Positions 1-64,000 of a stretch of 64,000 nt of DNA are shown one piece after another. Position 1 is the stretch's first letter. Each line of letters begins with the position of its first letter. The translations under genes were made by a program, and so were the position numbers. Source of the DNA: Anaerolineae bacterium (GTDB lineage Bacteria > Chloroflexota > Anaerolineae > JAADDB01); NCBI GenBank assembly GCA_015490995.1, contig WFWT01000019.1:1-64000 (forward strand), written 5' to 3'. Below the pieces are notes generated by a model, which was given only the letters and a program-made list of their open reading frames with translations, was not told the DNA's origin and searched no databases.

Positions 1-2
1 CG

Positions 3-290
3 CCTGAACCTACGGACACACCTGAGCCTACCGAGACACCTCATCCGACAGACACACCTGAACCCACGGAAACACCCCACCCAACAGACACACCCGAACC
101 CACCGAGACGCCTCATCCGACAGACACGCCCGAACCTACGGACACGCCCGAACCCACCGAGACGCCTCATCCAACAGACACACCTGAACCCACGGAAACA
201 CCCCACCCAACAGACACACCCGAACCCACCGAGACGCCTCATCCGACAGACACGCCAACCGTCTCCCCTACGCCCTCCCCTACGGCCACG
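3..290 (+). repeat. tandem 36-bp-type repeat encoding [12 protein letters not shown] units
   Basis: Imperfect direct repeats read in frame as [12 protein letters not shown] with PTDTPEPTD variants. They continue past the left edge, so the copy number is unknown. Synonymous third-base differences between units show that the protein sequence is the conserved part. It probably forms an extended, possibly O-glycosylated spacer N-terminal to the vWA domain. Confidence 0.9.
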
Positions 291-3167
291 CCTACGGTAA
301 CTCCCCCGGCCAACCCACCACGGGTAGAAGTGGGGAAAACTGCCAATCCATTGCCGGAATGCCAACAGGTGGAGATACGACTCACCGTTTCCGGTGTGGG
401 CGATCCGGTCACCATACGTCGCCCACTGGACGTAATGATTGTACTGGACCGCTCCGGCTCTATGGACGACGCGGGTAAACACCCTCCGCAGCCCCTCACC
501 GACGCGAAAAACGCGGCCAAAAGCCTAGTAGACCAACTCGACCCCACAGTGGACCGCGTTGGCCTCGTCTCCTACGCGACCTGGGCTACCTTGGACCAAG
601 GGCTCACCCATAACTTTAACCAGGTTAAATCCGCCATCGATGCGTTACAGGCCAATGGATATACCAACATCGGCGACGCAGTTTATAAAGCCCAGCAGGA
701 GTTAACAACCAACGGACGTGCCAACGCGGTCAAGGTCATGGTCGTACTTTCCGACGGCGTGGCCAACCGCTCCCACAGCGGAGGCGTCTGCGACACCTGG
801 CCGGACGAACATAATGCGTGTACTCTGGATGCCATTAACCACGCGGCCGACGCTAAAGCAGACGGCATCGTGATCTACACCATCGGCTTGAACCTGGACA
901 ACATCGGCGATGAGAAGGGTTCGGACACCGAAGAGGTTGCCCGTGACACCTTGCGTCAGATGGCCTCATCGCCCGCCAACTACTACGAAGCACCTGATCC
1001 CTCTGATCTGATGGGCATTTTCAACGATATTGCCACCACCGTCCTCAACGTGGCCGGTACCGACGTCGTGGTCACCGACATCCTGCCGCCGGGCGTCACG
1101 TACATCCCCGGCTCCGCTTCACCGGCACCCACCAGCATCTCCGGCCAGACCCTTACCTGGAACCTGGGCATCATTGGCCTCAACCAGACTCACACCATTA
1201 CCTTCCGGGTCATGCTCGCCTCGGCTGACCCGAATCAGCTGGTGGACGTCTACCCGGACTCGGGTGTCTCGTACACCAATTACCAGGGGAACACCGTGTT
1301 CGTCCCCTTCCCCGAAACTCGGGTTACCGTGATCCCGTGCGTCACACCCACACCAACGCCAACACCCACTTATACCTCCACACCGACACCCACCTATACT
1401 CCCACGCCCACGCCCACCTGGACACCTACATTCACGCCTACACCTACACCGACACCGACGCCGACACCCACTTATACACCCACCCCCACACCTACCTGGA
1501 CGCCCACATTTACGCCGACACCGACGCCTACACCCACACTCACACCCACCATGACACCCACACCCACACCAACGCCTACACTGACACCAACGCCTACACC
1601 TACCTATACCCCCACGCCTACGCCCACCTGGACGCCCACGCCCACACCGACACCGACTCTGACACCCACACCGACACCCACTTATACTCCCACGCCCACG
1701 CCCACCTGGACACCTACATTCACGCCTACACCCACACCGACACCGACGCCGACACCCACCTATACCCCGACACCCACGCCCACCTGGACGCCCACACCGA
1801 CACCGACACCTCAGCCGTTGGTCATCGGTGATTACGTGTGGAATGACGCGGACGGAGACGGTCAACAGGACGGTTCAGAAGGGGGCATTGACGGTGTCAC
1901 CGTCCACCTCTTCCAAGATGACGGGGACGGCAACTTTGAACCCGGCACGGACGACGTCCTCATCGCCACCGCGCTTACCACAGGCGGGGGCAACTACCAA
2001 TTCACCGTGGCCACCGCCGGCGCCTACTGGGTCCACGTGGATGAAAGCAGTCCTTCCCTCAGTGGCTTAACCCACATCAGCGGGCCGGAAAGCCAGACCA
2101 ACCCCCACCTCGTGACCCTCTCCCCCGGCGATACATACCTTCTGGCCGATTTCGGCTACGCCGGACGGGGGAACATTGCCGGCACGGTCTTCTACGATTG
2201 GGATGAGGATGGGCAACAAGACCCCGGCGAAGACGGCATCCCCAACGTGGAGGTCTGTCTCTACGAGGACAACGGAGATCGCGCGTTTAGTGGTGGAGAC
2301 GTGTTGCAAACCTGTCAGACCACCCAAAGTGACGGGACATACCTCTTCGCCGACTACCTGCCGGGAGTCTATCTGATCGTCGAGACCCAACCCGCTGGCC
2401 TCCAAAGCACTCAACCCAGCAATGACGTGCGCGTGGTAGACCTCATCGTGAGCGGGGCGACAGGCAGCTCCACCGACAACAACTTCGGCGAAATCGTCAA
2501 AGGACGTATTGGTGACTTCGTCTGGGTGGACAGCAACGGCAACGGCGTGCAAGATCCTGGGGAAACCACCCCCGTAGCCAACGTGCCTCTCCAGCTAACC
2601 GGTATCACCATTACCGGCACGACCGTCAACCGCACAACCACCAGCTCTAGCATGGGCACCTACTTGTTCGACGACCTGATCCCCGGCACGTACACCGTGA
2701 CCGTGCCCACAACCTTCAGCGGGTATGTGCTCACCACCAGCAACGCCCGGACCACTACCCTGAGCATAGGGGCCATGGAAGACCTCACCCTGGACTTCGG
2801 TTACATCTTCCCCACGGCCGTGAGCCTGACATCCTTCATCATTCAAGCAGAGGTCACCGGCGTTCGCATGGAATGGAGTGTACGACTGGACGGTGAAACG
2901 CCCATGTTCACCGTGTGGCGCGCGCTCCCCGGCGGACGCTGGAAGCAACTCACGCCCCTCCCGCTGACCGCCCTGTGGATCACGGGCAATACCGCCTACT
3001 ACGGATATGAGGACGCCAGCATTACCCCGGGACAGACATACCTCTATCAACTGGAAAGCAGCAGCGGCGAACGTTTTGGCCCGTGGGAAGTGACCGTACC
3101 CGAAGTGGATGACGGAGGTAGCACCATCCTGAGACCCAGCGCCTTTTTGCCGTTCGTCTCTCGTTAA
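3..3167 (+). CDS. secreted von Willebrand factor A / SdrD-type B-domain surface protein (5' partial)
   Basis: The frame is open from the left edge, so the true start lies outside the window; the GTG at 330 is only an internal codon. Order of parts: a Pro-Glu/Thr/Asp-rich repeat (3-290); a vWA domain with an intact MIDAS (DRSGSM at 447-464, a TNIGD stretch near 665, LSDG near 750); a DUF11-like beta domain (about 1060-1310, DILPPGVTY); a long Thr-Pro repeat (1344-1815); three SdrD/Cna-B-like domains, two of them opening [15 protein letters not shown] and [15 protein letters not shown]; and a C-terminal fibronectin-III-like segment ending FLPFVSR. Family knowledge: MIDAS vWA domains bind ligands through a divalent metal, and B domains act as rigid stalks. 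I infer an exported adhesin-like or surface-layer-associated protein. No LPXTG motif or transmembrane anchor is visible. The visible part alone exceeds 1,050 residues. Confidence 0.85.
1344..1815 (+). repeat. Thr-Pro-rich low-complexity repeat ([17 protein letters not shown] type)
   Basis: About 157 codons consist almost only of Thr and Pro, punctuated by Tyr, Trp, Phe, Leu and Met in phrases such as [15 protein letters not shown]. It separates the vWA/DUF11 head from the B-domain stalk. It also creates long false ORFs in other frames on both strands (1119-1865 minus, 1337-1831 plus). Confidence 0.92.
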
Positions 3168-3190
3168 CCTCCTGGCCGCTCACCTCCCAC

Positions 3191-3227
3191 ATCAGGGGGA
3201 TCGGAGCTCCACTCCGATCCCCCTGAT
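3191..3227 (+). terminator. terminator hairpin after the vWA protein
   Basis: A perfect 16-bp inverted repeat (3191-3206 with 3212-3227, 5-nt loop) lies 24 nt after the stop codon. Only a weak T-rich tail (gccttgtct) follows. Confidence 0.75.
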
Positions 3228-3281
3228 GCCTTGTCTAACATAACCTTGTCCTCTCAGATACCTCGAGCACGCGAAACGGCT

Positions 3282-3310
3282 TTGACACAGCCCCCTGGGG
3301 GAGGTAAGAT
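3282..3310 (+). promoter_or_regulatory. sigma-70-type promoter of efp
   Basis: TTGACA at 3282-3287, a 17-bp spacer and TAAGAT at 3305-3310, about 45 nt before the efp start. The spacer holds a CCCCC-T-GGGGG palindrome. Confidence 0.75.
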
Positions 3311-3355
3311 CCGGACGGACCATACCCGCAGGAATCCAAATAAAGGGGGGCGCGC

Positions 3356-3922
3356 ATGATCGACGTCCAGGACGCTCGCAAGGGAACCATTGTGGAGATT
3401 GACGGCACACTCTACGAAGTGCTCGAATACTCCCACCACAAGATGGCCCGCGGGAACGCCATCATTCGCCTGAAACTTCGCAACCTGGAAAGTGGGGCCA
3501 CCATTGAGCGCACCTTCACCTCCGGCCAGCGTGTCCAGGATGTCCGACTGGAACCGGCCCACGTTCAATACCTGTATCACGATGACCGATTTTACTACTT
3601 CATGGACACGGAAACCTTCGAGCAATTCCCCCTCAGCAAAGAAATCCTGGGGGACGCGGTCAATTACCTTACCGACGGCCTGGTGTTGAAGATTGAATCG
3701 TACAAAGGCAAACCGGTACGCCTGGAACTTCCGACCACCGTGGACTTGAAAGTCGTGGAAGCAGATCCCGGCTTTGCCGGGGATACGGCCGGGAGCGCCA
3801 GCAAGTGGTGCACGGTGGAGACCGGACTTAAAGTACGCGTTCCCCTCTTTGTCGAGCCGGGGGACACCATTCGTGTGGACACACGCACGGGAGAATACGT
3901 GACCCGGGTGGAGGGGACCTAA
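3356..3922 (+). CDS. efp: translation elongation factor P
   Basis: 188 aa, the normal length for EF-P. This ribosome-bound factor enters next to the P-site tRNA and relieves stalling on proline runs. All three beta-barrel domains are present: a KOW-like N domain opening IDVQDARKGTIVEIDG, the OB domain, and the C-terminal domain with TVETGLKVRVPLFVEPGD. The loop tip that contacts the tRNA CCA end reads KMARGNA. It has Arg at residue 32 where B. subtilis and E. coli carry lysine, so EpmA-type lysylation is unlikely at that position. No EpmA/EpmB or EarP gene lies nearby. The start has a run of G (AGGGGG) 6 nt upstream and its own promoter. The organism's Thr-Pro- and Pro-rich secreted proteins would make EF-P useful, which is inference. 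Confidence 0.96.
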   Translation: MIDVQDARKGTIVEIDGTLYEVLEYSHHKMARGNAIIRLKLRNLESGATIERTFTSGQRVQDVRLEPAHVQYLYHDDRFYYFMDTETFEQFPLSKEILGDAVNYLTDGLVLKIESYKGKPVRLELPTTVDLKVVEADPGFAGDTAGSASKWCTVETGLKVRVPLFVEPGDTIRVDTRTGEYVTRVEGT

Positions 3923-4030
3923 AGGCACCCCCCAGCAGGGCGTTACCCCCCGCCCGAGCCACTTACGGCACCCGAGCATACAGCCAGAACACAGGTCAGT
4001 ATGTCGCCGTCTCCTGGAGGGGTTTATTAC

Positions 4031-4059
4031 TTGCCCGACCGCCCCTTCCGCCGTATAAT
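4031..4059 (+). promoter_or_regulatory. promoter of tRNA-Thr
   Basis: TTGCCC at 4031-4036, a 17-bp spacer and a perfect TATAAT at 4054-4059, 19 nt before the mature tRNA 5' end. Confidence 0.75.
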
Positions 4060-4077
4060 ATAGGGTGAGAACAGTGG

Positions 4078-4153
4078 GCCACCGTAGCTCAATCGGCAGA
4101 GCGGCGCACTCGTAATGCGCAGGTTGTCGGTTCGATTCCGACCGGTGGCTCCA
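4078..4153 (+). tRNA. tRNA-Thr (anticodon CGU)
   Basis: A 76-nt cloverleaf with acceptor GCCACCG/CGGTGGC, a normal D arm, and anticodon arm GCGCA-CTCGTAA-TGCGC with anticodon CGT, which reads ACG threonine codons. The T arm is GTCGG-TTCGATT-CCGAC, the discriminator base is T, and the 3' CCA is encoded. It has its own promoter and terminator, so it is a single-gene unit. Confidence 0.96.
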
Positions 4154-4160
4154 GCACGCG

Positions 4161-4195
4161 GAGGCCCCGTCAGGGTGGCGGGGCCTTCTTCTATT
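4161..4195 (+). terminator. Rho-independent terminator of tRNA-Thr
   Basis: AGGCCCCG (4162-4169), a 9-nt loop and CGGGGCCT (4179-4186), followed by TCTTCTATT. Confidence 0.8.
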
Positions 4196-4212
4196 CTGGG
4201 CGAGCAACGGTC

Positions 4213-5586
4213 ATGGACCAGCCGGTAGTGCAGCCCAATCGACAACAGTATACCGTTACCCTGTTGCTTTCCGACCTCCTCACCGGTCTGACAACAGGGG
4301 CGTTGCTCCTTATACTCCTCCTGGGTATCACATCCCGCGTGCTCCCTCAGATGCCCCCTTACCTGCAGGACACCCCCCAGGCCTCAACGTGGCTCCTCCA
4401 GGCCCAACAGAGCTTCCCCTACCTGCAAAGCTTTCCAGGGCTCTTCACCATTACCCGAACCCCTCTCTTCCGGGGCACACTCCTGTTCCTGATCTTGTGC
4501 ACCTGGCTGCACGTGGGATACGCGGTTTATCTGGGCTTCTGGCCGCGACGGGGCACCCAAGTTCCTCCCTTGAGTCCCCAAGCCATGGAGAGCAGCGGCA
4601 TCTGGCAAATCCCAACCCCCTTTCGCGAACTGCAAGCCCGACTCCGCCAACACCTCTCCCCACGCGGCCTCGTAGCCATCGATCACCCCGCGTTTAACGA
4701 AACCCGCTTCTTCATCCGGTATCCGCTTTCCGCCCTCAGCGCGACCCTAATGCTTTTCCTTAGCACCGGCCTGGTGGCCCTAGGACTGTACCTGGGCGTT
4801 ACCTTCGGGTGGGAAACCCCGCCGGTCACCCTGGCCCCCGGCCAACCGTGGGATGTGGGCCACGGTACCGGCCTCCGCCTGACCTTACTGGACCGCCAGG
4901 TGGTGGATCCACCCAACGCGCGGGCCATCTTTGTCCAATACCTGGACACACCGGACCGCAACATCGTGCGCGCGGTACAGCCGGGACAACGCCTCTCCCT
5001 GGACGGTGTCACCCTGCATTACTTGGACAACGCACTGGGCCTGGCCTTACAGGTTATAGACCGGGCCGGCACCCCCCTCCCTCTGCAAACACCGAGCGGT
5101 CGGACGGAGAACACCATCACCCTCCTTTTTCCCGCTTCCGGCAGCGAGGAAGTGGTGCTGCTGCCTACCTTGGGCTACCAACTGCGCGCGGTAGGATACA
5201 CTGCCTTGCCAGAACGAGGGTACACCTCACCGGTCATCTTGCTTCAACTCATCGATCGCGATGGACAAACGGTCCTCTACAACGAATTCCTGGCTACCTC
5301 CCGTCGCCTTACCGTCGAAGGGCTCACCGTGGACGCTCGCCTTGTTCCCCACGTGCAGGTACAGATCACCGCGTACCCCGGACGCTGGCTGGTCCTCACC
5401 GGTGGCCTTGGCGCCCTCCTGGCCACACTCCTGGGCCTCCGTACCGGCCCCTTCCGTCGATGGTGGGTCCGCCTCCAGGAAGCTCCCACCGGCACGGTTG
5501 TACAGGCCTGGAGCGACATGTACAATATGGGACGACATCGACCCACGAGCGCACGGGACGTATGGACATGGTTACACCATGAATGA
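4213..5586 (+). CDS. ResB-like (cytochrome c biogenesis type) membrane protein
   Basis: 457 aa. About four hydrophobic segments are visible: residues 20-41, 85-110, 175-200 and 393-413. A large extracytoplasmic beta-rich region (about 200-390) lies between the third and fourth. This is the topology of ResB/Ccs1, which with CcsA carries haem to apocytochrome c. The N-terminal LLLGITSRVLPQMP and the C-terminal PGRWLVLTGGLGALLATLLGL fit that family. No resA, ccsA or cytochrome gene is adjacent, so the role rests on weak similarity; a structural relative with another job is possible. Its stop overlaps the start of udk by 8 nt (ATGAATGA), which indicates translational coupling. Confidence 0.55.
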   Translation: MDQPVVQPNRQQYTVTLLLSDLLTGLTTGALLLILLLGITSRVLPQMPPYLQDTPQASTWLLQAQQSFPYLQSFPGLFTITRTPLFRGTLLFLILCTWLHVGYAVYLGFWPRRGTQVPPLSPQAMESSGIWQIPTPFRELQARLRQHLSPRGLVAIDHPAFNETRFFIRYPLSALSATLMLFLSTGLVALGLYLGVTFGWETPPVTLAPGQPWDVGHGTGLRLTLLDRQVVDPPNARAIFVQYLDTPDRNIVRAVQPGQRLSLDGVTLHYLDNALGLALQVIDRAGTPLPLQTPSGRTENTITLLFPASGSEEVVLLPTLGYQLRAVGYTALPERGYTSPVILLQLIDRDGQTVLYNEFLATSRRLTVEGLTVDARLVPHVQVQITAYPGRWLVLTGGLGALLATLLGLRTGPFRRWWVRLQEAPTGTVVQAWSDMYNMGRHRPTSARDVWTWLHHE

Positions 5587-6268
5587 ACAGCGAGTCACCT
5601 CAGAAGAACGCCATCCCATCATTGTCGGGATTGCCGGAGGCTCCGGTTCCGGGAAAACCACCATCGCCCAAACCATTTACCAACGCCTTGGCCCTACCAA
5701 TGTGGCATATATTCCCCACGACGCGTACTATCACGACCTCAGCCATATCCCCTTGGAAGAACGCCGTCGGTGCAACTTTGACCACCCCGATGCCCTCGAT
5801 ACGCCCCTGCTCATCCGGCACCTGCACCAGCTCAAACAAGGGCAGTCGGTCGACATCCCGGTGTACGACTTTGCCACTCACACCCGCCGGCCTGAAACCC
5901 GACGCGTGGATCCCCGACCGATCATCCTGGTGGAAGGCATCCTCGTGTTCGTAGAACCCGCCCTCCGGGAGCTCATGGACATCAAGCTCTTTGTGGACAC
6001 CGATCCCGACATCCGTTTTATCCGTCGCCTGCTGCGAGACATCCGTGAGCGAGGCCGTACCATGGAATCCGTCATCGAACAGTACCTTTCTACCGTACGG
6101 CCCATGCACCTGGAATTCGTAGAACCCAGCAAACGTTACGCGGACATTATTATCCCCGAAGGGGGGTTCAACACGGTTGCCCTGGACATGATAATCGCCC
6201 GCCTGCGCGCCATGCTTCACCAGGAGACCGATCCCACCCCCGCCACCTCACCCCACTCACCACAGTGA
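5579..6268 (+). CDS. udk: uridine kinase
   Basis: 229 aa from the ATG at 5579. It phosphorylates uridine and cytidine to UMP and CMP in pyrimidine salvage. The P-loop GGSGSGKTT is at residues 20-28, followed by HDAYYHDLSHIP and the family signatures FDHPDALDT, PVYDFATHTR and ILVEGILVF. FVDTDPDIRFIRRLLRD and QYLSTVRPMHLEFVEPSKR belong to the C-terminal half of Udk. Length fits the family (about 210 aa) with a short Pro/Thr-rich tail. The longer frame opening at 5261 would run through the ResB-like gene and is not used. Confidence 0.95.
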   Translation: MNEQRVTSEERHPIIVGIAGGSGSGKTTIAQTIYQRLGPTNVAYIPHDAYYHDLSHIPLEERRRCNFDHPDALDTPLLIRHLHQLKQGQSVDIPVYDFATHTRRPETRRVDPRPIILVEGILVFVEPALRELMDIKLFVDTDPDIRFIRRLLRDIRERGRTMESVIEQYLSTVRPMHLEFVEPSKRYADIIIPEGGFNTVALDMIIARLRAMLHQETDPTPATSPHSPQ

Positions 6269-6311
6269 TCCCCCCGTCCGGCATCGAGCAGCGTTCCCAA
6301 ACAGGGTGATG

Positions 6312-6317
6312 TATAAT
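6312..6317 (+). promoter_or_regulatory. -10 element upstream of the small RHH gene
   Basis: A perfect TATAAT 60 nt before the start of the 65-aa protein. I see no good -35 hexamer at 16-18 bp, so this may be an activated or extended promoter. Confidence 0.4.
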
Positions 6318-6376
6318 TAAGTCCAAGCACAACCCAATCCTCACGCCCGGCACAACCGAACGAGAGCGAGGCGATC

Positions 6377-6574
6377 ATGCCCGAAATCACCATAACCCTC
6401 TCGGACAAGGACCTGGAAAAACTGTGTCACCTGGCCATCCGTCTGCGTATTCGCCCGGAAGAGCTAGTGCGCATTATGGTGGAGGAGTTCCTGGCCCAGC
6501 CGGATGAAGAGTTTGAGGACCTCGCCTCTTACCTCCTGGACAAAAACGCCGACCTGTACGAACGCCTGGCCTGA
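6377..6574 (+). CDS. small ribbon-helix-helix-like protein
   Basis: 65 aa, starting 7 nt after GAGGCG. The N-terminal ITITLSDKDLEKLCHLAIRL followed by RPEELVRIMVEEFLAQ has the strand-helix-helix rhythm of CopG/MetJ/Arc-type DNA-binding proteins. The last third (PDEEFEDLASYLLDKNADLYERLA) is acidic and helical, as in antitoxins that pair with a toxin. No credible toxin gene follows: the next 240 nt carry no ORF with a ribosome site. It may be a solitary regulator or an orphan antitoxin. The family call rests on pattern only. Confidence 0.6.
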   Translation: MPEITITLSDKDLEKLCHLAIRLRIRPEELVRIMVEEFLAQPDEEFEDLASYLLDKNADLYERLA

Positions 6575-6817
6575 TGCGCTATCTGACTTTAAAAGGAACG
6601 CTGAAACGCCACTGCCACAACATCGCGCCATATGGTGGACATCCGGGGGTGCGCGGTGTTCACGCTTCCACTACCGTGTTTGACCGATCCTGCAGGCGCG
6701 CTTCCTGTCAAGCCCTCGACCCACCGAACTACCTCCACGGAACGGCCCCGTGCTCATCGGTATTCCGACACACCCGCCTGCACCCCTTCCACAACCATTC
6801 AGCACCGGAGGTGAACC

Positions 6818-8494
6818 ATGGAAGTGGACTTGACTTTTCGCTCCCGACGAAGCAACGTCCTGGCCCGACACGGCATGGTCGCTACCAGCCAACCTCTCGC
6901 CGCCCTCGCCGGCCTTGATATCCTTCGGGCCGGAGGCACTGCTGCCGACGCGGCCGTAGCCACTGCGGCCATGCTGTGCGTCGTGGAACCCACCAGTACC
7001 GGCATCGGAGGGGACGCGTTCGCCCTTTACTACGAAGCACGCACCGGCCGCGTGTACGCGCTTAACGGCTCGGGCCGCGCCGCCGCTCACGCGTCCATCG
7101 ACGCGTTGCGTGCCGAAGGCTATACCCGTATGCCCACCTTCACCGGTCACACCGTCACCGTGCCCGGAGCCGTTGCCGCTTGGCAAGACCTGTTGCAACG
7201 CTTCGGCCGGATGTCTCTGGCCGACGTGTTAACACCCGCCATCCGCACTGCCGAAGAAGGCTACCCGGTGAGTGAGTGGATTGCCCTGGGATGGGCGACC
7301 CAGGTGCCCAAGCTGCTTCGCACAGCGGCGTGGAAGAGTGGAGATGTGAGCAACGGTCCTCCCCAACCTAGCGGCCATGAACTACTCCTTGACGGCCGTG
7401 CCCCACGACCGGGCGAGATCGTGCGTCTCTCCACACTTGCCGTTACTCTGCGCGGTATCGCCGCCGAAGGTGCAAAGTACATCTATCACGGTGAGTTCGC
7501 CCGTCGACTGTGCGAACACGTCCAGCGCTATGGAGGATGGCTCACACCAGAAGACCTGGCCGCCCACACCAGCACGTGGGAAGAACCTCTCACCGTCCAG
7601 TACCGGGACATTACCTTACACGAATGCCCACCGAACGGCCAGGGCCTGGTGGCCATCCTGGCCCTTCACATTCTGGCCGGGTTTGACCTACCTGCCCTCT
7701 CCGAAGCCGACCGGGTACATGTGATGATCGAAGCCTTACGCCTTGCCTTCGCCGATGCCCAAACCTGGGTTGCCGATCCTGCCCACCGTGCCCTTCCCCT
7801 GGCCACCCTTCTCAGTCCGGAGTACATAACCCGTCGCCGCGCCGCAATTCGCTTTGACCGTGCCCTTCCTCACGTTCGGAGCGGTGTTCCTCTGGCCGCC
7901 AATCAGGACACGGTCTACCTGAGCGTAGTGGATGCAGAAGGGAACGCGTGTTCATTCATCCAGAGCCTATACATGGGCATGGGCACCGGGCTGGTGGTTC
8001 CCGGCACCGGGGTAGCGCTCCACAACCGTGGCGCCCTCTTCAGCCTCGACCCACACCATCCCAACGCACTGGCTCCCCGCAAACGCCCCTACCACACTAT
8101 TATCCCTGCCCTGACCACCCGCAACGGTACCCTCCACGCCTGTTTTGGCGTCATGGGAGGCCACATGCAGCCCCAGGGTCACGTTCAAATGGTGGTCAAC
8201 CTGGTGGACCTCTCCATGAGTCCTCAACAAGCTCTCGACATGCCGCGCTGGATGGTGGCCGCGCATCAAGGCCCCGTCGGCGCGCAGGAGCCCGGTGGGC
8301 TGGTGTACATCGAGGAAGGATGGCCCTTCTCCCTCCTGGCCGACCTGGCCCGCCGCGGTCACCATCTAGCCCCCATGACAGGCCGTGGCCGGGCCATCTT
8401 TGGCGGAGGACAAATTATCCTCCGTCACCCTGAAACCGGTGTCCTTATCGGCGGCAGCGACCCACGGAAGGATGGCTGTGCCATCGGCTGGTGA
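6818..8494 (+). CDS. gamma-glutamyltransferase family protein
   Basis: 558 aa, the usual size of the self-cleaving gamma-glutamyltransferase/cephalosporin acylase family. These enzymes transfer or hydrolyse gamma-glutamyl groups, typically of glutathione. The N-terminal part has MVATSQPLAALAGLDILRAGG and VVEPTSTGIGGDAF. The processing site is in NQDTVYLSVVDAEGNA, where the Thr of QDT should become the new N-terminal nucleophile of the small subunit. GMGTGLVVPGTGVALHNRG follows, as expected. No signal peptide is visible, so it may be cytoplasmic and act on another gamma-glutamyl or amide substrate. The start is supported by GGAGGTGAACC directly before ATG. Confidence 0.9.
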   Translation: MEVDLTFRSRRSNVLARHGMVATSQPLAALAGLDILRAGGTAADAAVATAAMLCVVEPTSTGIGGDAFALYYEARTGRVYALNGSGRAAAHASIDALRAEGYTRMPTFTGHTVTVPGAVAAWQDLLQRFGRMSLADVLTPAIRTAEEGYPVSEWIALGWATQVPKLLRTAAWKSGDVSNGPPQPSGHELLLDGRAPRPGEIVRLSTLAVTLRGIAAEGAKYIYHGEFARRLCEHVQRYGGWLTPEDLAAHTSTWEEPLTVQYRDITLHECPPNGQGLVAILALHILAGFDLPALSEADRVHVMIEALRLAFADAQTWVADPAHRALPLATLLSPEYITRRRAAIRFDRALPHVRSGVPLAANQDTVYLSVVDAEGNACSFIQSLYMGMGTGLVVPGTGVALHNRGALFSLDPHHPNALAPRKRPYHTIIPALTTRNGTLHACFGVMGGHMQPQGHVQMVVNLVDLSMSPQQALDMPRWMVAAHQGPVGAQEPGGLVYIEEGWPFSLLADLARRGHHLAPMTGRGRAIFGGGQIILRHPETGVLIGGSDPRKDGCAIGW

Positions 8495-8507
8495 CAGGCC
8501 CTCTTTT

Positions 8508-9701
8508 CTATTCTGGGAATGCCGAGAGCGCCCGATCGATCTCGTCGCGCACATACGTCTCATCCTCCCGACGCCAGGCCTCTCGCAACACACCGCGGGC
8601 CTCACGGGTGCCAATACGGCCCAGAGCCCAAGCAGCATGTCCCCGTACCAGGGGCTCTGGGTCGTGTTGCAGGGCCCGCTCGAGGTGGGGCACTGCCACC
8701 GGATCCCCCCAGTTACCTATGGCCACACACACGTTGCGCAGAATACCCCGCCGTTTGGGTCGCATCAGGGGGGTCTTACGATACCGTTGGCGAAAGGTTG
8801 TCTCGTCCAACGCCAGCATGTCCAACAACCGGGGAGCGACCTGGTCCGGCCGTGGGAAAAAGGCCCGTTCATCGGTCTGACGGGCGAACCGTACGTTCCA
8901 GGGACACACGTCTTGACACACATCACAGCCGAAAATCCAGTTTTCCAAGCGCGGGCGCAGTTCATGGGGTATTGGCCCGCGGTGTTCGATGGTCAAGTAT
9001 GAAATACACCGACGAGCATCCAGCACGTACGGCGCTGGAAACGCCCCTGTAGGACACCGGTCCAGACAACGGGTGCACCGCCCACAGGTTCCCTGCCGAC
9101 CGGAGGCCCACTGCCACGTCAACACAGGCGCCGACACGAGTACAGGCTCCGGGTCCGGCTCCAGCGGCTCCGGCACCAGTAACACGCCTAAAAAATACCA
9201 TGACCCCCCATCGGGCAGAATCAAGCACGTATTCCGACCGAAAAACCCCAGACCGGCCTGCATTGCCCAAGCCCGCTCGATAACCGGTCCGGTGTCTACA
9301 TACGCCTTGGCTAGGGTAGTACGACCGCTTAACGAACGCACAAACGCGTCCAGGGCAAATAACCGAGGGCGTAACACATCGTGATAATCCCATCCCCACG
9401 CGTAGCGCGCAATACGCCCACGGCTGGGGTCTGTCAAGCACGTAGGATCGGAGAGATGCACATAATAACTACGCGCAACAACGATAATGCTCTCCACGTC
9501 CGACATCACCTGACGCGGATCTCGCCGGGCAGCTTCCGAACGGGCCATGTACACCATGTCACCCGCGTACTCTGCTGCCAACCAACGGACAAATGCGTCG
9601 GCATAGGGGGTTTCCCGGGCGCGCGCAATGCCCACCGCGTCAAAACCAAGGCGCCGTGCCTCTTTCCGAATCGCCTGCGCCCACGCGCGAGCGGTTGTCA
9701 T
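8508..9701 (-). CDS. queG: epoxyqueuosine reductase
   Basis: 397 aa. It catalyses the last step of tRNA queuosine synthesis, cobalamin-dependent reduction of epoxyqueuosine to queuosine in the tRNA wobble position. Two [4Fe-4S] motifs are visible: CGRCTRCLDRCPTGAF and, further on, CDVCQDVCPWN. The N-terminal half has the family stretches GFDAVGIARA and YVDTGPVIERAWAMQAGLGFFGRN. The C-terminal 80 residues look like HEAT/PBS repeats (AVPHLERALQHDPEPLVRGHAAWALGRIG), as in many QueG proteins. I prefer the ATG at 9701 (GAGG 9 nt upstream) over the GTG at 9719. It lies 48 nt after the upstream glycosyltransferase on the same strand, probably in one transcript. No other queuosine genes are in the window. 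Confidence 0.95.
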   Translation of the reverse strand: MTTARAWAQAIRKEARRLGFDAVGIARARETPYADAFVRWLAAEYAGDMVYMARSEAARRDPRQVMSDVESIIVVARSYYVHLSDPTCLTDPSRGRIARYAWGWDYHDVLRPRLFALDAFVRSLSGRTTLAKAYVDTGPVIERAWAMQAGLGFFGRNTCLILPDGGSWYFLGVLLVPEPLEPDPEPVLVSAPVLTWQWASGRQGTCGRCTRCLDRCPTGAFPAPYVLDARRCISYLTIEHRGPIPHELRPRLENWIFGCDVCQDVCPWNVRFARQTDERAFFPRPDQVAPRLLDMLALDETTFRQRYRKTPLMRPKRRGILRNVCVAIGNWGDPVAVPHLERALQHDPEPLVRGHAAWALGRIGTREARGVLREAWRREDETYVRDEIDRALSAFPE

Positions 9702-9749
9702 CCCTCTTTGCCTCAACACATTATGCCGTGCCGGCGCCCGGCATGTCCC

Positions 9750-12620
9750 TCAAGGCCATGTGACAGTCTGAGGCAATACCAGCAGACCGTTCGGCTGTTC
9801 CTGACCACGTTCGTCATAGGCCGGCAAGCGCTCCAGGGTAACCGCATCATACCACCCCACGGCCAGCGGGTAAACGCCTGCCGGCAGGTCGTCCGGCAAC
9901 GGGATAACTACGTTATCGAGGAGCACCTCTCCCGACAACCATGCACCGGACGGGCAGTCCCCCCCACAGGGAATGACGTCCTCCTGAGCCAGGGGGCGTT
10001 GGTTCTCCCCCAGCAGGTGTACAAATCGCTTCAAGGAACGGGGCTGCGCGCCGGGCACCTGCCAGATCAACGTAAACCGCAGCGTACGCCCTTCTTGACG
10101 TACGTCTGTCATGCCCAGCAACCGGATGCCGGGCCCAAAGGTGGCGTTCAGGGGATAGGGTATCTCATCAGGAGGGGTGAAGGAACGGGGCCGCCCCGCG
10201 ACCGTAAGAGGCCCCAGGGAAACAAGCTTATCCTCCCCGGCCAGAACGACCGGGTAAGTGCCCATACCTAGGTCCGGGGGAACAACCAAACTCACATCGG
10301 TGTGCACCACAGCTCCGGGGGGTAGGTCGGAGGGTACAACGACGGCAGCCTTCACCTGATCCCCGAACCACAGCTCTCCCCGCCACGGTGACTCCATTTG
10401 CTGGCGAACACGCCAGTACAACCGCAAGGTGACCAGCTGGCCAGGCGCGACCTGCTTCGGCCACACCGCCACGCCCAACAACACCAATTCTGGCGATACC
10501 GGTTGTTGTAAGGACACGTCCAAGCGCAACGTCTCAGGGTCGGGATATCGCATCGCCGGGGTTACGGTAACCCGGCCCCACCGCACACTGCCGCGCGGGG
10601 TAGGCACCCGGGGTGGAATTGGCACCAACCGGTCGCCCTCATACACCCGCGATTCCAGGTACAGCGGACCGGGCACCTGGGTTGCCGGGACAATCACCAG
10701 GTGATACGAGCGTCCAAGGGTGCCCGGCTGCCAGCGGGAGGTGGGCCACCGGTTTTCGTCCAGGAGATAACGCTCATCGCTGGCGATGCGACGGCCTTCA
10801 CCGTCTACCAGGTCTAGGGTAACTTTCAGATCCGGCTGAGGCGCGGTAAGCTGCCACGTGAGAATGGCCCATATAGCCGTACCCGCTGCCACTTCCGGCT
10901 GTTCCCGATCGGGGTTGGGATACGCTACGCCCCACCGCGCGTCCACCAGGGTTACCCCCCTTTGAAAGGCCGCGTTCAACGCCACTTTCCGGCCTCTCAC
11001 CTGAAACTCCGGGCGTGGTCCCAAACGGTATGTGACCAGCTCAAATCCCCGGAACGCCTGGCGCGCTTCGAGTTCCCCTTCCCGACGCAAGTAAAAACCC
11101 AGCACGTCCTTAGGATCTGCATTGACGTGTTCGCCCTCATGCCACACCGTTACCATCACCCGTTTTCCTCCCCACGCCCCTAACCGTACCTGAAGCCAAT
11201 CCTCTACCCGATCTTCCAGCACTCGCATTTGCCATATAGGCACATCCCGAAAGACGTAATCTAACACATATTCTCGATACGTGTCCCCGTAAAACGGATT
11301 CAAGGGCACTACCCCTACAGCCTCAGGTGTACGACGGATCGTTTCTCCAATGGTCCACACATCCTCCTGGAACCACGTGTACAGGTCCATCTGTCGAGCC
11401 CAGCGGTAGAAATACGCGTACCCGGTACGGGTCCCTTCGAGCAGGAAGAGGGCCACCCACAGCAACACCAGGAGCTGTCGCCAGGCACGGTCACCGGCCT
11501 GTTGCCAGAGGCGGGCCGCAAAGCCACCTACCAGCAGGAACGCAAAAGGCACCGCGCCAAAAAGGCGCAAAAAATGAGGGTTATCCGCGGCGGCCAGGAT
11601 CGCAGGGATCAGCAACACAATCCATCCCACCAACACAGTGCGGGACCGAAAACGGGCATCCGGGGTGCCGCGCACCGCTTCCCACAGGGCAAGCGTCAAC
11701 CCTCCCAGGAAAAACGGGCTCACCACGGGGAAGAAGGGGGGACGTCCCGGAATGTTGTGTCGCGGGATGGGGTCACCTGCCCATCCGAAGAAGCCTCCCA
11801 ACACGTTCCAGGTGCTTTCGGCAAAGAAGCGAAGCACATTGCTCGCTTGGCGAGCCTCCGACCACACCGGGAACGTGGTCACCCGACTCACCGCGTCCGC
11901 GGGGTTGAGGAGGAAATGGACCAGGAGAGGCGCCGCGCCTACCAGAGCACCCCCCACCACCCAGGGCACAGTGGGCCACATGCGACGCCGTGCAGCAGGG
12001 GACACAGCCCCAAAGAACCAGATTCCCCAGAGCAGGGGTGTAATGCGCGCGGCCAGATATGTCATCAACGTCCCTCCGACCAGCACCCCAAACCGGAAGG
12101 CTCGTCCCCGTTCAGGACGGCGTACCCATGCTGTCCAGGCCATCAGGGAAAGCACCAGGAGCAACGGCAGGGCATTAACCCGAAATCCCAGCCGGTTCAC
12201 GCTTTGAGGCCAGTAGTTCACTGCCCACAACGCGGCCGCGGTGATCCCGGCCACCACGCCGGCCTCCTGTTCCCTGCCCCACAACCCTCGCGCGGCCATG
12301 AACAGCGCCAGCGTTGTCAGCGCACCCAACAAGGCCGCGGGGAGCCGCACGGCGATAGGTTCGGTATCGGCCACCGCGACAAAGGGCACCGTCAGATAAA
12401 TGTACAAGGGCTCCTTCCCCATGGAACGCGAGAAGAACCCTCGCAATGTGCCCTGCAACACATCACGGGCATCCAGCCCCTGACCGGCCTCGTCATAATA
12501 CAGGTGCGGTGGGATGGCATCCAGCGCGACCAGGCGAAAGGCCAAGGTCAAGACCACGAGCACCAACACCACACCCCACACCCGGCGAAATGAGACCGGC
12601 GCAGGCCGGCCCCCGTCCAT
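9750..12620 (-). CDS. GT39/ArnT-like membrane glycosyltransferase with C-terminal beta domains
   Basis: 956 aa from the ATG at 12620, which has GGGGAGGAGGG just upstream; a longer frame reaching 12941 lacks a ribosome site. The first half is a polytopic glycosyltransferase of the PMT/ArnT kind. These enzymes use polyprenyl-phosphate sugars, and the acidic pair in the first outer loop (HLYYDEAGQGLDA) is the expected catalytic signature. Around ten hydrophobic segments follow to about residue 430. The rest is an extracytoplasmic region ending in a beta domain with FVHLLGENQRPLAQED, WLSGEVLLDN and PAGVYPLAVGWYD. The same end domain occurs in two other genes in this window. Acceptor and sugar are unknown. 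Its neighbour queG appears unrelated. Confidence 0.8.
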   Translation of the reverse strand: MDGGRPAPVSFRRVWGVVLVLVVLTLAFRLVALDAIPPHLYYDEAGQGLDARDVLQGTLRGFFSRSMGKEPLYIYLTVPFVAVADTEPIAVRLPAALLGALTTLALFMAARGLWGREQEAGVVAGITAAALWAVNYWPQSVNRLGFRVNALPLLLVLSLMAWTAWVRRPERGRAFRFGVLVGGTLMTYLAARITPLLWGIWFFGAVSPAARRRMWPTVPWVVGGALVGAAPLLVHFLLNPADAVSRVTTFPVWSEARQASNVLRFFAESTWNVLGGFFGWAGDPIPRHNIPGRPPFFPVVSPFFLGGLTLALWEAVRGTPDARFRSRTVLVGWIVLLIPAILAAADNPHFLRLFGAVPFAFLLVGGFAARLWQQAGDRAWRQLLVLLWVALFLLEGTRTGYAYFYRWARQMDLYTWFQEDVWTIGETIRRTPEAVGVVPLNPFYGDTYREYVLDYVFRDVPIWQMRVLEDRVEDWLQVRLGAWGGKRVMVTVWHEGEHVNADPKDVLGFYLRREGELEARQAFRGFELVTYRLGPRPEFQVRGRKVALNAAFQRGVTLVDARWGVAYPNPDREQPEVAAGTAIWAILTWQLTAPQPDLKVTLDLVDGEGRRIASDERYLLDENRWPTSRWQPGTLGRSYHLVIVPATQVPGPLYLESRVYEGDRLVPIPPRVPTPRGSVRWGRVTVTPAMRYPDPETLRLDVSLQQPVSPELVLLGVAVWPKQVAPGQLVTLRLYWRVRQQMESPWRGELWFGDQVKAAVVVPSDLPPGAVVHTDVSLVVPPDLGMGTYPVVLAGEDKLVSLGPLTVAGRPRSFTPPDEIPYPLNATFGPGIRLLGMTDVRQEGRTLRFTLIWQVPGAQPRSLKRFVHLLGENQRPLAQEDVIPCGGDCPSGAWLSGEVLLDNVVIPLPDDLPAGVYPLAVGWYDAVTLERLPAYDERGQEQPNGLLVLPQTVTWP

Positions 12621-13043
12621 CTCTTTCCCTCCTCCCCTGCTCATAACCCCGGTGTTTGGTTCAAGGACCACATGCTCCCTAATTATGACACGTCCCACCT
12701 CAACTGCCCGGAGGGTATTGTGTGCTCCTCTTCCGGGAATAGCCAAATGAGCATCCCCCCATGTCATCACAAGGGGTTCTCCGGCCCCGTTATCCCCGAA
12801 TTCCTGGGCGTCATCATCCTGCTCATGACTCCACCGCGGGTTTATCGGCACCTCACGATGCCCCCCCGGACCGGCGTGAGCGTGCGGGGGTGAATCATTC
12901 ACCAGCTCAACGTCTCCTTTCTGTGAACCCTGCAAGACCATAGGACCATTACGCCTCCTGTCCTGACCGTGATATAATCCATGGCGCGGGGCGTTCAGGC
13001 GTGGGGGTGTTGTCGGACAAGTAAGGGAGGAACGAAGAGTGGC
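12621..13043. other. intergenic region between divergent GT39-like gene and zwf
   Basis: About 420 nt. It holds the zwf promoter region (TATAAT at 12973-12978) and the ribosome site of the glycosyltransferase gene. A frame on the minus strand stays open from 12941 into that gene, and short plus-strand frames exist, but none has a ribosome site and I recognise no protein. Nothing else is evident. Confidence 0.5.
12973..12978 (+). promoter_or_regulatory. -10 element of the zwf operon
   Basis: TATAAT 66 nt before the chosen zwf start. The -35 region (TTACGC at 18 bp) is poor. The element lies 3 nt before the ATG at 12981, which argues against that upstream start. Confidence 0.55.
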
Positions 13044-14579
13044 ATGAAAACGCCTGACGTGGTTATTGAAAATCCCTTATTGGCGGGGCTCCGTCTGGAG
13101 CGGACACCGCCGCCGCATGTGCTGGTTATCTTTGGCGCGTCCGGCGACCTTACCCACCGAAAACTGATGCCCGCCCTCTACCGCCTGGCCCTACAAAACC
13201 TGCTACCGGCCGGGTTTAGCGTGGTGGGCTTTTCCCGACGTCCCTGGGACACCCGTCAGTTCCGCGAGCGGATGGCCGAGGCGGTACAGGCCCAAGTAGG
13301 TCCCTTGGTGCCGGCCGTGTGGCAAAGTTTTGCCGAAGGGCTGTATTACCTCTCGGGCCAGTACGATGAGCCGGACGTTTACCAGGAGCTGCGTCTCTTC
13401 CTCACCCGCCTGGACGGAGAACGCGGCACCGGAGGTAATCGTCTCTTTTACCTGGCCACCCCACCCTCCCTGTTTCCGGTCATCGTACAACGTCTGGGGC
13501 ACGCAGGCCTGGTGGACACCCGAGGTTGGGTGCGCTTGGTAATCGAAAAACCCTTCGGGCACGACCTAGGAAGCGCTCACGAGCTAAACACGCTCGTCCA
13601 GCGTGTCTTCACTGAGGACCAGATTTACCGCATCGATCACTACCTGGGCAAAGAAACGGTCCAGAACATCCTGGTCTTCCGGTTTGCTAACGCCATCTTT
13701 GAGCCCATCTGGAATCGACGTTATGTGGACCACGTGCAAATCACCGTCGCCGAACAGGAAGGGATAGGCCATCGGGCGGGATATTACGAACAGGCTGGGG
13801 CCTTACGGGACATGGTACAAAATCACCTGCTGCAACTCCTCACCCTCACAGCCATGGAACCCCCGGTGGCCTTTGAGGCCGACGATGTCCGCAACAAGAA
13901 ACTGGATGTACTCCGGGCCATCCCACGGTACGACGTGAAGGAGGTGGACCAATACGTGGTGCGAGGCCAGTACGGTCCAGGCTGGAGCATGGGCCGGCCG
14001 GTACCGGGCTACCGGGAGGAACCCGGTGTGGCCGCGGATTCCACCACCGAAACGTACGTGGCCCTTAAAATCTTTGTCAACAACTGGCGATGGCAGGGTG
14101 TTCCCTTTTACCTGCGCACCGGCAAACGCCTGCCGAAACGGGTTAGCGAAATCGCGGTCCAGTTCCGTCAGGTCCCCCACATTCTCTTTCCGTCCGAGAT
14201 CAGTGGCACTATTCGGCCCAACGTCCTGGCCTTACGCATTCAACCGGATGAGGGTATTAGCTTACAATTCGAGGTAAAACACCCGGGGCCTGCTGTGCAG
14301 GTTCGGTCGGTGACCATGGACTTTCAGTACGGAGAAGCCTTTGGCCAACGCACCCCCGACGCGTATGAACGTCTGCTCCTGGACGCCATGCTGGGGGATC
14401 AAACCCTCTTCACCCGGGCGGATGAAGTGGACCAGGCCTGGCAGGTGATGGAACCGATCCTGGAGGCGTGGGCCACGTTACCCCCACCGGCGTTTCCGAA
14501 CTACACGGCGGGCACGTGGGGGCCTCAGGAAGCTGACGCTTTGTTGGCCCGGGACGGTCGTCGGTGGAGGCGTTTGTGA
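13044..14579 (+). CDS. zwf: glucose-6-phosphate 1-dehydrogenase
   Basis: 511 aa. It oxidises glucose-6-phosphate with NADP, the entry step of the oxidative pentose-phosphate pathway. The nucleotide site [17 protein letters not shown] is near residues 30-46. The substrate/catalytic signature [19 protein letters not shown] is at about nt 13629-13685, and [13 protein letters not shown] precedes it. Length matches the family (about 490-510 aa). I chose the ATG at 13044 (GGGAGG 13 nt upstream) because the longer start would sit on the promoter. It heads zwf-opcA-pgl-moeA. No gnd is nearby. Confidence 0.96.
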
Positions 14580-14660
14580 GGAGGCCTGCCCCCGACGAAA
14601 CAATGGGGATACTCCCTTGCCGAGTCCACGTGGTGACCTATGCGTGTACAAGGAGCACTC

Positions 14661-15779
14661 ATGACTGCGGAACAGGAACGTGTACTCACCGATTACATTC
14701 CACTGGACCAAGTGGAAACCCGCTTACAACAACTGTGGGCAGCCGAAGGTATTGCCGGCGCTGTCAGAGCGCGCACACGTAACGTGGTCGTCGTCCTCGA
14801 AGAACAAGCCCCCTTGGAATCGACCATTGACCTCTTCGTCGCCACGGGGTCACATCACCCCAGTCGTATCATTCTCCTAACACCTAACCCGGAAACCCCT
14901 GACCCAGGCATTGCTGCCAGCCCACGCCTGGTGTGTCCCACCGGGGGCACCCCAAGCTTCTGTTGCGAAGTTATTCTTCTCCATGCCCGGCCAGACGTAT
15001 GGCACCACCTACCCGCCGCGGTGCTGGTGTGCTTGCTTCCTGAGCTGCCGGTGTACCTCTGGTGGCGTCCCCCACTGGACCCCGAGGCCCCCCTGTTCCG
15101 TCAGCTCCACCCGCTGGTGGACGTCCTCCTGGTCGACGCCGGCGCAACCCCTACACCTGAAACCACCATCACTGCCCTGGGACAGGTGTGCGATGGATTT
15201 CCCTGGGGGTGTGTCGATCTCTCCTGGACACGGCTGACGGCATGGCGCGAACACGTCGCCCAGTTGTTTGACCCCATGGACCGACGTCCTTTCCTCAAAG
15301 CGATAGATCGGGTCACGCTCACCGTGACTCCGACGTCGGAAGGGACGGCGGCTGCCCTTTACTTCACCGGCTGGCTCGCAGAACGACTGGGATGGATGCC
15401 GCTTTCCCGCTGGCGGCCGGGAGCCCGCTCCCGAGACCTCCGCTTTCGGGCACATGGACGGACCGTACGGGTGAGCGTCAACCGCGGCCACACCACCGGT
15501 GAAAGCCCGTTGACCCGGATTCGCATGTACATGTCGGGCATCATCCCCGCCACCTTTACCGTCGCCCTCGGGGAAGAGCCGGAACAGGTGGAAGTTACCG
15601 TCGAAATGGGAAACACCCGCTTACGGCAAGTACACCTTATGCGTCCAGCAGATCTCCGCACCGCCCTGCACGAAGCGCTGGCCACAAATGGCCGTGACTG
15701 GATTTTCGACCGTACACGCCGTATGGCCCTCACCCTTCTGGGCCAACCCATCCCATCGCACCCTGAGAGGGAAACATGA
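14661..15779 (+). CDS. opcA: glucose-6-phosphate dehydrogenase assembly protein OpcA-like
   Basis: 372 aa from the ATG at 14661, which has AAGGAG 5 nt upstream. OpcA in cyanobacteria and actinobacteria binds and activates Zwf. Recognisable stretches are ARTRNVVVVLEE near the N terminus, SHHPSRIILLTP, and the LLPELPVYLWWRPP segment followed by a VDVLLVDAG stretch. The C-terminal half carries basic and beta segments ending in IFDRTRRMALTLLGQP. Its position directly after zwf and overlapping pgl by 4 nt (ATGA) supports the assignment. It may regulate Zwf by redox or allostery as elsewhere, which is inference. Confidence 0.85.
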   Translation: MTAEQERVLTDYIPLDQVETRLQQLWAAEGIAGAVRARTRNVVVVLEEQAPLESTIDLFVATGSHHPSRIILLTPNPETPDPGIAASPRLVCPTGGTPSFCCEVILLHARPDVWHHLPAAVLVCLLPELPVYLWWRPPLDPEAPLFRQLHPLVDVLLVDAGATPTPETTITALGQVCDGFPWGCVDLSWTRLTAWREHVAQLFDPMDRRPFLKAIDRVTLTVTPTSEGTAAALYFTGWLAERLGWMPLSRWRPGARSRDLRFRAHGRTVRVSVNRGHTTGESPLTRIRMYMSGIIPATFTVALGEEPEQVEVTVEMGNTRLRQVHLMRPADLRTALHEALATNGRDWIFDRTRRMALTLLGQPIPSHPERET

Positions 15780-16534
15780 TGCACGCTACGTTGCACATTA
15801 TGCCGGACACCACCACCTGGGTACGCCTAACGGCCAACGCCATTGTGTATATCCTACGAGATGCCATTGCCTGTCACGGTAATGCTTACTGGACACTTTC
15901 CGGCGGCAGCACCCCACAGCAGGTGTACACGTACATCGCCGAACACCTCTGGGACCGAATTGCCTGGCAACAGGTGCACCTCTTCTGGGGTGACGAACGC
16001 TATGTGCCACACGATGACCCGCGCAGCAACTATTACATGGTCCAAAAAACCCTATTACACCGCCTGCCTATCCCGCCCGAGAACGTTCATCCCATGCCCA
16101 CGTACGTCCAAGATCCCGATCTGGCCGCTCAGGCATACGAGACCACCTTACGGCGCTTCTTCACCCGGGACGTGCCCCGGTTTGACCTCGTCCTCCTTGG
16201 GGTCGGAAAGGACGGTCACACCGCGTCGCTCTTTCCCCACACCTCCGCCCTCACCGAACAAAAACGGTGGGTGACCGTCTGTCAAGGACCGGATCTGATC
16301 CGCCTCACGCTGACATATCCGGCCATCAACAACGCCACCCACATCTTTATCCTGGCCCGAGGAGCCGAGAAAGCGGCTATCGTTAACAAAGCCCTGCACG
16401 GTGACGTCCCCCTCACCGACTGCCCTGTGCGTGGCATTCGTCCGGTGCAAGGTGATCTTCACTGGTGGCTGGACAGAGAGGCTGCCCAAGACCTCTGGGT
16501 GGGGGTGAATTATGGCGAACGATCTGCGGGGTAG
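15776..16534 (+). CDS. pgl: 6-phosphogluconolactonase
   Basis: 252 aa, DevB/Pgl type. It hydrolyses the 6-phosphogluconolactone made by Zwf. The signature segments are WTLSGGSTPQQVY (sugar-phosphate loop), VHLFWGDERYVPHDDPRSNY and LVLLGVGKDGHTASLFP, which contains the conserved GxGxDGHTASLFP site. RGAEKAAIVNKAL near the C terminus is also typical. The start overlaps the opcA stop as ATGA, and its own end overlaps moeA by 23 nt, so the four genes are one operon. Confidence 0.95.
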   Translation: MMHATLHIMPDTTTWVRLTANAIVYILRDAIACHGNAYWTLSGGSTPQQVYTYIAEHLWDRIAWQQVHLFWGDERYVPHDDPRSNYYMVQKTLLHRLPIPPENVHPMPTYVQDPDLAAQAYETTLRRFFTRDVPRFDLVLLGVGKDGHTASLFPHTSALTEQKRWVTVCQGPDLIRLTLTYPAINNATHIFILARGAEKAAIVNKALHGDVPLTDCPVRGIRPVQGDLHWWLDREAAQDLWVGVNYGERSAG

Positions 16535-17765
16535 CAAGGAGCTCTTCCAAGTGCTGGCCCCGGACGAAGCGTGGGCCCGTTTCCGCCAGCACTTGCATCC
16601 ACACGTACGCGTGGAAAACATACCTACTGCTGAGGCGCTGGATCGGGTCCTGGCTGAAGACTTGGTAGCTCCTCACGCGCTGCCCGCGTTTCGCCGTAGC
16701 ACCGTGGATGGCTATGCGGTGGCCGCCCAGGACACCTTTGGCGCCTCCCCAGGGTTGCCGGCCCTCCTCACCGTTGTGGGGGAAGTCCCAATGGGAGCCC
16801 CTCCGCCTCGCGACATAGGCGCGGGCGAGGCCATGCTCATTCATACCGGCGGCATGTTGCCTGACAGCGCAGACGCGGTAGTCATGGTGGAACATACCCA
16901 GCCCGTTGGCGAAGACACTATCGAGGTCTTCCAAGCCGTCGCGCCTGGGGAGAACGTCATCCAGGTTGGAGAAGATATCCAGGCAGGAGACCCGGTCCTC
17001 CCGCGGGGACACCGGCTGCGTCCCCAGGACATTGGAGGGTTGATGGCCCTGGGCATCACAGAGGTCGCTGTAGCCCGACGTCCTCGGGTGGCTATCATCA
17101 GCACCGGTGATGAGGTCGTTCCCCCCGACGCCCCTTTGCAGTTGGGCCAGGTCCGGGACGTGAACACCTACACTCTCAGCGCCACCACCCAGCGCGCCGG
17201 CGGAGAACCCTGGCCTCTGGGCATCGTACCCGACGATCCCGAAGCCCTTCGTGCAGCCCTTCAACGGGCCAAAGCAGAAGCGGACATCATCGTCCTCTCG
17301 GCGGGCAGTTCGGTCAGCACGCGGGACCTGAGCGCAGCGGAAATTCAGGCCCTGGGCAAACCGGGGATCCTGGTGCACGGCGTAGCTACCCGCCCCGGCA
17401 AACCGACCATCCTCGCCGTGTGTGACGGTACCCCTGTTATCGGATTGCCGGGCAACCCGGTCAGCGCTCTGATCAACTTCTGGCGCTTTGGTATCCCCAC
17501 CATTCGACTCTGGTTAGGAGCCCGGGCGCCATGGCCGTGTACCACCACAGCCCGCCTGACCCGGAATGTCCCCTCCACAGCCGGGCGAGAGGATGTGGTT
17601 CCCGTCCGCTTGGAATACCGCGACGATGCACTTTGGGCGATACCGGTGTTCGGCAAGTCCAACCTCATTTACACCCTGATCCGAAGTGACGGCGTGTTCA
17701 CCATTCCCATGGACAGCACAGGTGTGCCTGAGGGAACTCCGGTCACCGTATACCTGCACTTTTAA
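16512..17765 (+). CDS. moeA: molybdopterin molybdenumtransferase
   Basis: 417 aa, normal for MoeA. It inserts molybdate into adenylated molybdopterin in the last step of molybdenum cofactor synthesis. Domain order is as expected: N-terminal MoeA region with LPAFRRSTVDGYAV and LIHTGGMLPDSADAVVMVE, then the MoCF-biosynthesis fold starting VAIISTGDEVVPP. The region with LSAGSSVSTRD, GVATRPGKPTILAV and VIGLPGNPVSALINF is the substrate-binding part. The C-terminal beta domain IV follows. No other moa/moe/mob gene is in the window. Its presence behind pgl looks like operon convenience rather than a shared pathway. Confidence 0.94.
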   Translation: MANDLRGSKELFQVLAPDEAWARFRQHLHPHVRVENIPTAEALDRVLAEDLVAPHALPAFRRSTVDGYAVAAQDTFGASPGLPALLTVVGEVPMGAPPPRDIGAGEAMLIHTGGMLPDSADAVVMVEHTQPVGEDTIEVFQAVAPGENVIQVGEDIQAGDPVLPRGHRLRPQDIGGLMALGITEVAVARRPRVAIISTGDEVVPPDAPLQLGQVRDVNTYTLSATTQRAGGEPWPLGIVPDDPEALRAALQRAKAEADIIVLSAGSSVSTRDLSAAEIQALGKPGILVHGVATRPGKPTILAVCDGTPVIGLPGNPVSALINFWRFGIPTIRLWLGARAPWPCTTTARLTRNVPSTAGREDVVPVRLEYRDDALWAIPVFGKSNLIYTLIRSDGVFTIPMDSTGVPEGTPVTVYLHF

Positions 17766-17889
17766 GCTCCAGGACGGGGAAAGGGCCTACACGTGGCCCC
17801 CGGCATTGGGAAAGTGTTGTGGCCGGGGGACCGGTCCTGAGCGGCCGACGCCTTCGACAACGTCACGTCGACCACATCCCCAAAGGGGA

Positions 17890-17919
17890 TTGACACCCCT
17901 TCCGCTCCTCCGGTATACT
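17890..17919 (+). promoter_or_regulatory. strong sigma-70-type promoter of infA
   Basis: Consensus TTGACA at 17890-17895, an 18-bp spacer and TATACT at 17914-17919, 47 nt before the infA ATG. A small GGGG/CCCC palindrome (17876-17890) touches the -35. Confidence 0.85.
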
Positions 17920-17966
17920 AGCACCCGGTGCGTCCGCGCAGGGAGGTGCGGCAGGAAGGAGGATGT

Positions 17967-18212
17967 ATGACCAAGACAGAGGAAAAACTTATCCTGGAAG
18001 GGACGGTTATCGAAACGTTGCCCAACACCACCTTTAAGGTACGACTGGACAACGGCCACGAAATTCTGGCATACCTTTCGGGCAAAATGCGCAAGCACTA
18101 CATTCGGGTGCTCCTCGGGGATCGAGTGAGTGTGGAAGTGTCACCTTACGATCTCAGCCGTGGCCGTATCGTCTACCGCCACAAGAGCAGCTCGTCCTCC
18201 GGCGAACAGTAA
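17967..18212 (+). CDS. infA: translation initiation factor IF-1
   Basis: 81 aa, one S1-like OB fold. IF-1 occupies the ribosomal A site during initiation with IF-2 and IF-3. [35 protein letters not shown] and the end [12 protein letters not shown] match the family almost throughout, with [24 protein letters not shown] between. The ATG at 17967 follows GGAGG by 4 nt. A Ser-rich tail of about seven residues is additional. It is alone with its own promoter, away from the ribosomal protein operon where infA often sits. Confidence 0.95.
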
Positions 18213-18258
18213 ACACAACACATAACCTGGAGACCACTTCGCCGGGCTTTAGGCACGG

Positions 18259-19290
18259 TCACCCGCCCTCTTCTGCGACTTGATCGCTGTAGAGAAAACA
18301 GGCCACGTAATGTCCACCTCCGACATCTACAAAGGCGGGCTCCCGTTCCCGGCAAATGTCCATCACCCGGGGGCAACGCGTGTGGAAGTTGCACCCACGT
18401 GGAGGGCTCGCCGGGCTAGGGACATCCCCCTCCAGAATAATGCGCTCCCGTTTGGCCTCAACGTCTGGATCCGGAATGGGCACGGCCGAGAGCAACGCCT
18501 GGGTGTAGGGGTGCAACGGGTTGTTATATAGCTCATCCCGGTCGGCAAGCTCCACAATCTTTCCCAGGTACATCACCGCCACACGGTCCGATATGTGCCG
18601 GACCACCGAAAGATCATGCGCGATAAACAGGTAGGTCAGCCCACGCTGTTCCTGCAGGTCTTCCAATAAGTTGATAATCTGCGCCTGAATGGACACATCC
18701 AGCGCGGAGATGGGCTCGTCACACACGATGAAATCGGGATCCACTGCCAACGCGCGGGCAATGCCTATGCGCTGCCGTTGACCGCCGGAGAATTCGTGGG
18801 GATATCGATTGATGAAGTACGGGTTCAGACCGACCTGCTGCAGCAACTCCTGCACGCGCTCCCGTTTCTCCTTTCCACGAGCCAGCCCATGGACTTCCAG
18901 GGGTTCCCCCACGATGGCTTCCACCGTCATGCGAGGGTTCAGAGAGGCGTACGGGTCCTGAAATATCATTTGCATTCGGCGGCGCATTCGGCGTAACTGA
19001 TGTCCGTTTAGACGGGTCAAATCCACGTCCTCAAAGTACACGTGCCCTGAGGTAGGCCGGTACAACTGCAGGATAGCCCGTCCGGTAGTGGACTTACCAC
19101 ACCCGGACTCACCGACCAACCCCAACGTTTCCCCTCGCCGGATAAAAAAGGAGATCCCATCGACCGCTTTGATGTCCCCCACCTTGCGCTGGAAAATGAG
19201 CCCGCGCAAAATGGGAAAATACACCTTGAGGTTTTCCACTCGGATCAGGATGTCTCCTTGCTGTGTAGACCGTGCGCCGTTCTGCCCCAT
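18259..19290 (-). CDS. oppF: oligopeptide/dipeptide ABC transporter ATPase (OppF/DppF type)
   Basis: 343 aa. It hydrolyses ATP to drive peptide import. The Walker [11 protein letters not shown]-loop [14 protein letters not shown], signature [15 protein letters not shown], Walker [13 protein letters not shown] and H-loop IAHDLSVV are all intact. The C-terminal oligopeptide-transporter extension has the Cys-containing motif GCNFHTRCP...C, which in some relatives binds an Fe-S cluster. The start at 19290 lies 12 nt after the stop of oppD, with GAGG upstream; the longer start would overlap oppD. No cognate permease or binding protein gene is present here. Confidence 0.93.
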
Positions 19291-19301
19291 GGTCCTCACC
19301 C

Positions 19302-20288
19302 TCACCGCGGTTGACCTGTACGTACATCCACCCAACAGGCTACCTCGTGGCCGGGCGCAACCGGTTCCAGCGGTGGTTTCTCTTCCAGACACCGCTCGAT
19401 GCGGAACCGACACCGCGGGGCGAACGGACAGCCCTTGGGGAGGGCCAACAAGTCGGGAGGAAGCCCTTCAATGGGCTCCAACCGACGTCCCACCTTGTCC
19501 ACGCGAGGAATGGAGTTGAGGAGGCCTAAGGTGTACGGGTGCCGGGGATCGTAGTAAATATCCCGAACGGGGGCCTTCTCCACAATGTACCCCGCGTACA
19601 TGACCATCACTCGATGAGCCAACCCGGCCACCACCGCCAGGTCATGCGTGATCCATATGACCGCCATCCCCATCTCATTACGTAAGCGCTTGACCAAATC
19701 GATGATCTGCGCCTCAATGGTCACATCCAGGGCTGTGGTGGGCTCGTCGGCGATGAGCAGCTTTGGGTTGCACGCCAGTCCCATCGCGATCATGACCCGC
19801 TGCCGCATTCCGCCGGAAAACTGGTGTGGATAATCATCAATACGTCGTGCCGCGTCGGGAATCCCCACCATTTTGAGGAGTTCGATAGCCCGCTGGCGGG
19901 CTTCTGTGCGGTTTAACCCCAGGTGGAGCTGCAGCGCCTCCATGATCTGGAATCCCACCGTCAGCACGGGGTTCAGGGAGGTCATGGGATCCTGGAAGAT
20001 CATGGCAATGCGGTTGCCCCGAATGTGACGCAACTCCTCCTCGGGCAGGGCCAGGAGATTCTTCCCTTCAAACCACACCTCACCGTCCGTTATCCGGCCC
20101 GGCGGCTGGGGAATCAGACGGATAAGGGACATCACCCCCACGCTCTTGCCGCACCCGGACTCGCCCACAATGGCAACGGTTTCCCCTTCGTGGATCTGGT
20201 AGGAAATGCCGTTGACGGCGTGGACGACACCATCCTGCGTGTAAAAACGAACGGTCAAATTGCGGACATCAAGGAGTACGTCAGCCAT
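19302..20288 (-). CDS. oppD: oligopeptide/dipeptide ABC transporter ATPase (OppD/DppD type)
   Basis: 328 aa. Partner ATPase of oppF. Walker [11 protein letters not shown]-loop [14 protein letters not shown], signature [15 protein letters not shown], Walker [13 protein letters not shown] and H-loop WITHDLAVV are visible. The C-terminal [15 protein letters not shown] is the oligopeptide extension with conserved cysteines. It has its own promoter (20402-20431). The pair alone, without oppABC, must serve permeases encoded elsewhere. Confidence 0.93.
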
Positions 20289-20401
20289 GGATGCCCTTCC
20301 GCACCTCAACAGGGATTTGAGAACATCTCACGGTATATCGAGGAAGGTATACCTCGCCGCCACACGGCCGTGGACAACCACATCCAGGTTCGTGAAGAGC
20401 G

Positions 20402-20431
20402 ATATTAGTCAACGCCCGAAGGACTTGTCAA
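20402..20431 (-). promoter_or_regulatory. promoter of oppDF
   Basis: On the minus strand: TTGACA (20431-20426), an 18-bp spacer and TAATAT (20407-20402), 114 nt upstream of the oppD start. Confidence 0.7.
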
Positions 20432-20515
20432 ATTTGCGAGGGGCAAACGCGGAGATGACCGCATCACATTGCCCGGGACAAGGTAGCACTATTCGAAATG
20501 CACCCCAAAACCCTG

Positions 20516-20558
20516 AAAAGGTTCCCGGCGGGAGTAGGCTCATCCCACTCCCGCCGGG
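20516..20558 (-). terminator. Rho-independent terminator of the sugar ABC operon
   Basis: A perfect 12-bp stem (20524-20535 with 20547-20558, 11-nt loop) just downstream of the binding-protein gene stop. Read on the minus strand, AACCTTTT follows. Confidence 0.8.
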
Positions 20559-20565
20559 GGAAGCC

Positions 20566-21948
20566 TCACTGATTCTGGTCCAGCACGCTCTGGGCCTCCG
20601 CTGCGGCCGCTGCCAGCGCTTCCTGGGGATCCATGCCTTCGACGACCTGCTTCATCATGTTGCCGATGATCCCACGAATTTGCTGGTAGCCGGCAACCGA
20701 GGGCTCCATGCGGCCGTACGGCAGCAGGTCAAACGCCTTCTTGTATTGCGGGTTCTTCTGCAGGTATTCCTGCATTTCGGGGAGCTCAAGCGCGGACTTG
20801 CGAATGGGGAAGTAATTGGCCACCATGGCCCACTTGGCCACGTTCTCCGGCTCGGCCCAGTACTTGAAGAACAACCAGGACGCAAGCTCGCGCTCCGGCA
20901 CACTCTTGAAAATCGTGACGCTGGGACCGTAGACGTTCACCACGGGCTTGCCGATGGCGCTGGGCGGCGCGGCCACATCCCAGTTGAAGGGCCCCTTCTC
21001 GGACTCCTCAATCGCGCTGCGATAATAAGGAATACCTGCCGTGGACCCGAAGGTGAAGAGCACCTTCCGGTTGGCGAAGTCTGTCTGGTCACCGAAACGC
21101 TCGGCCACTTCGTAAGTGCACCCGCTGTCAAAGAGGTCCCTGATAAGTTGCAGGACCTTCAGCCCCGCCTCGCTGTTGAACGCGATCTTGGTGTTATCCT
21201 CGCTCACAATATCGCCACCGAAAGTGAAGAGGAAACCGGCAAAGAGGGAAGCACCGCCCGCGTAGGCATAACCAAACGTGCCTTTCTCTGGGTCGGTGGC
21301 CTTCACACAAATTTCCTTAAACTCCTCCCACGTCTTGGGTGGTTCATCATACCCAAGCTCCTTCAACCAGTCCACGTTGTAGTACATCACCTGCATGGAC
21401 CGGCTGTGCGCAAAGGAGAGGAGCTGGTTACCAAACTTGGGATTCCGATCCCCTTCCAGCAGGTTCCACATGAAGTCCTCTTTTTCTTCCTCGGTAAAGC
21501 CGTACTTCTCGCTGTTAATAAACTGGTCAAGGGGGACAATGACGCCCGCGTTGGCGTACTCGGCTACCTGGTTGGCATAGGCCACGGCCAGATCCGGGGT
21601 CTCGCCTGCCGCGATGCCGGCCAGGATCTTCTTGTAGATGTCACCGTAATAGCCCGCGTACTCGGGCACGACCTTGATGCCATAGGGGTTGCTGTTGTTA
21701 AATCCCTCGATAATCTCCATGAGCACCTGTTCGTGCTTGCGGGTGGACACATGCCAGAACAGGACCTCCTGTCCCGAGGGGTCTAACTTGCTGACGGGGT
21801 CCATTTCCTCTTCAGGGGCCTCCATCGGTGCTTCCGGTTGGGCCGCCGGTTGTGGTGTGGGTGTGGGTGTCGGGGTTGCCTGTGCACAGGCAGCGATAAG
21901 CAACGCGATGAGCACCAATCCTGCCGCCAACCATGTGTACCGTTTCAT
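20566..21948 (-). CDS. carbohydrate ABC transporter substrate-binding lipoprotein (family 1, UgpB-like)
   Basis: 460 aa from the ATG at 21948 with GAGGAGGGG upstream. A signal peptide with lipobox LLIAAC lies at about residues 10-22, followed by a short Thr-Pro linker ([10 protein letters not shown]). It is therefore a membrane-anchored binding protein of a cluster-1 sugar importer. WHVSTRKHEQVLMEIIEGFNNSNP, PDLAVAYANQVAEYANAGVIVPLD and NVYGPSVTIFKS are typical of UgpB/MalE-like proteins. The ligand cannot be told from sequence; a sugar or glycerol-phosphate diester is plausible. It is the last gene of the operon permease-permease-binding protein and has a terminator. Confidence 0.9.
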   Translation of the reverse strand: MKRYTWLAAGLVLIALLIAACAQATPTPTPTPQPAAQPEAPMEAPEEEMDPVSKLDPSGQEVLFWHVSTRKHEQVLMEIIEGFNNSNPYGIKVVPEYAGYYGDIYKKILAGIAAGETPDLAVAYANQVAEYANAGVIVPLDQFINSEKYGFTEEEKEDFMWNLLEGDRNPKFGNQLLSFAHSRSMQVMYYNVDWLKELGYDEPPKTWEEFKEICVKATDPEKGTFGYAYAGGASLFAGFLFTFGGDIVSEDNTKIAFNSEAGLKVLQLIRDLFDSGCTYEVAERFGDQTDFANRKVLFTFGSTAGIPYYRSAIEESEKGPFNWDVAAPPSAIGKPVVNVYGPSVTIFKSVPERELASWLFFKYWAEPENVAKWAMVANYFPIRKSALELPEMQEYLQKNPQYKKAFDLLPYGRMEPSVAGYQQIRGIIGNMMKQVVEGMDPQEALAAAAAEAQSVLDQNQ

Positions 21949-22078
21949 AAACCCCTCCTCCTTTCGTTGCTCCAATGTGCCCAACACCTGCCATCACACG
22001 ACCGTGCGCTTCCTGAAATGTACCTCCCAGGACGCCTGTAATGTATCACCCCCTTTCCTAAAGCAGTGCCTACCGACA

Positions 22079-22948
22079 TTATCCCTTCAAACCGGTTGTG
22101 GCAATTCCCTGGGTGAACTGCTTCTGGGTGAACAGGTAGAAAATAATGATGGGCACGATCACCATCGTGGCCGCAGCCATCATCAACTGGGTTTGAGTGG
22201 CCTGCTCGGTGACAAAACTGCGTAATCCCACCTGAATGGGGCGCATTTTCTCGCTGGATGTAACGATCAGAGGCCAGAGGAACGCGTTCCACGAACCGAT
22301 GAAACTCAGCAGGGCCACGGTCACAATGGCTGCTCGGGAGAGAGGCACCACCACCGATATCAGATACCGGAAGTGGGTGCATCCGTCCAACAACGCGGCA
22401 TCCCAGTAATCCCGCGGGATGTTCATGAAGAACTGACGTAATAGGAAGATGTGAAACACACTGGCAGCGAAGGGGATAATTTGCGCTTGATAGGTGTTAT
22501 ACCATCCCAGCCAGCGAATGGTCAGGAAGTTGGGCAGGACCGTGAGCTCCCCGGGCACCATCAACGTGGCCAGGAAAAGGAAGAATATGGTATCCCGGCC
22601 GGGAAATTCCATACGGGCAAACGCGTACGCGGCCAGCACTCCGGTCACCAAGTCGCCGACGATGGTGGTGATGGCAATGAAAATGGAATTCATGAAATAC
22701 CGGGCAAAGGGCGCGGCGTTCCACGCTTCAATGTAATTCCACCACCGCAACTCCCGGGGGAAAAATCGCCCGGAAGCGACTTCTCCGTAGGACTTAAAAG
22801 AGGTGATGATCATCCAGATAAAGGGAAACATCGCTATCAGCGCGCCTATGATCAACACCGCGTACATGATCAACTGCACCGTAGAGGCGCGCACGTACCA
22901 CGACCACGTTACACGAGCCCGACGTGCAGGTATCGCTGTCATGCGCAT
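22079..22948 (-). CDS. carbohydrate ABC transporter permease (UgpE/MalG type)
   Basis: 289 aa with six hydrophobic segments. The EAA loop that contacts the ATPase reads DAALLDGCTHFRYLISVVVPLS. FPFIWMIITSFKS near the N terminus and SFIGSWNAFLWPLIV are family marks. It forms the translocation channel with the gene just upstream, from which it is separated by 4 nt. A basic stretch precedes the first membrane span. Confidence 0.93.
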   Translation of the reverse strand: MRMTAIPARRARVTWSWYVRASTVQLIMYAVLIIGALIAMFPFIWMIITSFKSYGEVASGRFFPRELRWWNYIEAWNAAPFARYFMNSIFIAITTIVGDLVTGVLAAYAFARMEFPGRDTIFFLFLATLMVPGELTVLPNFLTIRWLGWYNTYQAQIIPFAASVFHIFLLRQFFMNIPRDYWDAALLDGCTHFRYLISVVVPLSRAAIVTVALLSFIGSWNAFLWPLIVTSSEKMRPIQVGLRSFVTEQATQTQLMMAAATMVIVPIIIFYLFTQKQFTQGIATTGLKG

Positions 22949-22952
22949 CGTC

Positions 22953-23942
22953 TCACTCCATGTAGAACACGCGTTTGGAAGCCACCCAATTCTGAAGCAA
23001 GGAGAATATCAAAATGATAATGAACAGCACAAAGGCGATAGCCGCTGCCTTGCCGTACGTCGGCGTGTCGTAAAAGTTCTGGAAGAAGAAGACCGTGACC
23101 GTGGTGGTCGTGTTGAGGGGGCCACCTACCGTTCCGGCCGCAGCTTCGGTCATGATGAAGATGTGATTGAAGGCCTTGAACGCGCCGATCATGGCCACCA
23201 GGCTCAGGAAAAAGATGGTCGGTGACAACAAGGGCAAAGTAATGTGACGAAACTGCTGCCAGCGGTTGGCCCCGTCGATCTGAGCGGCTTCATACAGCTC
23301 ATAGGGAATAGCGCCCAACCCGGCCAGGAAGATGGTCGCGTCGTACCCCACCCAAAACCAAATGACAAAGATCATGATGGTCACCAGGGCCAGGCTGGGC
23401 CCTCCCTGTAACCAGGGAATACCCCACGCTTCCCCCATAAGGGTGAAAATCCCGCGCGGCTCCAGAAGCCAACGCTGGGGCGTAAGCCCGATAGAAGCCA
23501 GAAACTGGTTAATGGGGCCGGTATTGGGGTTAAACATCCACGCGAACACCGCGCCAGAGGCAATGGTCGAGGTCACATACGGTAAAAAGTAAATGGTACG
23601 AAACACCTCCCGACCGCGCACTTTCTGGAACAAAATGTAGGCTAACAGCAAGGAGAGGGCCAATTGGATGGGGACTGTACCTACCACGTAGTAAACGGTT
23701 ACTTTCAGGGAATTCCAGAACTTCGGCGAAGTGAGCACCCACTCGTAATTCTCCAGCCCCACAAACCCCTGCCGGACCACCCGCCAGCGATGGAGGCTGA
23801 TGTACACCGCGTAGAACATGGGCCAGAAGTGAAACACGCCCAAAATGATGGTCGCCGGAAGGATGTAAATAAACCCCATTACCGCTTCCCCCCGGCGCCA
23901 GGGCGGTCGACGCTTCTTCGCCATTGCCGCCTGGACCATCAT
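22953..23942 (-). CDS. carbohydrate ABC transporter permease (UgpA/MalF type)
   Basis: About 329 aa with six or seven membrane segments. YILPATIILGVFHFWPMFYAVYISLHRW opens the first span, and the EAA loop is YEAAQIDGANRWQQFRHITLPLLSP. Two ATGs in a row (23942, 23939) follow GGGGGAGGA very closely; the second has better spacing, and a third at 23924 is possible. It is the first gene of the sugar ABC operon. No MsmX/UgpC-type ATPase is encoded here, so a shared ATPase must energise the system. Confidence 0.92.
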   Translation of the reverse strand: MMVQAAMAKKRRPPWRRGEAVMGFIYILPATIILGVFHFWPMFYAVYISLHRWRVVRQGFVGLENYEWVLTSPKFWNSLKVTVYYVVGTVPIQLALSLLLAYILFQKVRGREVFRTIYFLPYVTSTIASGAVFAWMFNPNTGPINQFLASIGLTPQRWLLEPRGIFTLMGEAWGIPWLQGGPSLALVTIMIFVIWFWVGYDATIFLAGLGAIPYELYEAAQIDGANRWQQFRHITLPLLSPTIFFLSLVAMIGAFKAFNHIFIMTEAAAGTVGGPLNTTTTVTVFFFQNFYDTPTYGKAAAIAFVLFIIILIFSLLQNWVASKRVFYME

Positions 23943-24002
23943 TCCTCCCCCGTGTCCATATACGAGCAACCACCGCTGCAACCGCTGTTAAAGGGTGACA
24001 AA

Positions 24003-24023
24003 GGCGGCAATCCACCTGCCGCC
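24003..24023 (-). terminator. hairpin in the leader of the sugar ABC operon
   Basis: GGCGGCA (24003-24009), 7-nt loop, TGCCGCC (24017-24023). Read on the minus strand it is followed by TTTGTCACCCTTT, about 60 nt before the permease start. It may be a weak terminator or attenuator. Confidence 0.4.
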
Positions 24024-24243
24024 CGTGATCTGAATCCCCCCTTCTACGACCAACACAGAGCTCGGTTGTGCTTTCAAAATCCGTTGCCCGTCCCCGAAAT
24101 CTTAGAACAGGAAATACACTCTACGTTGTTCGTGTTCCTTTATGTTCCACCGTCCGAATGTCAGCCGAACACCTGAGGCGCTCCACGAGGACACAATCCC
24201 TCCCCCGTGACCTCTCACGCGCCGCCGGCACATAAGGCGAAAA

Positions 24244-24374
24244 AAGCTATATGTCACGGCACAGGTAGCACACGCCGCAACATATAGCTTCTTCAGACGC
24301 ACTAATGATCCGTTGACCGTCGTTGGCAAGCTCGTCACTCCTGAGACATCGTTGTGTCAGGCGTACCCATTATA
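24244..24374 (-). ncRNA. candidate small RNA or attenuated leader upstream of the sugar ABC operon
   Basis: On the minus strand, TATAAT (24374-24369), with TTGTAC 18 bp upstream, would start transcription near 24362. A strong interrupted hairpin follows about 70 nt later: AAGCTATATGT (24290-24280) pairs with ACATATAGCTT (24254-24244), and an inner GCGG.C/G.CCGT pairing lies within the loop. It ends in six Ts. A transcript of about 120 nt would result, either a free RNA or a leader that terminates or reads through into the transporter genes. It could instead simply be the terminator of the GT4 gene upstream. Confidence 0.45.
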
Positions 24375-24472
24375 CAATCAAATCCTCCGGGGGTACAAAC
24401 GGCCATACCCTCGACTTGCTGAAGGAACGCTCTCCGAGCAAACCGTCAGCTCACGGCTCTGCATGCAGCACG

Positions 24473-25711
24473 TTATATCTTCTCTACTCCCTGGGGAGAG
24501 GCCGGGGATGTGGGCACCGACGGCAGGTTCCGGGAAGCCACCCAAGTGTAGGCTTCCAAGGTCGCACGTGCGACGGCCTCCCACGTAAACCGCCGCGCCT
24601 GTTCCTGGGACCGCCGGGAAAGCCGATCCCGGAGAGCGGCATCCTGCACCACACGTGCCATGGCTTCGGCTAACCCTTCCACATCGCGAGGAGCTACCAA
24701 CAACCCGGCATCTCCCACCAACTCGGGCAAGGATGCTGCATTTGCCGCAATCACCGGTGTTCCACACGCCATAGCCTCCAGGACCGGCAACCCAAACCCT
24801 TCGTACAGGGAGGGAAAGACGAGGGCATCGGCCAGGGTGTAGAGTTCCGGCTTATCCTCTTCGTCCACCCACCCGATGAACCGAATGTACTCCTCCACTC
24901 GATAAGTGCGGGCAATGTTGCGAGGGTTGGGGAAGAAGCGGGTGTCCCGCGTGGGCAGACGGCCGGCGATCACCAAGGGGACCTCATCCACCCGCACCGG
25001 CGCGTGCTCGGAGTCCTGACGATACGTGTACACCAATGCCGCGTAGGCCTGAATGAGTGTCATCAAATTTTTGCGCTGATCAAAGCCCCCCAGATAAAGG
25101 AAGAACCGTCGCGGTAAGCGATACTTCTCCCGCACGTAATCGAGACGTTCCGGGTCCTCCACACGACGGTAATGACTATCCACTGCCAGGGGAACCGCCC
25201 GTACCCGTTCCCGGGGCACCTTAAGGTAGCGACGGATATCCCGTCGAGAGGCGCGCGAGTCGGTGAGCACCATGTCCGCCCTCCGTGCACTGGCCGCGAC
25301 CAGCCACGTGTACAAGCGCACTAAAGGCCCTCCTCGATAAGCCAGCAGCAACATAGGGATAAGGTCGTGCACCGTCACTACTGTAGGCACCCGGCGGACC
25401 AACGCAGAACCCCAATACGGGACGTGCAGCACGTCCACTCTGTCCTGTTCTGCCGCCCGAGGCAGAGCAACCTGTTCAAACCACACCTTGGCCACGTTCT
25501 CGAAACGCCGGTCGAAGGGGGTACGTACCACCCGCACCTGTACCCCTTCCGGTGCCGGTAAGTCCAGGCCGTGAGGAACACTGGCCGGCAAATAGAGCAC
25601 ATATTCATGTTCTGGAGCGACCTGTGCCAGGGCTTCAACCAACCGGTGCACATACTGGCCACTGCCCACGTTGGGGATACCCCAAAACCAGCCGCTAATG
25701 CCCACACGCAT
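24473..25711 (-). CDS. glycosyltransferase family 4 protein
   Basis: 412 aa, GT-B fold, family 4 (retaining, nucleotide-sugar dependent). The C-terminal donor site has SLYEGFGLPVLEAMACGTPVIAANAASLPE, with the E-x7-E pair. The linker FLYLGGFDQRKNLMTLIQAY and N-terminal GISGWFWGIPNVGSGQYVHRLVEAL, with its acceptor loop, are typical. TVHDLIPMLL and VLTDSRASRRDIRRYL resemble mannosyl- and rhamnosyl-transferases. Product unknown. It starts 9 nt after the epimerase gene, so the two are cotranscribed. Confidence 0.92.
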   Translation of the reverse strand: MRVGISGWFWGIPNVGSGQYVHRLVEALAQVAPEHEYVLYLPASVPHGLDLPAPEGVQVRVVRTPFDRRFENVAKVWFEQVALPRAAEQDRVDVLHVPYWGSALVRRVPTVVTVHDLIPMLLLAYRGGPLVRLYTWLVAASARRADMVLTDSRASRRDIRRYLKVPRERVRAVPLAVDSHYRRVEDPERLDYVREKYRLPRRFFLYLGGFDQRKNLMTLIQAYAALVYTYRQDSEHAPVRVDEVPLVIAGRLPTRDTRFFPNPRNIARTYRVEEYIRFIGWVDEEDKPELYTLADALVFPSLYEGFGLPVLEAMACGTPVIAANAASLPELVGDAGLLVAPRDVEGLAEAMARVVQDAALRDRLSRRSQEQARRFTWEAVARATLEAYTWVASRNLPSVPTSPASPQGVEKI

Positions 25712-25720
25712 GGAAACCTG

Positions 25721-26650
25721 TTACCTTCCTTCGCGCTCACGAAAATACGCTACCGTCCGCGCTAACCCTTCCTCCAGGGACACGCGCGGTTCCCATCCCA
25801 GTTCTTCCCGAGCTTTTCGGGCATCCAAGTATATGCGAAAGACCTCCCCTAATTTAGGGGGGCCATAGACCGGCTCCCGGTGATACCCTACCACCGACGC
25901 CAGCTGCTGAAAGAGAGAGTTAATGTCTACCCCCTGGCCCCACCCCAGGTTGTAAATCCCTCCACTGCCCTTCTCCAGGGCAAGCACGTTGGCCCAGGCC
26001 ACATCACCCACGTACACAAAGTCCCGCTGCTGTTCCCCTGAGCCGTTGATGACACACACATCCCCGCGCAGCATCCGTCCGGTAAAAATGGCTATCACGC
26101 CTGCTTCACCTAGGGGATCCTGTCGGGGACCGTACACGTTGGGATATCGAAGCACGGTGTAGTCCAGGCCGTAGTTCTCCCGGTACAGGTAACAATAGTG
26201 CTCCACCGCGTGCTTGCTGGCCCCGTAGTTGTCCAGCGGATTAACAGGATGGTCTTCCGTCACCGGCAGGAACTCCGGTTCCCCATAAACGGCACCGCCG
26301 GTGGAAGCATAAATGAACTTGCGCACACCAAATTGACGACTTAACTCCAGGAGCACCAACGAACCAATAATGTTCACATCGGCGTACTCGCGCGGCTTTT
26401 CCATGGACTCCCGCACGTTGGCCAACGCCGCTTGATGATTCACGATGTCGGGCCGTTCCGCGGTGAAGATCTGGCGCAGGGCGTCCTCGTCACGTATGTC
26501 CACCTCGTAAAATCGGGCCTGCGCATGAACGTTCTCCCGTTTGCCTGTGACCAAGTTATCCACCACGATCACGTCGTGGCCGGCATCGATGTACGCGTCC
26601 ACAACGTGGGAACCGATAAATCCTGCACCGCCGGTGACCAGAATGCGCAT
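25721..26650 (-). CDS. NAD-dependent sugar-nucleotide epimerase (UDP-glucose 4-epimerase family)
   Basis: 309 aa, extended short-chain dehydrogenase. The Rossmann motif GGAGFIGS is at residues 7-14 and VVDNLVTGKREN marks the NAD site. The catalytic triad lies in STGGAVYGE and YGASKHAVEHY (YxxxK). It interconverts C4 epimers of a UDP-sugar, probably glucose/galactose, which is not proven. ATG at 26650 follows AGGAGGTAAC. It pairs with the downstream GT4 gene and would supply its donor. Confidence 0.88.
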   Translation of the reverse strand: MRILVTGGAGFIGSHVVDAYIDAGHDVIVVDNLVTGKRENVHAQARFYEVDIRDEDALRQIFTAERPDIVNHQAALANVRESMEKPREYADVNIIGSLVLLELSRQFGVRKFIYASTGGAVYGEPEFLPVTEDHPVNPLDNYGASKHAVEHYCYLYRENYGLDYTVLRYPNVYGPRQDPLGEAGVIAIFTGRMLRGDVCVINGSGEQQRDFVYVGDVAWANVLALEKGSGGIYNLGWGQGVDINSLFQQLASVVGYHREPVYGPPKLGEVFRIYLDARKAREELGWEPRVSLEEGLARTVAYFREREGR

Positions 26651-26720
26651 GTTACCTCCTTCTCGAGGGGATAGCCGGGATAACCGATTAAGCATACCCG
26701 GTGGTGAGGATACCGGGCAA

Positions 26721-26747
26721 CTTCCCCGCAGCTCACCGCGCGGGGAA
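26721..26747 (-). terminator. hairpin at the end of thrB
   Basis: CTTCCCCGC (26721-26729) pairs with GCGGGGAAG (26739-26747) across the thrB stop codon. Only a weak T stretch follows on the minus strand, so it may end the trp-thrB transcript inefficiently. Confidence 0.35.
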
Positions 26748-27635
26748 GGTCACGTTTGCGCCCTCAACCACGGGGAGGACCCACCGCCGCGCCGACACCC
26801 CTGCCTGTGCTAAAGCGGCCACCATGGCATCGGCGATACGCTCATGATCGTTGGGAGCAAAGGCGGCCAGCGCCGGCCCTGAACCACTGATCACCACCGC
26901 CACGGCGCCGGCCTCTTGCCCTGCTGCTACGGCCGCCGTATAACCGGGAATGTAAGAGCGCCGATAAGGTTCATGCAGGCGATCAACCATAACCCGCGCC
27001 AGGGTTTGATAATCCCCACGTGAGAGGGCCAGCACCGTCAGCACCGCTCGCGATAGGTTGAACACGGCATCCGAAAATGAGACATGAGTGGGCAGTGCCC
27101 GTCGGGCTTCCTCCGTGGCCACCCGGGCATCCGGCAGCACCACCACCACGTGCATCTCCGGGGGTAACGGCACCCGCATGGCCAGGGGAGTCTTCTCTAT
27201 CATTGCCACCGCGACTAGCCCTCCCAACAGGGCCGGTGCCACGTTGTCCGGATGCCCTTCCAGCTTCACCGCCAGGCGGAGCAAGACCTCCTGCCCTGGG
27301 GATATTCCCAACAGCGCCGAAGCAGCCAGCAATCCCCCGACAACGGCCGCAGCGCTGGAGCCTAATCCCGACTGCAGAGGAATGCGATTGTGCATGGTAA
27401 GGCTCACCGGCGGGAGGGGCTTCCCCACCTCGGCGGCCAAGGCGCGCATGGCCTGGTAGACCAGGTTGCGCTCATCCCGGGGCAGCGTTTTCTCCCCCTC
27501 TCCATATACCGTGATCTGAAGAGAAGAAGCCGGTTCCACGTGGATCTCGTTCCACAATCCGAGGGCCATGCCCAGGACGTCAAACCCGGGACCCAAGTTC
27601 GCCGTGGTCGCGGGAACACGTACGACGAGGCTCAT
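26733..27635 (-). CDS. thrB: homoserine kinase
   Basis: 300 aa, GHMP kinase family. It phosphorylates homoserine on the way to threonine. VRVPATTANLGPGFDVLGMAL at the N terminus and the GHMP ATP loop PLQSGLGSSAAAVVGGL are diagnostic. Motif 3 appears as VVISGSGPALAAF. The start overlaps the nudix gene stop by 4 nt (ATGA), which makes it the last gene of the trp operon and presumably under T-box control. The homoserine dehydrogenase gene lies 21 kb away. Confidence 0.95.
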   Translation of the reverse strand: MSLVVRVPATTANLGPGFDVLGMALGLWNEIHVEPASSLQITVYGEGEKTLPRDERNLVYQAMRALAAEVGKPLPPVSLTMHNRIPLQSGLGSSAAAVVGGLLAASALLGISPGQEVLLRLAVKLEGHPDNVAPALLGGLVAVAMIEKTPLAMRVPLPPEMHVVVVLPDARVATEEARRALPTHVSFSDAVFNLSRAVLTVLALSRGDYQTLARVMVDRLHEPYRRSYIPGYTAAVAAGQEAGAVAVVISGSGPALAAFAPNDHERIADAMVAALAQAGVSARRWVLPVVEGANVTFPAR

Positions 27636-28255
27636 GGGTGTGTGCTCCCTCTACTTTGCATTTGGGCCAAATGACGCAAACGGGGTTCCAGCCGCAGCAA
27701 CGCCAGCGCGCTTTCCCCGTCGCGCATGCGGCCATCCCTGGCCATGGCCAGCGCTTCTGAAATGGGCACCCGGTGCACTTCTATGACCTCCGTCTCCTCC
27801 CGGCGAGGAGAGGCGACGAGGGTCACACCGGTAGCCAGGAAGAGATGACCGACGATGTTGGCCGTGCCGTTGGCGATATAAAACCAATCCACGTACTCCC
27901 AATGTCGAGCGACCCCACCCACCTCCTCTGCCAACTCTTCCTGGGCCACCGCCAACAACGCCTGACCAGGACGGTTCCCCAGCCCGCCGGCCGGGATTTC
28001 CCACACCCAGTCATCTACGGTGTAACGGTAAGTGCGAATCAGAACGATATCTCCATCGTCGGTGACGGGAACCACGGCCACAAAACCGGCATGTTCTTGA
28101 TAAGTGTAGGTTATCACGTGACCGTCAGGCAGGCGGACTCGGTCCTGACGCAGGTGATGCCAGGGACTACGGTAGAGGTACCGGGTGTTCAACAGGGCCC
28201 ATCCTAGGGTCGGTGCCCGGTACTTTGGCCTGACCGAGGAACCGTTACTCGTCAC
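27632..28255 (-). CDS. NUDIX hydrolase (ADP-ribose pyrophosphatase-like)
   Basis: 207 aa. Such enzymes split nucleoside diphosphates linked to another group; ADP-ribose is the common substrate of this subgroup. The nudix box is GGLGNRPGQALLAVAQEELAEEVG. The metal-binding EELAEE core is complete, but the usual Glu is Gln, the usual Arg is Glu, and the loop is two residues longer. VWEIPAGG just before it supports the ADP-ribose subgroup. It overlaps trpF by 11 nt and thrB by 4 nt. Why it sits in an amino-acid operon is unknown. Confidence 0.85.
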   Translation of the reverse strand: MTSNGSSVRPKYRAPTLGWALLNTRYLYRSPWHHLRQDRVRLPDGHVITYTYQEHAGFVAVVPVTDDGDIVLIRTYRYTVDDWVWEIPAGGLGNRPGQALLAVAQEELAEEVGGVARHWEYVDWFYIANGTANIVGHLFLATGVTLVASPRREETEVIEVHRVPISEALAMARDGRMRDGESALALLRLEPRLRHLAQMQSRGSTHP

Positions 28256-28946
28256 CTTGCACCTCCTGGGTGGCGGCCCACGCGCGAGCGATGAAGGCCC
28301 GCACCCGGGCAGGGTCTTTCTGTCCTGGCCTTGTCTCCACGCCGCTGGAAACGTCCACTCCCCACGGTTGCACGTATTGCACCGCGTTCGCCACGTTGTC
28401 AGGCGTCAGGCCGCCGGCCAGCAAAATCGGCCCTTGTCGGGCGAGCTCCCGCGCGGCGGTCCAGTCCGCTTGCCGGCCTGTACCCCCGTACGCGCCGGGC
28501 ACGGCCGCGTCGACCAGCAAACGTGGGCCATCTCTCGGTCCTATCCCCAGAAACGATGCGCTTTCCGCCAACGTGGTGCCGGTAAGACGCACCGCCTTGA
28601 ACCCTCGCCCTTTCAGCGCGGCGACCTGTTCGCGCGGTTCATCACCGTGGCACTGGATCCAATCAACACCTACCTCGTCCAACAAGACCTGCAACAACCA
28701 CGTGGGCGCGTTGACGGTCACCGCGACCACCCGCACCCTGGGGGAACGTTCTCGCACCGCTTGTACAATGGCCTGTGCCCGGGCGAGGGAGACATACCGC
28801 GGGCTGGGTGGATAAAAGATCATCCCGATCATGTCCGCGCCCGCCTCCACGGCCAGCACCGCGTCCTCTACCCGGGTGATGCCGCAAATCTTCACCCGTA
28901 CCCGGGAAGGATGGCCTGCGGAGGGGAAGGACATGGTCACACTCAT
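28245..28946 (-). CDS. trpF: phosphoribosylanthranilate isomerase
   Basis: 233 aa, TIM barrel. It isomerises phosphoribosylanthranilate in the third step of tryptophan synthesis from chorismate. VKICGITRVEDAVLAVEAGADMIGMIFYPPSPRYVS carries the catalytic Cys; IQCHGDE and the phosphate-binding ILLAGGLTPDNV and GVDVSSGVE are all in place. The first ATG overlaps the DUF554 gene stop as ATGA; an internal ATG four codons later is also possible. Its end overlaps the nudix gene. Confidence 0.95.
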   Translation of the reverse strand: MSVTMSFPSAGHPSRVRVKICGITRVEDAVLAVEAGADMIGMIFYPPSPRYVSLARAQAIVQAVRERSPRVRVVAVTVNAPTWLLQVLLDEVGVDWIQCHGDEPREQVAALKGRGFKAVRLTGTTLAESASFLGIGPRDGPRLLVDAAVPGAYGGTGRQADWTAARELARQGPILLAGGLTPDNVANAVQYVQPWGVDVSSGVETRPGQKDPARVRAFIARAWAATQEVQGDE

Positions 28947-29665
28947 AGGCCGATCCCCAGCACCGTCAGCACCGCAACCAGCAGAGGCGCCACTCCAATG
29001 GCGGGCAACAGGTTGCCCACCGGGATCTCTTTCAGGTCCAGGAGGTTCAATCCTATACCAAATACCAGGATCCCCCCGGCGGAGGTCATTTCCAGCACCC
29101 AGCGGGTTTCCCGGGTGACCTCGCCTAACAGGGACCCCAACCCCATAGCGGCCATGGCCAGCCCACCCTGATAGACGAGGATGGTGAAAATGGACAGGAG
29201 AACACCCGGCCCCAGGGTGGCGGCAAAGGCCAAGGCAGCGAACCCGTCCAGCATGGCCTTCACGGCCAACAGCTGATAATCTCCCGTTAGACCATCCTGG
29301 ATCGCGCCCAACACGGTCATCGGTCCCACACAGAAGACCAAGCTGGCCGTAACGAACGCCCGGGTCACCGAACGCTCATCATTCCCGAACCAGCGCTGTG
29401 TGCGCGCTTCCAGCCAACGCCCCAGCGCGGTGAGGCGATCTTCAATGCGCCACCACTCGCCCAACACCCCTCCGATGAGAACGCTGAACATGGGAATGAG
29501 GATGTTCCGCGTGGCCAATGCCATTTGAAGGCCAACCACCAGCACGACGATGCCCAGCGCGGCCATGACTGTAGTGCGCACTTTGTCGGGAAGGCGCGCG
29601 CCCAGAAGGGTGCCTAGAGACCCCCCAATGAAGACCATGATGACGTTGATCACTGTGCCTGTCAT
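28943..29665 (-). CDS. DUF554 family integral membrane protein (YqgA-like)
   Basis: 240 aa from the ATG at 29665. Strongly hydrophobic with seven or so spans. GTVINVIMVFIGGSLGTLLGARLPDK at the N terminus, the FCVGPMTVLGAIQDGLTGD loop and the MTSAGGILVFGIGLNLLDL C-terminal repeat are the signatures of DUF554, a transporter-like family of unknown substrate. It lies between trpC and trpF and overlaps the trpF start by ATGA, so it is translated with the tryptophan enzymes. A role in moving an aromatic compound is a guess from context only. Confidence 0.88.
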   Translation of the reverse strand: MTGTVINVIMVFIGGSLGTLLGARLPDKVRTTVMAALGIVVLVVGLQMALATRNILIPMFSVLIGGVLGEWWRIEDRLTALGRWLEARTQRWFGNDERSVTRAFVTASLVFCVGPMTVLGAIQDGLTGDYQLLAVKAMLDGFAALAFAATLGPGVLLSIFTILVYQGGLAMAAMGLGSLLGEVTRETRWVLEMTSAGGILVFGIGLNLLDLKEIPVGNLLPAIGVAPLLVAVLTVLGIGL

Positions 29666-29746
29666 GTGGTGTGCCTCTTGCCTCGGGAAGGGGTGGTTGC
29701 GCTGATGGTAATGAGCACGCGAAAGGCGGGCAAATGCTAGCAATGC

Positions 29747-30595
29747 CTAGGCAGCTGTGCCAGCCATGACCAGTTCCCGTACCCGTTGGGGTCGATCCGC
29801 GGGATCGGCCCGCACCAGGCTCTCGCCGACGAGGATAGCATCCACTTGCAGGGCGGCCAGCCGACGCACGTCCTCTGCGGTGTGTATGCCGCTCTCACTG
29901 ACAACCAAAATGTCCGGAGGAATCAGTGGTCTCAATCGCTCAGTGACCCGCAGGTCCACCTCAAAGGTGCGCAAATCACGGTTGTTGATACCGATTACAC
30001 GCGCGCCTGCAGTGATGGCCCGTGCCAACTCCTGTTCGTTGTGTACCTCCACCAACGCTTCCATGCCCAGCCGTCGGGTCAGCTGCAACAACTCACGCAA
30101 GAGTTTATCGCTGAGAACAGCAACGATGAGCAGCACCGCGTCCGCGCCGGCTACCCTCGCTTCCCATACCTGATAGGGGTCAAAGATAAAGTCCTTGCGC
30201 AACACGGGCACTTGAACGCCCATCTGGACCAAGGTTTCCTTCACTTGGGTTAAATATTCCAGCTTACCCTGGAAAAAGCGGGCATCGGTTATGACCGAAA
30301 TGGCCCGCGCGCCGTTGCGCACGTATATTTGAGCCAGCTCTACCGGATCAAAATGATGGCTGAGCAGGCCGCGCGAAGGGGAGGCCCGTTTCACCTCTGC
30401 GATGAGGGAAATCCCAGGCGCTCGCAAGGCTGCGACGAAATCCCACGGTGCTGGCGCGGTGGCAGCCAGGGCCCGCAGGGAAGCAATGGGCTGTTCCTGC
30501 TTTCGCTTTTCCAGCTCCTCACGCTTCCAGGCCATGATTTCGTCCAACAATTTGCCCTGCGCGCGCAACCGCTGAAGCCGCGAGCGCTTTGTCAT
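29747..30595 (-). CDS. trpC: indole-3-glycerol phosphate synthase
   Basis: 282 aa. It closes the indole ring in the fourth step of tryptophan synthesis. The TIM barrel has ISLIAEVKRASPSRG (catalytic Lys), FFQGKLEYL, VPVLRKDFIFDPYQV, EALVEVHNEQEL, IGINNRDLRTFEVDL and VVSESGIHTAEDV. Length is normal plus about 15 basic N-terminal residues. It is followed after 81 nt by the DUF554 gene rather than directly by trpF. Confidence 0.96.
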   Translation of the reverse strand: MTKRSRLQRLRAQGKLLDEIMAWKREELEKRKQEQPIASLRALAATAPAPWDFVAALRAPGISLIAEVKRASPSRGLLSHHFDPVELAQIYVRNGARAISVITDARFFQGKLEYLTQVKETLVQMGVQVPVLRKDFIFDPYQVWEARVAGADAVLLIVAVLSDKLLRELLQLTRRLGMEALVEVHNEQELARAITAGARVIGINNRDLRTFEVDLRVTERLRPLIPPDILVVSESGIHTAEDVRRLAALQVDAILVGESLVRADPADRPQRVRELVMAGTAA

Positions 30596-30659
30596 CTTCC
30601 GCCTCCCTCACGCCGTATGACTTCACCCAGAGTGTTTACACGTTTCTGGCCGTGCCTTG

Positions 30660-31685
30660 TCACGTTGTGACCACGCTTTGTGTAAATTGTACAAAGTTTT
30701 CCAGAATTGCCAACGCCTTTCCGCTGTCAAGCGCTTCTTGGGCTTCGGCAAGCGCGCTCGACCAATCCCCTGTCTCCGTGACGAGAGCCGCGGCCGCGTT
30801 GAGTAGCACCACATCACGGCGTGGGCCGGTATCCTCACCGCTCAGAATGGCCCGTAAGATGCGCGCGTTCTCCGTTGCGTCCCCACCCCGCAAGGTTTCC
30901 GGACGCGCCCGAGGGAAACCCAGGTCCGCCGGGTCCAGCATCTCAGAGGTGATCGCGCCATCGCGCAGCCAGGCGATCTGGTTCGGGCCGGTGGTAGACA
31001 GTTCGTCCATGCGACCGTGGCCGTGCACTACTAGCGCAGCCCGAAGGCCCAGCTCGGCCAACACGTGGGCGAGAGGCTCCGTCCAGCGGGCATCGAACAC
31101 ACCTACTACCTGATGGGTGGTTCCGGCGGGGTTCGTCAACGGCCCTAAAATGTTGAATATGGTACGAATGCCCAACTCCCGCCGCGGCCCAATCGCGTGT
31201 TTCATTGCGGGGTGAAAGCGGGGCGCGAACAGGAACCCAATGCCAACTTCTTCAATACACCGTTGCACCTGTGCCGGGGTGAGGTCCAGGTTAACGCCTA
31301 GCGCAGCCAACACGTCCGCGCTCCCGCTACGGGAGGACACGGAACGGTTTCCGTGCTTGGCCACCGGGCGTCCGGTGGCCGCGACCACGAACGCGGCGGT
31401 GGTGGAGATGTTAAACGTGCCACTGCCATCGCCCCCGGTACCGCAGGTGTCCATCAAGGGGCGGCCGTCGGTGCGGGGTTGAATGCGCACCGCACTGTCG
31501 CGCATGGCCCGGGCACTTCCCACAATTTCGTCTACCGTCTCACCCTTCATGCGCAGGGCTACCAAATAGCCCCCTATCTGCGCAGGGGTCGCCTCCCCAC
31601 GCATGATCGTCTGCATGGCCCCGTACGCTTCCTCCTGGGTTAGGTGTTCACCATCCAGGATCTTGGCCAGCGCTTCCCGGATCAT
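30660..31685 (-). CDS. trpD: anthranilate phosphoribosyltransferase
   Basis: 341 aa. It joins anthranilate to PRPP. DTCGTGGDGSGTFNISTTAAFVVAA is the PRPP-binding glycine loop; KHGNRSVSSRSGSADVLAALG and the FAPRFHPAMKHAIGPRRELGIRTIFNILGPLTNPA block complete the active site. HGHGRMDELSTTGPNQIAWL is the expected C-terminal anthranilate site. Separate from trpG here, not fused. Confidence 0.96.
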   Translation of the reverse strand: MIREALAKILDGEHLTQEEAYGAMQTIMRGEATPAQIGGYLVALRMKGETVDEIVGSARAMRDSAVRIQPRTDGRPLMDTCGTGGDGSGTFNISTTAAFVVAATGRPVAKHGNRSVSSRSGSADVLAALGVNLDLTPAQVQRCIEEVGIGFLFAPRFHPAMKHAIGPRRELGIRTIFNILGPLTNPAGTTHQVVGVFDARWTEPLAHVLAELGLRAALVVHGHGRMDELSTTGPNQIAWLRDGAITSEMLDPADLGFPRARPETLRGGDATENARILRAILSGEDTGPRRDVVLLNAAAALVTETGDWSSALAEAQEALDSGKALAILENFVQFTQSVVTT

Positions 31686-31757
31686 GGGACACCTCCCGTG
31701 TGCCTTGCCGCTTATTATCGACTGTTGTACCCGTCATTCGGCTTCTGCACCGTTCCT

Positions 31758-32351
31758 CTACCGCACGCCAACCGGTTGAGAGCGCCCAACCTGGATCTTC
31801 AAAAAGTTTTCCAGTAACCGCTGCCCATAGGTCGTCAACACCGATTCGGGGTGAAATTGCACGCCAAACGTAGGCTCTGCCCGGTGACGCAGGGCCATCA
31901 CCTCCCCTTCCGCGGTGAACGCGATAACCTCTAACTCTTCGGGGAGCGGCTCCGCCACAATGAGGGAGTGATAACGGGTGGCCTCAAAAGGACTCGGCAA
32001 GCCGTAAAAGATGTCCTGGCCGTTGTGGTACACCGGCGAAGTTTTTCCGTGCATCAAACGCGGCGCACGTACCACCCGTCCTCCGAACACTTCCCCGATG
32101 CACTGATGCCCCAAGCAAACGCCCAGGATGGGCACCCGGCCGTGAAAATGCCGAATCACATCGTTGGAGATTCCCGCATCGCGCGGGGCTCCCGGCCCGG
32201 GGGAAATCACGATGTGCGTCGGTTGAAGCGCTTCAATCTCATCCAGGGTGACCTGATCGTTGCGGAACACGCGCAGCGTGCCGCCCAGTTCCCCCAAGTA
32301 CTGCACCAGGTTGTAAGTGAAGGAATCATAGTTATCGATCACCACGATCAT
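31758..32351 (-). CDS. trpG: anthranilate synthase glutamine amidotransferase subunit
   Basis: 197 aa, class I glutamine amidotransferase. It supplies ammonia to Trp[22 protein letters not shown] opens the protein, the nucleophile Cys is in [17 protein letters not shown], and the His/Glu of the triad lie in [12 protein letters not shown]. In many bacteria this subunit is shared with p-aminobenzoate synthase; whether that holds here is unknown. Confidence 0.95.
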
Positions 32352-32395
32352 GTTCCATTCCTCCTATGTCCTACTCCAAACTTGCTCACCGTGAG

Positions 32396-33487
32396 CTACC
32401 CTCCTGTGGATGCGGGGTCCTCTGCCTCGGCCACGTGCTTCTTGCGATACCGTTCTGCCTTCCGCCGAATGCGATTCCACACCCCGCGGAAGCCCATCGC
32501 TTTGTAGACCAGGTCCATTGTCTGTCGGGCCTCCTCGCGCATACGCTCCGTCCCCCGATACAGCACGTCCTCCACAAATCCTGCCCGGGAGGCGTAATAC
32601 TCCCGCCGTTCCCGAATGGGGTCCAGAAATTGGTTCAACGCGCGGGCAAGTTTTTCCTTGACCTCCACATCTCCCACGCGACCTTGCCGGTAACGCGCCT
32701 TGAGATCCTCCACCTCCTCCTTGTTGGGATTGAAAATATCGTGATAGATGAAGACGGGGTTGCCCTCCACCGTGCCGGGAATGTCCGGCCGGATCCGCTT
32801 GGGGTCGGTGTACATCTTCATGACCTTGCGGTACACCTCTGCGGGGGAATCGGAGAGAAAGATCGCGTTGTTGAGGCTTTTGCTCATCTTGGCCTTGCCG
32901 TCAATGCCCACCAAGGTGGGAACTTCGCCCACCATCGGTTCCGGGATGGGGAAGACGGCATCGTACAACCGGTTAAAGCGTCGCGCGATTTCGCGAGCGA
33001 TCTCCACGTGGGCCACGTTGTCTTTGCCCACGGGTACCAGATGAGCCCGCGGGAGAAGGATGTCTGCGGCCTGCAGGACGGGATAACCGATCAGGCCAAA
33101 GGGCACGGTCTCCTCATCCATCTGAGCGGCACGCGCCATTTCCTTAATGGTGGGCAGGCGGGCCACTCGGTTTAAGGTCACCAGCATTTCAAAGAAGAGG
33201 TTGAGCTCATACACCTCATGCACGGCCGACTGCAGGTAAATCACGGCCTTGTCGGGATCGATACCCACGGCCAGGTAGTCCAGCACCATCTCCCGCGCGT
33301 TCTTGTCGATGGCCTCAATGTTTTCCTTTTCCGGCTTGGTGGTCAGCATGTGCAGGTCCGCGATGAGGAAGAAACATTCGTACGTGTCCTGCAAGCGCAC
33401 CCGGTTCACCAAACTACCCACGTAATGGCCTAGGTGCAGCTTGCCCGTAGGGCGGTCGCCGGTAAGCACTCGTTTACGTTCGCTCAT
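32396..33487 (-). CDS. trpS: tryptophanyl-tRNA synthetase
   Basis: 363 aa, class I synthetase. The HIGH-type motif is [11 protein letters not shown] at residues 15-25 and the KMSKS motif [10 protein letters not shown] lies near residue 200. [22 protein letters not shown] and [23 protein letters not shown] are typical TrpS segments. The gene lies between trpE and trpG, so the charging enzyme and the biosynthetic enzymes share the T-box leader. The C-terminal tail after KHVAEAE is Ala/Glu/Pro-rich and variable. Confidence 0.96.
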
Positions 33488-33533
33488 GGATCACCTCCTG
33501 CCGGACAAGTCCCCTTGGTCGGTTTATTCTTTC

Positions 33534-35024
33534 TCACCTTTCCTGGCGCACAAGCCCCTGTTCGGCCAGCTCAACGGCCACGGTCAACGCTTTAGCCTTG
33601 TTGAGGGTTTCATGATATTCGGCGGCAGGTTGCGAATCGGCCACAATGCCCGCGCCGGCCTGAACGTAACAACGGTTCCCGTGCATGACGATGGTGCGAA
33701 TAGTAATACACGTGTCCATGGTACCATCGAAGCCCACGTACCCTACGGCACCGGCATACGGCCCCCGGCGTGTACCCTCCAGTTCCTCAATGATCTCCAT
33801 TGCCCGCACTTTGGGCGCACCACTGACCGTGCCCGCCGGGAAGGTAGCCTGCAACACGTCGAACGCGTCCATCTCCGGCCGTACCGTACCCTCCACATCG
33901 CTCACCAGGTGCATGACGTGGCTATACCGCTCCACGGCCATCAGAGTAGGCACGTGGACGCTCCCGTACTCACACACCCGCCCTAAATCATTGCGGCCCA
34001 GGTCCACCAGCATGATGTGCTCGGCCCGTTCCTTAGGATCGCCCAGGAGTTCCTCAGCAAGGCGAGCATCCTCCTCCGCGGTGCGCCCGCGCGGTCGCGT
34101 ACCGGCAATAGGGTGAAGTTGTGCCTTGCCGTCGACAAAACGCACGTGCATCTCGGGGGACGCGCCGATCAGGCGCAGGTTATCCGGAAGCTCTAAGTAA
34201 AACATGTAAGGGGAAGGGTTGGTCATACGAAGGGCCCGGTAGATGGTGAAGGGATCGGCTGTTGTAGAGCGGGAGAGGCGTTGACTTAACACTACCTGAA
34301 AAATATCTCCGGCGGCGATGTATTCTTTGGCCCGTCGTACCGCCTCTTCAAAGGCCTCCTGGGTAAAGTTGGATTGCCAAGGTTCTCCAGACACTACCTG
34401 GGGTGGGACGGTGTGCGCCACAGGGTGTTCCAAACGCTGCACAATGTGCTCAATGCGGGCCACTGCAGCAGCATAGGCGGCCACCGGATCACCGTCCAGG
34501 TGTGCGTTGGCCAGCACCATCAGTTGGTGCTTCACGTGGTCGAAAATGACCAGCGTGTCGGCCAACATCCAGACACCATCGGGCAACCCAAGCTCATCAC
34601 GCGCGGTGGCCGGCAGCCGCTCGATAAAGCGCACCAGGTCGTACCCCCAGTATCCTACCAGCCCCCCGGTAAAGCGGGGGACCCCTTCCACAGGCATGGG
34701 ACGCCAGCGCCGGAGCACGTTCCGCAGGACGTGGAAGGGATTCTCCCCTTCCACCCGGTCCAGCTCCACACCCTCCCTGCTGTGAAAGGTCACCGTATCC
34801 CCGCGCGCGACCAGGGTCAAAAGCGGGTCTACCCCGATAAAGGAGTATCGCCCCAACTGTTCCCCCTTTTCCACCGATTCCAGGAGGAACGAAGGGCCCT
34901 CATTGCGCAGCTTGAGATACACGGAGACCGGGGTTTCCAGGTCCGCAGGCATCACACGCACAAGAGGGACGATGTTACCCTCTTGGTACCTTTCCCGCAC
35001 TTCGGCCAGTGTGGGCGTGTACAT
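33534..35024 (-). CDS. trpE: anthranilate synthase component I
   Basis: 496 aa. It makes anthranilate from chorismate with ammonia from TrpG. The tryptophan feedback site FLLESVEKGEQLGRYSFIG is near residues 48-66. The catalytic region has QVVLSQRLSR, RLIGASPEMHVRF, HPIAGTRPRGRTAEEDARLAEELL and MLVDLGRNDLGRVCEYGSV. It is first in the trp operon and lies just after a T-box terminator. The 46-nt gap to trpS has no promoter that I can see. Confidence 0.96.
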   Translation of the reverse strand: MYTPTLAEVRERYQEGNIVPLVRVMPADLETPVSVYLKLRNEGPSFLLESVEKGEQLGRYSFIGVDPLLTLVARGDTVTFHSREGVELDRVEGENPFHVLRNVLRRWRPMPVEGVPRFTGGLVGYWGYDLVRFIERLPATARDELGLPDGVWMLADTLVIFDHVKHQLMVLANAHLDGDPVAAYAAAVARIEHIVQRLEHPVAHTVPPQVVSGEPWQSNFTQEAFEEAVRRAKEYIAAGDIFQVVLSQRLSRSTTADPFTIYRALRMTNPSPYMFYLELPDNLRLIGASPEMHVRFVDGKAQLHPIAGTRPRGRTAEEDARLAEELLGDPKERAEHIMLVDLGRNDLGRVCEYGSVHVPTLMAVERYSHVMHLVSDVEGTVRPEMDAFDVLQATFPAGTVSGAPKVRAMEIIEELEGTRRGPYAGAVGYVGFDGTMDTCITIRTIVMHGNRCYVQAGAGIVADSQPAAEYHETLNKAKALTVAVELAEQGLVRQER

Positions 35025-35068
35025 GGACTGCCTCCCTTTATGAGCTGTGGTTCATGCCACACTCTTCT

Positions 35069-35116
35069 AAAAACCAAAACGTCCCTCGCCCCCACAACCT
35101 GTGGGAACGAGGGACG
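35069..35116 (-). terminator. T-box regulated terminator before trpE
   Basis: CGTCCCTCGTTCCCAC pairs with GTGGGGGCGAGGGACG (35116-35101 with 35095-35080), and on the minus strand TTTTGGTTTTT follows. Its 5' side competes with the antiterminator formed by the T-box core. Confidence 0.88.
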
Positions 35117-35436
35117 AGTCCGTCATTACCGACGGCACCCGCGGTGCCACCCCCTTTGGGCCGCTCACAAAAGAAAAACACTCCCGTGAGGCACGAGAGT
35201 GTTCGTGGCCAGCCCCACTCTGCGGCTACAGAGCCTTACCGCTCAATAGCCAGCGCCCTGATAACGGTGGCGTCTCCGTGGTCGCCTACTGATCGGAGGA
35301 CACAATGCCTGTCCCGTGTCCTCCGACGTTCGGGACCAGGCTCCCCGGCCCATTCACCGTCCGCGCACGTACCGGGTTTCCAGCTCCCCCCGGCTCTCTG
35401 GACGCCGCCTGGACGGCTACTCGCCCGGTTCCTCGC
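35072..35436 (-). ncRNA. tryptophan-specific T-box leader
   Basis: Read on the minus strand, stem I shows GAGTA (AGTA bulge), AGAGAG and GCTGGAAACC, all hallmarks of T-box RNAs. The specifier-loop codon is TGG (35352-35350), preceded by GTGAA and followed by G. The T-box core GGGTGGCACCGCGG lies at 35152-35139. A terminator stem (35116-35080) with tail TTTTGGTTTTT follows. Uncharged tRNA-Trp should pair with the specifier and the T-box bulge and prevent the terminator, which turns on trpE-trpS-trpG-trpD-trpC and the genes behind. Confidence 0.93.
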
Positions 35437-35458
35437 CTTTTCGGTTATCCCACTTTGA

Positions 35459-35482
35459 ACTGGACTTTTGACAAAGTCCAGT
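35459..35482. promoter_or_regulatory. perfect 10-bp palindrome between trp promoter and T-box
   Basis: ACTGGACTTT (35459-35468), spacer TGAC, AAAGTCCAGT (35473-35482). It lies about 60 nt downstream of the -10 hexamer, before T-box stem I. It could be an operator for a repressor or a 5' hairpin of the leader RNA. Confidence 0.5.
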
Positions 35483-35541
35483 AACTTTAAGAAGAGAATG
35501 CATACGGCCGGCGGCCGTATCCGAAGTCCCGTTTGGGAAAG

Positions 35542-35570
35542 AGCTTAGCGAAAAGGGAAGCCCTTGTCAA
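35542..35570 (-). promoter_or_regulatory. promoter of the trp operon
   Basis: On the minus strand: TTGACA (35570-35565), a 17-bp spacer and TAAGCT (35547-35542). Transcription would begin near 35535, about 100 nt before T-box stem I. Confidence 0.7.
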
Positions 35571-35594
35571 ATTTCGGAAAAACGGACCACACTG

Positions 35595-35981
35595 TTACAC
35601 CTCGGTCTCCAGCACGTCCGCGGAGGGCTCGGGCACGGTGCTCAGGAACTCCTCCACCTTCCGTTTCAATACCTGGTAAGGCATGGCACCTACCAAGGTG
35701 TCCTTCACCTCACCGCGATACAGGAAAAGCAAGGTGGGAATGCTGTGGACGTTGTATTGCATCGCGATGTCGCCGTTCGCATCTACGTCTAACTTGTAAA
35801 TCAACAGACGCCCGGCATACTCCTCCGCCAGACGGTTCAGGTGAGGGGCAATCATATGACAAGGAGCACACCACTCCGCCCAGAAATCCACAATGACAGG
35901 CACCGGCGCGTTCAGGACCTTGTCCTTCCATTCTGCAGAGGTTACCGGCAGCGGATGTTTCACATCCTTCAACTTCGCCAT
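35595..35981 (-). CDS. thioredoxin
   Basis: 128 aa with one thioredoxin fold. VPVIVDFWAEWCAPCHMIAPHLNRLAEEY carries the redox pair as C-A-P-C instead of the usual C-G-P-C. SIPTLLFLYRGEV has the cis-proline and LVGAMPYQVLKRKVEEFL ends the fold. No signal peptide, so it is cytoplasmic. About 18 extra residues at the N terminus and a short acidic tail extend it beyond the classical 105-110 aa. It has its own promoter (36065-36094) and GGAGGG before the ATG. Confidence 0.93.
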   Translation of the reverse strand: MAKLKDVKHPLPVTSAEWKDKVLNAPVPVIVDFWAEWCAPCHMIAPHLNRLAEEYAGRLLIYKLDVDANGDIAMQYNVHSIPTLLFLYRGEVKDTLVGAMPYQVLKRKVEEFLSTVPEPSADVLETEV

Positions 35982-36064
35982 CGATGTCCCTCCCTCCTAT
36001 GCGGTGATATTTTGCAGGCCGGTCCCGCAGGCCACGCGTCACCGGCCACTTTTGGGGATGTAGT

Positions 36065-36094
36065 AGCATACCACGCGTTGGAGAGCATTCCCAA
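36065..36094 (-). promoter_or_regulatory. promoter of the thioredoxin gene
   Basis: On the minus strand: TTGGGA (36094-36089), an 18-bp spacer and TATGCT (36070-36065), 84 nt before the ATG. Confidence 0.55.
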
Positions 36095-36135
36095 GTTCCA
36101 TACCTCCCCCGCGCGTGCGCCCACGCCTTTCCTAA

Positions 36136-36164
36136 TCGACGCTTTCCAAAATCCGGGGTATAAT
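36136..36164 (+). promoter_or_regulatory. promoter of the HDAC-family gene
   Basis: TCGACG (36136-36141), a 17-bp spacer and a perfect TATAAT (36159-36164). The ATG at 36163 lies inside the -10, which rules it out as start and supports the ATG at 36226. Confidence 0.6.
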
Positions 36165-36225
36165 GCCTTCCGTTCCTCGGATGCTTTATTGGGTTCAACG
36201 GCAGTTTCTAGAGAGGGCAAACCGG

Positions 36226-37254
36226 ATGGCCACGGGGTACTGTCTAAACGAAAACCACGCGCACCACACCTTGAACGGTCACCCTGAGCACGCAGGTCGT
36301 CTGGAAAGGGTGTGGGAACACCTGCAGAGCACTGGACTGGCCACTGCGTTGCGTCGCGTTCCCACGGAGGCGGCTTCCCGAATCGCCCTGGAACGAGTGC
36401 ACCGTCCGGAGTACATCGATCATGTGCGGGCTATGTGTCGCCGAGGGGGGTACTTGGACCCCGACACGTATGTGCGTCCCGGTTCGTGGGAGGCCGCCCT
36501 GCACGCGGCCGGTGGTCTGATAGCACTGGTACGAGAGGTCCTGACCGGTTCCCTGACCAACGGTTTTGCCCTCGTTCGCCCTCCGGGACATCACGCGGAG
36601 GCGGATCGGGGCATGGGTTTCTGCCTGTTCAACAACGTAGCCATCGCGGCTCGCGCAGCCCAGGCCGAATGGGGAGTGGATCGCGTCCTGATCGTCGACT
36701 GGGACGTACACCACGGCAACGCGACCCAACACACCTTCTACGATGACCCCTCGGTGCTGTTCTTTTCCATACACCAGTATCCCTTTTACCCGGGCACCGG
36801 TGCGGCCACCGAACGGGGAGAAGGCCCCGGTGAAGGCACTACCGTCAACGTCCCCTTGCCCGGTGGAGTGGGAGATGCAGGCTACCTGGCAGTGTTTGAC
36901 CGTCTCCTGGCCCCGATCGCTCAACGCTTTCGCCCGGATCTTATCCTCGTCTCCGCCGGGTTCGACGCTCACTGGCGCGATCCCCTCGCGGCAATGGAAG
37001 TAACCCTGGACGGGTTTATCCAAATGACCCGACGGGTAAAAGAGATGGCCGACACCCTTTGCCAAGGCCGCCTCGTCCTGACCTTGGAAGGAGGGTACGA
37101 TGTAGAGGTCCTTGCCCACGCGGTGGCCAATACCCTTTACGTGCTCGCCGGGCAAGACGAACGAGCCCAGGATCCCATCGGTACCGGCCCAATGGCAACT
37201 CGCAATGTAGACCACCTGATCGACGAGTTGTGCGCGCTGTGGCATACCGGGTGA
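36226..37254 (+). CDS. histone deacetylase family amidohydrolase
   Basis: 342 aa. Zinc-dependent deacetylase fold as in class II HDACs, acetoin-utilisation protein AcuC and acetylpolyamine amidohydrolases. The active site is complete: RPPGHHAEADRGMGFCLFNNVAIAAR (His-His pair), VLIVDWDVHHGNATQ (metal Asp and His) and LVSAGFDAHWRDPLA (second metal Asp). LTLEGGYDVEVLAHAV near the end fits. Substrate unknown; acetylated lysine or polyamine are possibilities. The start follows a weak GAGAGGG site. DUF1992 and dipeptidase genes follow closely on the same strand. Confidence 0.9.
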   Translation: MATGYCLNENHAHHTLNGHPEHAGRLERVWEHLQSTGLATALRRVPTEAASRIALERVHRPEYIDHVRAMCRRGGYLDPDTYVRPGSWEAALHAAGGLIALVREVLTGSLTNGFALVRPPGHHAEADRGMGFCLFNNVAIAARAAQAEWGVDRVLIVDWDVHHGNATQHTFYDDPSVLFFSIHQYPFYPGTGAATERGEGPGEGTTVNVPLPGGVGDAGYLAVFDRLLAPIAQRFRPDLILVSAGFDAHWRDPLAAMEVTLDGFIQMTRRVKEMADTLCQGRLVLTLEGGYDVEVLAHAVANTLYVLAGQDERAQDPIGTGPMATRNVDHLIDELCALWHTG

Positions 37255-37263
37255 GGGTTTCCC

Positions 37264-37872
37264 ATGGCCGATTATGAGGAGGTCCGCAGGAAATTGGACT
37301 GGTGGCGCCGCTGGCTTTCACCGGAACCCCCGCGCGCGACGGAAGAGGAAGAGGAGGACGACGAGCGCCGCTCCCTGGAAGAGTGGGATGATCTGGTCGA
37401 ACAACGCATTCAAGAGGCCATGCGTCGTGGGGAGTTCGACGATCTGTCCCTCAAGGGACAACCGCTACGGTTTGAGGAGAACCCCTTTGTGGACCCGGCG
37501 GAAGCATTGGCACACCGCTTGCTGGCCGGCCAAGGATTTACCTTACAGTGGATTGAAGAGCGCAAAGCCATCGAAGCGGAAATTCACGCCCTACGTGTCC
37601 GTCTGCGCCGCGCCTGGCACTGGTACATGCGGTCCCTGGAAGTGCTCAACCACCGTGATCCCGACGATCCGGAGGTGCGGGACGAACGGGCGTGGACCGA
37701 AGCCCGTTGGCAACAGTATCTTGTCGAATTTGAAGAAGCCATCGCGGAGCTGAACCGGCGCATTGACACGTACAACCTTACCGTCCCCTTAATCCGCTTC
37801 CAAATGTTTCGTCTGCGCCTTCAGGAGGAATTGCGCTCCATTGGCGATGGCCCATCGGCCGAGGAGAGGTGA
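37264..37872 (+). CDS. DUF1992 (DnaJ-C28-like conserved domain) protein
   Basis: 202 aa. The central part LVEQRIQEAMRRGEFDDLSLKGQPL, then NPFVDPAEALAHRLLAGQGFTLQWIEERKAIE, is the DUF1992 domain, also found in DNAJC28 and in E. coli YjbM-like small proteins. An acidic stretch (EEEEEDDERRSLEEW) precedes it, and long amphipathic helices of coiled-coil character fill the C-terminal half. Function of the family is unknown. It lies 9 nt after the HDAC-like gene and 31 nt before the dipeptidase gene. Confidence 0.82.
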   Translation: MADYEEVRRKLDWWRRWLSPEPPRATEEEEEDDERRSLEEWDDLVEQRIQEAMRRGEFDDLSLKGQPLRFEENPFVDPAEALAHRLLAGQGFTLQWIEERKAIEAEIHALRVRLRRAWHWYMRSLEVLNHRDPDDPEVRDERAWTEARWQQYLVEFEEAIAELNRRIDTYNLTVPLIRFQMFRLRLQEELRSIGDGPSAEER

Positions 37873-37903
37873 ACTCCGTCAGGTTGTGCCCTGGAGAGGT
37901 CCT

Positions 37904-38884
37904 ATGAGCCAGCGTGTGCCCGTCATTGATGCCCACTGTGACACGTTGCAAAAGGTGCTAGCCGGGGAGGGTACCTTGGGAGAGGGTATCCCCACCGCGC
38001 ATGTGGACGTTCCCCGGTTGCGCCAGGGCGGCGTGGACGTGCAGGTCTTCGCCTGCTGGGTGCCAACGCCATACCGATATCACAACGCGACGGTATACAC
38101 CCTCCGCCTGATCGAGGCATTTTACCGCGAACTCAACGCTTATGGCGACGCGTTGCACCTCGTGCGTACCGCAGAGGACATCCCTCATGTCCTGAGCACG
38201 GGCAAAATCGGGGCCATTCTGAGCCTGGAAGGTGCTGAACCACTGGACGGTTACCTGGAACTCCTCAACGTGTTCTATCGCCTCGGGGTGCGTTGGCTCG
38301 GCCTCACGTGGAACTTTCGCAACCAAGTAGCGGATGGGGTTGCCGATGCAGACACCGGGGGCGGGCTTACTCCCTTTGGCGTGGAGGTCGTCCACACTTG
38401 CTATCACCTGGGCATCGTGGTGGACGTTTCACACCTCTCCCCTGCCGGCGTGGAAAGTGTACTGAAAGAGGCGAAGGGACCGGTAGTGGCCTCACACAGC
38501 AATGCCCGGGCGCTGTGCGACCACCGTCGTAACCTGACCGACGACCAAGCCAGAGCGATTGCAGCCACCGGCGGCGTTATTGGGGTAACGTTTGTACCGG
38601 CGTTCTTAACCCCCGAGCCGGAAAAGGCCAGTCTGGACCACGTACTGGACCACATCGAACACTTCGTACAGGTAGTAGGGGTAGACCATGTGGGCATTGG
38701 CTCTGACTTCGACGGCCTCGGAGACAGCCGTCCCCCACGTGGTCTGGAGGATGTTCGGCACTATACGGCTCTCCACCAGGGATTGCGCGCTCGCGGGTTC
38801 ACGGAAGAGGAGATTACCGCAATTCTCGGTGGAAACTGGTATCGGGTACTCACCCAAGTGCTCCCCACCGCGGGGACGGTGTGA
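37904..38884 (+). CDS. membrane dipeptidase (renal dipeptidase family, M19)
   Basis: 326 aa. Dinuclear zinc dipeptidase of the amidohydrolase superfamily; relatives cleave dipeptides, including L-D forms. VIDAHCDTLQ carries the first HxD metal pair, AILSLEGAEPL the bridging Glu, DVSHLS and VASHSNARAL metal or active-site His, and GIGSDFDGLG the last Asp. No signal peptide, so it is probably cytoplasmic. ATG at 37904 follows GGAGAGGTCCT. The frame beginning at 37841 would overlap the DUF1992 gene and is not used. Confidence 0.93.
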   Translation: MSQRVPVIDAHCDTLQKVLAGEGTLGEGIPTAHVDVPRLRQGGVDVQVFACWVPTPYRYHNATVYTLRLIEAFYRELNAYGDALHLVRTAEDIPHVLSTGKIGAILSLEGAEPLDGYLELLNVFYRLGVRWLGLTWNFRNQVADGVADADTGGGLTPFGVEVVHTCYHLGIVVDVSHLSPAGVESVLKEAKGPVVASHSNARALCDHRRNLTDDQARAIAATGGVIGVTFVPAFLTPEPEKASLDHVLDHIEHFVQVVGVDHVGIGSDFDGLGDSRPPRGLEDVRHYTALHQGLRARGFTEEEITAILGGNWYRVLTQVLPTAGTV

Positions 38885-38907
38885 TGGTTCAGTCCGGATG
38901 TTTGAAG

Positions 38908-39150
38908 CTATTCCCGACCCAGGCGTTGGTCCCCCTCCATAAACGTTTCGTACAGTCGTAACCACAGTGGTGAATCAGTGGCGTCGGGCACATGCTCGGC
39001 TAAAATACGCAACGCTTCGGCCAATTCTTGAAGTCCTCTGCCCAGATGTTCCCAAAACGCCGGCGGTAAAGAATAACCTTCCCGTATCAACCACTGTATC
39101 AGCGTAACCAACCACTCCGTTTCCGGTAGCCCTTCGCGCGTGTCAGCCAT
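38908..39150 (-). CDS. small hypothetical protein beside the putative origin
   Basis: 80 aa, acidic and predicted to be all-helical (WLVTLIQWLIREGY; GRGLQELAEALRILAEHV). GGAG lies 8 nt before the ATG. I do not recognise it. It is convergent with the dipeptidase gene and its 5' end faces the DnaA-box region. Codon use looks coding-like, but without homologues it stays uncertain. Confidence 0.5.
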   Translation of the reverse strand: MADTREGLPETEWLVTLIQWLIREGYSLPPAFWEHLGRGLQELAEALRILAEHVPDATDSPLWLRLYETFMEGDQRLGRE

Positions 39151-39279
39151 CGAACGTGCTCCACAACATGCTCCTGAATGCCTGACAAAACGTCGCCCTT
39201 AGGAAGGAATGCCCTCCTCCTGCCTCCCCCAACCGGCCTGATAACAGGCATGAATGTGCCGGACAACCAGGACCCGTCA

Positions 39280-39780
39280 TTTCATTGACAGTTGCCGGTG
39301 AGAGGATGGTAGTCTTGTACTCATCCACAGTCTTAATTGTATAGTCTATCTGTTAGGGTAGTCATCTTTAGTAGGGCTTGGGGAACTGTGGATAAAGCCC
39401 CGATCCTAACCGGCGTGGTAACCTCTCCCTATATCTAGGCACCGAACGCACAATGCTCCCCAGAAATAGGGAGGATAAAGGGGATGGAGGGGAAATGTTA
39501 TCCACAGAAGGTTGGGGATAACTTGTGGACATTGTGGACAACTTGATGTCCCGACCGACACCTGAAATAGGTGGGCAAGGTACAGTCTAAATGTGGGACT
39601 GAGGATACCGTTCAGGCCTAAATATAGAGTATCGCGTGAGGGAGGACACATGGGGTTAGAAAGGTTATCCCCAAGAGGCTTGGGGTTTCCCCATCCTTTG
39701 GCTATGATTATCCACGATAAGCAGGGGGGATATCCACAACGTTATCCTTAGCACTTCTTGGCACTTCGTACAGTCATTAG
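39280..39780. other. oriC: probable chromosomal origin of replication (DnaA-box cluster)
   Basis: The 655-nt non-coding stretch 39151-39805 contains eight DnaA-box-like 9-mers. Two are perfect: TTATCCACA at 39498-39506 and its complement at 39387-39395. One-mismatch sites are at 39321-39329 (TCATCCACA), 39513-39521 (complement of TTATCCCCA), 39533-39541 (complement of TTGTCCACA), 39665-39673 (TTATCCCCA), 39708-39716 (TTATCCACG) and 39730-39738 (ATATCCACA). An AT-rich stretch (39331-39380, 18 G/C of 50 by hand count) has TAG triplets. Genes of the long trp operon read away to the left and the first genes to the right read rightward. dnaA is not adjacent. Confidence 0.72.
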
Positions 39781-39805
39781 CAGATAGGGAGGTGGGCAGG
39801 GCGGC

Positions 39806-40810
39806 ATGAAAGCGGCGGATGAGCGTCGCCTGCTACCGGGGTATATCGGTTTGGCCATCCCGCGGGCCTGGGATCGCATTCCCTGGGACAAGCTGCGGGG
39901 CGTGGTTATGGTAGTGGGCGCGGTGGACACCGGCAAGAGCACCCTGATCAAGTTTCTGTGGGGACAGCTGGCTCCGCACCGACGACTGGCCGTTGTGGAT
40001 GCCGACGTAGGTCAGGCGACGTTGGGCCCCCCCACGACACAAACGTTGCGCCTGGCCTCGGAAGAGGTGCCCGAAGAGTTCCCCCCGCGCGGGCGCATAG
40101 CCCGTTGGTTCGTGGGAGCCATCTCCCCCCGGGGACATATGCTGCCCACGGTGATCGGCGTTCACCGGTTAACATCCCTGGCTCGTCGTTGGGGGGCGGA
40201 AACCATTCTGGTGGACACAACGGGCATGGTAAGTCCCAGTGTGGGGGGAGTGGCGCTCAAGTGGGCTAAGTTTGACCTGGTACAACCCAATGTGGTCATT
40301 GTGCTCCAGCGAGAACGGGAACTGGAGCCCCTCATTGCCCCCTGGCGTTCTGTTCAACGTTTTGTCTTGGTGGAGTTGCCGACATCGCCCCTGGTCCGGA
40401 CGCGTTCTCGAGAGGAGCGCATCGCATGGCGACAACAGCGGTTCCGCCTGTACTTCCGTCGTGCGCGCTTGCTCTCCGTGCCCTTACAAGCGTTTTCCCT
40501 GTTGTATGACCGGACGGCAACAGCCGGCGGGACCGTGTTGGTGCCCGGTCAACTGGTGGGGTTTTTGGACCGATGGGGATTTCTGATGGCCCTCGGGATC
40601 GTACGCCGTATCGGTGATCAAAACATCGAGGTGTTCACCCCCCTGCGGGATTTAGGACGGGTGGCTGCCCTGCGACCGGGAAGCATCGTGCTGGATGAGG
40701 ATTACCGGGACCGTCGGCTCTCCTTTCGAGCAACGGCTCCTTCTCCCTCAACGGTCGATGCTTCACCGACGATGTCATCACCTGATGCTTCCTCTCCTTC
40801 CTCCCCCTGA
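39806..40810 (+). CDS. Clp1/Grc3-like polynucleotide kinase P-loop protein
   Basis: 334 aa. The P-loop GAVDTGKSTLIKFL is near residues 38-51, and VVDADVGQATLGPPTTQTL matches the Clp1/NOL9/Grc3 family pattern (DxDxGQ...PP). ILVDTTGMVSPSVGG.ALKWAKFDLVQPNVVIVLQR follows as in that family. Eukaryotic and archaeal members phosphorylate 5'-OH ends of RNA or DNA. The C-terminal 90 residues are a small beta domain, then a Ser/Pro/Thr-rich tail. A nucleic-acid 5'-kinase is the best guess; the partner is unknown. GGGAGGTGGGC precedes the ATG. It is the first gene right of the putative origin. Confidence 0.8.
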   Translation: MKAADERRLLPGYIGLAIPRAWDRIPWDKLRGVVMVVGAVDTGKSTLIKFLWGQLAPHRRLAVVDADVGQATLGPPTTQTLRLASEEVPEEFPPRGRIARWFVGAISPRGHMLPTVIGVHRLTSLARRWGAETILVDTTGMVSPSVGGVALKWAKFDLVQPNVVIVLQRERELEPLIAPWRSVQRFVLVELPTSPLVRTRSREERIAWRQQRFRLYFRRARLLSVPLQAFSLLYDRTATAGGTVLVPGQLVGFLDRWGFLMALGIVRRIGDQNIEVFTPLRDLGRVAALRPGSIVLDEDYRDRRLSFRATAPSPSTVDASPTMSSPDASSPSSP

Positions 40811-40886
40811 GGCGTGGGATTCCAACGAGTGAACGGACACGGCCTTCCTGCTTAATGGGGAAAGAGCGCCCTCGGGTGCTCAGGGC

Positions 40887-40915
40887 TTGGCGACGAGTAG
40901 ACCCGCGTGTAAAAT
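40887..40915 (+). promoter_or_regulatory. promoter of the polysaccharide operon
   Basis: TTGGCG (40887-40892), a 17-bp spacer and TAAAAT (40910-40915), 68 nt before the Wzz-like gene. A CCGGCGG/CCGCCGG hairpin (40919-40938) lies at the start of the leader. Confidence 0.6.
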
Positions 40916-40982
40916 GACCCGGCGGGTGAAGCCGCCGGTGTCAGGTCACAGGTGTGAAGACACGAAAGGTGAGGGCATATCC

Positions 40983-41702
40983 ATGGAATTGAAGGAATAT
41001 TTGGAAATCCTGCGCAAACGGGGCTGGATCATCGTGGTTATGGCCTTGTTGACCGCGATGGCCGGCTTTCTCTTCAGTGGCCTCCAAGAGCCCACGTATC
41101 GGGCTTCCATTCAAGTACGTGTGGAACCTGCCCGCATCGACTGGGGGAACGTCAACGCGGTGAAGACGTTGTTGCGTTCCTATCAGGTGCTCATTTACAG
41201 TCACCAGATAGCGCAAAAGGTAATCGAACGGGCACAGTTGGACATGACCACGGACCAGCTCCTCCAGTACATGAAGGTGGATCCGGACGAGTCCAACTTT
41301 ACCATTCGCATTGATGTGGAACATCGGGATCCAGAAGTGGCCCGTCAGATTGCCGAGACGACGGCCCAGGTGTTCATCGAAAACCGGGAGCAGTGGAACC
41401 AGAAGCAGCGGCGTGAGGATCGGGTAGACGTTTCGATCCGCGATCGGGTGCGGAATGTGCCCCTTGTTCGGCCCCGGCCCAAGTTAAACGCGCTGGCCGG
41501 GGGAGTGTTAGGTGTCCTGTTAGGGGTGGTGGTGATCTTGCTCTTGGAATGGGTAGAAGCGGACATCCTGCGCACGCCGGAAGCGGTGCGGCGCACCCTG
41601 GGGCTGGATGTGCTGGGCGCCATCCCCCCGGAACGCAAACACGTGCCTGAGGAGACGCCAAGGCCGGCGTGGATGCGGGCATGGCGGAGGCCGACATCTT
41701 AA
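40983..41702 (+). CDS. Wzz-type polysaccharide chain-length / export regulator
   Basis: 239 aa from the ATG at 40983 (GAGGG upstream). Two membrane spans, about residues 15-35 and 167-187, flank a periplasmic-type domain. The first span is preceded by ELKEYLEILRKRGWIIVV, the Wzz N-terminal signature. The second is preceded by VPLVRPRPKLNAL, the usual Pro-rich motif. The cytoplasmic tail (LLEWVEADILRTPEAVRRTLGLDVLGAIPP) matches the region that docks on a BY-kinase. It sets the length of an exported glycan in known systems. The next gene encodes the expected kinase-like partner. Confidence 0.87.
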   Translation: MELKEYLEILRKRGWIIVVMALLTAMAGFLFSGLQEPTYRASIQVRVEPARIDWGNVNAVKTLLRSYQVLIYSHQIAQKVIERAQLDMTTDQLLQYMKVDPDESNFTIRIDVEHRDPEVARQIAETTAQVFIENREQWNQKQRREDRVDVSIRDRVRNVPLVRPRPKLNALAGGVLGVLLGVVVILLLEWVEADILRTPEAVRRTLGLDVLGAIPPERKHVPEETPRPAWMRAWRRPTS

Positions 41703-41724
41703 GCGTGAGAAGGTGAGGTGGTGT

Positions 41725-42375
41725 ATGACACGTCCTCTCATCACATTGCATGACCCACAATCGCCTACCGCGGAAGCGTACCGGACGTTGCGGACTAACC
41801 TTGAATTTGCCACCTGGGATGTCCCGCTGCACACCGTATTGTTCACCGCACCGAGCACCGAGGACGCGGCCACGGTGGTGGCTAACTTGGCCGTGACCGT
41901 GGCTCAAACAGGACGGACCGTGGTTGTGGTGGAAGCGGATCTCCGCCAACCCCGTTTGCCGGAGATCTTTGGAGTGAGCAATGCCCGGGGGCTGACCGAC
42001 GCGGTGCGCGCCGAAGAGCCAACGGCCGATCTGCCCCTGGTGTCCACCGACGTGTCGGGCCTTTGGGTGTTGCCTGCCGGGCCCCGGCCGGTTAGCCCCG
42101 CGGATGTGCTCGATTCCAAGGCGATGCGCACCATATGGACGACGCTGCGCGACCGAGCTGACATGGTCCTCGTACACGCGCCCTCCGTCCTCGCGGTGGC
42201 GGACGCGCTTATTCTGGCCCCGCACATGGACGGGGTGTTGCTCGTCGTACAGGCCGGACATACCCGGCGTCAGCACGCACTGCAAGCTAAGGAGCGTCTG
42301 GAGCGCGTCCGAGCGCGTCTATTGGGGGCAGTGTTGGTCGATGCGCCCTACGATAAGACCATGTTGATGTACTGA
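41725..42375 (+). CDS. BY-kinase/CpsD-like protein with degenerate P-loop
   Basis: 216 aa. Overall fold as in CpsD/Wzc kinase domains: SPTAEAYRTLRTNLEFAT, then a beta strand, then ANLAVTVAQTGRTVVVVEADLRQPRLPEIFGV...GLTDAV. The Walker A position (residues 41-50) reads TAPSTEDAAT instead of the usual A-x-P-G-E-G-K-S/T: the glycines and the lysine are gone. The Walker A' motif has Glu70 in place of the first Asp, while Asp72 stays. There is no tyrosine-rich tail, only two tyrosines near the end. I expect no kinase activity; it may be a structural partner of the Wzz-like protein. It follows that gene by 22 nt with AGGTGAGG before the ATG. Confidence 0.82.
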   Translation: MTRPLITLHDPQSPTAEAYRTLRTNLEFATWDVPLHTVLFTAPSTEDAATVVANLAVTVAQTGRTVVVVEADLRQPRLPEIFGVSNARGLTDAVRAEEPTADLPLVSTDVSGLWVLPAGPRPVSPADVLDSKAMRTIWTTLRDRADMVLVHAPSVLAVADALILAPHMDGVLLVVQAGHTRRQHALQAKERLERVRARLLGAVLVDAPYDKTMLMY

Positions 42376-42443
42376 ATCCCGGAAGATGGGTGTCCTCCAC
42401 GCTAAAAGCGTGCTTGATCCCGGTGGCAGAGGTGAGGCGAACG

Positions 42444-43511
42444 ATGAAAGGGTTAGTGCTCAGCGGTGGCAAAGGAACACGGCTGTACCCGCTTACGTAC
42501 ACGCGGGCCAAACAGCTTATTCCGGTGGCCAATAAACCGGTGCTGTTCCGGGTGATTGAGGCGATTCAGGAGGCCGGGATTACAGACATCGGTATTGTGG
42601 TGGGGGATACCGCGCCGGAAGTGATGGAGGCTGTAGGACAAGGTGACCAGTGGGGCGTGTCGATCACCTACATCCACCAGGAAGCGCCCCTGGGCCTGGC
42701 CCACGCGGTCAAAATCAGCCGGGATTTCCTGGGCGATGAGCGGTTTGTGATGTTCTTGGGGGATAACGTGATCCAGGGGGGAATTAAGGGGCTGGTAGAG
42801 GAATTTCGGCAAAGCGATTATAACGCCCAGATCGTCCTCACCCCGGTGAAAGAGCCTCAGCATTATGGCGTGGCGGAGCTAGACGCCAAAGGCAACATTG
42901 TGCGGTTGGTGGAAAAACCGCGCGAACCTCGCAGTAACCTGGCCCTGGTGGGCATTTACATGTTCGACCATCACATCTTTGAAGCAGTGGACAACATTCG
43001 ACCCTCCTGGCGAGGCGAGTTGGAGATCACCGATGCCATTCAGTGGCTGGTCGATCACGGTTACCGAGTCCGCCCTTACATTCATCGTGGGTGGTGGATT
43101 GACACCGGAAAGCCTATTGACATGCTGGAAGCCAACAATCGGGTGCTGTTGGAGATGTCTCACCAGGTGAACGGGTATGTGGATCGGGATTCGAAAGTGG
43201 ATCACAATGTGACCATTGAAGAAGGGGCGGAAATTATCAATTCAGTAATTCGAGGGCCCTCGATCATTGGGCGCAATACTCGGGTAGTGAACGCCTACAT
43301 TGGTCCCTTTACCTCCATATATCACGACTGCCTCGTCGAGGATTGTGAGATTGAGCACAGCATTGTGTTGGAGCACTGTGTGATCGTGGGGATTCCCTAT
43401 CGCATTGAGGACAGTCTAATCGGGCGGCACGTGGAAATTCGGCGTTCGCCGTACAAGCCCAAGGCGTACAAGTTGACTTTAGGGGATTACAGTAAGGTGG
43501 GTTTGTTGTGA
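42444..43511 (+). CDS. rmlA: glucose-1-phosphate thymidylyltransferase, long form (RmlA/StrD-like)
   Basis: 355 aa. It makes dTDP-glucose from glucose-1-phosphate and dTTP. KGLVLSGGKGTRLYPLTYTRAKQLIPVANKPVL is the nucleotide-binding start; FVMFLGDNVIQGG holds the metal site, and LVEKPREPRSNLALVGIYMF follows. After about residue 240 come left-handed beta-helix repeats (HNVTIEEGAEIINSVIRGPSIIGRNTRV), as in long StrD-like forms. The start at 42444 follows GAGG. It feeds rmlB two genes downstream. Confidence 0.92.
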   Translation: MKGLVLSGGKGTRLYPLTYTRAKQLIPVANKPVLFRVIEAIQEAGITDIGIVVGDTAPEVMEAVGQGDQWGVSITYIHQEAPLGLAHAVKISRDFLGDERFVMFLGDNVIQGGIKGLVEEFRQSDYNAQIVLTPVKEPQHYGVAELDAKGNIVRLVEKPREPRSNLALVGIYMFDHHIFEAVDNIRPSWRGELEITDAIQWLVDHGYRVRPYIHRGWWIDTGKPIDMLEANNRVLLEMSHQVNGYVDRDSKVDHNVTIEEGAEIINSVIRGPSIIGRNTRVVNAYIGPFTSIYHDCLVEDCEIEHSIVLEHCVIVGIPYRIEDSLIGRHVEIRRSPYKPKAYKLTLGDYSKVGLL

Positions 43512-44287
43512 TGGTTCGATCGTTGCCCGAGCTGGCCCGCGCCTGGTGGACGCTAGACGTACGATGGCCTGTGGTGTCCAGCACGCGCCGGTTGCTGGAG
43601 CGACCTTTGGTACCTGCGTATCGGGTACCCCATGGACTCCCCGCTGCCGAACAACGGGAACGGGTGGCGCGTGTGATTAACCTCTTGGCCGACCGTTTGG
43701 CTCGGGTGTCTAAAGTCTGGCGGGAGTGGGATGTTTTCGACGTGGAGGGGTTTTTTGACCTTTACCCCTCCCAGGCTGAGGTGTTGGTGGAGATTCAGGA
43801 GACCCGCAGTCAGGTGATGGTAACTCTGTACGCGGACCTGTTGTGTCCTGTTTTCCAGGCTGCAGAGACGTTCTGGACGGAGCGTGTTCTCCCCGCGTTG
43901 CATGTGGCCCAGCCGGTATTGTTTTCCCACAACGGTCAATCGCCGGACCCGGCCGGTGATATGTGGGCTGAAGAGCTGGCTCACCACCTCGCCCCTGAGA
44001 TGGAACGGCGCTTGTACGCCGCGGCCGAAGAGATCAACGCCATTCGGGAACTCCTTTACCGTTGGGGGAGCGTTGACTTCCTGATCACCAGCGCGGCCCG
44101 GGAGGAGCGAGAGCGTATTGCCCGTTCTTTGGACGGGCAGGTGGCCTCGCGGGTGTGGGAACGGTTGCGCTTGGTGCCTACCTTGACCTTGCAACTGGCA
44201 TTTGCCGCGCAGCCCGAACACGCACGGCGCCGCCGCGCGCTGCTGCGGTGGCGCCGGCAGTCCTGGCGGCGTTCACACGCCCGCTAA
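43511..44287 (+). CDS. unknown protein between rmlA and rmlB
   Basis: 258 aa, not recognised. The ATG overlaps the rmlA stop (TGATG), so it is coupled to it. The protein is predicted to be mostly helical and rich in Arg, Leu, Ala and Glu, with aromatic-rich EWDVFDVEGFFDLYPSQ near residue 77. The last 30 residues are very basic (ARRRRALLRWRRQSWRRSHAR). No signal peptide or membrane span. Its place inside a dTDP-sugar operon suggests a role in polysaccharide synthesis or its regulation, from context only. Confidence 0.7.
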   Translation: MVRSLPELARAWWTLDVRWPVVSSTRRLLERPLVPAYRVPHGLPAAEQRERVARVINLLADRLARVSKVWREWDVFDVEGFFDLYPSQAEVLVEIQETRSQVMVTLYADLLCPVFQAAETFWTERVLPALHVAQPVLFSHNGQSPDPAGDMWAEELAHHLAPEMERRLYAAAEEINAIRELLYRWGSVDFLITSAAREERERIARSLDGQVASRVWERLRLVPTLTLQLAFAAQPEHARRRRALLRWRRQSWRRSHAR

Positions 44288-44350
44288 CCCGATACGCTCC
44301 GTCCCCTGGCCGTGAGCGTCGCCACGATCACAGAACAGTGGAGGGAACAC

Positions 44351-45391
44351 ATGCGCACCATTTTGGTCACCGGGGGGGCTGGTTTCATCGGTGCTAATTT
44401 TGTCCACTACATGTTGCGCAAGTACCCAGAATACCGCATTGTTGTCTACGACAAGCTTACCTATGCGGGGAACTTGGATAACTTGCGCGCGGTGTGGGAT
44501 AACCCTCGCTTCGCCTTTGTGAAGGGGGATATCTGTGATCGCCAGCAGGTGGAGGCGGTGGTTCGCGAATATGGCGTGAAGATCATTGTGAACTTTGCAG
44601 CCGAGACGCATGTGGACCGTTCCATCATTGAGCCCGATGCCTTCATCCAGACCAACGTGTACGGCACGTACGTTCTGCTGGAAGTAGTGAAGGACCTGGG
44701 GTTAGAGCGGTTCCACCAGGTCGGTACCGATGAAGTGTACGGGGACATTCCGCCGGGATATCGCTCCCGGGAGGACGATCCCCTGCGCCCGCGGAGTCCT
44801 TATTCCGCGGCCAAGGCCTCCGCTGACCTGCTGGCCCTGGCCTATTACACCACGTACGGTGTCCCCGTTACCATCACCCGCGGGTCCAACAACGTCGGCC
44901 CATACCAACACCTGGAAAAGGTGGTGCCTTTGTTCACCACAAACGCGCTGGAAGATAAGCCCCTGCCGGTGTACGGCGACGGTCGTCAGATGCGGGATTA
45001 CATGTGGGTGGAGGACCATTGTGAAGCCATCGACCTTGTACTTCATCGGGGGACGCCGGGGGAGGTTTATAACGTAGGTACTGGACAGGAGATAGAAAAC
45101 CTGGCGATGGTTGAGGTTATCCTGGAAACGCTGGGCAAACCCCGGTCACTGGTCCACTTCGTGGAAGATCGTCCCGGTCACGATCGTCGCTACGCGATGG
45201 ACATCAGCAAAATCCGAGCGCTAGGCTGGACTCCCCGTTATACCCCGCGAGAGGCCATTGCCAAGGCGGTACGCTGGTACGTGGACAATCCCTGGTGGTG
45301 GCGTCCGATCAAGGAGGGGGAGTTTCGCCAATATTACGAGCGCGTGTACGGTCACCGCAAGGTGTTGGGCACGTTGCGGGACACTTCGTAA
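44351..45391 (+). CDS. rmlB: dTDP-glucose 4,6-dehydratase
   Basis: 346 aa. It converts dTDP-glucose to the 4-keto-6-deoxy sugar on the way to rhamnose and other deoxysugars. VTGGAGFIGANFVHYML is the NAD site; FAAETHVDRSI, VGTDEVYGDIP (catalytic Asp-Glu region) and YSAAKASADLLALAY (YxxxK) are diagnostic. RGSNNVGPYQHLEKVVPLF follows. The ATG at 44351 has GGAGGGAACAC directly upstream. No rmlC or rmlD is seen in the window. Confidence 0.94.
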   Translation: MRTILVTGGAGFIGANFVHYMLRKYPEYRIVVYDKLTYAGNLDNLRAVWDNPRFAFVKGDICDRQQVEAVVREYGVKIIVNFAAETHVDRSIIEPDAFIQTNVYGTYVLLEVVKDLGLERFHQVGTDEVYGDIPPGYRSREDDPLRPRSPYSAAKASADLLALAYYTTYGVPVTITRGSNNVGPYQHLEKVVPLFTTNALEDKPLPVYGDGRQMRDYMWVEDHCEAIDLVLHRGTPGEVYNVGTGQEIENLAMVEVILETLGKPRSLVHFVEDRPGHDRRYAMDISKIRALGWTPRYTPREAIAKAVRWYVDNPWWWRPIKEGEFRQYYERVYGHRKVLGTLRDTS

Positions 45392-45483
45392 CGTTCCCCG
45401 GCCAGGGATTAAGGACCAGAGAGTGTAGGGCCTCTCATCAGGGCGATGTTGGACCACGGTGAAACACCTGGGAGGAATGAAGC

Positions 45484-48060
45484 ATGACACAGGACAACGG
45501 GGTTCAACCCGTCCCGGCCTCTCCACCGCATGAGTTGCCACCGGAGGCCTTGTGCCATCGGGCTGAGGAACAGGCTTTTTCCTTTGGCTCCACTGCGGAG
45601 TTGAGTCAACTACCCGGTATTGTGGGCCAGGAACGGGCCACCCGCGCGGTGGAATTCGGCCTGCACATTCGCGCTCGGGGCTATAACATCTTCGCGTTGG
45701 GTCCGGCCGGGGCTGGTCGGACCACCACCATCCGTCGATATCTGGAGCAGGTGGCCACCCAACAACCTGTGCCCGACGATTGGGTGTACGTGTACAACTT
45801 CGACGATCCGGATGCTCCTCGGGCCCTGCGCCTTCCGGCCGGTCGGGCGTATGTGTTGCGCCAACGCATGAACGAGCTCTTGCGAGATATTTCCCAACAG
45901 CTGCCCCAGGCCTTTGAGACAGAGCAGTATCAGGAGCATCGGAGCCGACTCATCCGTGGCTACCAGAAACAACGGGAGGCCATTGTCGAACAAACGCGTC
46001 AATTCGCCCGCCAGCACGGTTTTCTTATCCTGGAGACCCCCATGGGGTTGGCCTTGGCGCCCATGGGATCGGACGGCAAACCCCTGCCCCAGGATCAGTA
46101 TGACCGGTTGCCGGCTCCGGTACGCGCCCAGCTGGAAGCGGTCCGTGATCAGGTAGAGCAGGCGCTGGAACGGGCTATGCGCCAGGTGTACGAGTTGGAG
46201 AAGGATCTGCGCCGCAAACTCAGTGAACTGGACAAGCGGGTCGCGGCCGCGGTGTTGGAATACCTCTTCGAGGACGAACGTCGCGAGTTTGCCGACCTGC
46301 CCCATGTCGTGGAGTGGCTGGACGCGTGTCGGCGGGACATGGTGGATAACATCCACCTGGTGCGTCAGGTGCTGGCTGCGGCCGAACACGTGCGCGGTGA
46401 AGGGCTCACCGCGCTGCCCCTACGTCATTGGGAGGAGTCACCCCTTGCCCGTTACACGGTGAACGTGATCGTGGATAACCGCAAGTGCCAGGGCGCGCCG
46501 GTGGTCTATGAACCAAATCCCACCGTGGCCAACCTGGTAGGGAAACAGGAGTATAAAGTGCGCTTCGGCGCGCTTGTTACCGACTTTACCATGCTGCGCG
46601 GGGGAGCATTGCATCAGGCAAATGGTGGCTATCTCGTCCTGAACGTGACCGATGTGCTACGCCAACCCTTTGCTTGGGATGTCCTCAAGCGCGCGTTGAA
46701 AACCGGTCAGCTGGTCATAGAGGATATTCCTCAGCAATTTGGACTGTTGCCCACGGCAGGTCTCCGGCCAGAACCTATTCCGCTGGACGTGAAGGTCATC
46801 CTCATCGGGGAGCCGGCACATTATTACCTGCTCTATGCTCTGGATGAGGACTTTCCCGAGCTCTTTAAAGTGCGTGCCGACTTTGCCCCGGACATGCCCT
46901 GGACCCAGGAGAACATGGAACAGGTAGCGCGGTTTATTCACACTTTGTGTGAGGAAGAATCCCTGCCCCACTTTGGTGTGGATGCCGTGAGCGAACTGGT
47001 AACTTATGCCGGTCGACTGGCCGGCAGCCAGAAGAAGCTCAGCGCCCGTTTTGGCCTTCTGGCCGATATCATTCGGGAGGCCGCTTTCTGGGCCCAACGT
47101 GCCGGACATGATGTCGTCACCGCGAAGGATGTGCGTCAGGCCATTGAAGAGCGCATGTACCGCTCCCGCATGCTGGAGGAACGGGTCCAGGAACTCATCC
47201 TGGACAATGTGATTTACATCGACACGGAGGGCAATGCGATTGGGCAGGTGAACGGCCTGTCGGTTGTCACCCTGGGCGATTACACCTTCGGTCGTCCCAA
47301 CCGGATTACCGCTCGCGTGGCATTGGGACAGGCTGGGGTGATCAACATCGAACGGGAAGCTAAACTCAGTGGTCGAATTCATGACAAGGGGGTGTTGATC
47401 CTTTCCGGGTTTTTGGCCGGTCGATACGCGCAGGATAAACCCCTTTCCCTTTCTGCCACCATTACTTTCGAACAATCGTACGAAGGGGTGGAAGGGGATA
47501 GCGCTAGCGCGGCGGAACTGTACGCTATTCTATCTGCGCTTTCCGGGCTGCCTTTACGTCAAGATGTGGCAGTGACAGGGTCCGTCAACCAGCACGGTCA
47601 TATCCAGCCCGTAGGTGGGGTAAACGAGAAGATCGAGGGCTTCTTTGCTGTGTGTAAGGCGCGAGGTCTCACCGGCACCCAGGGGGTCATTATCCCCGAG
47701 GCCAATGTCCAGCACCTCATGCTGACGCCGGAGGTCCAGGAGGCAGTGGCTCAAGGGATGTTCCACATTTACCCTATCCGCACTGTGGACGAAGGGATGG
47801 AGATTCTCACCGGTGTGGCTGCAGGGGAGCGACAGGCGGATGGGTCCTGGCCGGAAGGGACCGTCAATTGGTTTGTGGATCAGCGTTTGCGGGAGATGGC
47901 TATGCGATTACGTCAGTTTGGCCGTACCCGCAACGCGGGCCAGGAAAAGGAGGAAGACAGTGCAGTGCCTCCTGCTTCGCCACCGAAGGAGACGTCTTCC
48001 CATCCCGTGTTCCCCAGTCCGAGGCCGATGAAGTCCCCAGGTCATCGGTCCCCGACATGA
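45484..48060 (+). CDS. Lon-like ATP-dependent serine protease (AAA + Lon S16 domain)
   Basis: 858 aa. The C-terminal third is a Lon protease domain with Ser673 in EGDSASAAELYA and Lys716 in GGVNEKIEGFF, 43 residues apart as in Lon. The N-terminal AAA part has GPAGAGRTTTIRRYL at residues 73-87, with Arg at the Walker Lys place, and a coiled-coil insertion (about 155-260). The central NGGYLVLNVTDVL and LKVRADFAPDMPW resemble the second AAA half of LonB-type proteins. It lacks the N-terminal Lon domain of classical LonA. A Pro/Ser-rich tail ends it. Probable role: ATP-dependent quality-control protease. Transcribed alone or with the next two genes. Confidence 0.9.
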   Translation: MTQDNGVQPVPASPPHELPPEALCHRAEEQAFSFGSTAELSQLPGIVGQERATRAVEFGLHIRARGYNIFALGPAGAGRTTTIRRYLEQVATQQPVPDDWVYVYNFDDPDAPRALRLPAGRAYVLRQRMNELLRDISQQLPQAFETEQYQEHRSRLIRGYQKQREAIVEQTRQFARQHGFLILETPMGLALAPMGSDGKPLPQDQYDRLPAPVRAQLEAVRDQVEQALERAMRQVYELEKDLRRKLSELDKRVAAAVLEYLFEDERREFADLPHVVEWLDACRRDMVDNIHLVRQVLAAAEHVRGEGLTALPLRHWEESPLARYTVNVIVDNRKCQGAPVVYEPNPTVANLVGKQEYKVRFGALVTDFTMLRGGALHQANGGYLVLNVTDVLRQPFAWDVLKRALKTGQLVIEDIPQQFGLLPTAGLRPEPIPLDVKVILIGEPAHYYLLYALDEDFPELFKVRADFAPDMPWTQENMEQVARFIHTLCEEESLPHFGVDAVSELVTYAGRLAGSQKKLSARFGLLADIIREAAFWAQRAGHDVVTAKDVRQAIEERMYRSRMLEERVQELILDNVIYIDTEGNAIGQVNGLSVVTLGDYTFGRPNRITARVALGQAGVINIEREAKLSGRIHDKGVLILSGFLAGRYAQDKPLSLSATITFEQSYEGVEGDSASAAELYAILSALSGLPLRQDVAVTGSVNQHGHIQPVGGVNEKIEGFFAVCKARGLTGTQGVIIPEANVQHLMLTPEVQEAVAQGMFHIYPIRTVDEGMEILTGVAAGERQADGSWPEGTVNWFVDQRLREMAMRLRQFGRTRNAGQEKEEDSAVPPASPPKETSSHPVFPSPRPMKSPGHRSPT

Positions 48061-48089
48061 CGTACCGGGCATATTAGGAGGTCGGGTCG

Positions 48090-48410
48090 GTGAGTGCACC
48101 TTGGCAGATAGGGATCGGTATCGTGTTCATCATTGTTGGGGGGCTGTACCCTCTTATAGCCGCGTACCGGATGAACCGTCGCCTGAGCCGACCGGATGGG
48201 CCGACGACGGTCATGTTGGTGTGGTGGTTGGCGTTTACCCTTAGCTTTCCGTTCGCCCTTGCTCTGACAGGCGTCGGGTTGCTCGTGCCACATGTGGGGA
48301 AGCGCCCTCCCTATGTGGCCATCGTGGGGGGATTGTGGCTGGTGGCCCTGCTGGCAGGGTTAATCTACATTTGGCATCTCCTGCGACGGACGCGAGGTGA
48401 ACACCCATGA
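48090..48410 (+). CDS. small membrane protein of unknown function
   Basis: 106 aa starting with GTG at 48090, with TAGGAGG upstream. Three hydrophobic segments (about 7-26, 42-64, 76-97) and few charged residues in between. Not recognised. Its stop overlaps the start of the homoserine dehydrogenase gene by 4 nt (ATGA), which indicates coupling. Confidence 0.7.
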   Translation: MSAPWQIGIGIVFIIVGGLYPLIAAYRMNRRLSRPDGPTTVMLVWWLAFTLSFPFALALTGVGLLVPHVGKRPPYVAIVGGLWLVALLAGLIYIWHLLRRTRGEHP

Positions 48411-49501
48411 GCGAACTGCGTTCCATTCCGATTATTTTGCTCGGTTTGGGAGGGGTTGGCCGGGCCTTGGTGGAACAGATTCTGAGCCGTCGGGCGTACC
48501 ACGCGCGGCGATACGGCATCCGTCTGGACATTGTGGCGGTGTGCGACAGCACCGGAGCCGCGGTGGCCCCGCAAGGGTTGTCCGATGCGGATCTGCAGCA
48601 GGCGTTGGCCCACAAAGCTGCTGGTGGCCAGCTGGCCGACCTTCCCTTCGGTTATTATCAGAGTCAGGTGCAGCATGTGGTGGACTTGGAAGCCACGGCC
48701 CAGACAATCGTGGTGGATGTGACCGCCTCTCCGGCCACGTACGATGCGCTGCGTGTGGCGCAGGAACGAGGGGCAAGCATTGTGCTGGCTAACAAGTTGC
48801 CCCTTACCGGGCCGATAGAGCAAGCGCGGCCTCTCTTGCGCTATCCACGGTTGCGGTATGAAACGACGGTGGGGGCTGCTGTGCCGGTGATCACCACCAC
48901 TAAACGACTGGCGGCCGGTGGTGAGCGCATCGATCGCATCCAGGGTGTGCTCAGTGGCACCCTAGGATACCTGATGACCGCTGTGGAGCAGGGGGTAGCC
49001 TTTTCCAAGGCCGTGCTTCAAGCCAAGAAAATGGGATATACCGAACCGGACCCTCGAGAAGATCTCAGCGGCCGTGATGTCGCGCGCAAGGCGCTCATTC
49101 TTGCTCGGACCCTGGGATGGGACCTGGAGATGTCAGACATACCGGTGGCGTCGTTGTTCCCGGAGGAGTGGGCTTCTTGGTCGGTGGAAGAATTTCTCTC
49201 GGAGCTGAGCGCGCTGGATGACGATTTTTACGCCTGGCGTGATACGGCCCGGGCACGTCATGAAGCGTTGCGGTACATAGCGGATATTCGGGAAGGTCAG
49301 GTGAAAGTGGGACTGGAGTTTGTTCCTCTGGACTCTCCCCTCGGCCGCTTGCGAGGCAGTGATAATTTAGTGGCCTTTTATACCGAGTATTACGCGGAAC
49401 ATCCACTGGTGCTTCAGGGTCGCGGCGCGGGCGTCCATGCAACCGCTGCCGGGGTCCTCAGCGATATCCTCGAGTTGGCCCTGTTCCCTCTGGTACTGTA
49501 A
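48407..49501 (+). CDS. hom: homoserine dehydrogenase
   Basis: 364 aa. NAD(P)-dependent reduction of aspartate semialdehyde to homoserine. N-terminal Rossmann motif LLGLGGVGRALVEQI; the catalytic block has TVGAAVPVI, IQGVLSGTLGYLM and the long MGYTEPDPREDLSGRDVARKALILAR, which includes the homoserine-binding Asp and the catalytic Lys. The usual C-terminal ACT regulatory domain is missing, as in short Hom forms. The pathway partner thrB lies at about 27 kb. Confidence 0.94.
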   Translation: MSELRSIPIILLGLGGVGRALVEQILSRRAYHARRYGIRLDIVAVCDSTGAAVAPQGLSDADLQQALAHKAAGGQLADLPFGYYQSQVQHVVDLEATAQTIVVDVTASPATYDALRVAQERGASIVLANKLPLTGPIEQARPLLRYPRLRYETTVGAAVPVITTTKRLAAGGERIDRIQGVLSGTLGYLMTAVEQGVAFSKAVLQAKKMGYTEPDPREDLSGRDVARKALILARTLGWDLEMSDIPVASLFPEEWASWSVEEFLSELSALDDDFYAWRDTARARHEALRYIADIREGQVKVGLEFVPLDSPLGRLRGSDNLVAFYTEYYAEHPLVLQGRGAGVHATAAGVLSDILELALFPLVL

Positions 49502-49550
49502 AAGGACATCGCGCTCCGGAAAAGGGATCGCCCTGCCGGAGCGCGATGTC
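49496..49550. terminator. shared terminator hairpin between hom and clpC
   Basis: Perfect 15-bp stem (49505-49519 with 49536-49550, 16-nt loop) between convergent genes. On the minus strand CTTTTAC follows, so it mainly ends clpC; hom may use it too. Confidence 0.75.
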
Positions 49551-49578
49551 TGGCCCGGGCTGACCGGGAGGCCAGGCG

Positions 49579-52089
49579 CTATCCTACCAGAGGGGAAACT
49601 TCGGCCACCGGTTCCCCTGGCGTGTCGGGAATGTCGCGACGTTCCACCACGGTAAACTGCAGATCTTCTTCCCCTTCCTGGTAGTCCACCTCGATGACGT
49701 CCCCTTCTTGGAAGCGTCCGGCCAAGAGGCCTTCGCTGAGGACGTCCTCGATGTGCTCTTGGATTACCCGACGTAACGGTCGTGCGCCGTAATCCGGGTT
49801 GTATCCCTTTTCGGCCAGGAAACGTTTGGCGGCTTCGGTCAGGCGTAGCTCAATGGCGTGTTCCTGCAGAAGGGTATGTACCCGTTTCATCTCAATATCC
49901 ACAATGGACGCGATCTGGTCTTTGGTCAGCGGCCGGAAGACCAGAATGCCGTCCAGGCGGTTGAGGAATTCGGGGCGGAAGGTGCGCTTCAGGGCGTCCA
50001 TGATGCGCTCTTTGAGGTCTGCGTAGGCTGCTTCCTGTTGTTTGCGTTCATCCTCGGTGGTGATGAAGCCCAAGCCACCGGCCCGTTTGATCATGGATGC
50101 TCCCACGTTGGAGGTCATGATGATAATGGTGTTTCGGAAGTCCACACGGCGTCCTTTGGCGTCGGTAAGGTGCCCGTCTTCCATAATCTGGAGCAAGATG
50201 TTGAAGACTTCAGGGTGTGCCTTTTCGATCTCATCGAGCAGGATAACACTGTAAGGGCGCCGGCGGACGGCCTCGGTGAGCTGGCCACCCTCTTCGTAGC
50301 CCACGTATCCGGGCGGGGCACCCACCAGCCGGCTAACGTTGTGGCGTTCCATGAATTCGGACATGTCCAGCTTAATGAGTGCCTCCTCGCTGCCGAAGAG
50401 GAATTCGGCCAGGGTTTTGGCCACCAGGGTCTTGCCGACGCCGGTCGGACCAAGGAAGAGGAACGAGCCGATGGGGCGGCGCGGGTCTTTCAAGCCAGCC
50501 CGTGCCCGACGAATGGCCTTGGCCAAGGCCTGAATGGCTTCCTCCTGGCCCACGACACGATTGTGCATTTCCTTTTCCATTTCCAGGAGACGTTGGCTTT
50601 CCTCCTGGGCCAGTCGGGCCACGGGGATGCCTGTCCACATGGAGACCACTTCGGCCACGTCGTCGGCGGTCACTTTGGGCATGTTTTTGGGATTGTTCCA
50701 GCCTGCACGGAGTTGTTCCAGTTTCTCTTCCAGTTCCATCTCCCGCTGACGGATTTCGATGGCGTCATCGAACCGTTGTTTGTGGAGGGCTTCTTCCTTT
50801 TCCTGTTGGAGTTGTCTCAACTGGGCGTACACCTCGCGCAGGCTGACCGCGATAGGGGCCTTATACATTCGAACGCGGCTGGCAGCCTCGTCGATGAGGT
50901 CGATGGCCTTATCGGGGAGGAAGCGGTCGGGCACGTAGCGGGCGGAGAGGTATGCGGCAGCCCGCAGCGCGTCGTCGGTGATTTCCAACTTGTGGTGTGC
51001 TTCGTAGCGGGGGCGCAACCCGCGGAGGATCTCGATGGTTTCCTCGATGGTGGGTTCCTCCACGTACACCGGCTGGAACCGGCGTTCCAGGGCGGCATCG
51101 CCTTCGATGTATTTACGGTACTCGTCCAGGGTTGTCGCGCCGATGACTTGCAGCTCGCCGCGGGCAAGGGCGGGCTTCAGGATGTTCGCCGCGTCCACTG
51201 CGCTGCCGGCTGCGCCCGCGCCTACCAGCATGTGCAATTCATCGATAAACAGGATGGCCTCCGCGTTGATAATTTCCTCGATGACCTTTTTCATTCGCTC
51301 CTCGAACTGCCCCCGGTACATGGTCCCGGCCACCAGAGACCCCACGTCGAGCATGATCAGCCGCTTGTCCATCAGGGTTTCAGGGACGTCCCCCTGCACT
51401 ATGCGTTGAGCGAGGCCCTCCACGATGGCGGTTTTACCCACACCGGGTTCACCGATAAGGGCCGGGTTGTTCTTGGTACGGCGGGAAAGGATTTGAATTA
51501 CCCGTTCGATCTCCTTCTGGCGGCCGATGACGGGATCCAGTTTGCCTTCCTCGGCCAGCTGGGTGAGATCTACGCCCAGCTGTTCCACCAGGGGCATCTT
51601 CTTGCGCTCGGCCCGCTGGCGATGACGCATTTCGCTCTGGGTTTGCAGGAGGCTACGGGCTGTCTGGCTACGCACCCGCTCCAGGCTAATGCCGAAAGAA
51701 CGGAGGATGTTCACTGCAATGCCTTCGCCCTCCCGGATCAGGCCCAGCAAGAGATGTTCTGTGCCGATATAGTGATGTCCCATCAGGCGGGCTTCATCTA
51801 CGGCGAGTTCGATTACCCGTTTGGTGCGGGGAGCCAGGGTGGGTTTGCCCAAGGGGCGTCGTTCCCCGCGCCCTACGGTGCGTTCCACAGCCCGGATAAT
51901 TTGTTCCGGTTCGACACCCAGCTCGCGCAGGATTTTGACCGCAACCCCGTTCTCCTCCTTCATTAGGCCGAGGAGCAGGTGTTCGGTACCGATATAGTTG
52001 TGATTCAGTCGGAGTGCTTCCTCTTGGGCCAGGGCGAGCACCCGACGGGCTCGTTTAGTAAACCGGTCAAATTTGTCTTTCTCGTTCAT
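49579..52089 (-). CDS. clpC: Clp protease ATP-binding subunit ClpC
   Basis: 836 aa. Hexameric AAA+ unfoldase that feeds ClpP. Two Clp-N repeats (residues 1-145, [19 protein letters not shown] and [19 protein letters not shown]) precede the first AAA domain with GEPGVGKT at about 213-220. A UVR-like coiled region ([27 protein letters not shown]) lies between the domains, which sets ClpC apart from ClpA/ClpB. The second AAA domain has GPTGVGKT at 547-554. No clpP, mcsA, mcsB or ctsR is near. A 702-aa frame on the opposite strand is only its shadow. Confidence 0.95.
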
Positions 52090-52189
52090 GTCTAGCCACC
52101 CTCAACGGTTTCCAAATCCACTGTGCGTCCACACAATGGGTACGCATGTGAACTTTACATGGCTCATTCCGATAGTACCGGACAGAACT

Positions 52190-52223
52190 TAAGGAATAAC
52201 AAGGGCGAAGCCGTGCTTCGCCC
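52190..52223 (-). terminator. terminator hairpin after the S1-domain protein gene
   Basis: GGGCGAAGC (52203-52211), 3-nt loop, GCTTCGCCC (52215-52223); on the minus strand TTGTTATTCCTT follows. It separates this gene from clpC. Confidence 0.7.
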
Positions 52224-52278
52224 CTTTGCTGCTACCTGGACTCCGTGTGTTGTCCTGGTGTGAAGGTGCCAATGGGTT

Positions 52279-53760
52279 TTAGGTCTGTGTGTCTTCCGCG
52301 GCTGTGGGCGCGTCCTGTGGCCGCTCAGCAGGGTCCGGCTCGCCTACTCCGGCGGTAGTGCTCTCCGGAGAGGCAGGAATGGCCTGCTCTGGCGTGTAGT
52401 CGGTTATGTCGGCCAGGGTGATTTCCTCCGGTTCGGCTTCTTCCCAGTCCACTTCGACATACGCGTCTTCACTGGCCTGTTTGATGCTCAAGGCGATCCG
52501 CCGTGCTTGAGGGTCGATGTTCAGGATGCGCACTTGGACCTTATCCCCTTCTCGCACCACCTCACGTGGGTGGCCGACGTACCGGTCGGCCATTTCGGAG
52601 ACGTGGACCAATCCCTCTATACCGTCCTCCAGCCGGACGAACGCGCCGTACGCCATCACTTTTGTGACTTCGCCTTCAACGACTTGACCAATGGCATATC
52701 GTTCCAGCACGGTTTCCCACGGTTCGGGTTGGAGACGACGGAGGCTAAGTCCAATGCGGCCATTTTCGCGGTCCACGTTGAGGACATACACCTCCACTTC
52801 ATCCCCCACCTGTACCACTTCGGAGGGGTGTTTTACGTGACGCCAGGAGAGTTCAGAAATGTGAACGAGGCCGTCAATGCCGCCCAGGTCCACAAACGCG
52901 CCGAAGTCGGTCAGGCTTTTGACCCGTCCTCGACGCACGTCCCCTTCTTGGAGGTTGGCCAGGAGGGTTTCGCGCGCCTTTTCCCGTTCTTCGCGCGTGG
53001 CTTCCTTTTCGGAGAGGACCAGCCGTCGCCGTTGACGGTCGACCTCCAGCACCTTCAGCTTGAGGGTTTGGCCTTTGAGAGGGGCGAACCGTTGTTCCGG
53101 ATTTTGGGTGCGAGGCAAGTCAGGGCGGCGTTCCAGGTGGGAGGCCGGCACGAAGCCGCGCAACTGGCCTACCCGCACTACCACACCACCCCGATTGACG
53201 TCGATCACCGGGGCTTCAATGGTTCGCCCTTCTTCCTGCCATTGTTGCACTCGGCGCCAGTCGTGTTCCACTTGGGCCCGGCTCAGGGAGAGCAGTACAT
53301 GTCCCTCGGGCGTTTCCGGGTTGAGCACATAGGCCACGGTACGCTGGCCTACGGTGAGCTCTTCTCGCACGTCGGGGTCTAGCAGGGAAAGGTCATCGGC
53401 CGGCACAATGCCTTCCGACTTACCACCGATGTCTATGATAATTTCCCGTTCTGACACGGCGATGATGGTTCCTTCCACCATCTGGCCCCTGTGGAAACGT
53501 TTGAGTTCCAAGCTTTCGTCCGACAGGTGTTCCATGGGATGAGGTTCGGGTGAGGTTGGCGCTTCCTCGGGGGGAGAGGAGGGACTCTCGGTTGGCTGCG
53601 GTGCTTCCATGGAGGTCTCTTCCCCGGCTGAGGAGGGGCCAGGGTCTTCCGCCGTCTCGATGGGAGAGGGCGTTGGTTGTTCCGTCGGCTCTGGCTGAAC
53701 GGTCGATTCCTGCGTTGTCGCTGAGGACTGCTCAGGTACGTGTTCGGCATTCATGGGCAC
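52279..53760 (-). CDS. rpsA: 30S ribosomal protein S1-like protein (four S1 domains)
   Basis: About 493 aa. Four S1 RNA-binding OB folds are visible: GQMVEGTIIAVSEREIIIDIGGKSEG, then a less regular second copy, then VRRGRVKSLTDFGAFVDLGGIDGLVHISELSW and VVEGEVTKVMAYGAFVRLEDGIEGLVHVSEMA. Domains 3 and 4 are the most canonical. An N-terminal acidic, Pro/Thr/Ser-rich extension of about 85 residues and a similar C-terminal tail flank them. S1 helps the ribosome bind mRNA. The GTG at 53760 lies 6 nt after GAGGG; ATG at 53754 is an alternative start. Confidence 0.9.
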   Translation of the reverse strand: MPMNAEHVPEQSSATTQESTVQPEPTEQPTPSPIETAEDPGPSSAGEETSMEAPQPTESPSSPPEEAPTSPEPHPMEHLSDESLELKRFHRGQMVEGTIIAVSEREIIIDIGGKSEGIVPADDLSLLDPDVREELTVGQRTVAYVLNPETPEGHVLLSLSRAQVEHDWRRVQQWQEEGRTIEAPVIDVNRGGVVVRVGQLRGFVPASHLERRPDLPRTQNPEQRFAPLKGQTLKLKVLEVDRQRRRLVLSEKEATREEREKARETLLANLQEGDVRRGRVKSLTDFGAFVDLGGIDGLVHISELSWRHVKHPSEVVQVGDEVEVYVLNVDRENGRIGLSLRRLQPEPWETVLERYAIGQVVEGEVTKVMAYGAFVRLEDGIEGLVHVSEMADRYVGHPREVVREGDKVQVRILNIDPQARRIALSIKQASEDAYVEVDWEEAEPEEITLADITDYTPEQAIPASPESTTAGVGEPDPAERPQDAPTAAEDTQT

Positions 53761-53805
53761 AAGCTTCCCTCGCTTCGGAAAAATCTTTAAATGTTGGCAG
53801 GCCTA

Positions 53806-53833
53806 TTATAGCACGCTTCGGGTCGCGGGCAAA
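53806..53833 (-). promoter_or_regulatory. promoter of the S1-domain protein gene
   Basis: On the minus strand: TTTGCC (53833-53828), a 16-bp spacer and a perfect TATAAT (53811-53806), 46 nt before the start. Confidence 0.6.
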
Positions 53834-53860
53834 TATTGAAAGCAGGGGCCCTGCCGGGAC

Positions 53861-53896
53861 GTGGTCGCCCCCCTTGTCGGCAAGGGGGGCGACCAC
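53861..53896 (-). terminator. hairpin between ridA and the S1-domain protein gene
   Basis: Perfect 15-bp stem (53861-53875 with 53882-53896, 6-nt loop) just after the ridA stop. No clear T tract follows on the minus strand. Confidence 0.6.
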
Positions 53897-53899
53897 CTG

Positions 53900-54307
53900 T
53901 TAGGTACGACCGGGACTTTCGGGCAAGACAGCGACGGCTTCGATCTCGATTAAGGCTCCCAGGGGCAGAGCCGCCACCTGAACGGTGGTGCGGGCTGGGG
54001 GATCGTGTGTAAAGTATTCCCCGTAAATCGCGTTCACTTGGGCAAACGCGTTCAAATCGGTGAGGTAAATGGTGGTTTTGACCACGTGTTGGAGGTCGGT
54101 GCCGGCCGCGGCAAGCACCGCGGCGATGTTCTCCAGGGCTTGGCGGGTTTGTGCTTCCAGTCCCTCCACCAGCTGGCCGGTGGACGGGTCCAGGCCCACT
54201 TGTCCTGCGGTAAAGATCAGACGGCCAACACGGACGGCTTGAGAGTAAGGTCCCACTGCTGCCGGGGCCTTATCCGTGTGCACGATATGCTTTTTCATCG
54301 GATGCAT
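53900..54307 (-). CDS. ridA: RidA family enamine/imine deaminase
   Basis: 135 aa, YjgF/YER057c/UK114 family. It hydrolyses reactive 2-aminoacrylate-type enamines from PLP enzymes. KAPAAVGPYSQAVRVG, the FTAGQVGLDPSTGQLV stretch, the conserved arginine in PPARTTVQVAALPLGALIEIEAVAV and the ALENI.AVL helix are all typical. The first ATG (54307) has GGGAGGTGAAAC upstream, so it is kept as start. Single-gene unit. Confidence 0.95.
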   Translation of the reverse strand: MHPMKKHIVHTDKAPAAVGPYSQAVRVGRLIFTAGQVGLDPSTGQLVEGLEAQTRQALENIAAVLAAAGTDLQHVVKTTIYLTDLNAFAQVNAIYGEYFTHDPPARTTVQVAALPLGALIEIEAVAVLPESPGRT

Positions 54308-54547
54308 GTTTCACCTCCCGGTGTTCGGTGCGGTAATCCACCTCGTCCTTCTGTGGGTGGCCTTTGATACAAATCAGCAGGTGCCTCGGTATACTATACG
54401 CGATCATTGTTCAGGGCGAATTGGATGTTTGTGGAGGTAGCGGTACAAGGCTGGATGGTTGAGCATTTGACCGCGAGGGATTTTTAGGATAACGTAAGTT
54501 CTTGGCCGTTGAGCAGAGGCGTAGGAACTTGAGCATGTGAGGAACGT

Positions 54548-55123
54548 ATGGTCGACCGATATTTCCCTTTGATAGACGGGTCACAGTGGGTGTATCAGGA
54601 GCTGGGAGGTCCTGGCCTGATTCACGTGCGGCTGGAGGTGGGACCGGAGACGGAGCGCGGGCAGGAGTTATATTTCCATTATCGGGACCTGCGCCGGGGA
54701 AGCGCGTGGCTTCGTCACCTGCGGTTACGGGATAATGCGGTGTACCTGGTCGATCGTTTTGGCGATGAGGAGGGACCTATTTTGCGCTTTCCCATGGATG
54801 TCATCCAGAACTGGGTCTATCATGCTAATAACTTGATGGTGGTGCGGTGCTACGTAGTGGACATGGGAGACGTGCAGGTGCCGGCGGGCGCATTTACCGA
54901 TGTGTTGAAGGTGGAGTATCAGTACTCCAGCGGCTTTAGTGAAGCTGAGTTGTACGCGCCCGACGTGGGCTTGGTGGGCTACGTGGAGCGGTACGACGAG
55001 GCGGATGAAACGTACCGGCTTCTGTATTATCGGGCCGGGGATGGCAGTGTGGAGGTTGGACAGTTGCCTGCACCGGGCGAGGCAGCGTCTACCCCTTCTG
55101 GGAACGGGTTTTATCACGATTAG
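54548..55123 (+). CDS. uncharacterised beta-rich protein (YFPL-x-G-x-x-W-x-Y type)
   Basis: 191 aa with no signal peptide. It opens YFPLIDGSQWVYQELGG and later has VQVPAGAFTDVLKVEYQYSSG and ELYAPDVGLVGYVERYDE. This arrangement (a hydrophobic opening, a V-PAG-F-x-x-V-L-K-V stretch and an APDVGLV stretch) is seen in many secreted or lipoprotein beta domains of unknown role. A short tail rich in Gly/Ser/Pro ends it. The transposase gene follows after 69 nt on the same strand. Function unknown. Confidence 0.65.
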   Translation: MVDRYFPLIDGSQWVYQELGGPGLIHVRLEVGPETERGQELYFHYRDLRRGSAWLRHLRLRDNAVYLVDRFGDEEGPILRFPMDVIQNWVYHANNLMVVRCYVVDMGDVQVPAGAFTDVLKVEYQYSSGFSEAELYAPDVGLVGYVERYDEADETYRLLYYRAGDGSVEVGQLPAPGEAASTPSGNGFYHD

Positions 55124-55192
55124 GGTGTTTGAAGGGCATGACGTCTGGTTGGCCTTGGTCCGTGGACGGTCCTTGTGAAGGGATGACGGTTT

Positions 55193-55606
55193 ATGCGAGG
55201 GTGGCGTTTATTTTACCATGCCGTGTGGACCACGGAGAATCGGGTCTCGTTGTTAGAGGGAGAGGTCCGACGTCTGGTGTACGATGCCATTCACCGTCGC
55301 GCGGATGAGCTGGGTGTGGTGTTGCACGCGGTGGGTGGTACTCAAGATCATGTCCACGTGGTATTCACGGTGCCCCCTCAGATCGCTGTGGCGGACTGTG
55401 TCCGTAGCTTCAAGGTAGCCAGTGCCCGGGCGGTCAACCGGTGGCAGCGCTTGTTAACCCCTCTGCGCTGGCAAAAAGGATATGGTGTGTTCACCTTCAG
55501 TGAGCGTTCGTTGCCCGAGGTGGTGGCTTACGTGCACCAACAGGAGGAGATTCACCGTTCCGCCCGGGTAAACCCGTATTACGAACGGGTGGACGATGTC
55601 GTATAG
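55193..55606 (+). CDS. Y1 (IS200-like / REP-associated) transposase
   Basis: 137 aa, a single HUH Y1 domain. LFYHAVWTTENRVSLL opens it; the HUH motif is DHVHVVF, and the catalytic Tyr is in VVAYVHQQEEIHR. WQKGYGVFTFSE lies between, as in this family. Such enzymes cut and rejoin single-stranded DNA next to hairpins. No TnpB, and I do not see clear flanking palindromic ends. Its stop overlaps the next gene by 11 nt, which would be odd for a recently inserted element; it may be a settled, host-used copy. Confidence 0.88.
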   Translation: MRGWRLFYHAVWTTENRVSLLEGEVRRLVYDAIHRRADELGVVLHAVGGTQDHVHVVFTVPPQIAVADCVRSFKVASARAVNRWQRLLTPLRWQKGYGVFTFSERSLPEVVAYVHQQEEIHRSARVNPYYERVDDVV

Positions 55607-58394
55607 GATTTTCCCCTCTACTCCCGCGAGCACAGGGCATCGCTGGGTGCGGTGGAGTCTGTGGGTCACACTTCTCGTCGGGTGGGCGCTCCGTCTCTAC
55701 CGGTTGGATGCCCAGTCCCTCTGGTACGATGAAGCGGTTAGCGCGCAGTTGGCAACCCGTCAGTTGGGCGAAATTGTGCGCTGGACCGCGGGCGATGTGC
55801 AGCCCCCGCTATACTACCTCCTTTTACACCTGTGGCAGAACATGGCAGGCACCAGTGAGTGGGCTTTGCGGTTTGTCTCCGCGTGGTGGGGTACGTTAGC
55901 CCTGGCCCTGGCTTATGTTTTGGGAAAGCGCATGGCCCGTGTGCGCACGGTAGGCGTGCTTTTTGCCGTTCTGCTGGCGGTGGCGCCCTGGTGGGTTTAC
56001 TACAGCCAGGAGGCCCGTATGTACACCCTGTTGGTGACCCTGGCCCTGGCTTGGGTCTACCTGGTGCTCCGGTACACCGATCAGGCGCGGGAGCGGGGTG
56101 TGAGCCGATACGGGGGCTGGGCGATCGGTGGTTTGGGGCTGGCCCTTCTCTACACGCACTACTTTGCCCTGTTCCTCATTGTTGTATGGGCCCTCTGGCA
56201 CCTGGCCATTTTGGGCCGAGACGCGCTTGGCCGTGGGATGTGGGTGCGGTTGTGGGGAAGCGTTGTGGCGATTGTAACCGTGGGGTACGCGCCCTGGGCG
56301 CCCTTTGTGTGGCGGCGATTTCAGGAAGATGCTTCGTACTGGGGGGGGCGCCTAAAGTTGGGGGAGGCGTTGCGCCATTGGGCCGTGCACATGTCCCTGG
56401 GTGCGCCGGAGACGTTTCTCGAATCGGCCGCGTTACAGTGGCTGCCATTTTTTCTGGCCGTCGGTGTTGTGACATGGGGCACGGTGATCGCACACGCGTG
56501 GCGTGATCCCGCTTGCCGTCCCAGGGTCTGGGCTCTGTTGGCCTGGAGCTGGGGTCCTTTGCTGGCGATCTTTTTCTTTGCTTATCGTACCCCGAAGTTT
56601 AACCCCAGATATGTGATGCTGGTGTACCCTGCCTGGTTGCTCCTCATCGCGTGGGGGGGATGGCGGTTTCCCGTGCGGGTTGGCCGCTGGTTGCTCTTTG
56701 CGGCGGTGACGTTTCTTTTCCTACGTGCGGATTACGCGTGGTTTACCGACCCCGCGTTTACCAAGCCGGACTTTCGCGGTGCGGTGGCGTATGTGACCGC
56801 CCGCCGCCAGCCCGATGAGGCAGTGATTCTTGTCTCGGGTCACATGAGCCCGGTGATTACGTACTACGCGCCCAACCTGCCGGTGCTCCGTCTGCCGGAC
56901 ATCGATGTGCTGGACGTGAATCGCGTGCTGGGTTTTGAGGTTGCTGCTCGCTTGAACGACGCGTTGGCGGGAGCCCGTGGGGCCTGGCTGATTCTCTGGC
57001 AGGATGATGTGGTCGATCCCATGGGGGTGGTCCCATATATGTTGGCGCAGGTAGGGGAGGAAACCGCGGCTTCACAACGCTTCTGGCACGTAAGGGTGCG
57101 CCATTTTCGGTTTCCCTCCCCTCCCCGATTCCCGGAAACTCCGCCGGTGCGTCGACCGATGGGGATAAACTGGGGGAATGAGATAACCTTTTTGGGACTG
57201 ACGCAGGAGCCTGACGGGCTGTTACGGTTCTTCTTTGTGGCCCAGAAGCCGTTGACCCGGGATTATCGTCTGCGTCTGGAAATACGCGATGCAAGCGGGA
57301 CTCTGTGGGGGGCCAGCGATGTGCGCCCGGGACCTTATCTGTACCCTACATTTCGCTGGCAGCCTGGCCGCGTGGTTATGGGCGAACACCCCATGCCTGC
57401 CCGACCGGGCACGCCGGCCGCGTCATATACACTGGTGGTGCGCCTTTATGCAGATGATATCCCCGATGGGGTTCCATGGCTGGATGCGCAGGGCGCGCCT
57501 CAAGGCCGGGATGTGATAATCCCCGATGTATGGGTGCCCCAGACGCTTCCTGCGACGACGGACACGGACTGGCCCCAGACCCGCGAAGGGATGGTGCCGG
57601 TACGGCCAGACGTGATAGGGGAAACGTCGGTCATCCGGCTGATGGCCGCCCAGTGGGCACCACCCCCTCCCTGGGAACCCGGTCAGCGGGTGTTGATGCG
57701 TTTGCGTTGGGAAGCGACTCGCGCGCCCAGGAGTGGGGATAGCATCCGTTTGCAAGGTGGAGCGGAAGGGATTCCCCTTGGAGTGTGGTCGTTAGCCACA
57801 CCGCGCGGCTCTGCCCCCATGTGGCCTGATGGGGGGCAGTTTTTCTCCGTCTTGCGTTGGCGGGTGCCCTCTACCGTCTCTCCCGGGAGTTGGCCCGTTA
57901 CCCTGATTCTCCACACTCCCGAGGGGCAAGGCCTTTACACTTTTTCGGCCGACGTGATGGCCTCGACTCGTGTGTTCACGGTGCCGGACGTTACCTTTCC
58001 GGTAGACACCGTCTTCGGCGATCGGGTGCGCCTGGTAGGCCTGGACGTATCCCCTATGACGGTACGGCCGGGAGAGGCGGTGACCATCACGCTCACGTGG
58101 CAGGCGCTTCGGGAGATGGAACGTTCATATACCGGATTCGTCCACATACTGGGCCCCGACGGTCGGGTGCTGGCTCAGGAAGATCACGTGCCCTCGCGGC
58201 CGACCGACACGTGGATTGCAGGGGAGGTGGTCCAGGATGTGTACACGTTGACTGTGCCTGCCGAGGCCATTCAGGGAGGGCAACTGGTGTTGGCGATAGG
58301 CCTGTATGATGCCCTCGCGGCCGGTATGCCCCGACTGCCCATTACCCAAGGCGAGGGGGACACGGCGGTCCGGGTGATCCTGCGTCTTCCCTAA
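55596..58394 (+). CDS. GT39/ArnT-like membrane glycosyltransferase with C-terminal beta domains
   Basis: 932 aa. N-terminal half with about ten membrane spans; the catalytic outer-loop signature is LWYDEAVSAQLATR, followed by VQPPLYYLLLHLW and WVYYSQEARMY. Family members move a sugar from a polyprenyl carrier to protein or lipid at the outer membrane face. After about residue 480 two beta-rich modules follow, the last with VHILGPDGRVLAQEDH, WIAGEVVQDVY and GLYD. These resemble the ends of the genes at 9.7-12.6 and 58.5-60.5 kb. It starts inside the end of the transposase gene. Sugar and acceptor unknown. Confidence 0.82.
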   Translation: MSYRIFPSTPASTGHRWVRWSLWVTLLVGWALRLYRLDAQSLWYDEAVSAQLATRQLGEIVRWTAGDVQPPLYYLLLHLWQNMAGTSEWALRFVSAWWGTLALALAYVLGKRMARVRTVGVLFAVLLAVAPWWVYYSQEARMYTLLVTLALAWVYLVLRYTDQARERGVSRYGGWAIGGLGLALLYTHYFALFLIVVWALWHLAILGRDALGRGMWVRLWGSVVAIVTVGYAPWAPFVWRRFQEDASYWGGRLKLGEALRHWAVHMSLGAPETFLESAALQWLPFFLAVGVVTWGTVIAHAWRDPACRPRVWALLAWSWGPLLAIFFFAYRTPKFNPRYVMLVYPAWLLLIAWGGWRFPVRVGRWLLFAAVTFLFLRADYAWFTDPAFTKPDFRGAVAYVTARRQPDEAVILVSGHMSPVITYYAPNLPVLRLPDIDVLDVNRVLGFEVAARLNDALAGARGAWLILWQDDVVDPMGVVPYMLAQVGEETAASQRFWHVRVRHFRFPSPPRFPETPPVRRPMGINWGNEITFLGLTQEPDGLLRFFFVAQKPLTRDYRLRLEIRDASGTLWGASDVRPGPYLYPTFRWQPGRVVMGEHPMPARPGTPAASYTLVVRLYADDIPDGVPWLDAQGAPQGRDVIIPDVWVPQTLPATTDTDWPQTREGMVPVRPDVIGETSVIRLMAAQWAPPPPWEPGQRVLMRLRWEATRAPRSGDSIRLQGGAEGIPLGVWSLATPRGSAPMWPDGGQFFSVLRWRVPSTVSPGSWPVTLILHTPEGQGLYTFSADVMASTRVFTVPDVTFPVDTVFGDRVRLVGLDVSPMTVRPGEAVTITLTWQALREMERSYTGFVHILGPDGRVLAQEDHVPSRPTDTWIAGEVVQDVYTLTVPAEAIQGGQLVLAIGLYDALAAGMPRLPITQGEGDTAVRVILRLP

Positions 58395-58482
58395 GGTACA
58401 AGGTACACTGTAGCCGTGGTGCCCTGGCAGGGCAGTGATAGGTGGCGAATACATTTATCCTGTTCACAGGTGAGGCGTGTCA

Positions 58483-60549
58483 ATGCGTATAACGTTTGCC
58501 AAAGGCAAAGAGGGTGTTCAACCAAGGTCTACGCGCCGGCGAAGAGAGCTCCTTCTCATGGGGAGCATTGTGCTTGTGGCTTTTGCCCTGCGCGTGGTTT
58601 CCCTGGATGACGCATCCCTATGGCATGATGAAGGTTTATCCTGGTGGTTTGCCCGCCAACCGTTACAAGAGGCGGTCCAGGGAGTGTCTCTGACCGAACA
58701 TCCGCCCCTCTACTTTCTTCTCCTGGGCGGATGGATACGACTGGCAGGGGACAGTGCGTACGCGTTGCGGTTCTTGTCCGTTATAGGTGGCGTCCTGACG
58801 GTGGCCGGTGTGTTCGCGCTGGCCCGACAGTGGCGTCTCACCGTGGGGGGGCTCCTGGCCGCGGCGGTGCTGGCCGTGCATCCCATGCACATTTGGTACA
58901 GCCAGGAGGCCCGGTCGTACAGCTGGATGACGTTTATGGGGTTGGTGATGACCTGGCAGGCGTGGCGCTGGGGACGCGGCTTCCACTGGCGAGATGGTGT
59001 GCTCTATGCGGTGGTTGCTGCCCTGGGATTGTACATGCACCTGTTCTTGGGCTTTCTGGTCCTCGTACACGGCGTGATCGTGGCTCTTCCTGCTTGGTTC
59101 CAGGCGCGTACGTGGAAGGAGCGGGTGCGGGTTGCCTTTCCCTTTCTGTTGTTGGGCCTGATGTTTGTGCCTTGGGTGTTGCCCAGCCTGACGCAGGTGC
59201 GCACCAACCGTACCTACTGGTATTGGGGCTTCTTAGATGTGCCGGTGGTGTTGCGTCAGACGGCATTGGCCTTTCTGTTCTTTGAGTTTCCCGATAAGAT
59301 GTCGCTGTCAGCGTTAAGGTACGCGGCGTACGCGGCCTGGGGGGGAGTGATCCTTGGTAGTCTCTTGTTTTGGCGCCGGCCATATGGCCCCCTATGGGTG
59401 GGCAGCGTCTGGGGCATTTTGGGGCTGACCCTGACCGTGGCCTACGTGGTGCCTAAATACGCGCCGCGTTATGTGCTGGACGCTTTGCCCTTTTGGCTCC
59501 TGTTATTGACGGCCGTGCTCGTCGGCGGTGTGCGTTTTCTGGGCCGGCGATGGGGTCGAACCGGTTATCTTGTGGGGAGTTTCGTGTTGGGGATAATGCT
59601 GACCGGCTATGGCAGTGGTGCAGCTTATAGCCTACGTCTGATGCAGCAGCCCCCGGTGGCCCGCCCTGATTTTCGACAAAGCATCTCCTTTGTTGCCCGT
59701 ACTGCCGTCTCGGGGGACGCGGTAGTACTGGTCGGTGGACACATGGAACCTATTGTGCGGTATTATCTTCGACGGGAAGATGTGGACGTGTATCCCATGC
59801 CGCGTCGGTTGTTGGTAGACCTGGATGACCTGCTCACATGGTGGGATGTGGTTCCGGCCCTGGAGCGCCTTACCCAACGTCACCGGCGAATATGGCTCGT
59901 GCGCTGGCAAGAAGATCTTGCCGACCCGCAGCACCTGGTGTACAGCATGTTGCAACTGCGCACATGTCAGTTGCCAACGCCCCCTCTCGCCGCGGAGATA
60001 GCGGTAGACCTCTTTCAGGTGGTACGGCCGCTGGACCTTCCCGATAACCCTCAGCCGTCACGCCGGGTGGGCATTCCCTTCCGCAACGGCATCGTGTTGC
60101 TGGGATACGACGCTGCACCGCTGGTGCCCTTCGATCAGCCCCTGGCCGTCTGTCAGCGCACACGGTTGAAGGCCGGGGACATCACCGTTGCGCCGGGGGA
60201 TACACTGTTGGTGGTGCTGTATCTTCAACCCACATTGCGCGTTGTGCAGGGCTTAACCGGCTTTGTCCACCTGGTGACCCCCGATGGTTCGCGCGCGTTG
60301 GGTATCATGGATCGCCTTCTGGGGGGATATGCATTTCCTCCCCCCCGTTGGCGGGAGGGGGAGATCATCTTACAGGAATTTCCGGTGCCGGTGCCTGTAG
60401 ATACCCCGCCGGGCGAATACGCGTTGGAGGTGGGATTGTACTACCCTGAGACGATTCAACGCATCGATCCCTTGCCAGCCACTGTACCCGGCGCGCGCAC
60501 GGATGGGTCCCGGATTCTCATTGGACCGATTTACGTGCGCCCGCGGTGA
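58483..60549 (+). CDS. GT39/ArnT-like membrane glycosyltransferase
   Basis: 688 aa from the ATG at 58483 (GAGG 7 nt upstream); GTG at 58477 is possible but too close to it. Signature LWHDEGLSWWFARQ, then EHPPLYFLLLGGWIRLAG and HPMHIWYSQEARSY, parallel to the preceding gene. Ten or so membrane spans up to about residue 385. One C-terminal beta module remains (VVQGLTGFVHLVTPDG; PPGEYALEVGLYYPET). Compared with its neighbour it lacks one module. The pair probably arose by duplication and may act on different acceptors. Confidence 0.82.
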   Translation: MRITFAKGKEGVQPRSTRRRRELLLMGSIVLVAFALRVVSLDDASLWHDEGLSWWFARQPLQEAVQGVSLTEHPPLYFLLLGGWIRLAGDSAYALRFLSVIGGVLTVAGVFALARQWRLTVGGLLAAAVLAVHPMHIWYSQEARSYSWMTFMGLVMTWQAWRWGRGFHWRDGVLYAVVAALGLYMHLFLGFLVLVHGVIVALPAWFQARTWKERVRVAFPFLLLGLMFVPWVLPSLTQVRTNRTYWYWGFLDVPVVLRQTALAFLFFEFPDKMSLSALRYAAYAAWGGVILGSLLFWRRPYGPLWVGSVWGILGLTLTVAYVVPKYAPRYVLDALPFWLLLLTAVLVGGVRFLGRRWGRTGYLVGSFVLGIMLTGYGSGAAYSLRLMQQPPVARPDFRQSISFVARTAVSGDAVVLVGGHMEPIVRYYLRREDVDVYPMPRRLLVDLDDLLTWWDVVPALERLTQRHRRIWLVRWQEDLADPQHLVYSMLQLRTCQLPTPPLAAEIAVDLFQVVRPLDLPDNPQPSRRVGIPFRNGIVLLGYDAAPLVPFDQPLAVCQRTRLKAGDITVAPGDTLLVVLYLQPTLRVVQGLTGFVHLVTPDGSRALGIMDRLLGGYAFPPPRWREGEIILQEFPVPVPVDTPPGEYALEVGLYYPETIQRIDPLPATVPGARTDGSRILIGPIYVRPR

Positions 60550-60689
60550 TTTGCCCGTTTGTGCCCCCGCGTGGAAGATCCGGAAATGGTCTCGGCATGG
60601 ACGCTCACCGGTGGGCAGGTGGAGCTTACAGCCCTGGCCCGAGAACCACAGGAGGTATCTGACCTATAGGGAGCGTAGGGGGATCACAG

Positions 60690-62018
60690 GTGAACGGGGA
60701 GCGATGTAGGCCTTACAGGTGGTTCGGCGTGTTGTTGTTCTTGGCTGTAGCGTGGGGAAGCTTGGTCGGCTGTGCCGCGTCGATCCGGCCGCTCTTGTCC
60801 AACGTGTCGGTGGAACCGACGGTAATCTCTCCCAACGCGGACGGCCAGGATGATGTAACCCTCATTCGCTATACGCTGGGCCGTTCCGCGTACGTGTCCA
60901 TCTACTTCATCGACGAAGCCGGTCGCACCTATTATTTCCGAAATCGACGTCGTCGGGCACCAGGCCCTTACGCGGTCATGTGGGGCGGTGTGGTGAATGT
61001 TAGGGAGGTCAAGGAAACCCCCTATGGCCGTCAAACGGTTCTCAGTCGGGTGTTACCGGCCGGGGAATACACCTGGGTGATCGAAGCAGAGGATCTGCGA
61101 GGTCGTCGGGCACGTCAGGAAGGACGTATTACCATTGTGGATCCGGATACCACGGTGCCGGAATTGCGCAATTTCTCCGTCACACCCCGGGTTTTCACCC
61201 CAAACCGGGACGGCATCGACGATCGTGTGGCCATCACGTACTATCTGTCCGAAGACGTGGAAGAGATCGTTGTTTACTTGCGCGATCCCAACAACCCCGA
61301 CCAGGTACCCTGGATCTTGTACGAGACGGAGCGGGAAGTTAAGCCCACACAGCGGGGACTTCACTACATCGACTACGAGGGCGGCGTTGATCGTGAAGTC
61401 GATCCTCCCCCTGACGGCACCTATGAGATCGTGGCTCGGGCCCGGGATGCGGCAGGGAATACGACTATGGTCACCGCAACGTTGACCATCAAAGAAGGTG
61501 GCGTGCCCTATGCCGACATCCTGAATGCAGAAGTGACCATGATGGACGCCGCGGATGGCGATCGCATCCTGGCCATTGGTGACACCTTGATCTTTACGGC
61601 GACCGTGGAAAATTACGGCGACGTCCCCATTCGCACGTCGGGTCCCCCTCCGGGCACCAATTACAAACTCAGCGAGAGCTTCAACACCCTGGCCGAGCGC
61701 ACAGGTAATCGGGCTTGGTTCGAACAGGCGGGCGTATGGCGGTTTGGCATTGACTTTCAAACCAACCCGGGCCAATTTTACCCCTTCCGCTGGGCCATCG
61801 GTCGGCGGGAAGACCTGGAATGTCGCATTATCGACGGCGAGGAACAATGTTACCTGATGCCCGGGCAGCGGGGGCTGGTGTACGGGAGCATCACAATTAA
61901 CTACGCGCCCCCTCGCCGTACTATTGTGTTCTGGTCTGGCCTTATCCACGAGGACGTCGGTATCCTTCCTTTCAACAACCGGGTAGCCCCCCATGAGTTC
62001 ATTATCAACATCCCCTAA
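60690..62018 (+). CDS. lipoprotein with FlgD/Ig-like repeats
   Basis: 442 aa starting with GTG (AGGGGG 7 nt before). A signal peptide with lipobox SLVGC lies at residues 10-28. Two similar modules follow, each opening with a Pro-Asn-x-Asp-Gly motif: VISPNADGQDDVTLIRYTL and VFTPNRDGIDDRVAITYYL, as in FlgD-type Ig domains and C-terminal export modules. Further on is an ATVENYGDVPI stretch of CARDB type. It is probably anchored at the outer surface and may act in assembly or display. It overlaps the next glycosyltransferase gene by 26 nt. Confidence 0.75.
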   Translation: MNGERCRPYRWFGVLLFLAVAWGSLVGCAASIRPLLSNVSVEPTVISPNADGQDDVTLIRYTLGRSAYVSIYFIDEAGRTYYFRNRRRRAPGPYAVMWGGVVNVREVKETPYGRQTVLSRVLPAGEYTWVIEAEDLRGRRARQEGRITIVDPDTTVPELRNFSVTPRVFTPNRDGIDDRVAITYYLSEDVEEIVVYLRDPNNPDQVPWILYETEREVKPTQRGLHYIDYEGGVDREVDPPPDGTYEIVARARDAAGNTTMVTATLTIKEGGVPYADILNAEVTMMDAADGDRILAIGDTLIFTATVENYGDVPIRTSGPPPGTNYKLSESFNTLAERTGNRAWFEQAGVWRFGIDFQTNPGQFYPFRWAIGRREDLECRIIDGEEQCYLMPGQRGLVYGSITINYAPPRRTIVFWSGLIHEDVGILPFNNRVAPHEFIINIP

Positions 62019-63039
62019 GGGTGTGAGACCAGGTGATCTGGCCGTTGTGATTGTGAACTGGAACGTGCGGGAGGAGTTGTGCCGGTGCCTCCACACGTTG
62101 GCGCGCGCAGCGACCTATTGGCCGTGGGGGGAGGTGCACGTTTGGGTGGTGGATAACGCCTCCAGTGACGGCAGTGTGCCCCAGGTACGGGAAGCGTTCC
62201 CTTGGGTACGCCTCATCGCGCTGGAGGAAAACATTGGCTTTGCGGCTGCCAATAACCTTGCATTATGGGCTATGGGGCTGCTTCCCACCCTCAGTGGACC
62301 CTTATACAGCCGTTCGACGGTTATGGCCTCTCGCCTGCGTCTGACACCTGCCCCCAACCCGCCGACTACCGTGCTTTTTCTCAACCCCGACACAGAAGTC
62401 GCTGCGGATGCCCTGCACTTTATGGGGGAAACCCTGTACGCTAACATCCGCACAGGGGTGGTGGGGCCACGGCTGGTGTATCCTGATGGCTCTCATCAGC
62501 ACAGCGGGTTCCGCTTTCCCACTTTGCGTCAGGTGTTCCTCGACTTTTTCCCTCTGCACCCACGTCTGATACACTCGCGACTAAATGGTCGTTACGCGAA
62601 AATCCTATACGAAGGGACGGCTCCCTTTCCGGTGGATTTCGTGTTAGGGGCGGCTATGATGGTCCGGCGGGAGGTGCTGGACGCGGTGGGAGGGTTTGAT
62701 GAGGGGTACTGGTTGTATTGCGAGGAAATGGACTGGGCACGACGGGTACGCGCGGCCGGATGGGAGATTCGGGTAGAGCCACGGGCCCGGGTGGTGCACC
62801 ATGAAGGACGAAGCAGTCGTCAGTTCCAGGGGCGGGCGTTTGTCGCCTTGTGGCAGAGTCGGTTCCGGTATTTTCGTCGATACCATGGTCCTGTGTTCAA
62901 TTTTCTATTGCGCTGGTTGGTACGGGCGGGAGTGTGGTACTTGGGACGGCGAGCGCGTGGCCTGCCTCCCGCGGAGCAGGCCGCACGGCGGGAGGCATAT
63001 GCGCAGGTGCTTCAGATGGTGTGGGCACAGCAGCAATGA
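61993..63039 (+). CDS. glycosyltransferase family 2 protein (rhamnosyltransferase-like)
   Basis: 348 aa, GT-A fold. LAVVIVNWNVREELCRCLHTL opens it; VVDNASSDGS binds the nucleotide, LFLNPDTEV is the DxD region and GGFDEGYWLYCEEMDWARRVRAAGWE is the C-terminal active-site block with the ED catalytic pair. About 35 residues (WAMGLLPTLSGPLYSRSTV...) are inserted between NNLAL and the DxD strand compared with usual members. The C-terminal 60 residues have amphipathic and basic character. Start overlaps the lipoprotein gene; end overlaps the next gene as ATGA. Confidence 0.88.
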   Translation: MSSLSTSPKGVRPGDLAVVIVNWNVREELCRCLHTLARAATYWPWGEVHVWVVDNASSDGSVPQVREAFPWVRLIALEENIGFAAANNLALWAMGLLPTLSGPLYSRSTVMASRLRLTPAPNPPTTVLFLNPDTEVAADALHFMGETLYANIRTGVVGPRLVYPDGSHQHSGFRFPTLRQVFLDFFPLHPRLIHSRLNGRYAKILYEGTAPFPVDFVLGAAMMVRREVLDAVGGFDEGYWLYCEEMDWARRVRAAGWEIRVEPRARVVHHEGRSSRQFQGRAFVALWQSRFRYFRRYHGPVFNFLLRWLVRAGVWYLGRRARGLPPAEQAARREAYAQVLQMVWAQQQ

Positions 63040-63809
63040 ACCCGATAACGGTCGTCATTTTAACCTTGAACGAAGAACGACACCTGCCCGAGTGCATCGC
63101 AGCCGCCCGGCAGGTATCACCTAACGTGGTGGTGCTGGACAGTGGAAGTACCGATGGGACGGTAACCATTGCCCGCTCGTTGGGGGCACGGGTGCACACC
63201 CGGCCCTTTGACACCTATCCTAACCAGCGCAACGCGGCCTTAGCCTTGGTTGACACCCCCTGGGCGTTGTTCGTTGACGCGGATGAACGCGTTACCCCTG
63301 CGCTGGCCACCGAGATCAAGGCCGCTATTCGGCACGACGCGTACGCCGGGTGGTGGATTCCTCGCCGCAACATTATTGTTGGTCGGTGGATTCGAGGGGG
63401 AGGGTGGTATCCTGATTACCAGCTGCGTCTCATGCGGCCTGACCGGGCACGGTACGACCCTGCCCAAGAGGTGCACGAAATTGTGGTGCTGGAAGGGAAA
63501 GCCGGTTACCTTGAGGCGCCCCTGGTGCATTACAACTACGACACGTGGGGGCAATTCCGGGCTAAACAGCGGCGGTACGCGCCTCTGGAAGCCCGTGCCT
63601 TAGCCCGCAAGGGAGTGTCGCCGCGCGCGTACACTTACATCACCATGCCCGTGCGCGAGTTCTGGCGGCGGTTCGTCCTTTTGCGGGGATACCGGGATGG
63701 CCTGCACGGGGTACGGCTTGCTGTGTACATGGCCTGGTACACGGCTCTGGTGTACTGGCAGCTGCGCACACTCCGGCGTCGGCAGGATCAGCGCGAACAC
63801 ACCGAATAA
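63036..63809 (+). CDS. glycosyltransferase family 2 protein (WaaE/KdtX-like)
   Basis: 257 aa. ITVVILTLNEERHLPECI opens it; VVVLDSGSTDGT and ALFVDADERVTP (DxD) are diagnostic. PTYPNQRNAALALV-like and WIRGGGWYPDYQLRLMRPDRARY with EVHEIVVLEG are typical of the WaaE/lipopolysaccharide core type. The C-terminal end has hydrophobic, basic stretches that could sit on the membrane. Start overlaps the preceding stop by 4 nt, so both are cotranscribed. Acceptor unknown. Confidence 0.9.
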   Translation: MNPITVVILTLNEERHLPECIAAARQVSPNVVVLDSGSTDGTVTIARSLGARVHTRPFDTYPNQRNAALALVDTPWALFVDADERVTPALATEIKAAIRHDAYAGWWIPRRNIIVGRWIRGGGWYPDYQLRLMRPDRARYDPAQEVHEIVVLEGKAGYLEAPLVHYNYDTWGQFRAKQRRYAPLEARALARKGVSPRAYTYITMPVREFWRRFVLLRGYRDGLHGVRLAVYMAWYTALVYWQLRTLRRRQDQREHTE

Positions 63810-63823
63810 AGGCCTTCTGATCG

Positions 63824-64000
63824 TCACGACTTAGCAGTCGGCATGGTAAGCCCCAAACGCTTCAACAAGCGAGGCAAGCCCCGTTCAATGTAGGTGTCGA
63901 TCATCGCCGCGGTCATCTCGTACTCCTCCCGGGGACCACCGTATGGGTCGGGAATGTCCCGGTGTTCGCCGGCCAGCTCGCTGAGGAGGAGCACGCGGGG
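63824..64000 (-). CDS. low-molecular-weight protein-tyrosine phosphatase-like protein (3' part only)
   Basis: The last 58 codons of a minus-strand gene whose start lies beyond the right edge. HRDIPDPYGGPREEYEMTAAMIDTYIERGLPRLL holds the general-acid Asp in the D-P-Y-G-G motif of LMW phosphatases such as Wzb/YwlE. The phosphate-binding Cys loop is outside the window. It is convergent with the GT2 genes. Such phosphatases often act on BY-kinases of polysaccharide systems. Confidence 0.8.
   Translation of the reverse strand, partial: PRVLLLSELAGEHRDIPDPYGGPREEYEMTAAMIDTYIERGLPRLLKRLGLTMPTAKS

Follow-up and report, generated by a model that had tools for sequence, protein, structure and literature searches.

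Between an 80-amino-acid open reading frame and a CLP1_P-domain kinase gene of an Anaerolineae MAG (Chloroflexota; hereafter G000) lies a 655-nt intergenic region that holds a cluster of DnaA boxes, an AT-rich patch next to one of them and two pairs of palindromes resembling NrdR boxes (Table 1). The genome is a draft of 3.04 Mb in 150 contigs, and the window analysed here is positions 1–64000 of contig C19, which is 70,488 nt long. The flanks had been read from the DNA as an unknown 80-aa gene, a dipeptidase and a Clp1-like kinase, and Pfam returns the same picture, with an M19 dipeptidase, an ORF of no known family and a CLP1_P domain. An 81-aa ORF inside the putative origin (39406–39651, minus strand) was considered as a further gene and judged non-coding, its GC content being flat across codon positions.

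Table 1. Features of the putative origin and its flanks (window coordinates)
Feature	Position	Strand	Remarks
M19 membrane dipeptidase gene	37841–38884	+	left flank
80-aa ORF, no known family	38908–39150	-	left flank
Putative oriC, intergenic	39280–39790		box count against shuffles; keto-skew minimum; module kept in G002, G004, G005
DnaA box TCATCCACA	39321–39329	+	1 mismatch; far side of AT-rich patch
AT-rich part of unwinding region	39331–39370		AT 0.67
DnaA-trio run CTACTAAAGATGACTA	39359–39374	-	start of unwinding element
GC-rich spacer GTTCCCCAAGCC	39375–39386	-	12 nt; includes degenerate second box
DnaA box TTATCCACA	39387–39395	-	perfect; belongs to unwinding system
Putative NrdR box 1, pair A, CCCTATATCTAGGC	39427–39440		pair 25.3 bits, best in window
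Putative NrdR box 2, pair A, CCCCAGAAATAGGG	39458–39471		31 nt from box 1
DnaA box TTATCCACA	39498–39506	+	perfect; first of +,-,- triplet
DnaA box TTATCCCCA	39513–39521	-	15 nt past 39498 box; 15/20 spacing identical in G002, G005
DnaA box TTGTCCACA	39533–39541	-	20 nt past 39513 box
Possible NrdR box 1, pair B, GTCTAAATGTGGGA	39585–39598		weak; 12.1 bits
Possible NrdR box 2, pair B, GCCTAAATATAGAG	39616–39629		31 nt from pair B box 1
DnaA box TTATCCCCA	39665–39673	+	
DnaA box TTATCCACG	39708–39716	+	
DnaA box ATATCCACA	39730–39738	+	
CLP1_P-domain kinase gene	39806–40810	+	right flank; common to G002 only

Box cluster, unwinding element and strand skew

Eight boxes within one mismatch of TTATCCACA occur on both strands at 39321–39738, two of them perfect (39387 and 39498), which reproduces the original prediction of eight such 9-mers in about 420 nt of non-coding DNA. 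Dinucleotide shuffles of the intergenic region yield a mean of 0.19 boxes and a maximum of 3, the runner-up 420-nt stretch of the window outside the cluster has 3, and in 556 kb of other G000 contigs no 450-nt stretch has more than two. Perfect boxes number 22 in the whole draft, and no two of them lie less than 1 kb apart except those at 39387 and 39498.

Read down the minus strand from 39395, the perfect box, the spacer and the trio run follow one another directly (TTATCCACA-GTTCCCCAAGCC-CTACTAAAGATGACTA), and this is the single case in the 64 kb of a DnaA box followed by CTACTA (39395–39359, minus strand). In the published basal unwinding system (BUS) the DnaA-trios read 3'-GAT-5' and spacer lengths peak at 10–13 bp (PMC8287927). 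A BUS origin calls for three or more NAN trios no further than ~16 bp from a box, with GAT as the trio closest to it; in G000 the trios CTA CTA come after a spacer of 12 nt, and the later trios are degenerate. An AT-rich patch with TAG triplets beside a box had been singled out earlier as recalling an unwinding region, and the trio element is indeed found there: TAGTAG occupies 39369–39374, and the AT fraction at 39321–39370 is 0.67, against ~0.40 genome-wide. The pattern TCCNCANNCCCTACTA has exactly one match per genome in G000 and in its family members G002, G004 and G005, and every one of these matches falls in the oriC; the match in G002 lies on a contig end that apparently continues the box cluster.

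The arrangement is close to that of a Bacillus subtilis-type BUS origin in its box cluster, its GC-rich spacer, its 3'-GAT-5' trios (CTA on the complement) and its AT-rich unwinding region, and departs from it in lying away from dnaA and in carrying pairs of putative NrdR boxes in the interval that separates the unwinding box from the triplet. In the predicted course of initiation, DnaA would bind the boxes of 39321–39738 and polymerise from the minus-strand box at 39387–39395 and its degenerate neighbour onto the DnaA-trios, the AT-rich DNA would melt leftward from 39374 down to ~39331, and the +,-,- triplet with the right-hand boxes would assemble the rest of the orisome.

Strand composition was computed on the window and the contig, one of the 150 of the draft. 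Keto (G+T) excess runs at -0.085 per base down to a minimum at 39275 and at +0.097 thereafter in the window, and the minimum over the whole contig is also at 39275; the GC-skew minimum of the contig is at 37216. The keto change-point was matched or beaten in 23 of 2000 block permutations, which is modest alone, and its bootstrap location is 38.5–39.5 kb. The contig skew supports an origin here and is not enough by itself. In G004 the box cluster coincides with the keto minimum of its own contig.

Separation from dnaA and conservation of the module

As had been reported for the window, it contains no dnaA, the sole copy in the draft being on contig C91, where it is cut at the contig start, and dnaN, gyrB and rpmH were found neither among the ~40 window ORFs with Pfam nor by signature peptides. 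A better box cluster beside dnaA had been named as one observation that would count against the origin. In G001, G003 and G004, where the surroundings of dnaA are assembled, several kb around the gene hold no box cluster, while in G000 this comparison ends where dnaA is cut by the contig start.

The expectation that such a dnaA-less setting would be unusual does not hold within the class Anaerolineae. Among 35 scorable genomes of the class oriC lies beside dnaA in 17 and apart from it in 18, in a hand-curated tally that compares the places of dnaA with those of boxes or BUS, applies no phylogenetic weighting and takes "apart" in drafts to mean different contigs. In the single-contig genome G303, boxes and BUS are found at 3.905 Mb, the sampled cumulative skew has its minimum at ~3.8–3.9 Mb, and dnaA is ~0.62 Mb from the box/BUS site. 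A similar setting has been published for Thermomicrobium roseum, another member of the Chloroflexota, in which the origin was placed by GC skew and the origin genes are dispersed (PMC2615216). The likeness lies in an origin found through strand skew and apart from dnaA; T. roseum belongs to a different class, and the portion of PMC2615216 drawn on here carries no description of box architecture, BUS or NrdR boxes. The tally indicates frequent separation of dnaA and oriC in Anaerolineae, a point of consequence for software that relies on dnaA to locate origins.

A search for the same box cluster in related genomes, proposed as a check on the original prediction, finds the origin module in G002, G004 and G005, also away from dnaA; BLAST with the oriC DNA gave only fragments in the relatives, and motif patterns were used instead. 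G000, G002 and G005 share an identical +,-,- triplet, spaced at 15/20 nt. The module was not found in G001 and G003, whose oriCs were not located; exact NrdR palindromes on one contig of each were considered as the missing oriC and set aside, the one at G001:C236 being the nrdR promoter and the one at G003:C383 having no DnaA boxes.

The neighbours of the module differ from genome to genome. In G000 they are the M19 dipeptidase and the CLP1-like gene; in G002, aconitase and the CLP1-like gene, by way of a presumed join of two contig ends that overlap by 9 nt, with the aconitase read from its own sequence and from similarity in position to the Pfam-confirmed gene of G005; in G005, aconitase and a cytochrome c-molybdopterin-ferredoxin operon resembling alternative complex III; and in G004, a SpoIID-domain protein and a PIN-TRAM protein. 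A constant anatomy amid changing neighbours would fit rearrangements that break at the edges of the origin. The CLP1-like gene was considered as a fixed neighbour of the origin and rejected, the copy in G005 being elsewhere without boxes and those of other families having no cluster. CLP1_P-domain (polynucleotide-kinase-like) proteins occur in 18 of the 60 relatives searched, mostly away from DnaA-box clusters.

We regard the region 39280–39790 as almost certainly the chromosomal oriC, apart from dnaA. An oriC in this setting, as originally predicted, is well supported because four independent lines agree: the box cluster, the skew minimum at which strand composition switches, the trio element at the published spacing and the same module in three family genomes. 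The anatomy described here supplies that of an oriC for a large uncultured class.

NrdR-type box pairs in the origin and elsewhere

What the original prediction missed are the NrdR-type box pairs inside the origin. A near-palindrome CCCTAnATnTAGGG is common to all four family origins (G000, G002, G004 and G005). In G000 (pair A) and G005 the pair is flanked by the BUS box on one side and the triplet on the other, as it is in G002 if the contig ends are joined, with 40–41 nt from the start of the BUS box to the first NrdR box in all three; the pair in the G004 origin is weak and falls below the cut-off of a matrix trained on nrdR promoters. The published NrdR-box layout is two 16-bp palindromes with a 15–16-bp spacer (PMC12176259), and NrdR binds with spacers of 14–17 bp (PMC12051234), a period of ~30–32 nt into which the 31 nt of pair A falls. 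As in the RNR promoters of E. coli (nrdAB, nrdHIEF, nrdDG) and Streptomyces (nrdRJ), the palindromes stand ~31–32 nt apart, and similar boxes precede nrdR in the class; unlike them, the pairs here are inside an oriC and have the local consensus CCCTAnATnTAGGG / CCATATATGG.

The matrix, trained solely on boxes of nrdR promoters, was then scanned over the oriC cores of the class and over background. A pair of more than 12 bits is present in 24 of 45 cores, a set including three second clusters of genomes already counted, as against 2 of 1479 background tiles, which come from three genomes only (Fisher p ~4e-38). Base composition is argued against as the cause of this enrichment, since the other spacing classes tested (24–43 nt) give 0–2 pairs in the same cores. 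No pair above 8 bits is present in 18 of the 45 cores, some of them with good clusters (G037, G219, G241).

Outside origins, G001, of the same genus as G000, has an exact CCCTAnATnTAGGG palindrome in a tandem pair 32 nt apart before nrdR (TIGR00244, 5e-48), which is followed by a B12-dependent RNR; similar pairs with a separation of 31 nt stand in front of nrdR in G205, G045 and G132 of another family, and nrdR was not found in the examined part of G000. The boxes of these nrdR promoters were the ones used to train the matrix. Pairs of CCCTAnATnTAGGG type also lie upstream of dnaA in G002, G003, G004 and, weakly, G001, and suggest that NrdR may control dnaA; the DNA upstream of dnaA is absent from the G000 assembly. 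In three family genomes such pairs, 32 nt apart, are located ~400–450 nt upstream of dnaA (L107 10001–10046, L109 3129–3174, L110 7680–7725).

A different tandem, of the perfect DnaA boxes TTATCCACAGTGTCAAGC...TTATCCACA, occurs ~1.5 kb from nrdR and near an RNR gene in the other Anaerolineae family (L159 9926–9955 in G205, L169 9938–9967 in G132, L175 10030–10059 in G045), and recalls the DnaA control of E. coli nrdAB. Tandem TTATCCACA pairs by themselves were accordingly discarded as a marker of oriC, those of G205, G132 and G045 being near nrdR-RNR and not at an origin.

Proposed gating of initiation by NrdR

Taken as one claim, an oriC at this locus together with genuine NrdR boxes within it appears likely. 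DnaA and NrdR binding here, an effect of NrdR on initiation and the sign of that effect are what we infer from the arrangement of sites. ATP-loaded NrdR does not bind (PMC9110341), and dATP-loaded NrdR would bind the oriC pair and gate initiation, a tetramer at pair A separating the site of unwinding from the remainder of the orisome, with the same repressor acting at the dnaA and nrdRJ promoters. For G000 we lean, by a little, towards such direct gating of initiation by NrdR at oriC. We lean as slightly towards the class-wide reading that NrdR would bind tandem oriC boxes (in the G000 family, the dnaA promoter too) and directly gate initiation by the dATP level.

Of the other readings the best placed, though unlikely, is that this is an ordinary dnaA-less oriC whose palindromes serve a dimeric regulator other than NrdR or are without function in initiation. 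Some oriC cores of the class are without pairs, and the outer bases here are CCC/GGG, unlike the ACAC...GTGT of E. coli-type NrdR boxes; yet the same kind of pair stands before nrdR genes in two families, and its period of 30–32 nt is that of NrdR, other spacings being nearly absent. Less probable still is that the boxes serve only a promoter in or beside oriC, such as that of the right-hand operon, as might be thought of a known transcriptional repressor with the CLP1-like gene starting ~335 nt right of pair A: the pair stays with the origin where the neighbours have changed to aconitase, the alternative-complex-III-like operon or the PIN-TRAM gene, and it has BUS on one side and the triplet on the other in G000, G005 and, granted the joined contig ends, G002. 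That the locus is a DnaA-titration (datA-like) site or a DnaA-regulated promoter instead of an origin is very improbable, for while box clusters can be titration sites and non-origin tandem box pairs do occur near the nrdR-RNR region in G205, G132 and G045, the skew switch, the BUS and the non-coding position are present here and no second cluster was found in the 556 kb of other G000 contigs or among the perfect boxes of the draft.

If NrdR does gate initiation at oriC, inhibition at high dATP is slightly favoured over activation by bending, because it fits the known role of NrdR, the presence of sites at dnaA and the effect of excess dNTP in Caulobacter, where raised dNTPs delay initiation downstream of CtrA and DnaA by a mechanism that the authors call undefined (PMC12186491). 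Activation through bending by NrdR, as by IHF in E. coli, is only a little less probable. The sites of IHF in E. coli and of CtrA in Caulobacter are likewise accessory-protein sites among the DnaA boxes of oriC that gate initiation, whereas the protein predicted here is a nucleotide-sensing repressor, which would provide a direct dNTP input. A dATP-sensing repressor with conserved sites in oriC would, if confirmed, be a direct and testable tie between nucleotide supply and the initiation of replication; the arrangement of sites suggests such a link through NrdR, so far undescribed. In the open-access full text searched, no origin is described as having NrdR boxes; Rodionov and Gelfand (2005) may already list sites for NrdR in the vicinity of replication genes.

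Palindromes of CACTACATGTAGGG type recur on several further contigs of G002 (L319 52–96, G002:C15 and others), one of them as a tandem pair, and may reflect either a broader NrdR regulon or repetitive DNA. The G000 window has one more tandem of NrdR type, less strong at 12.9 bits, at 24245–24289 in the intergenic DNA before an ABC-transporter permease gene.
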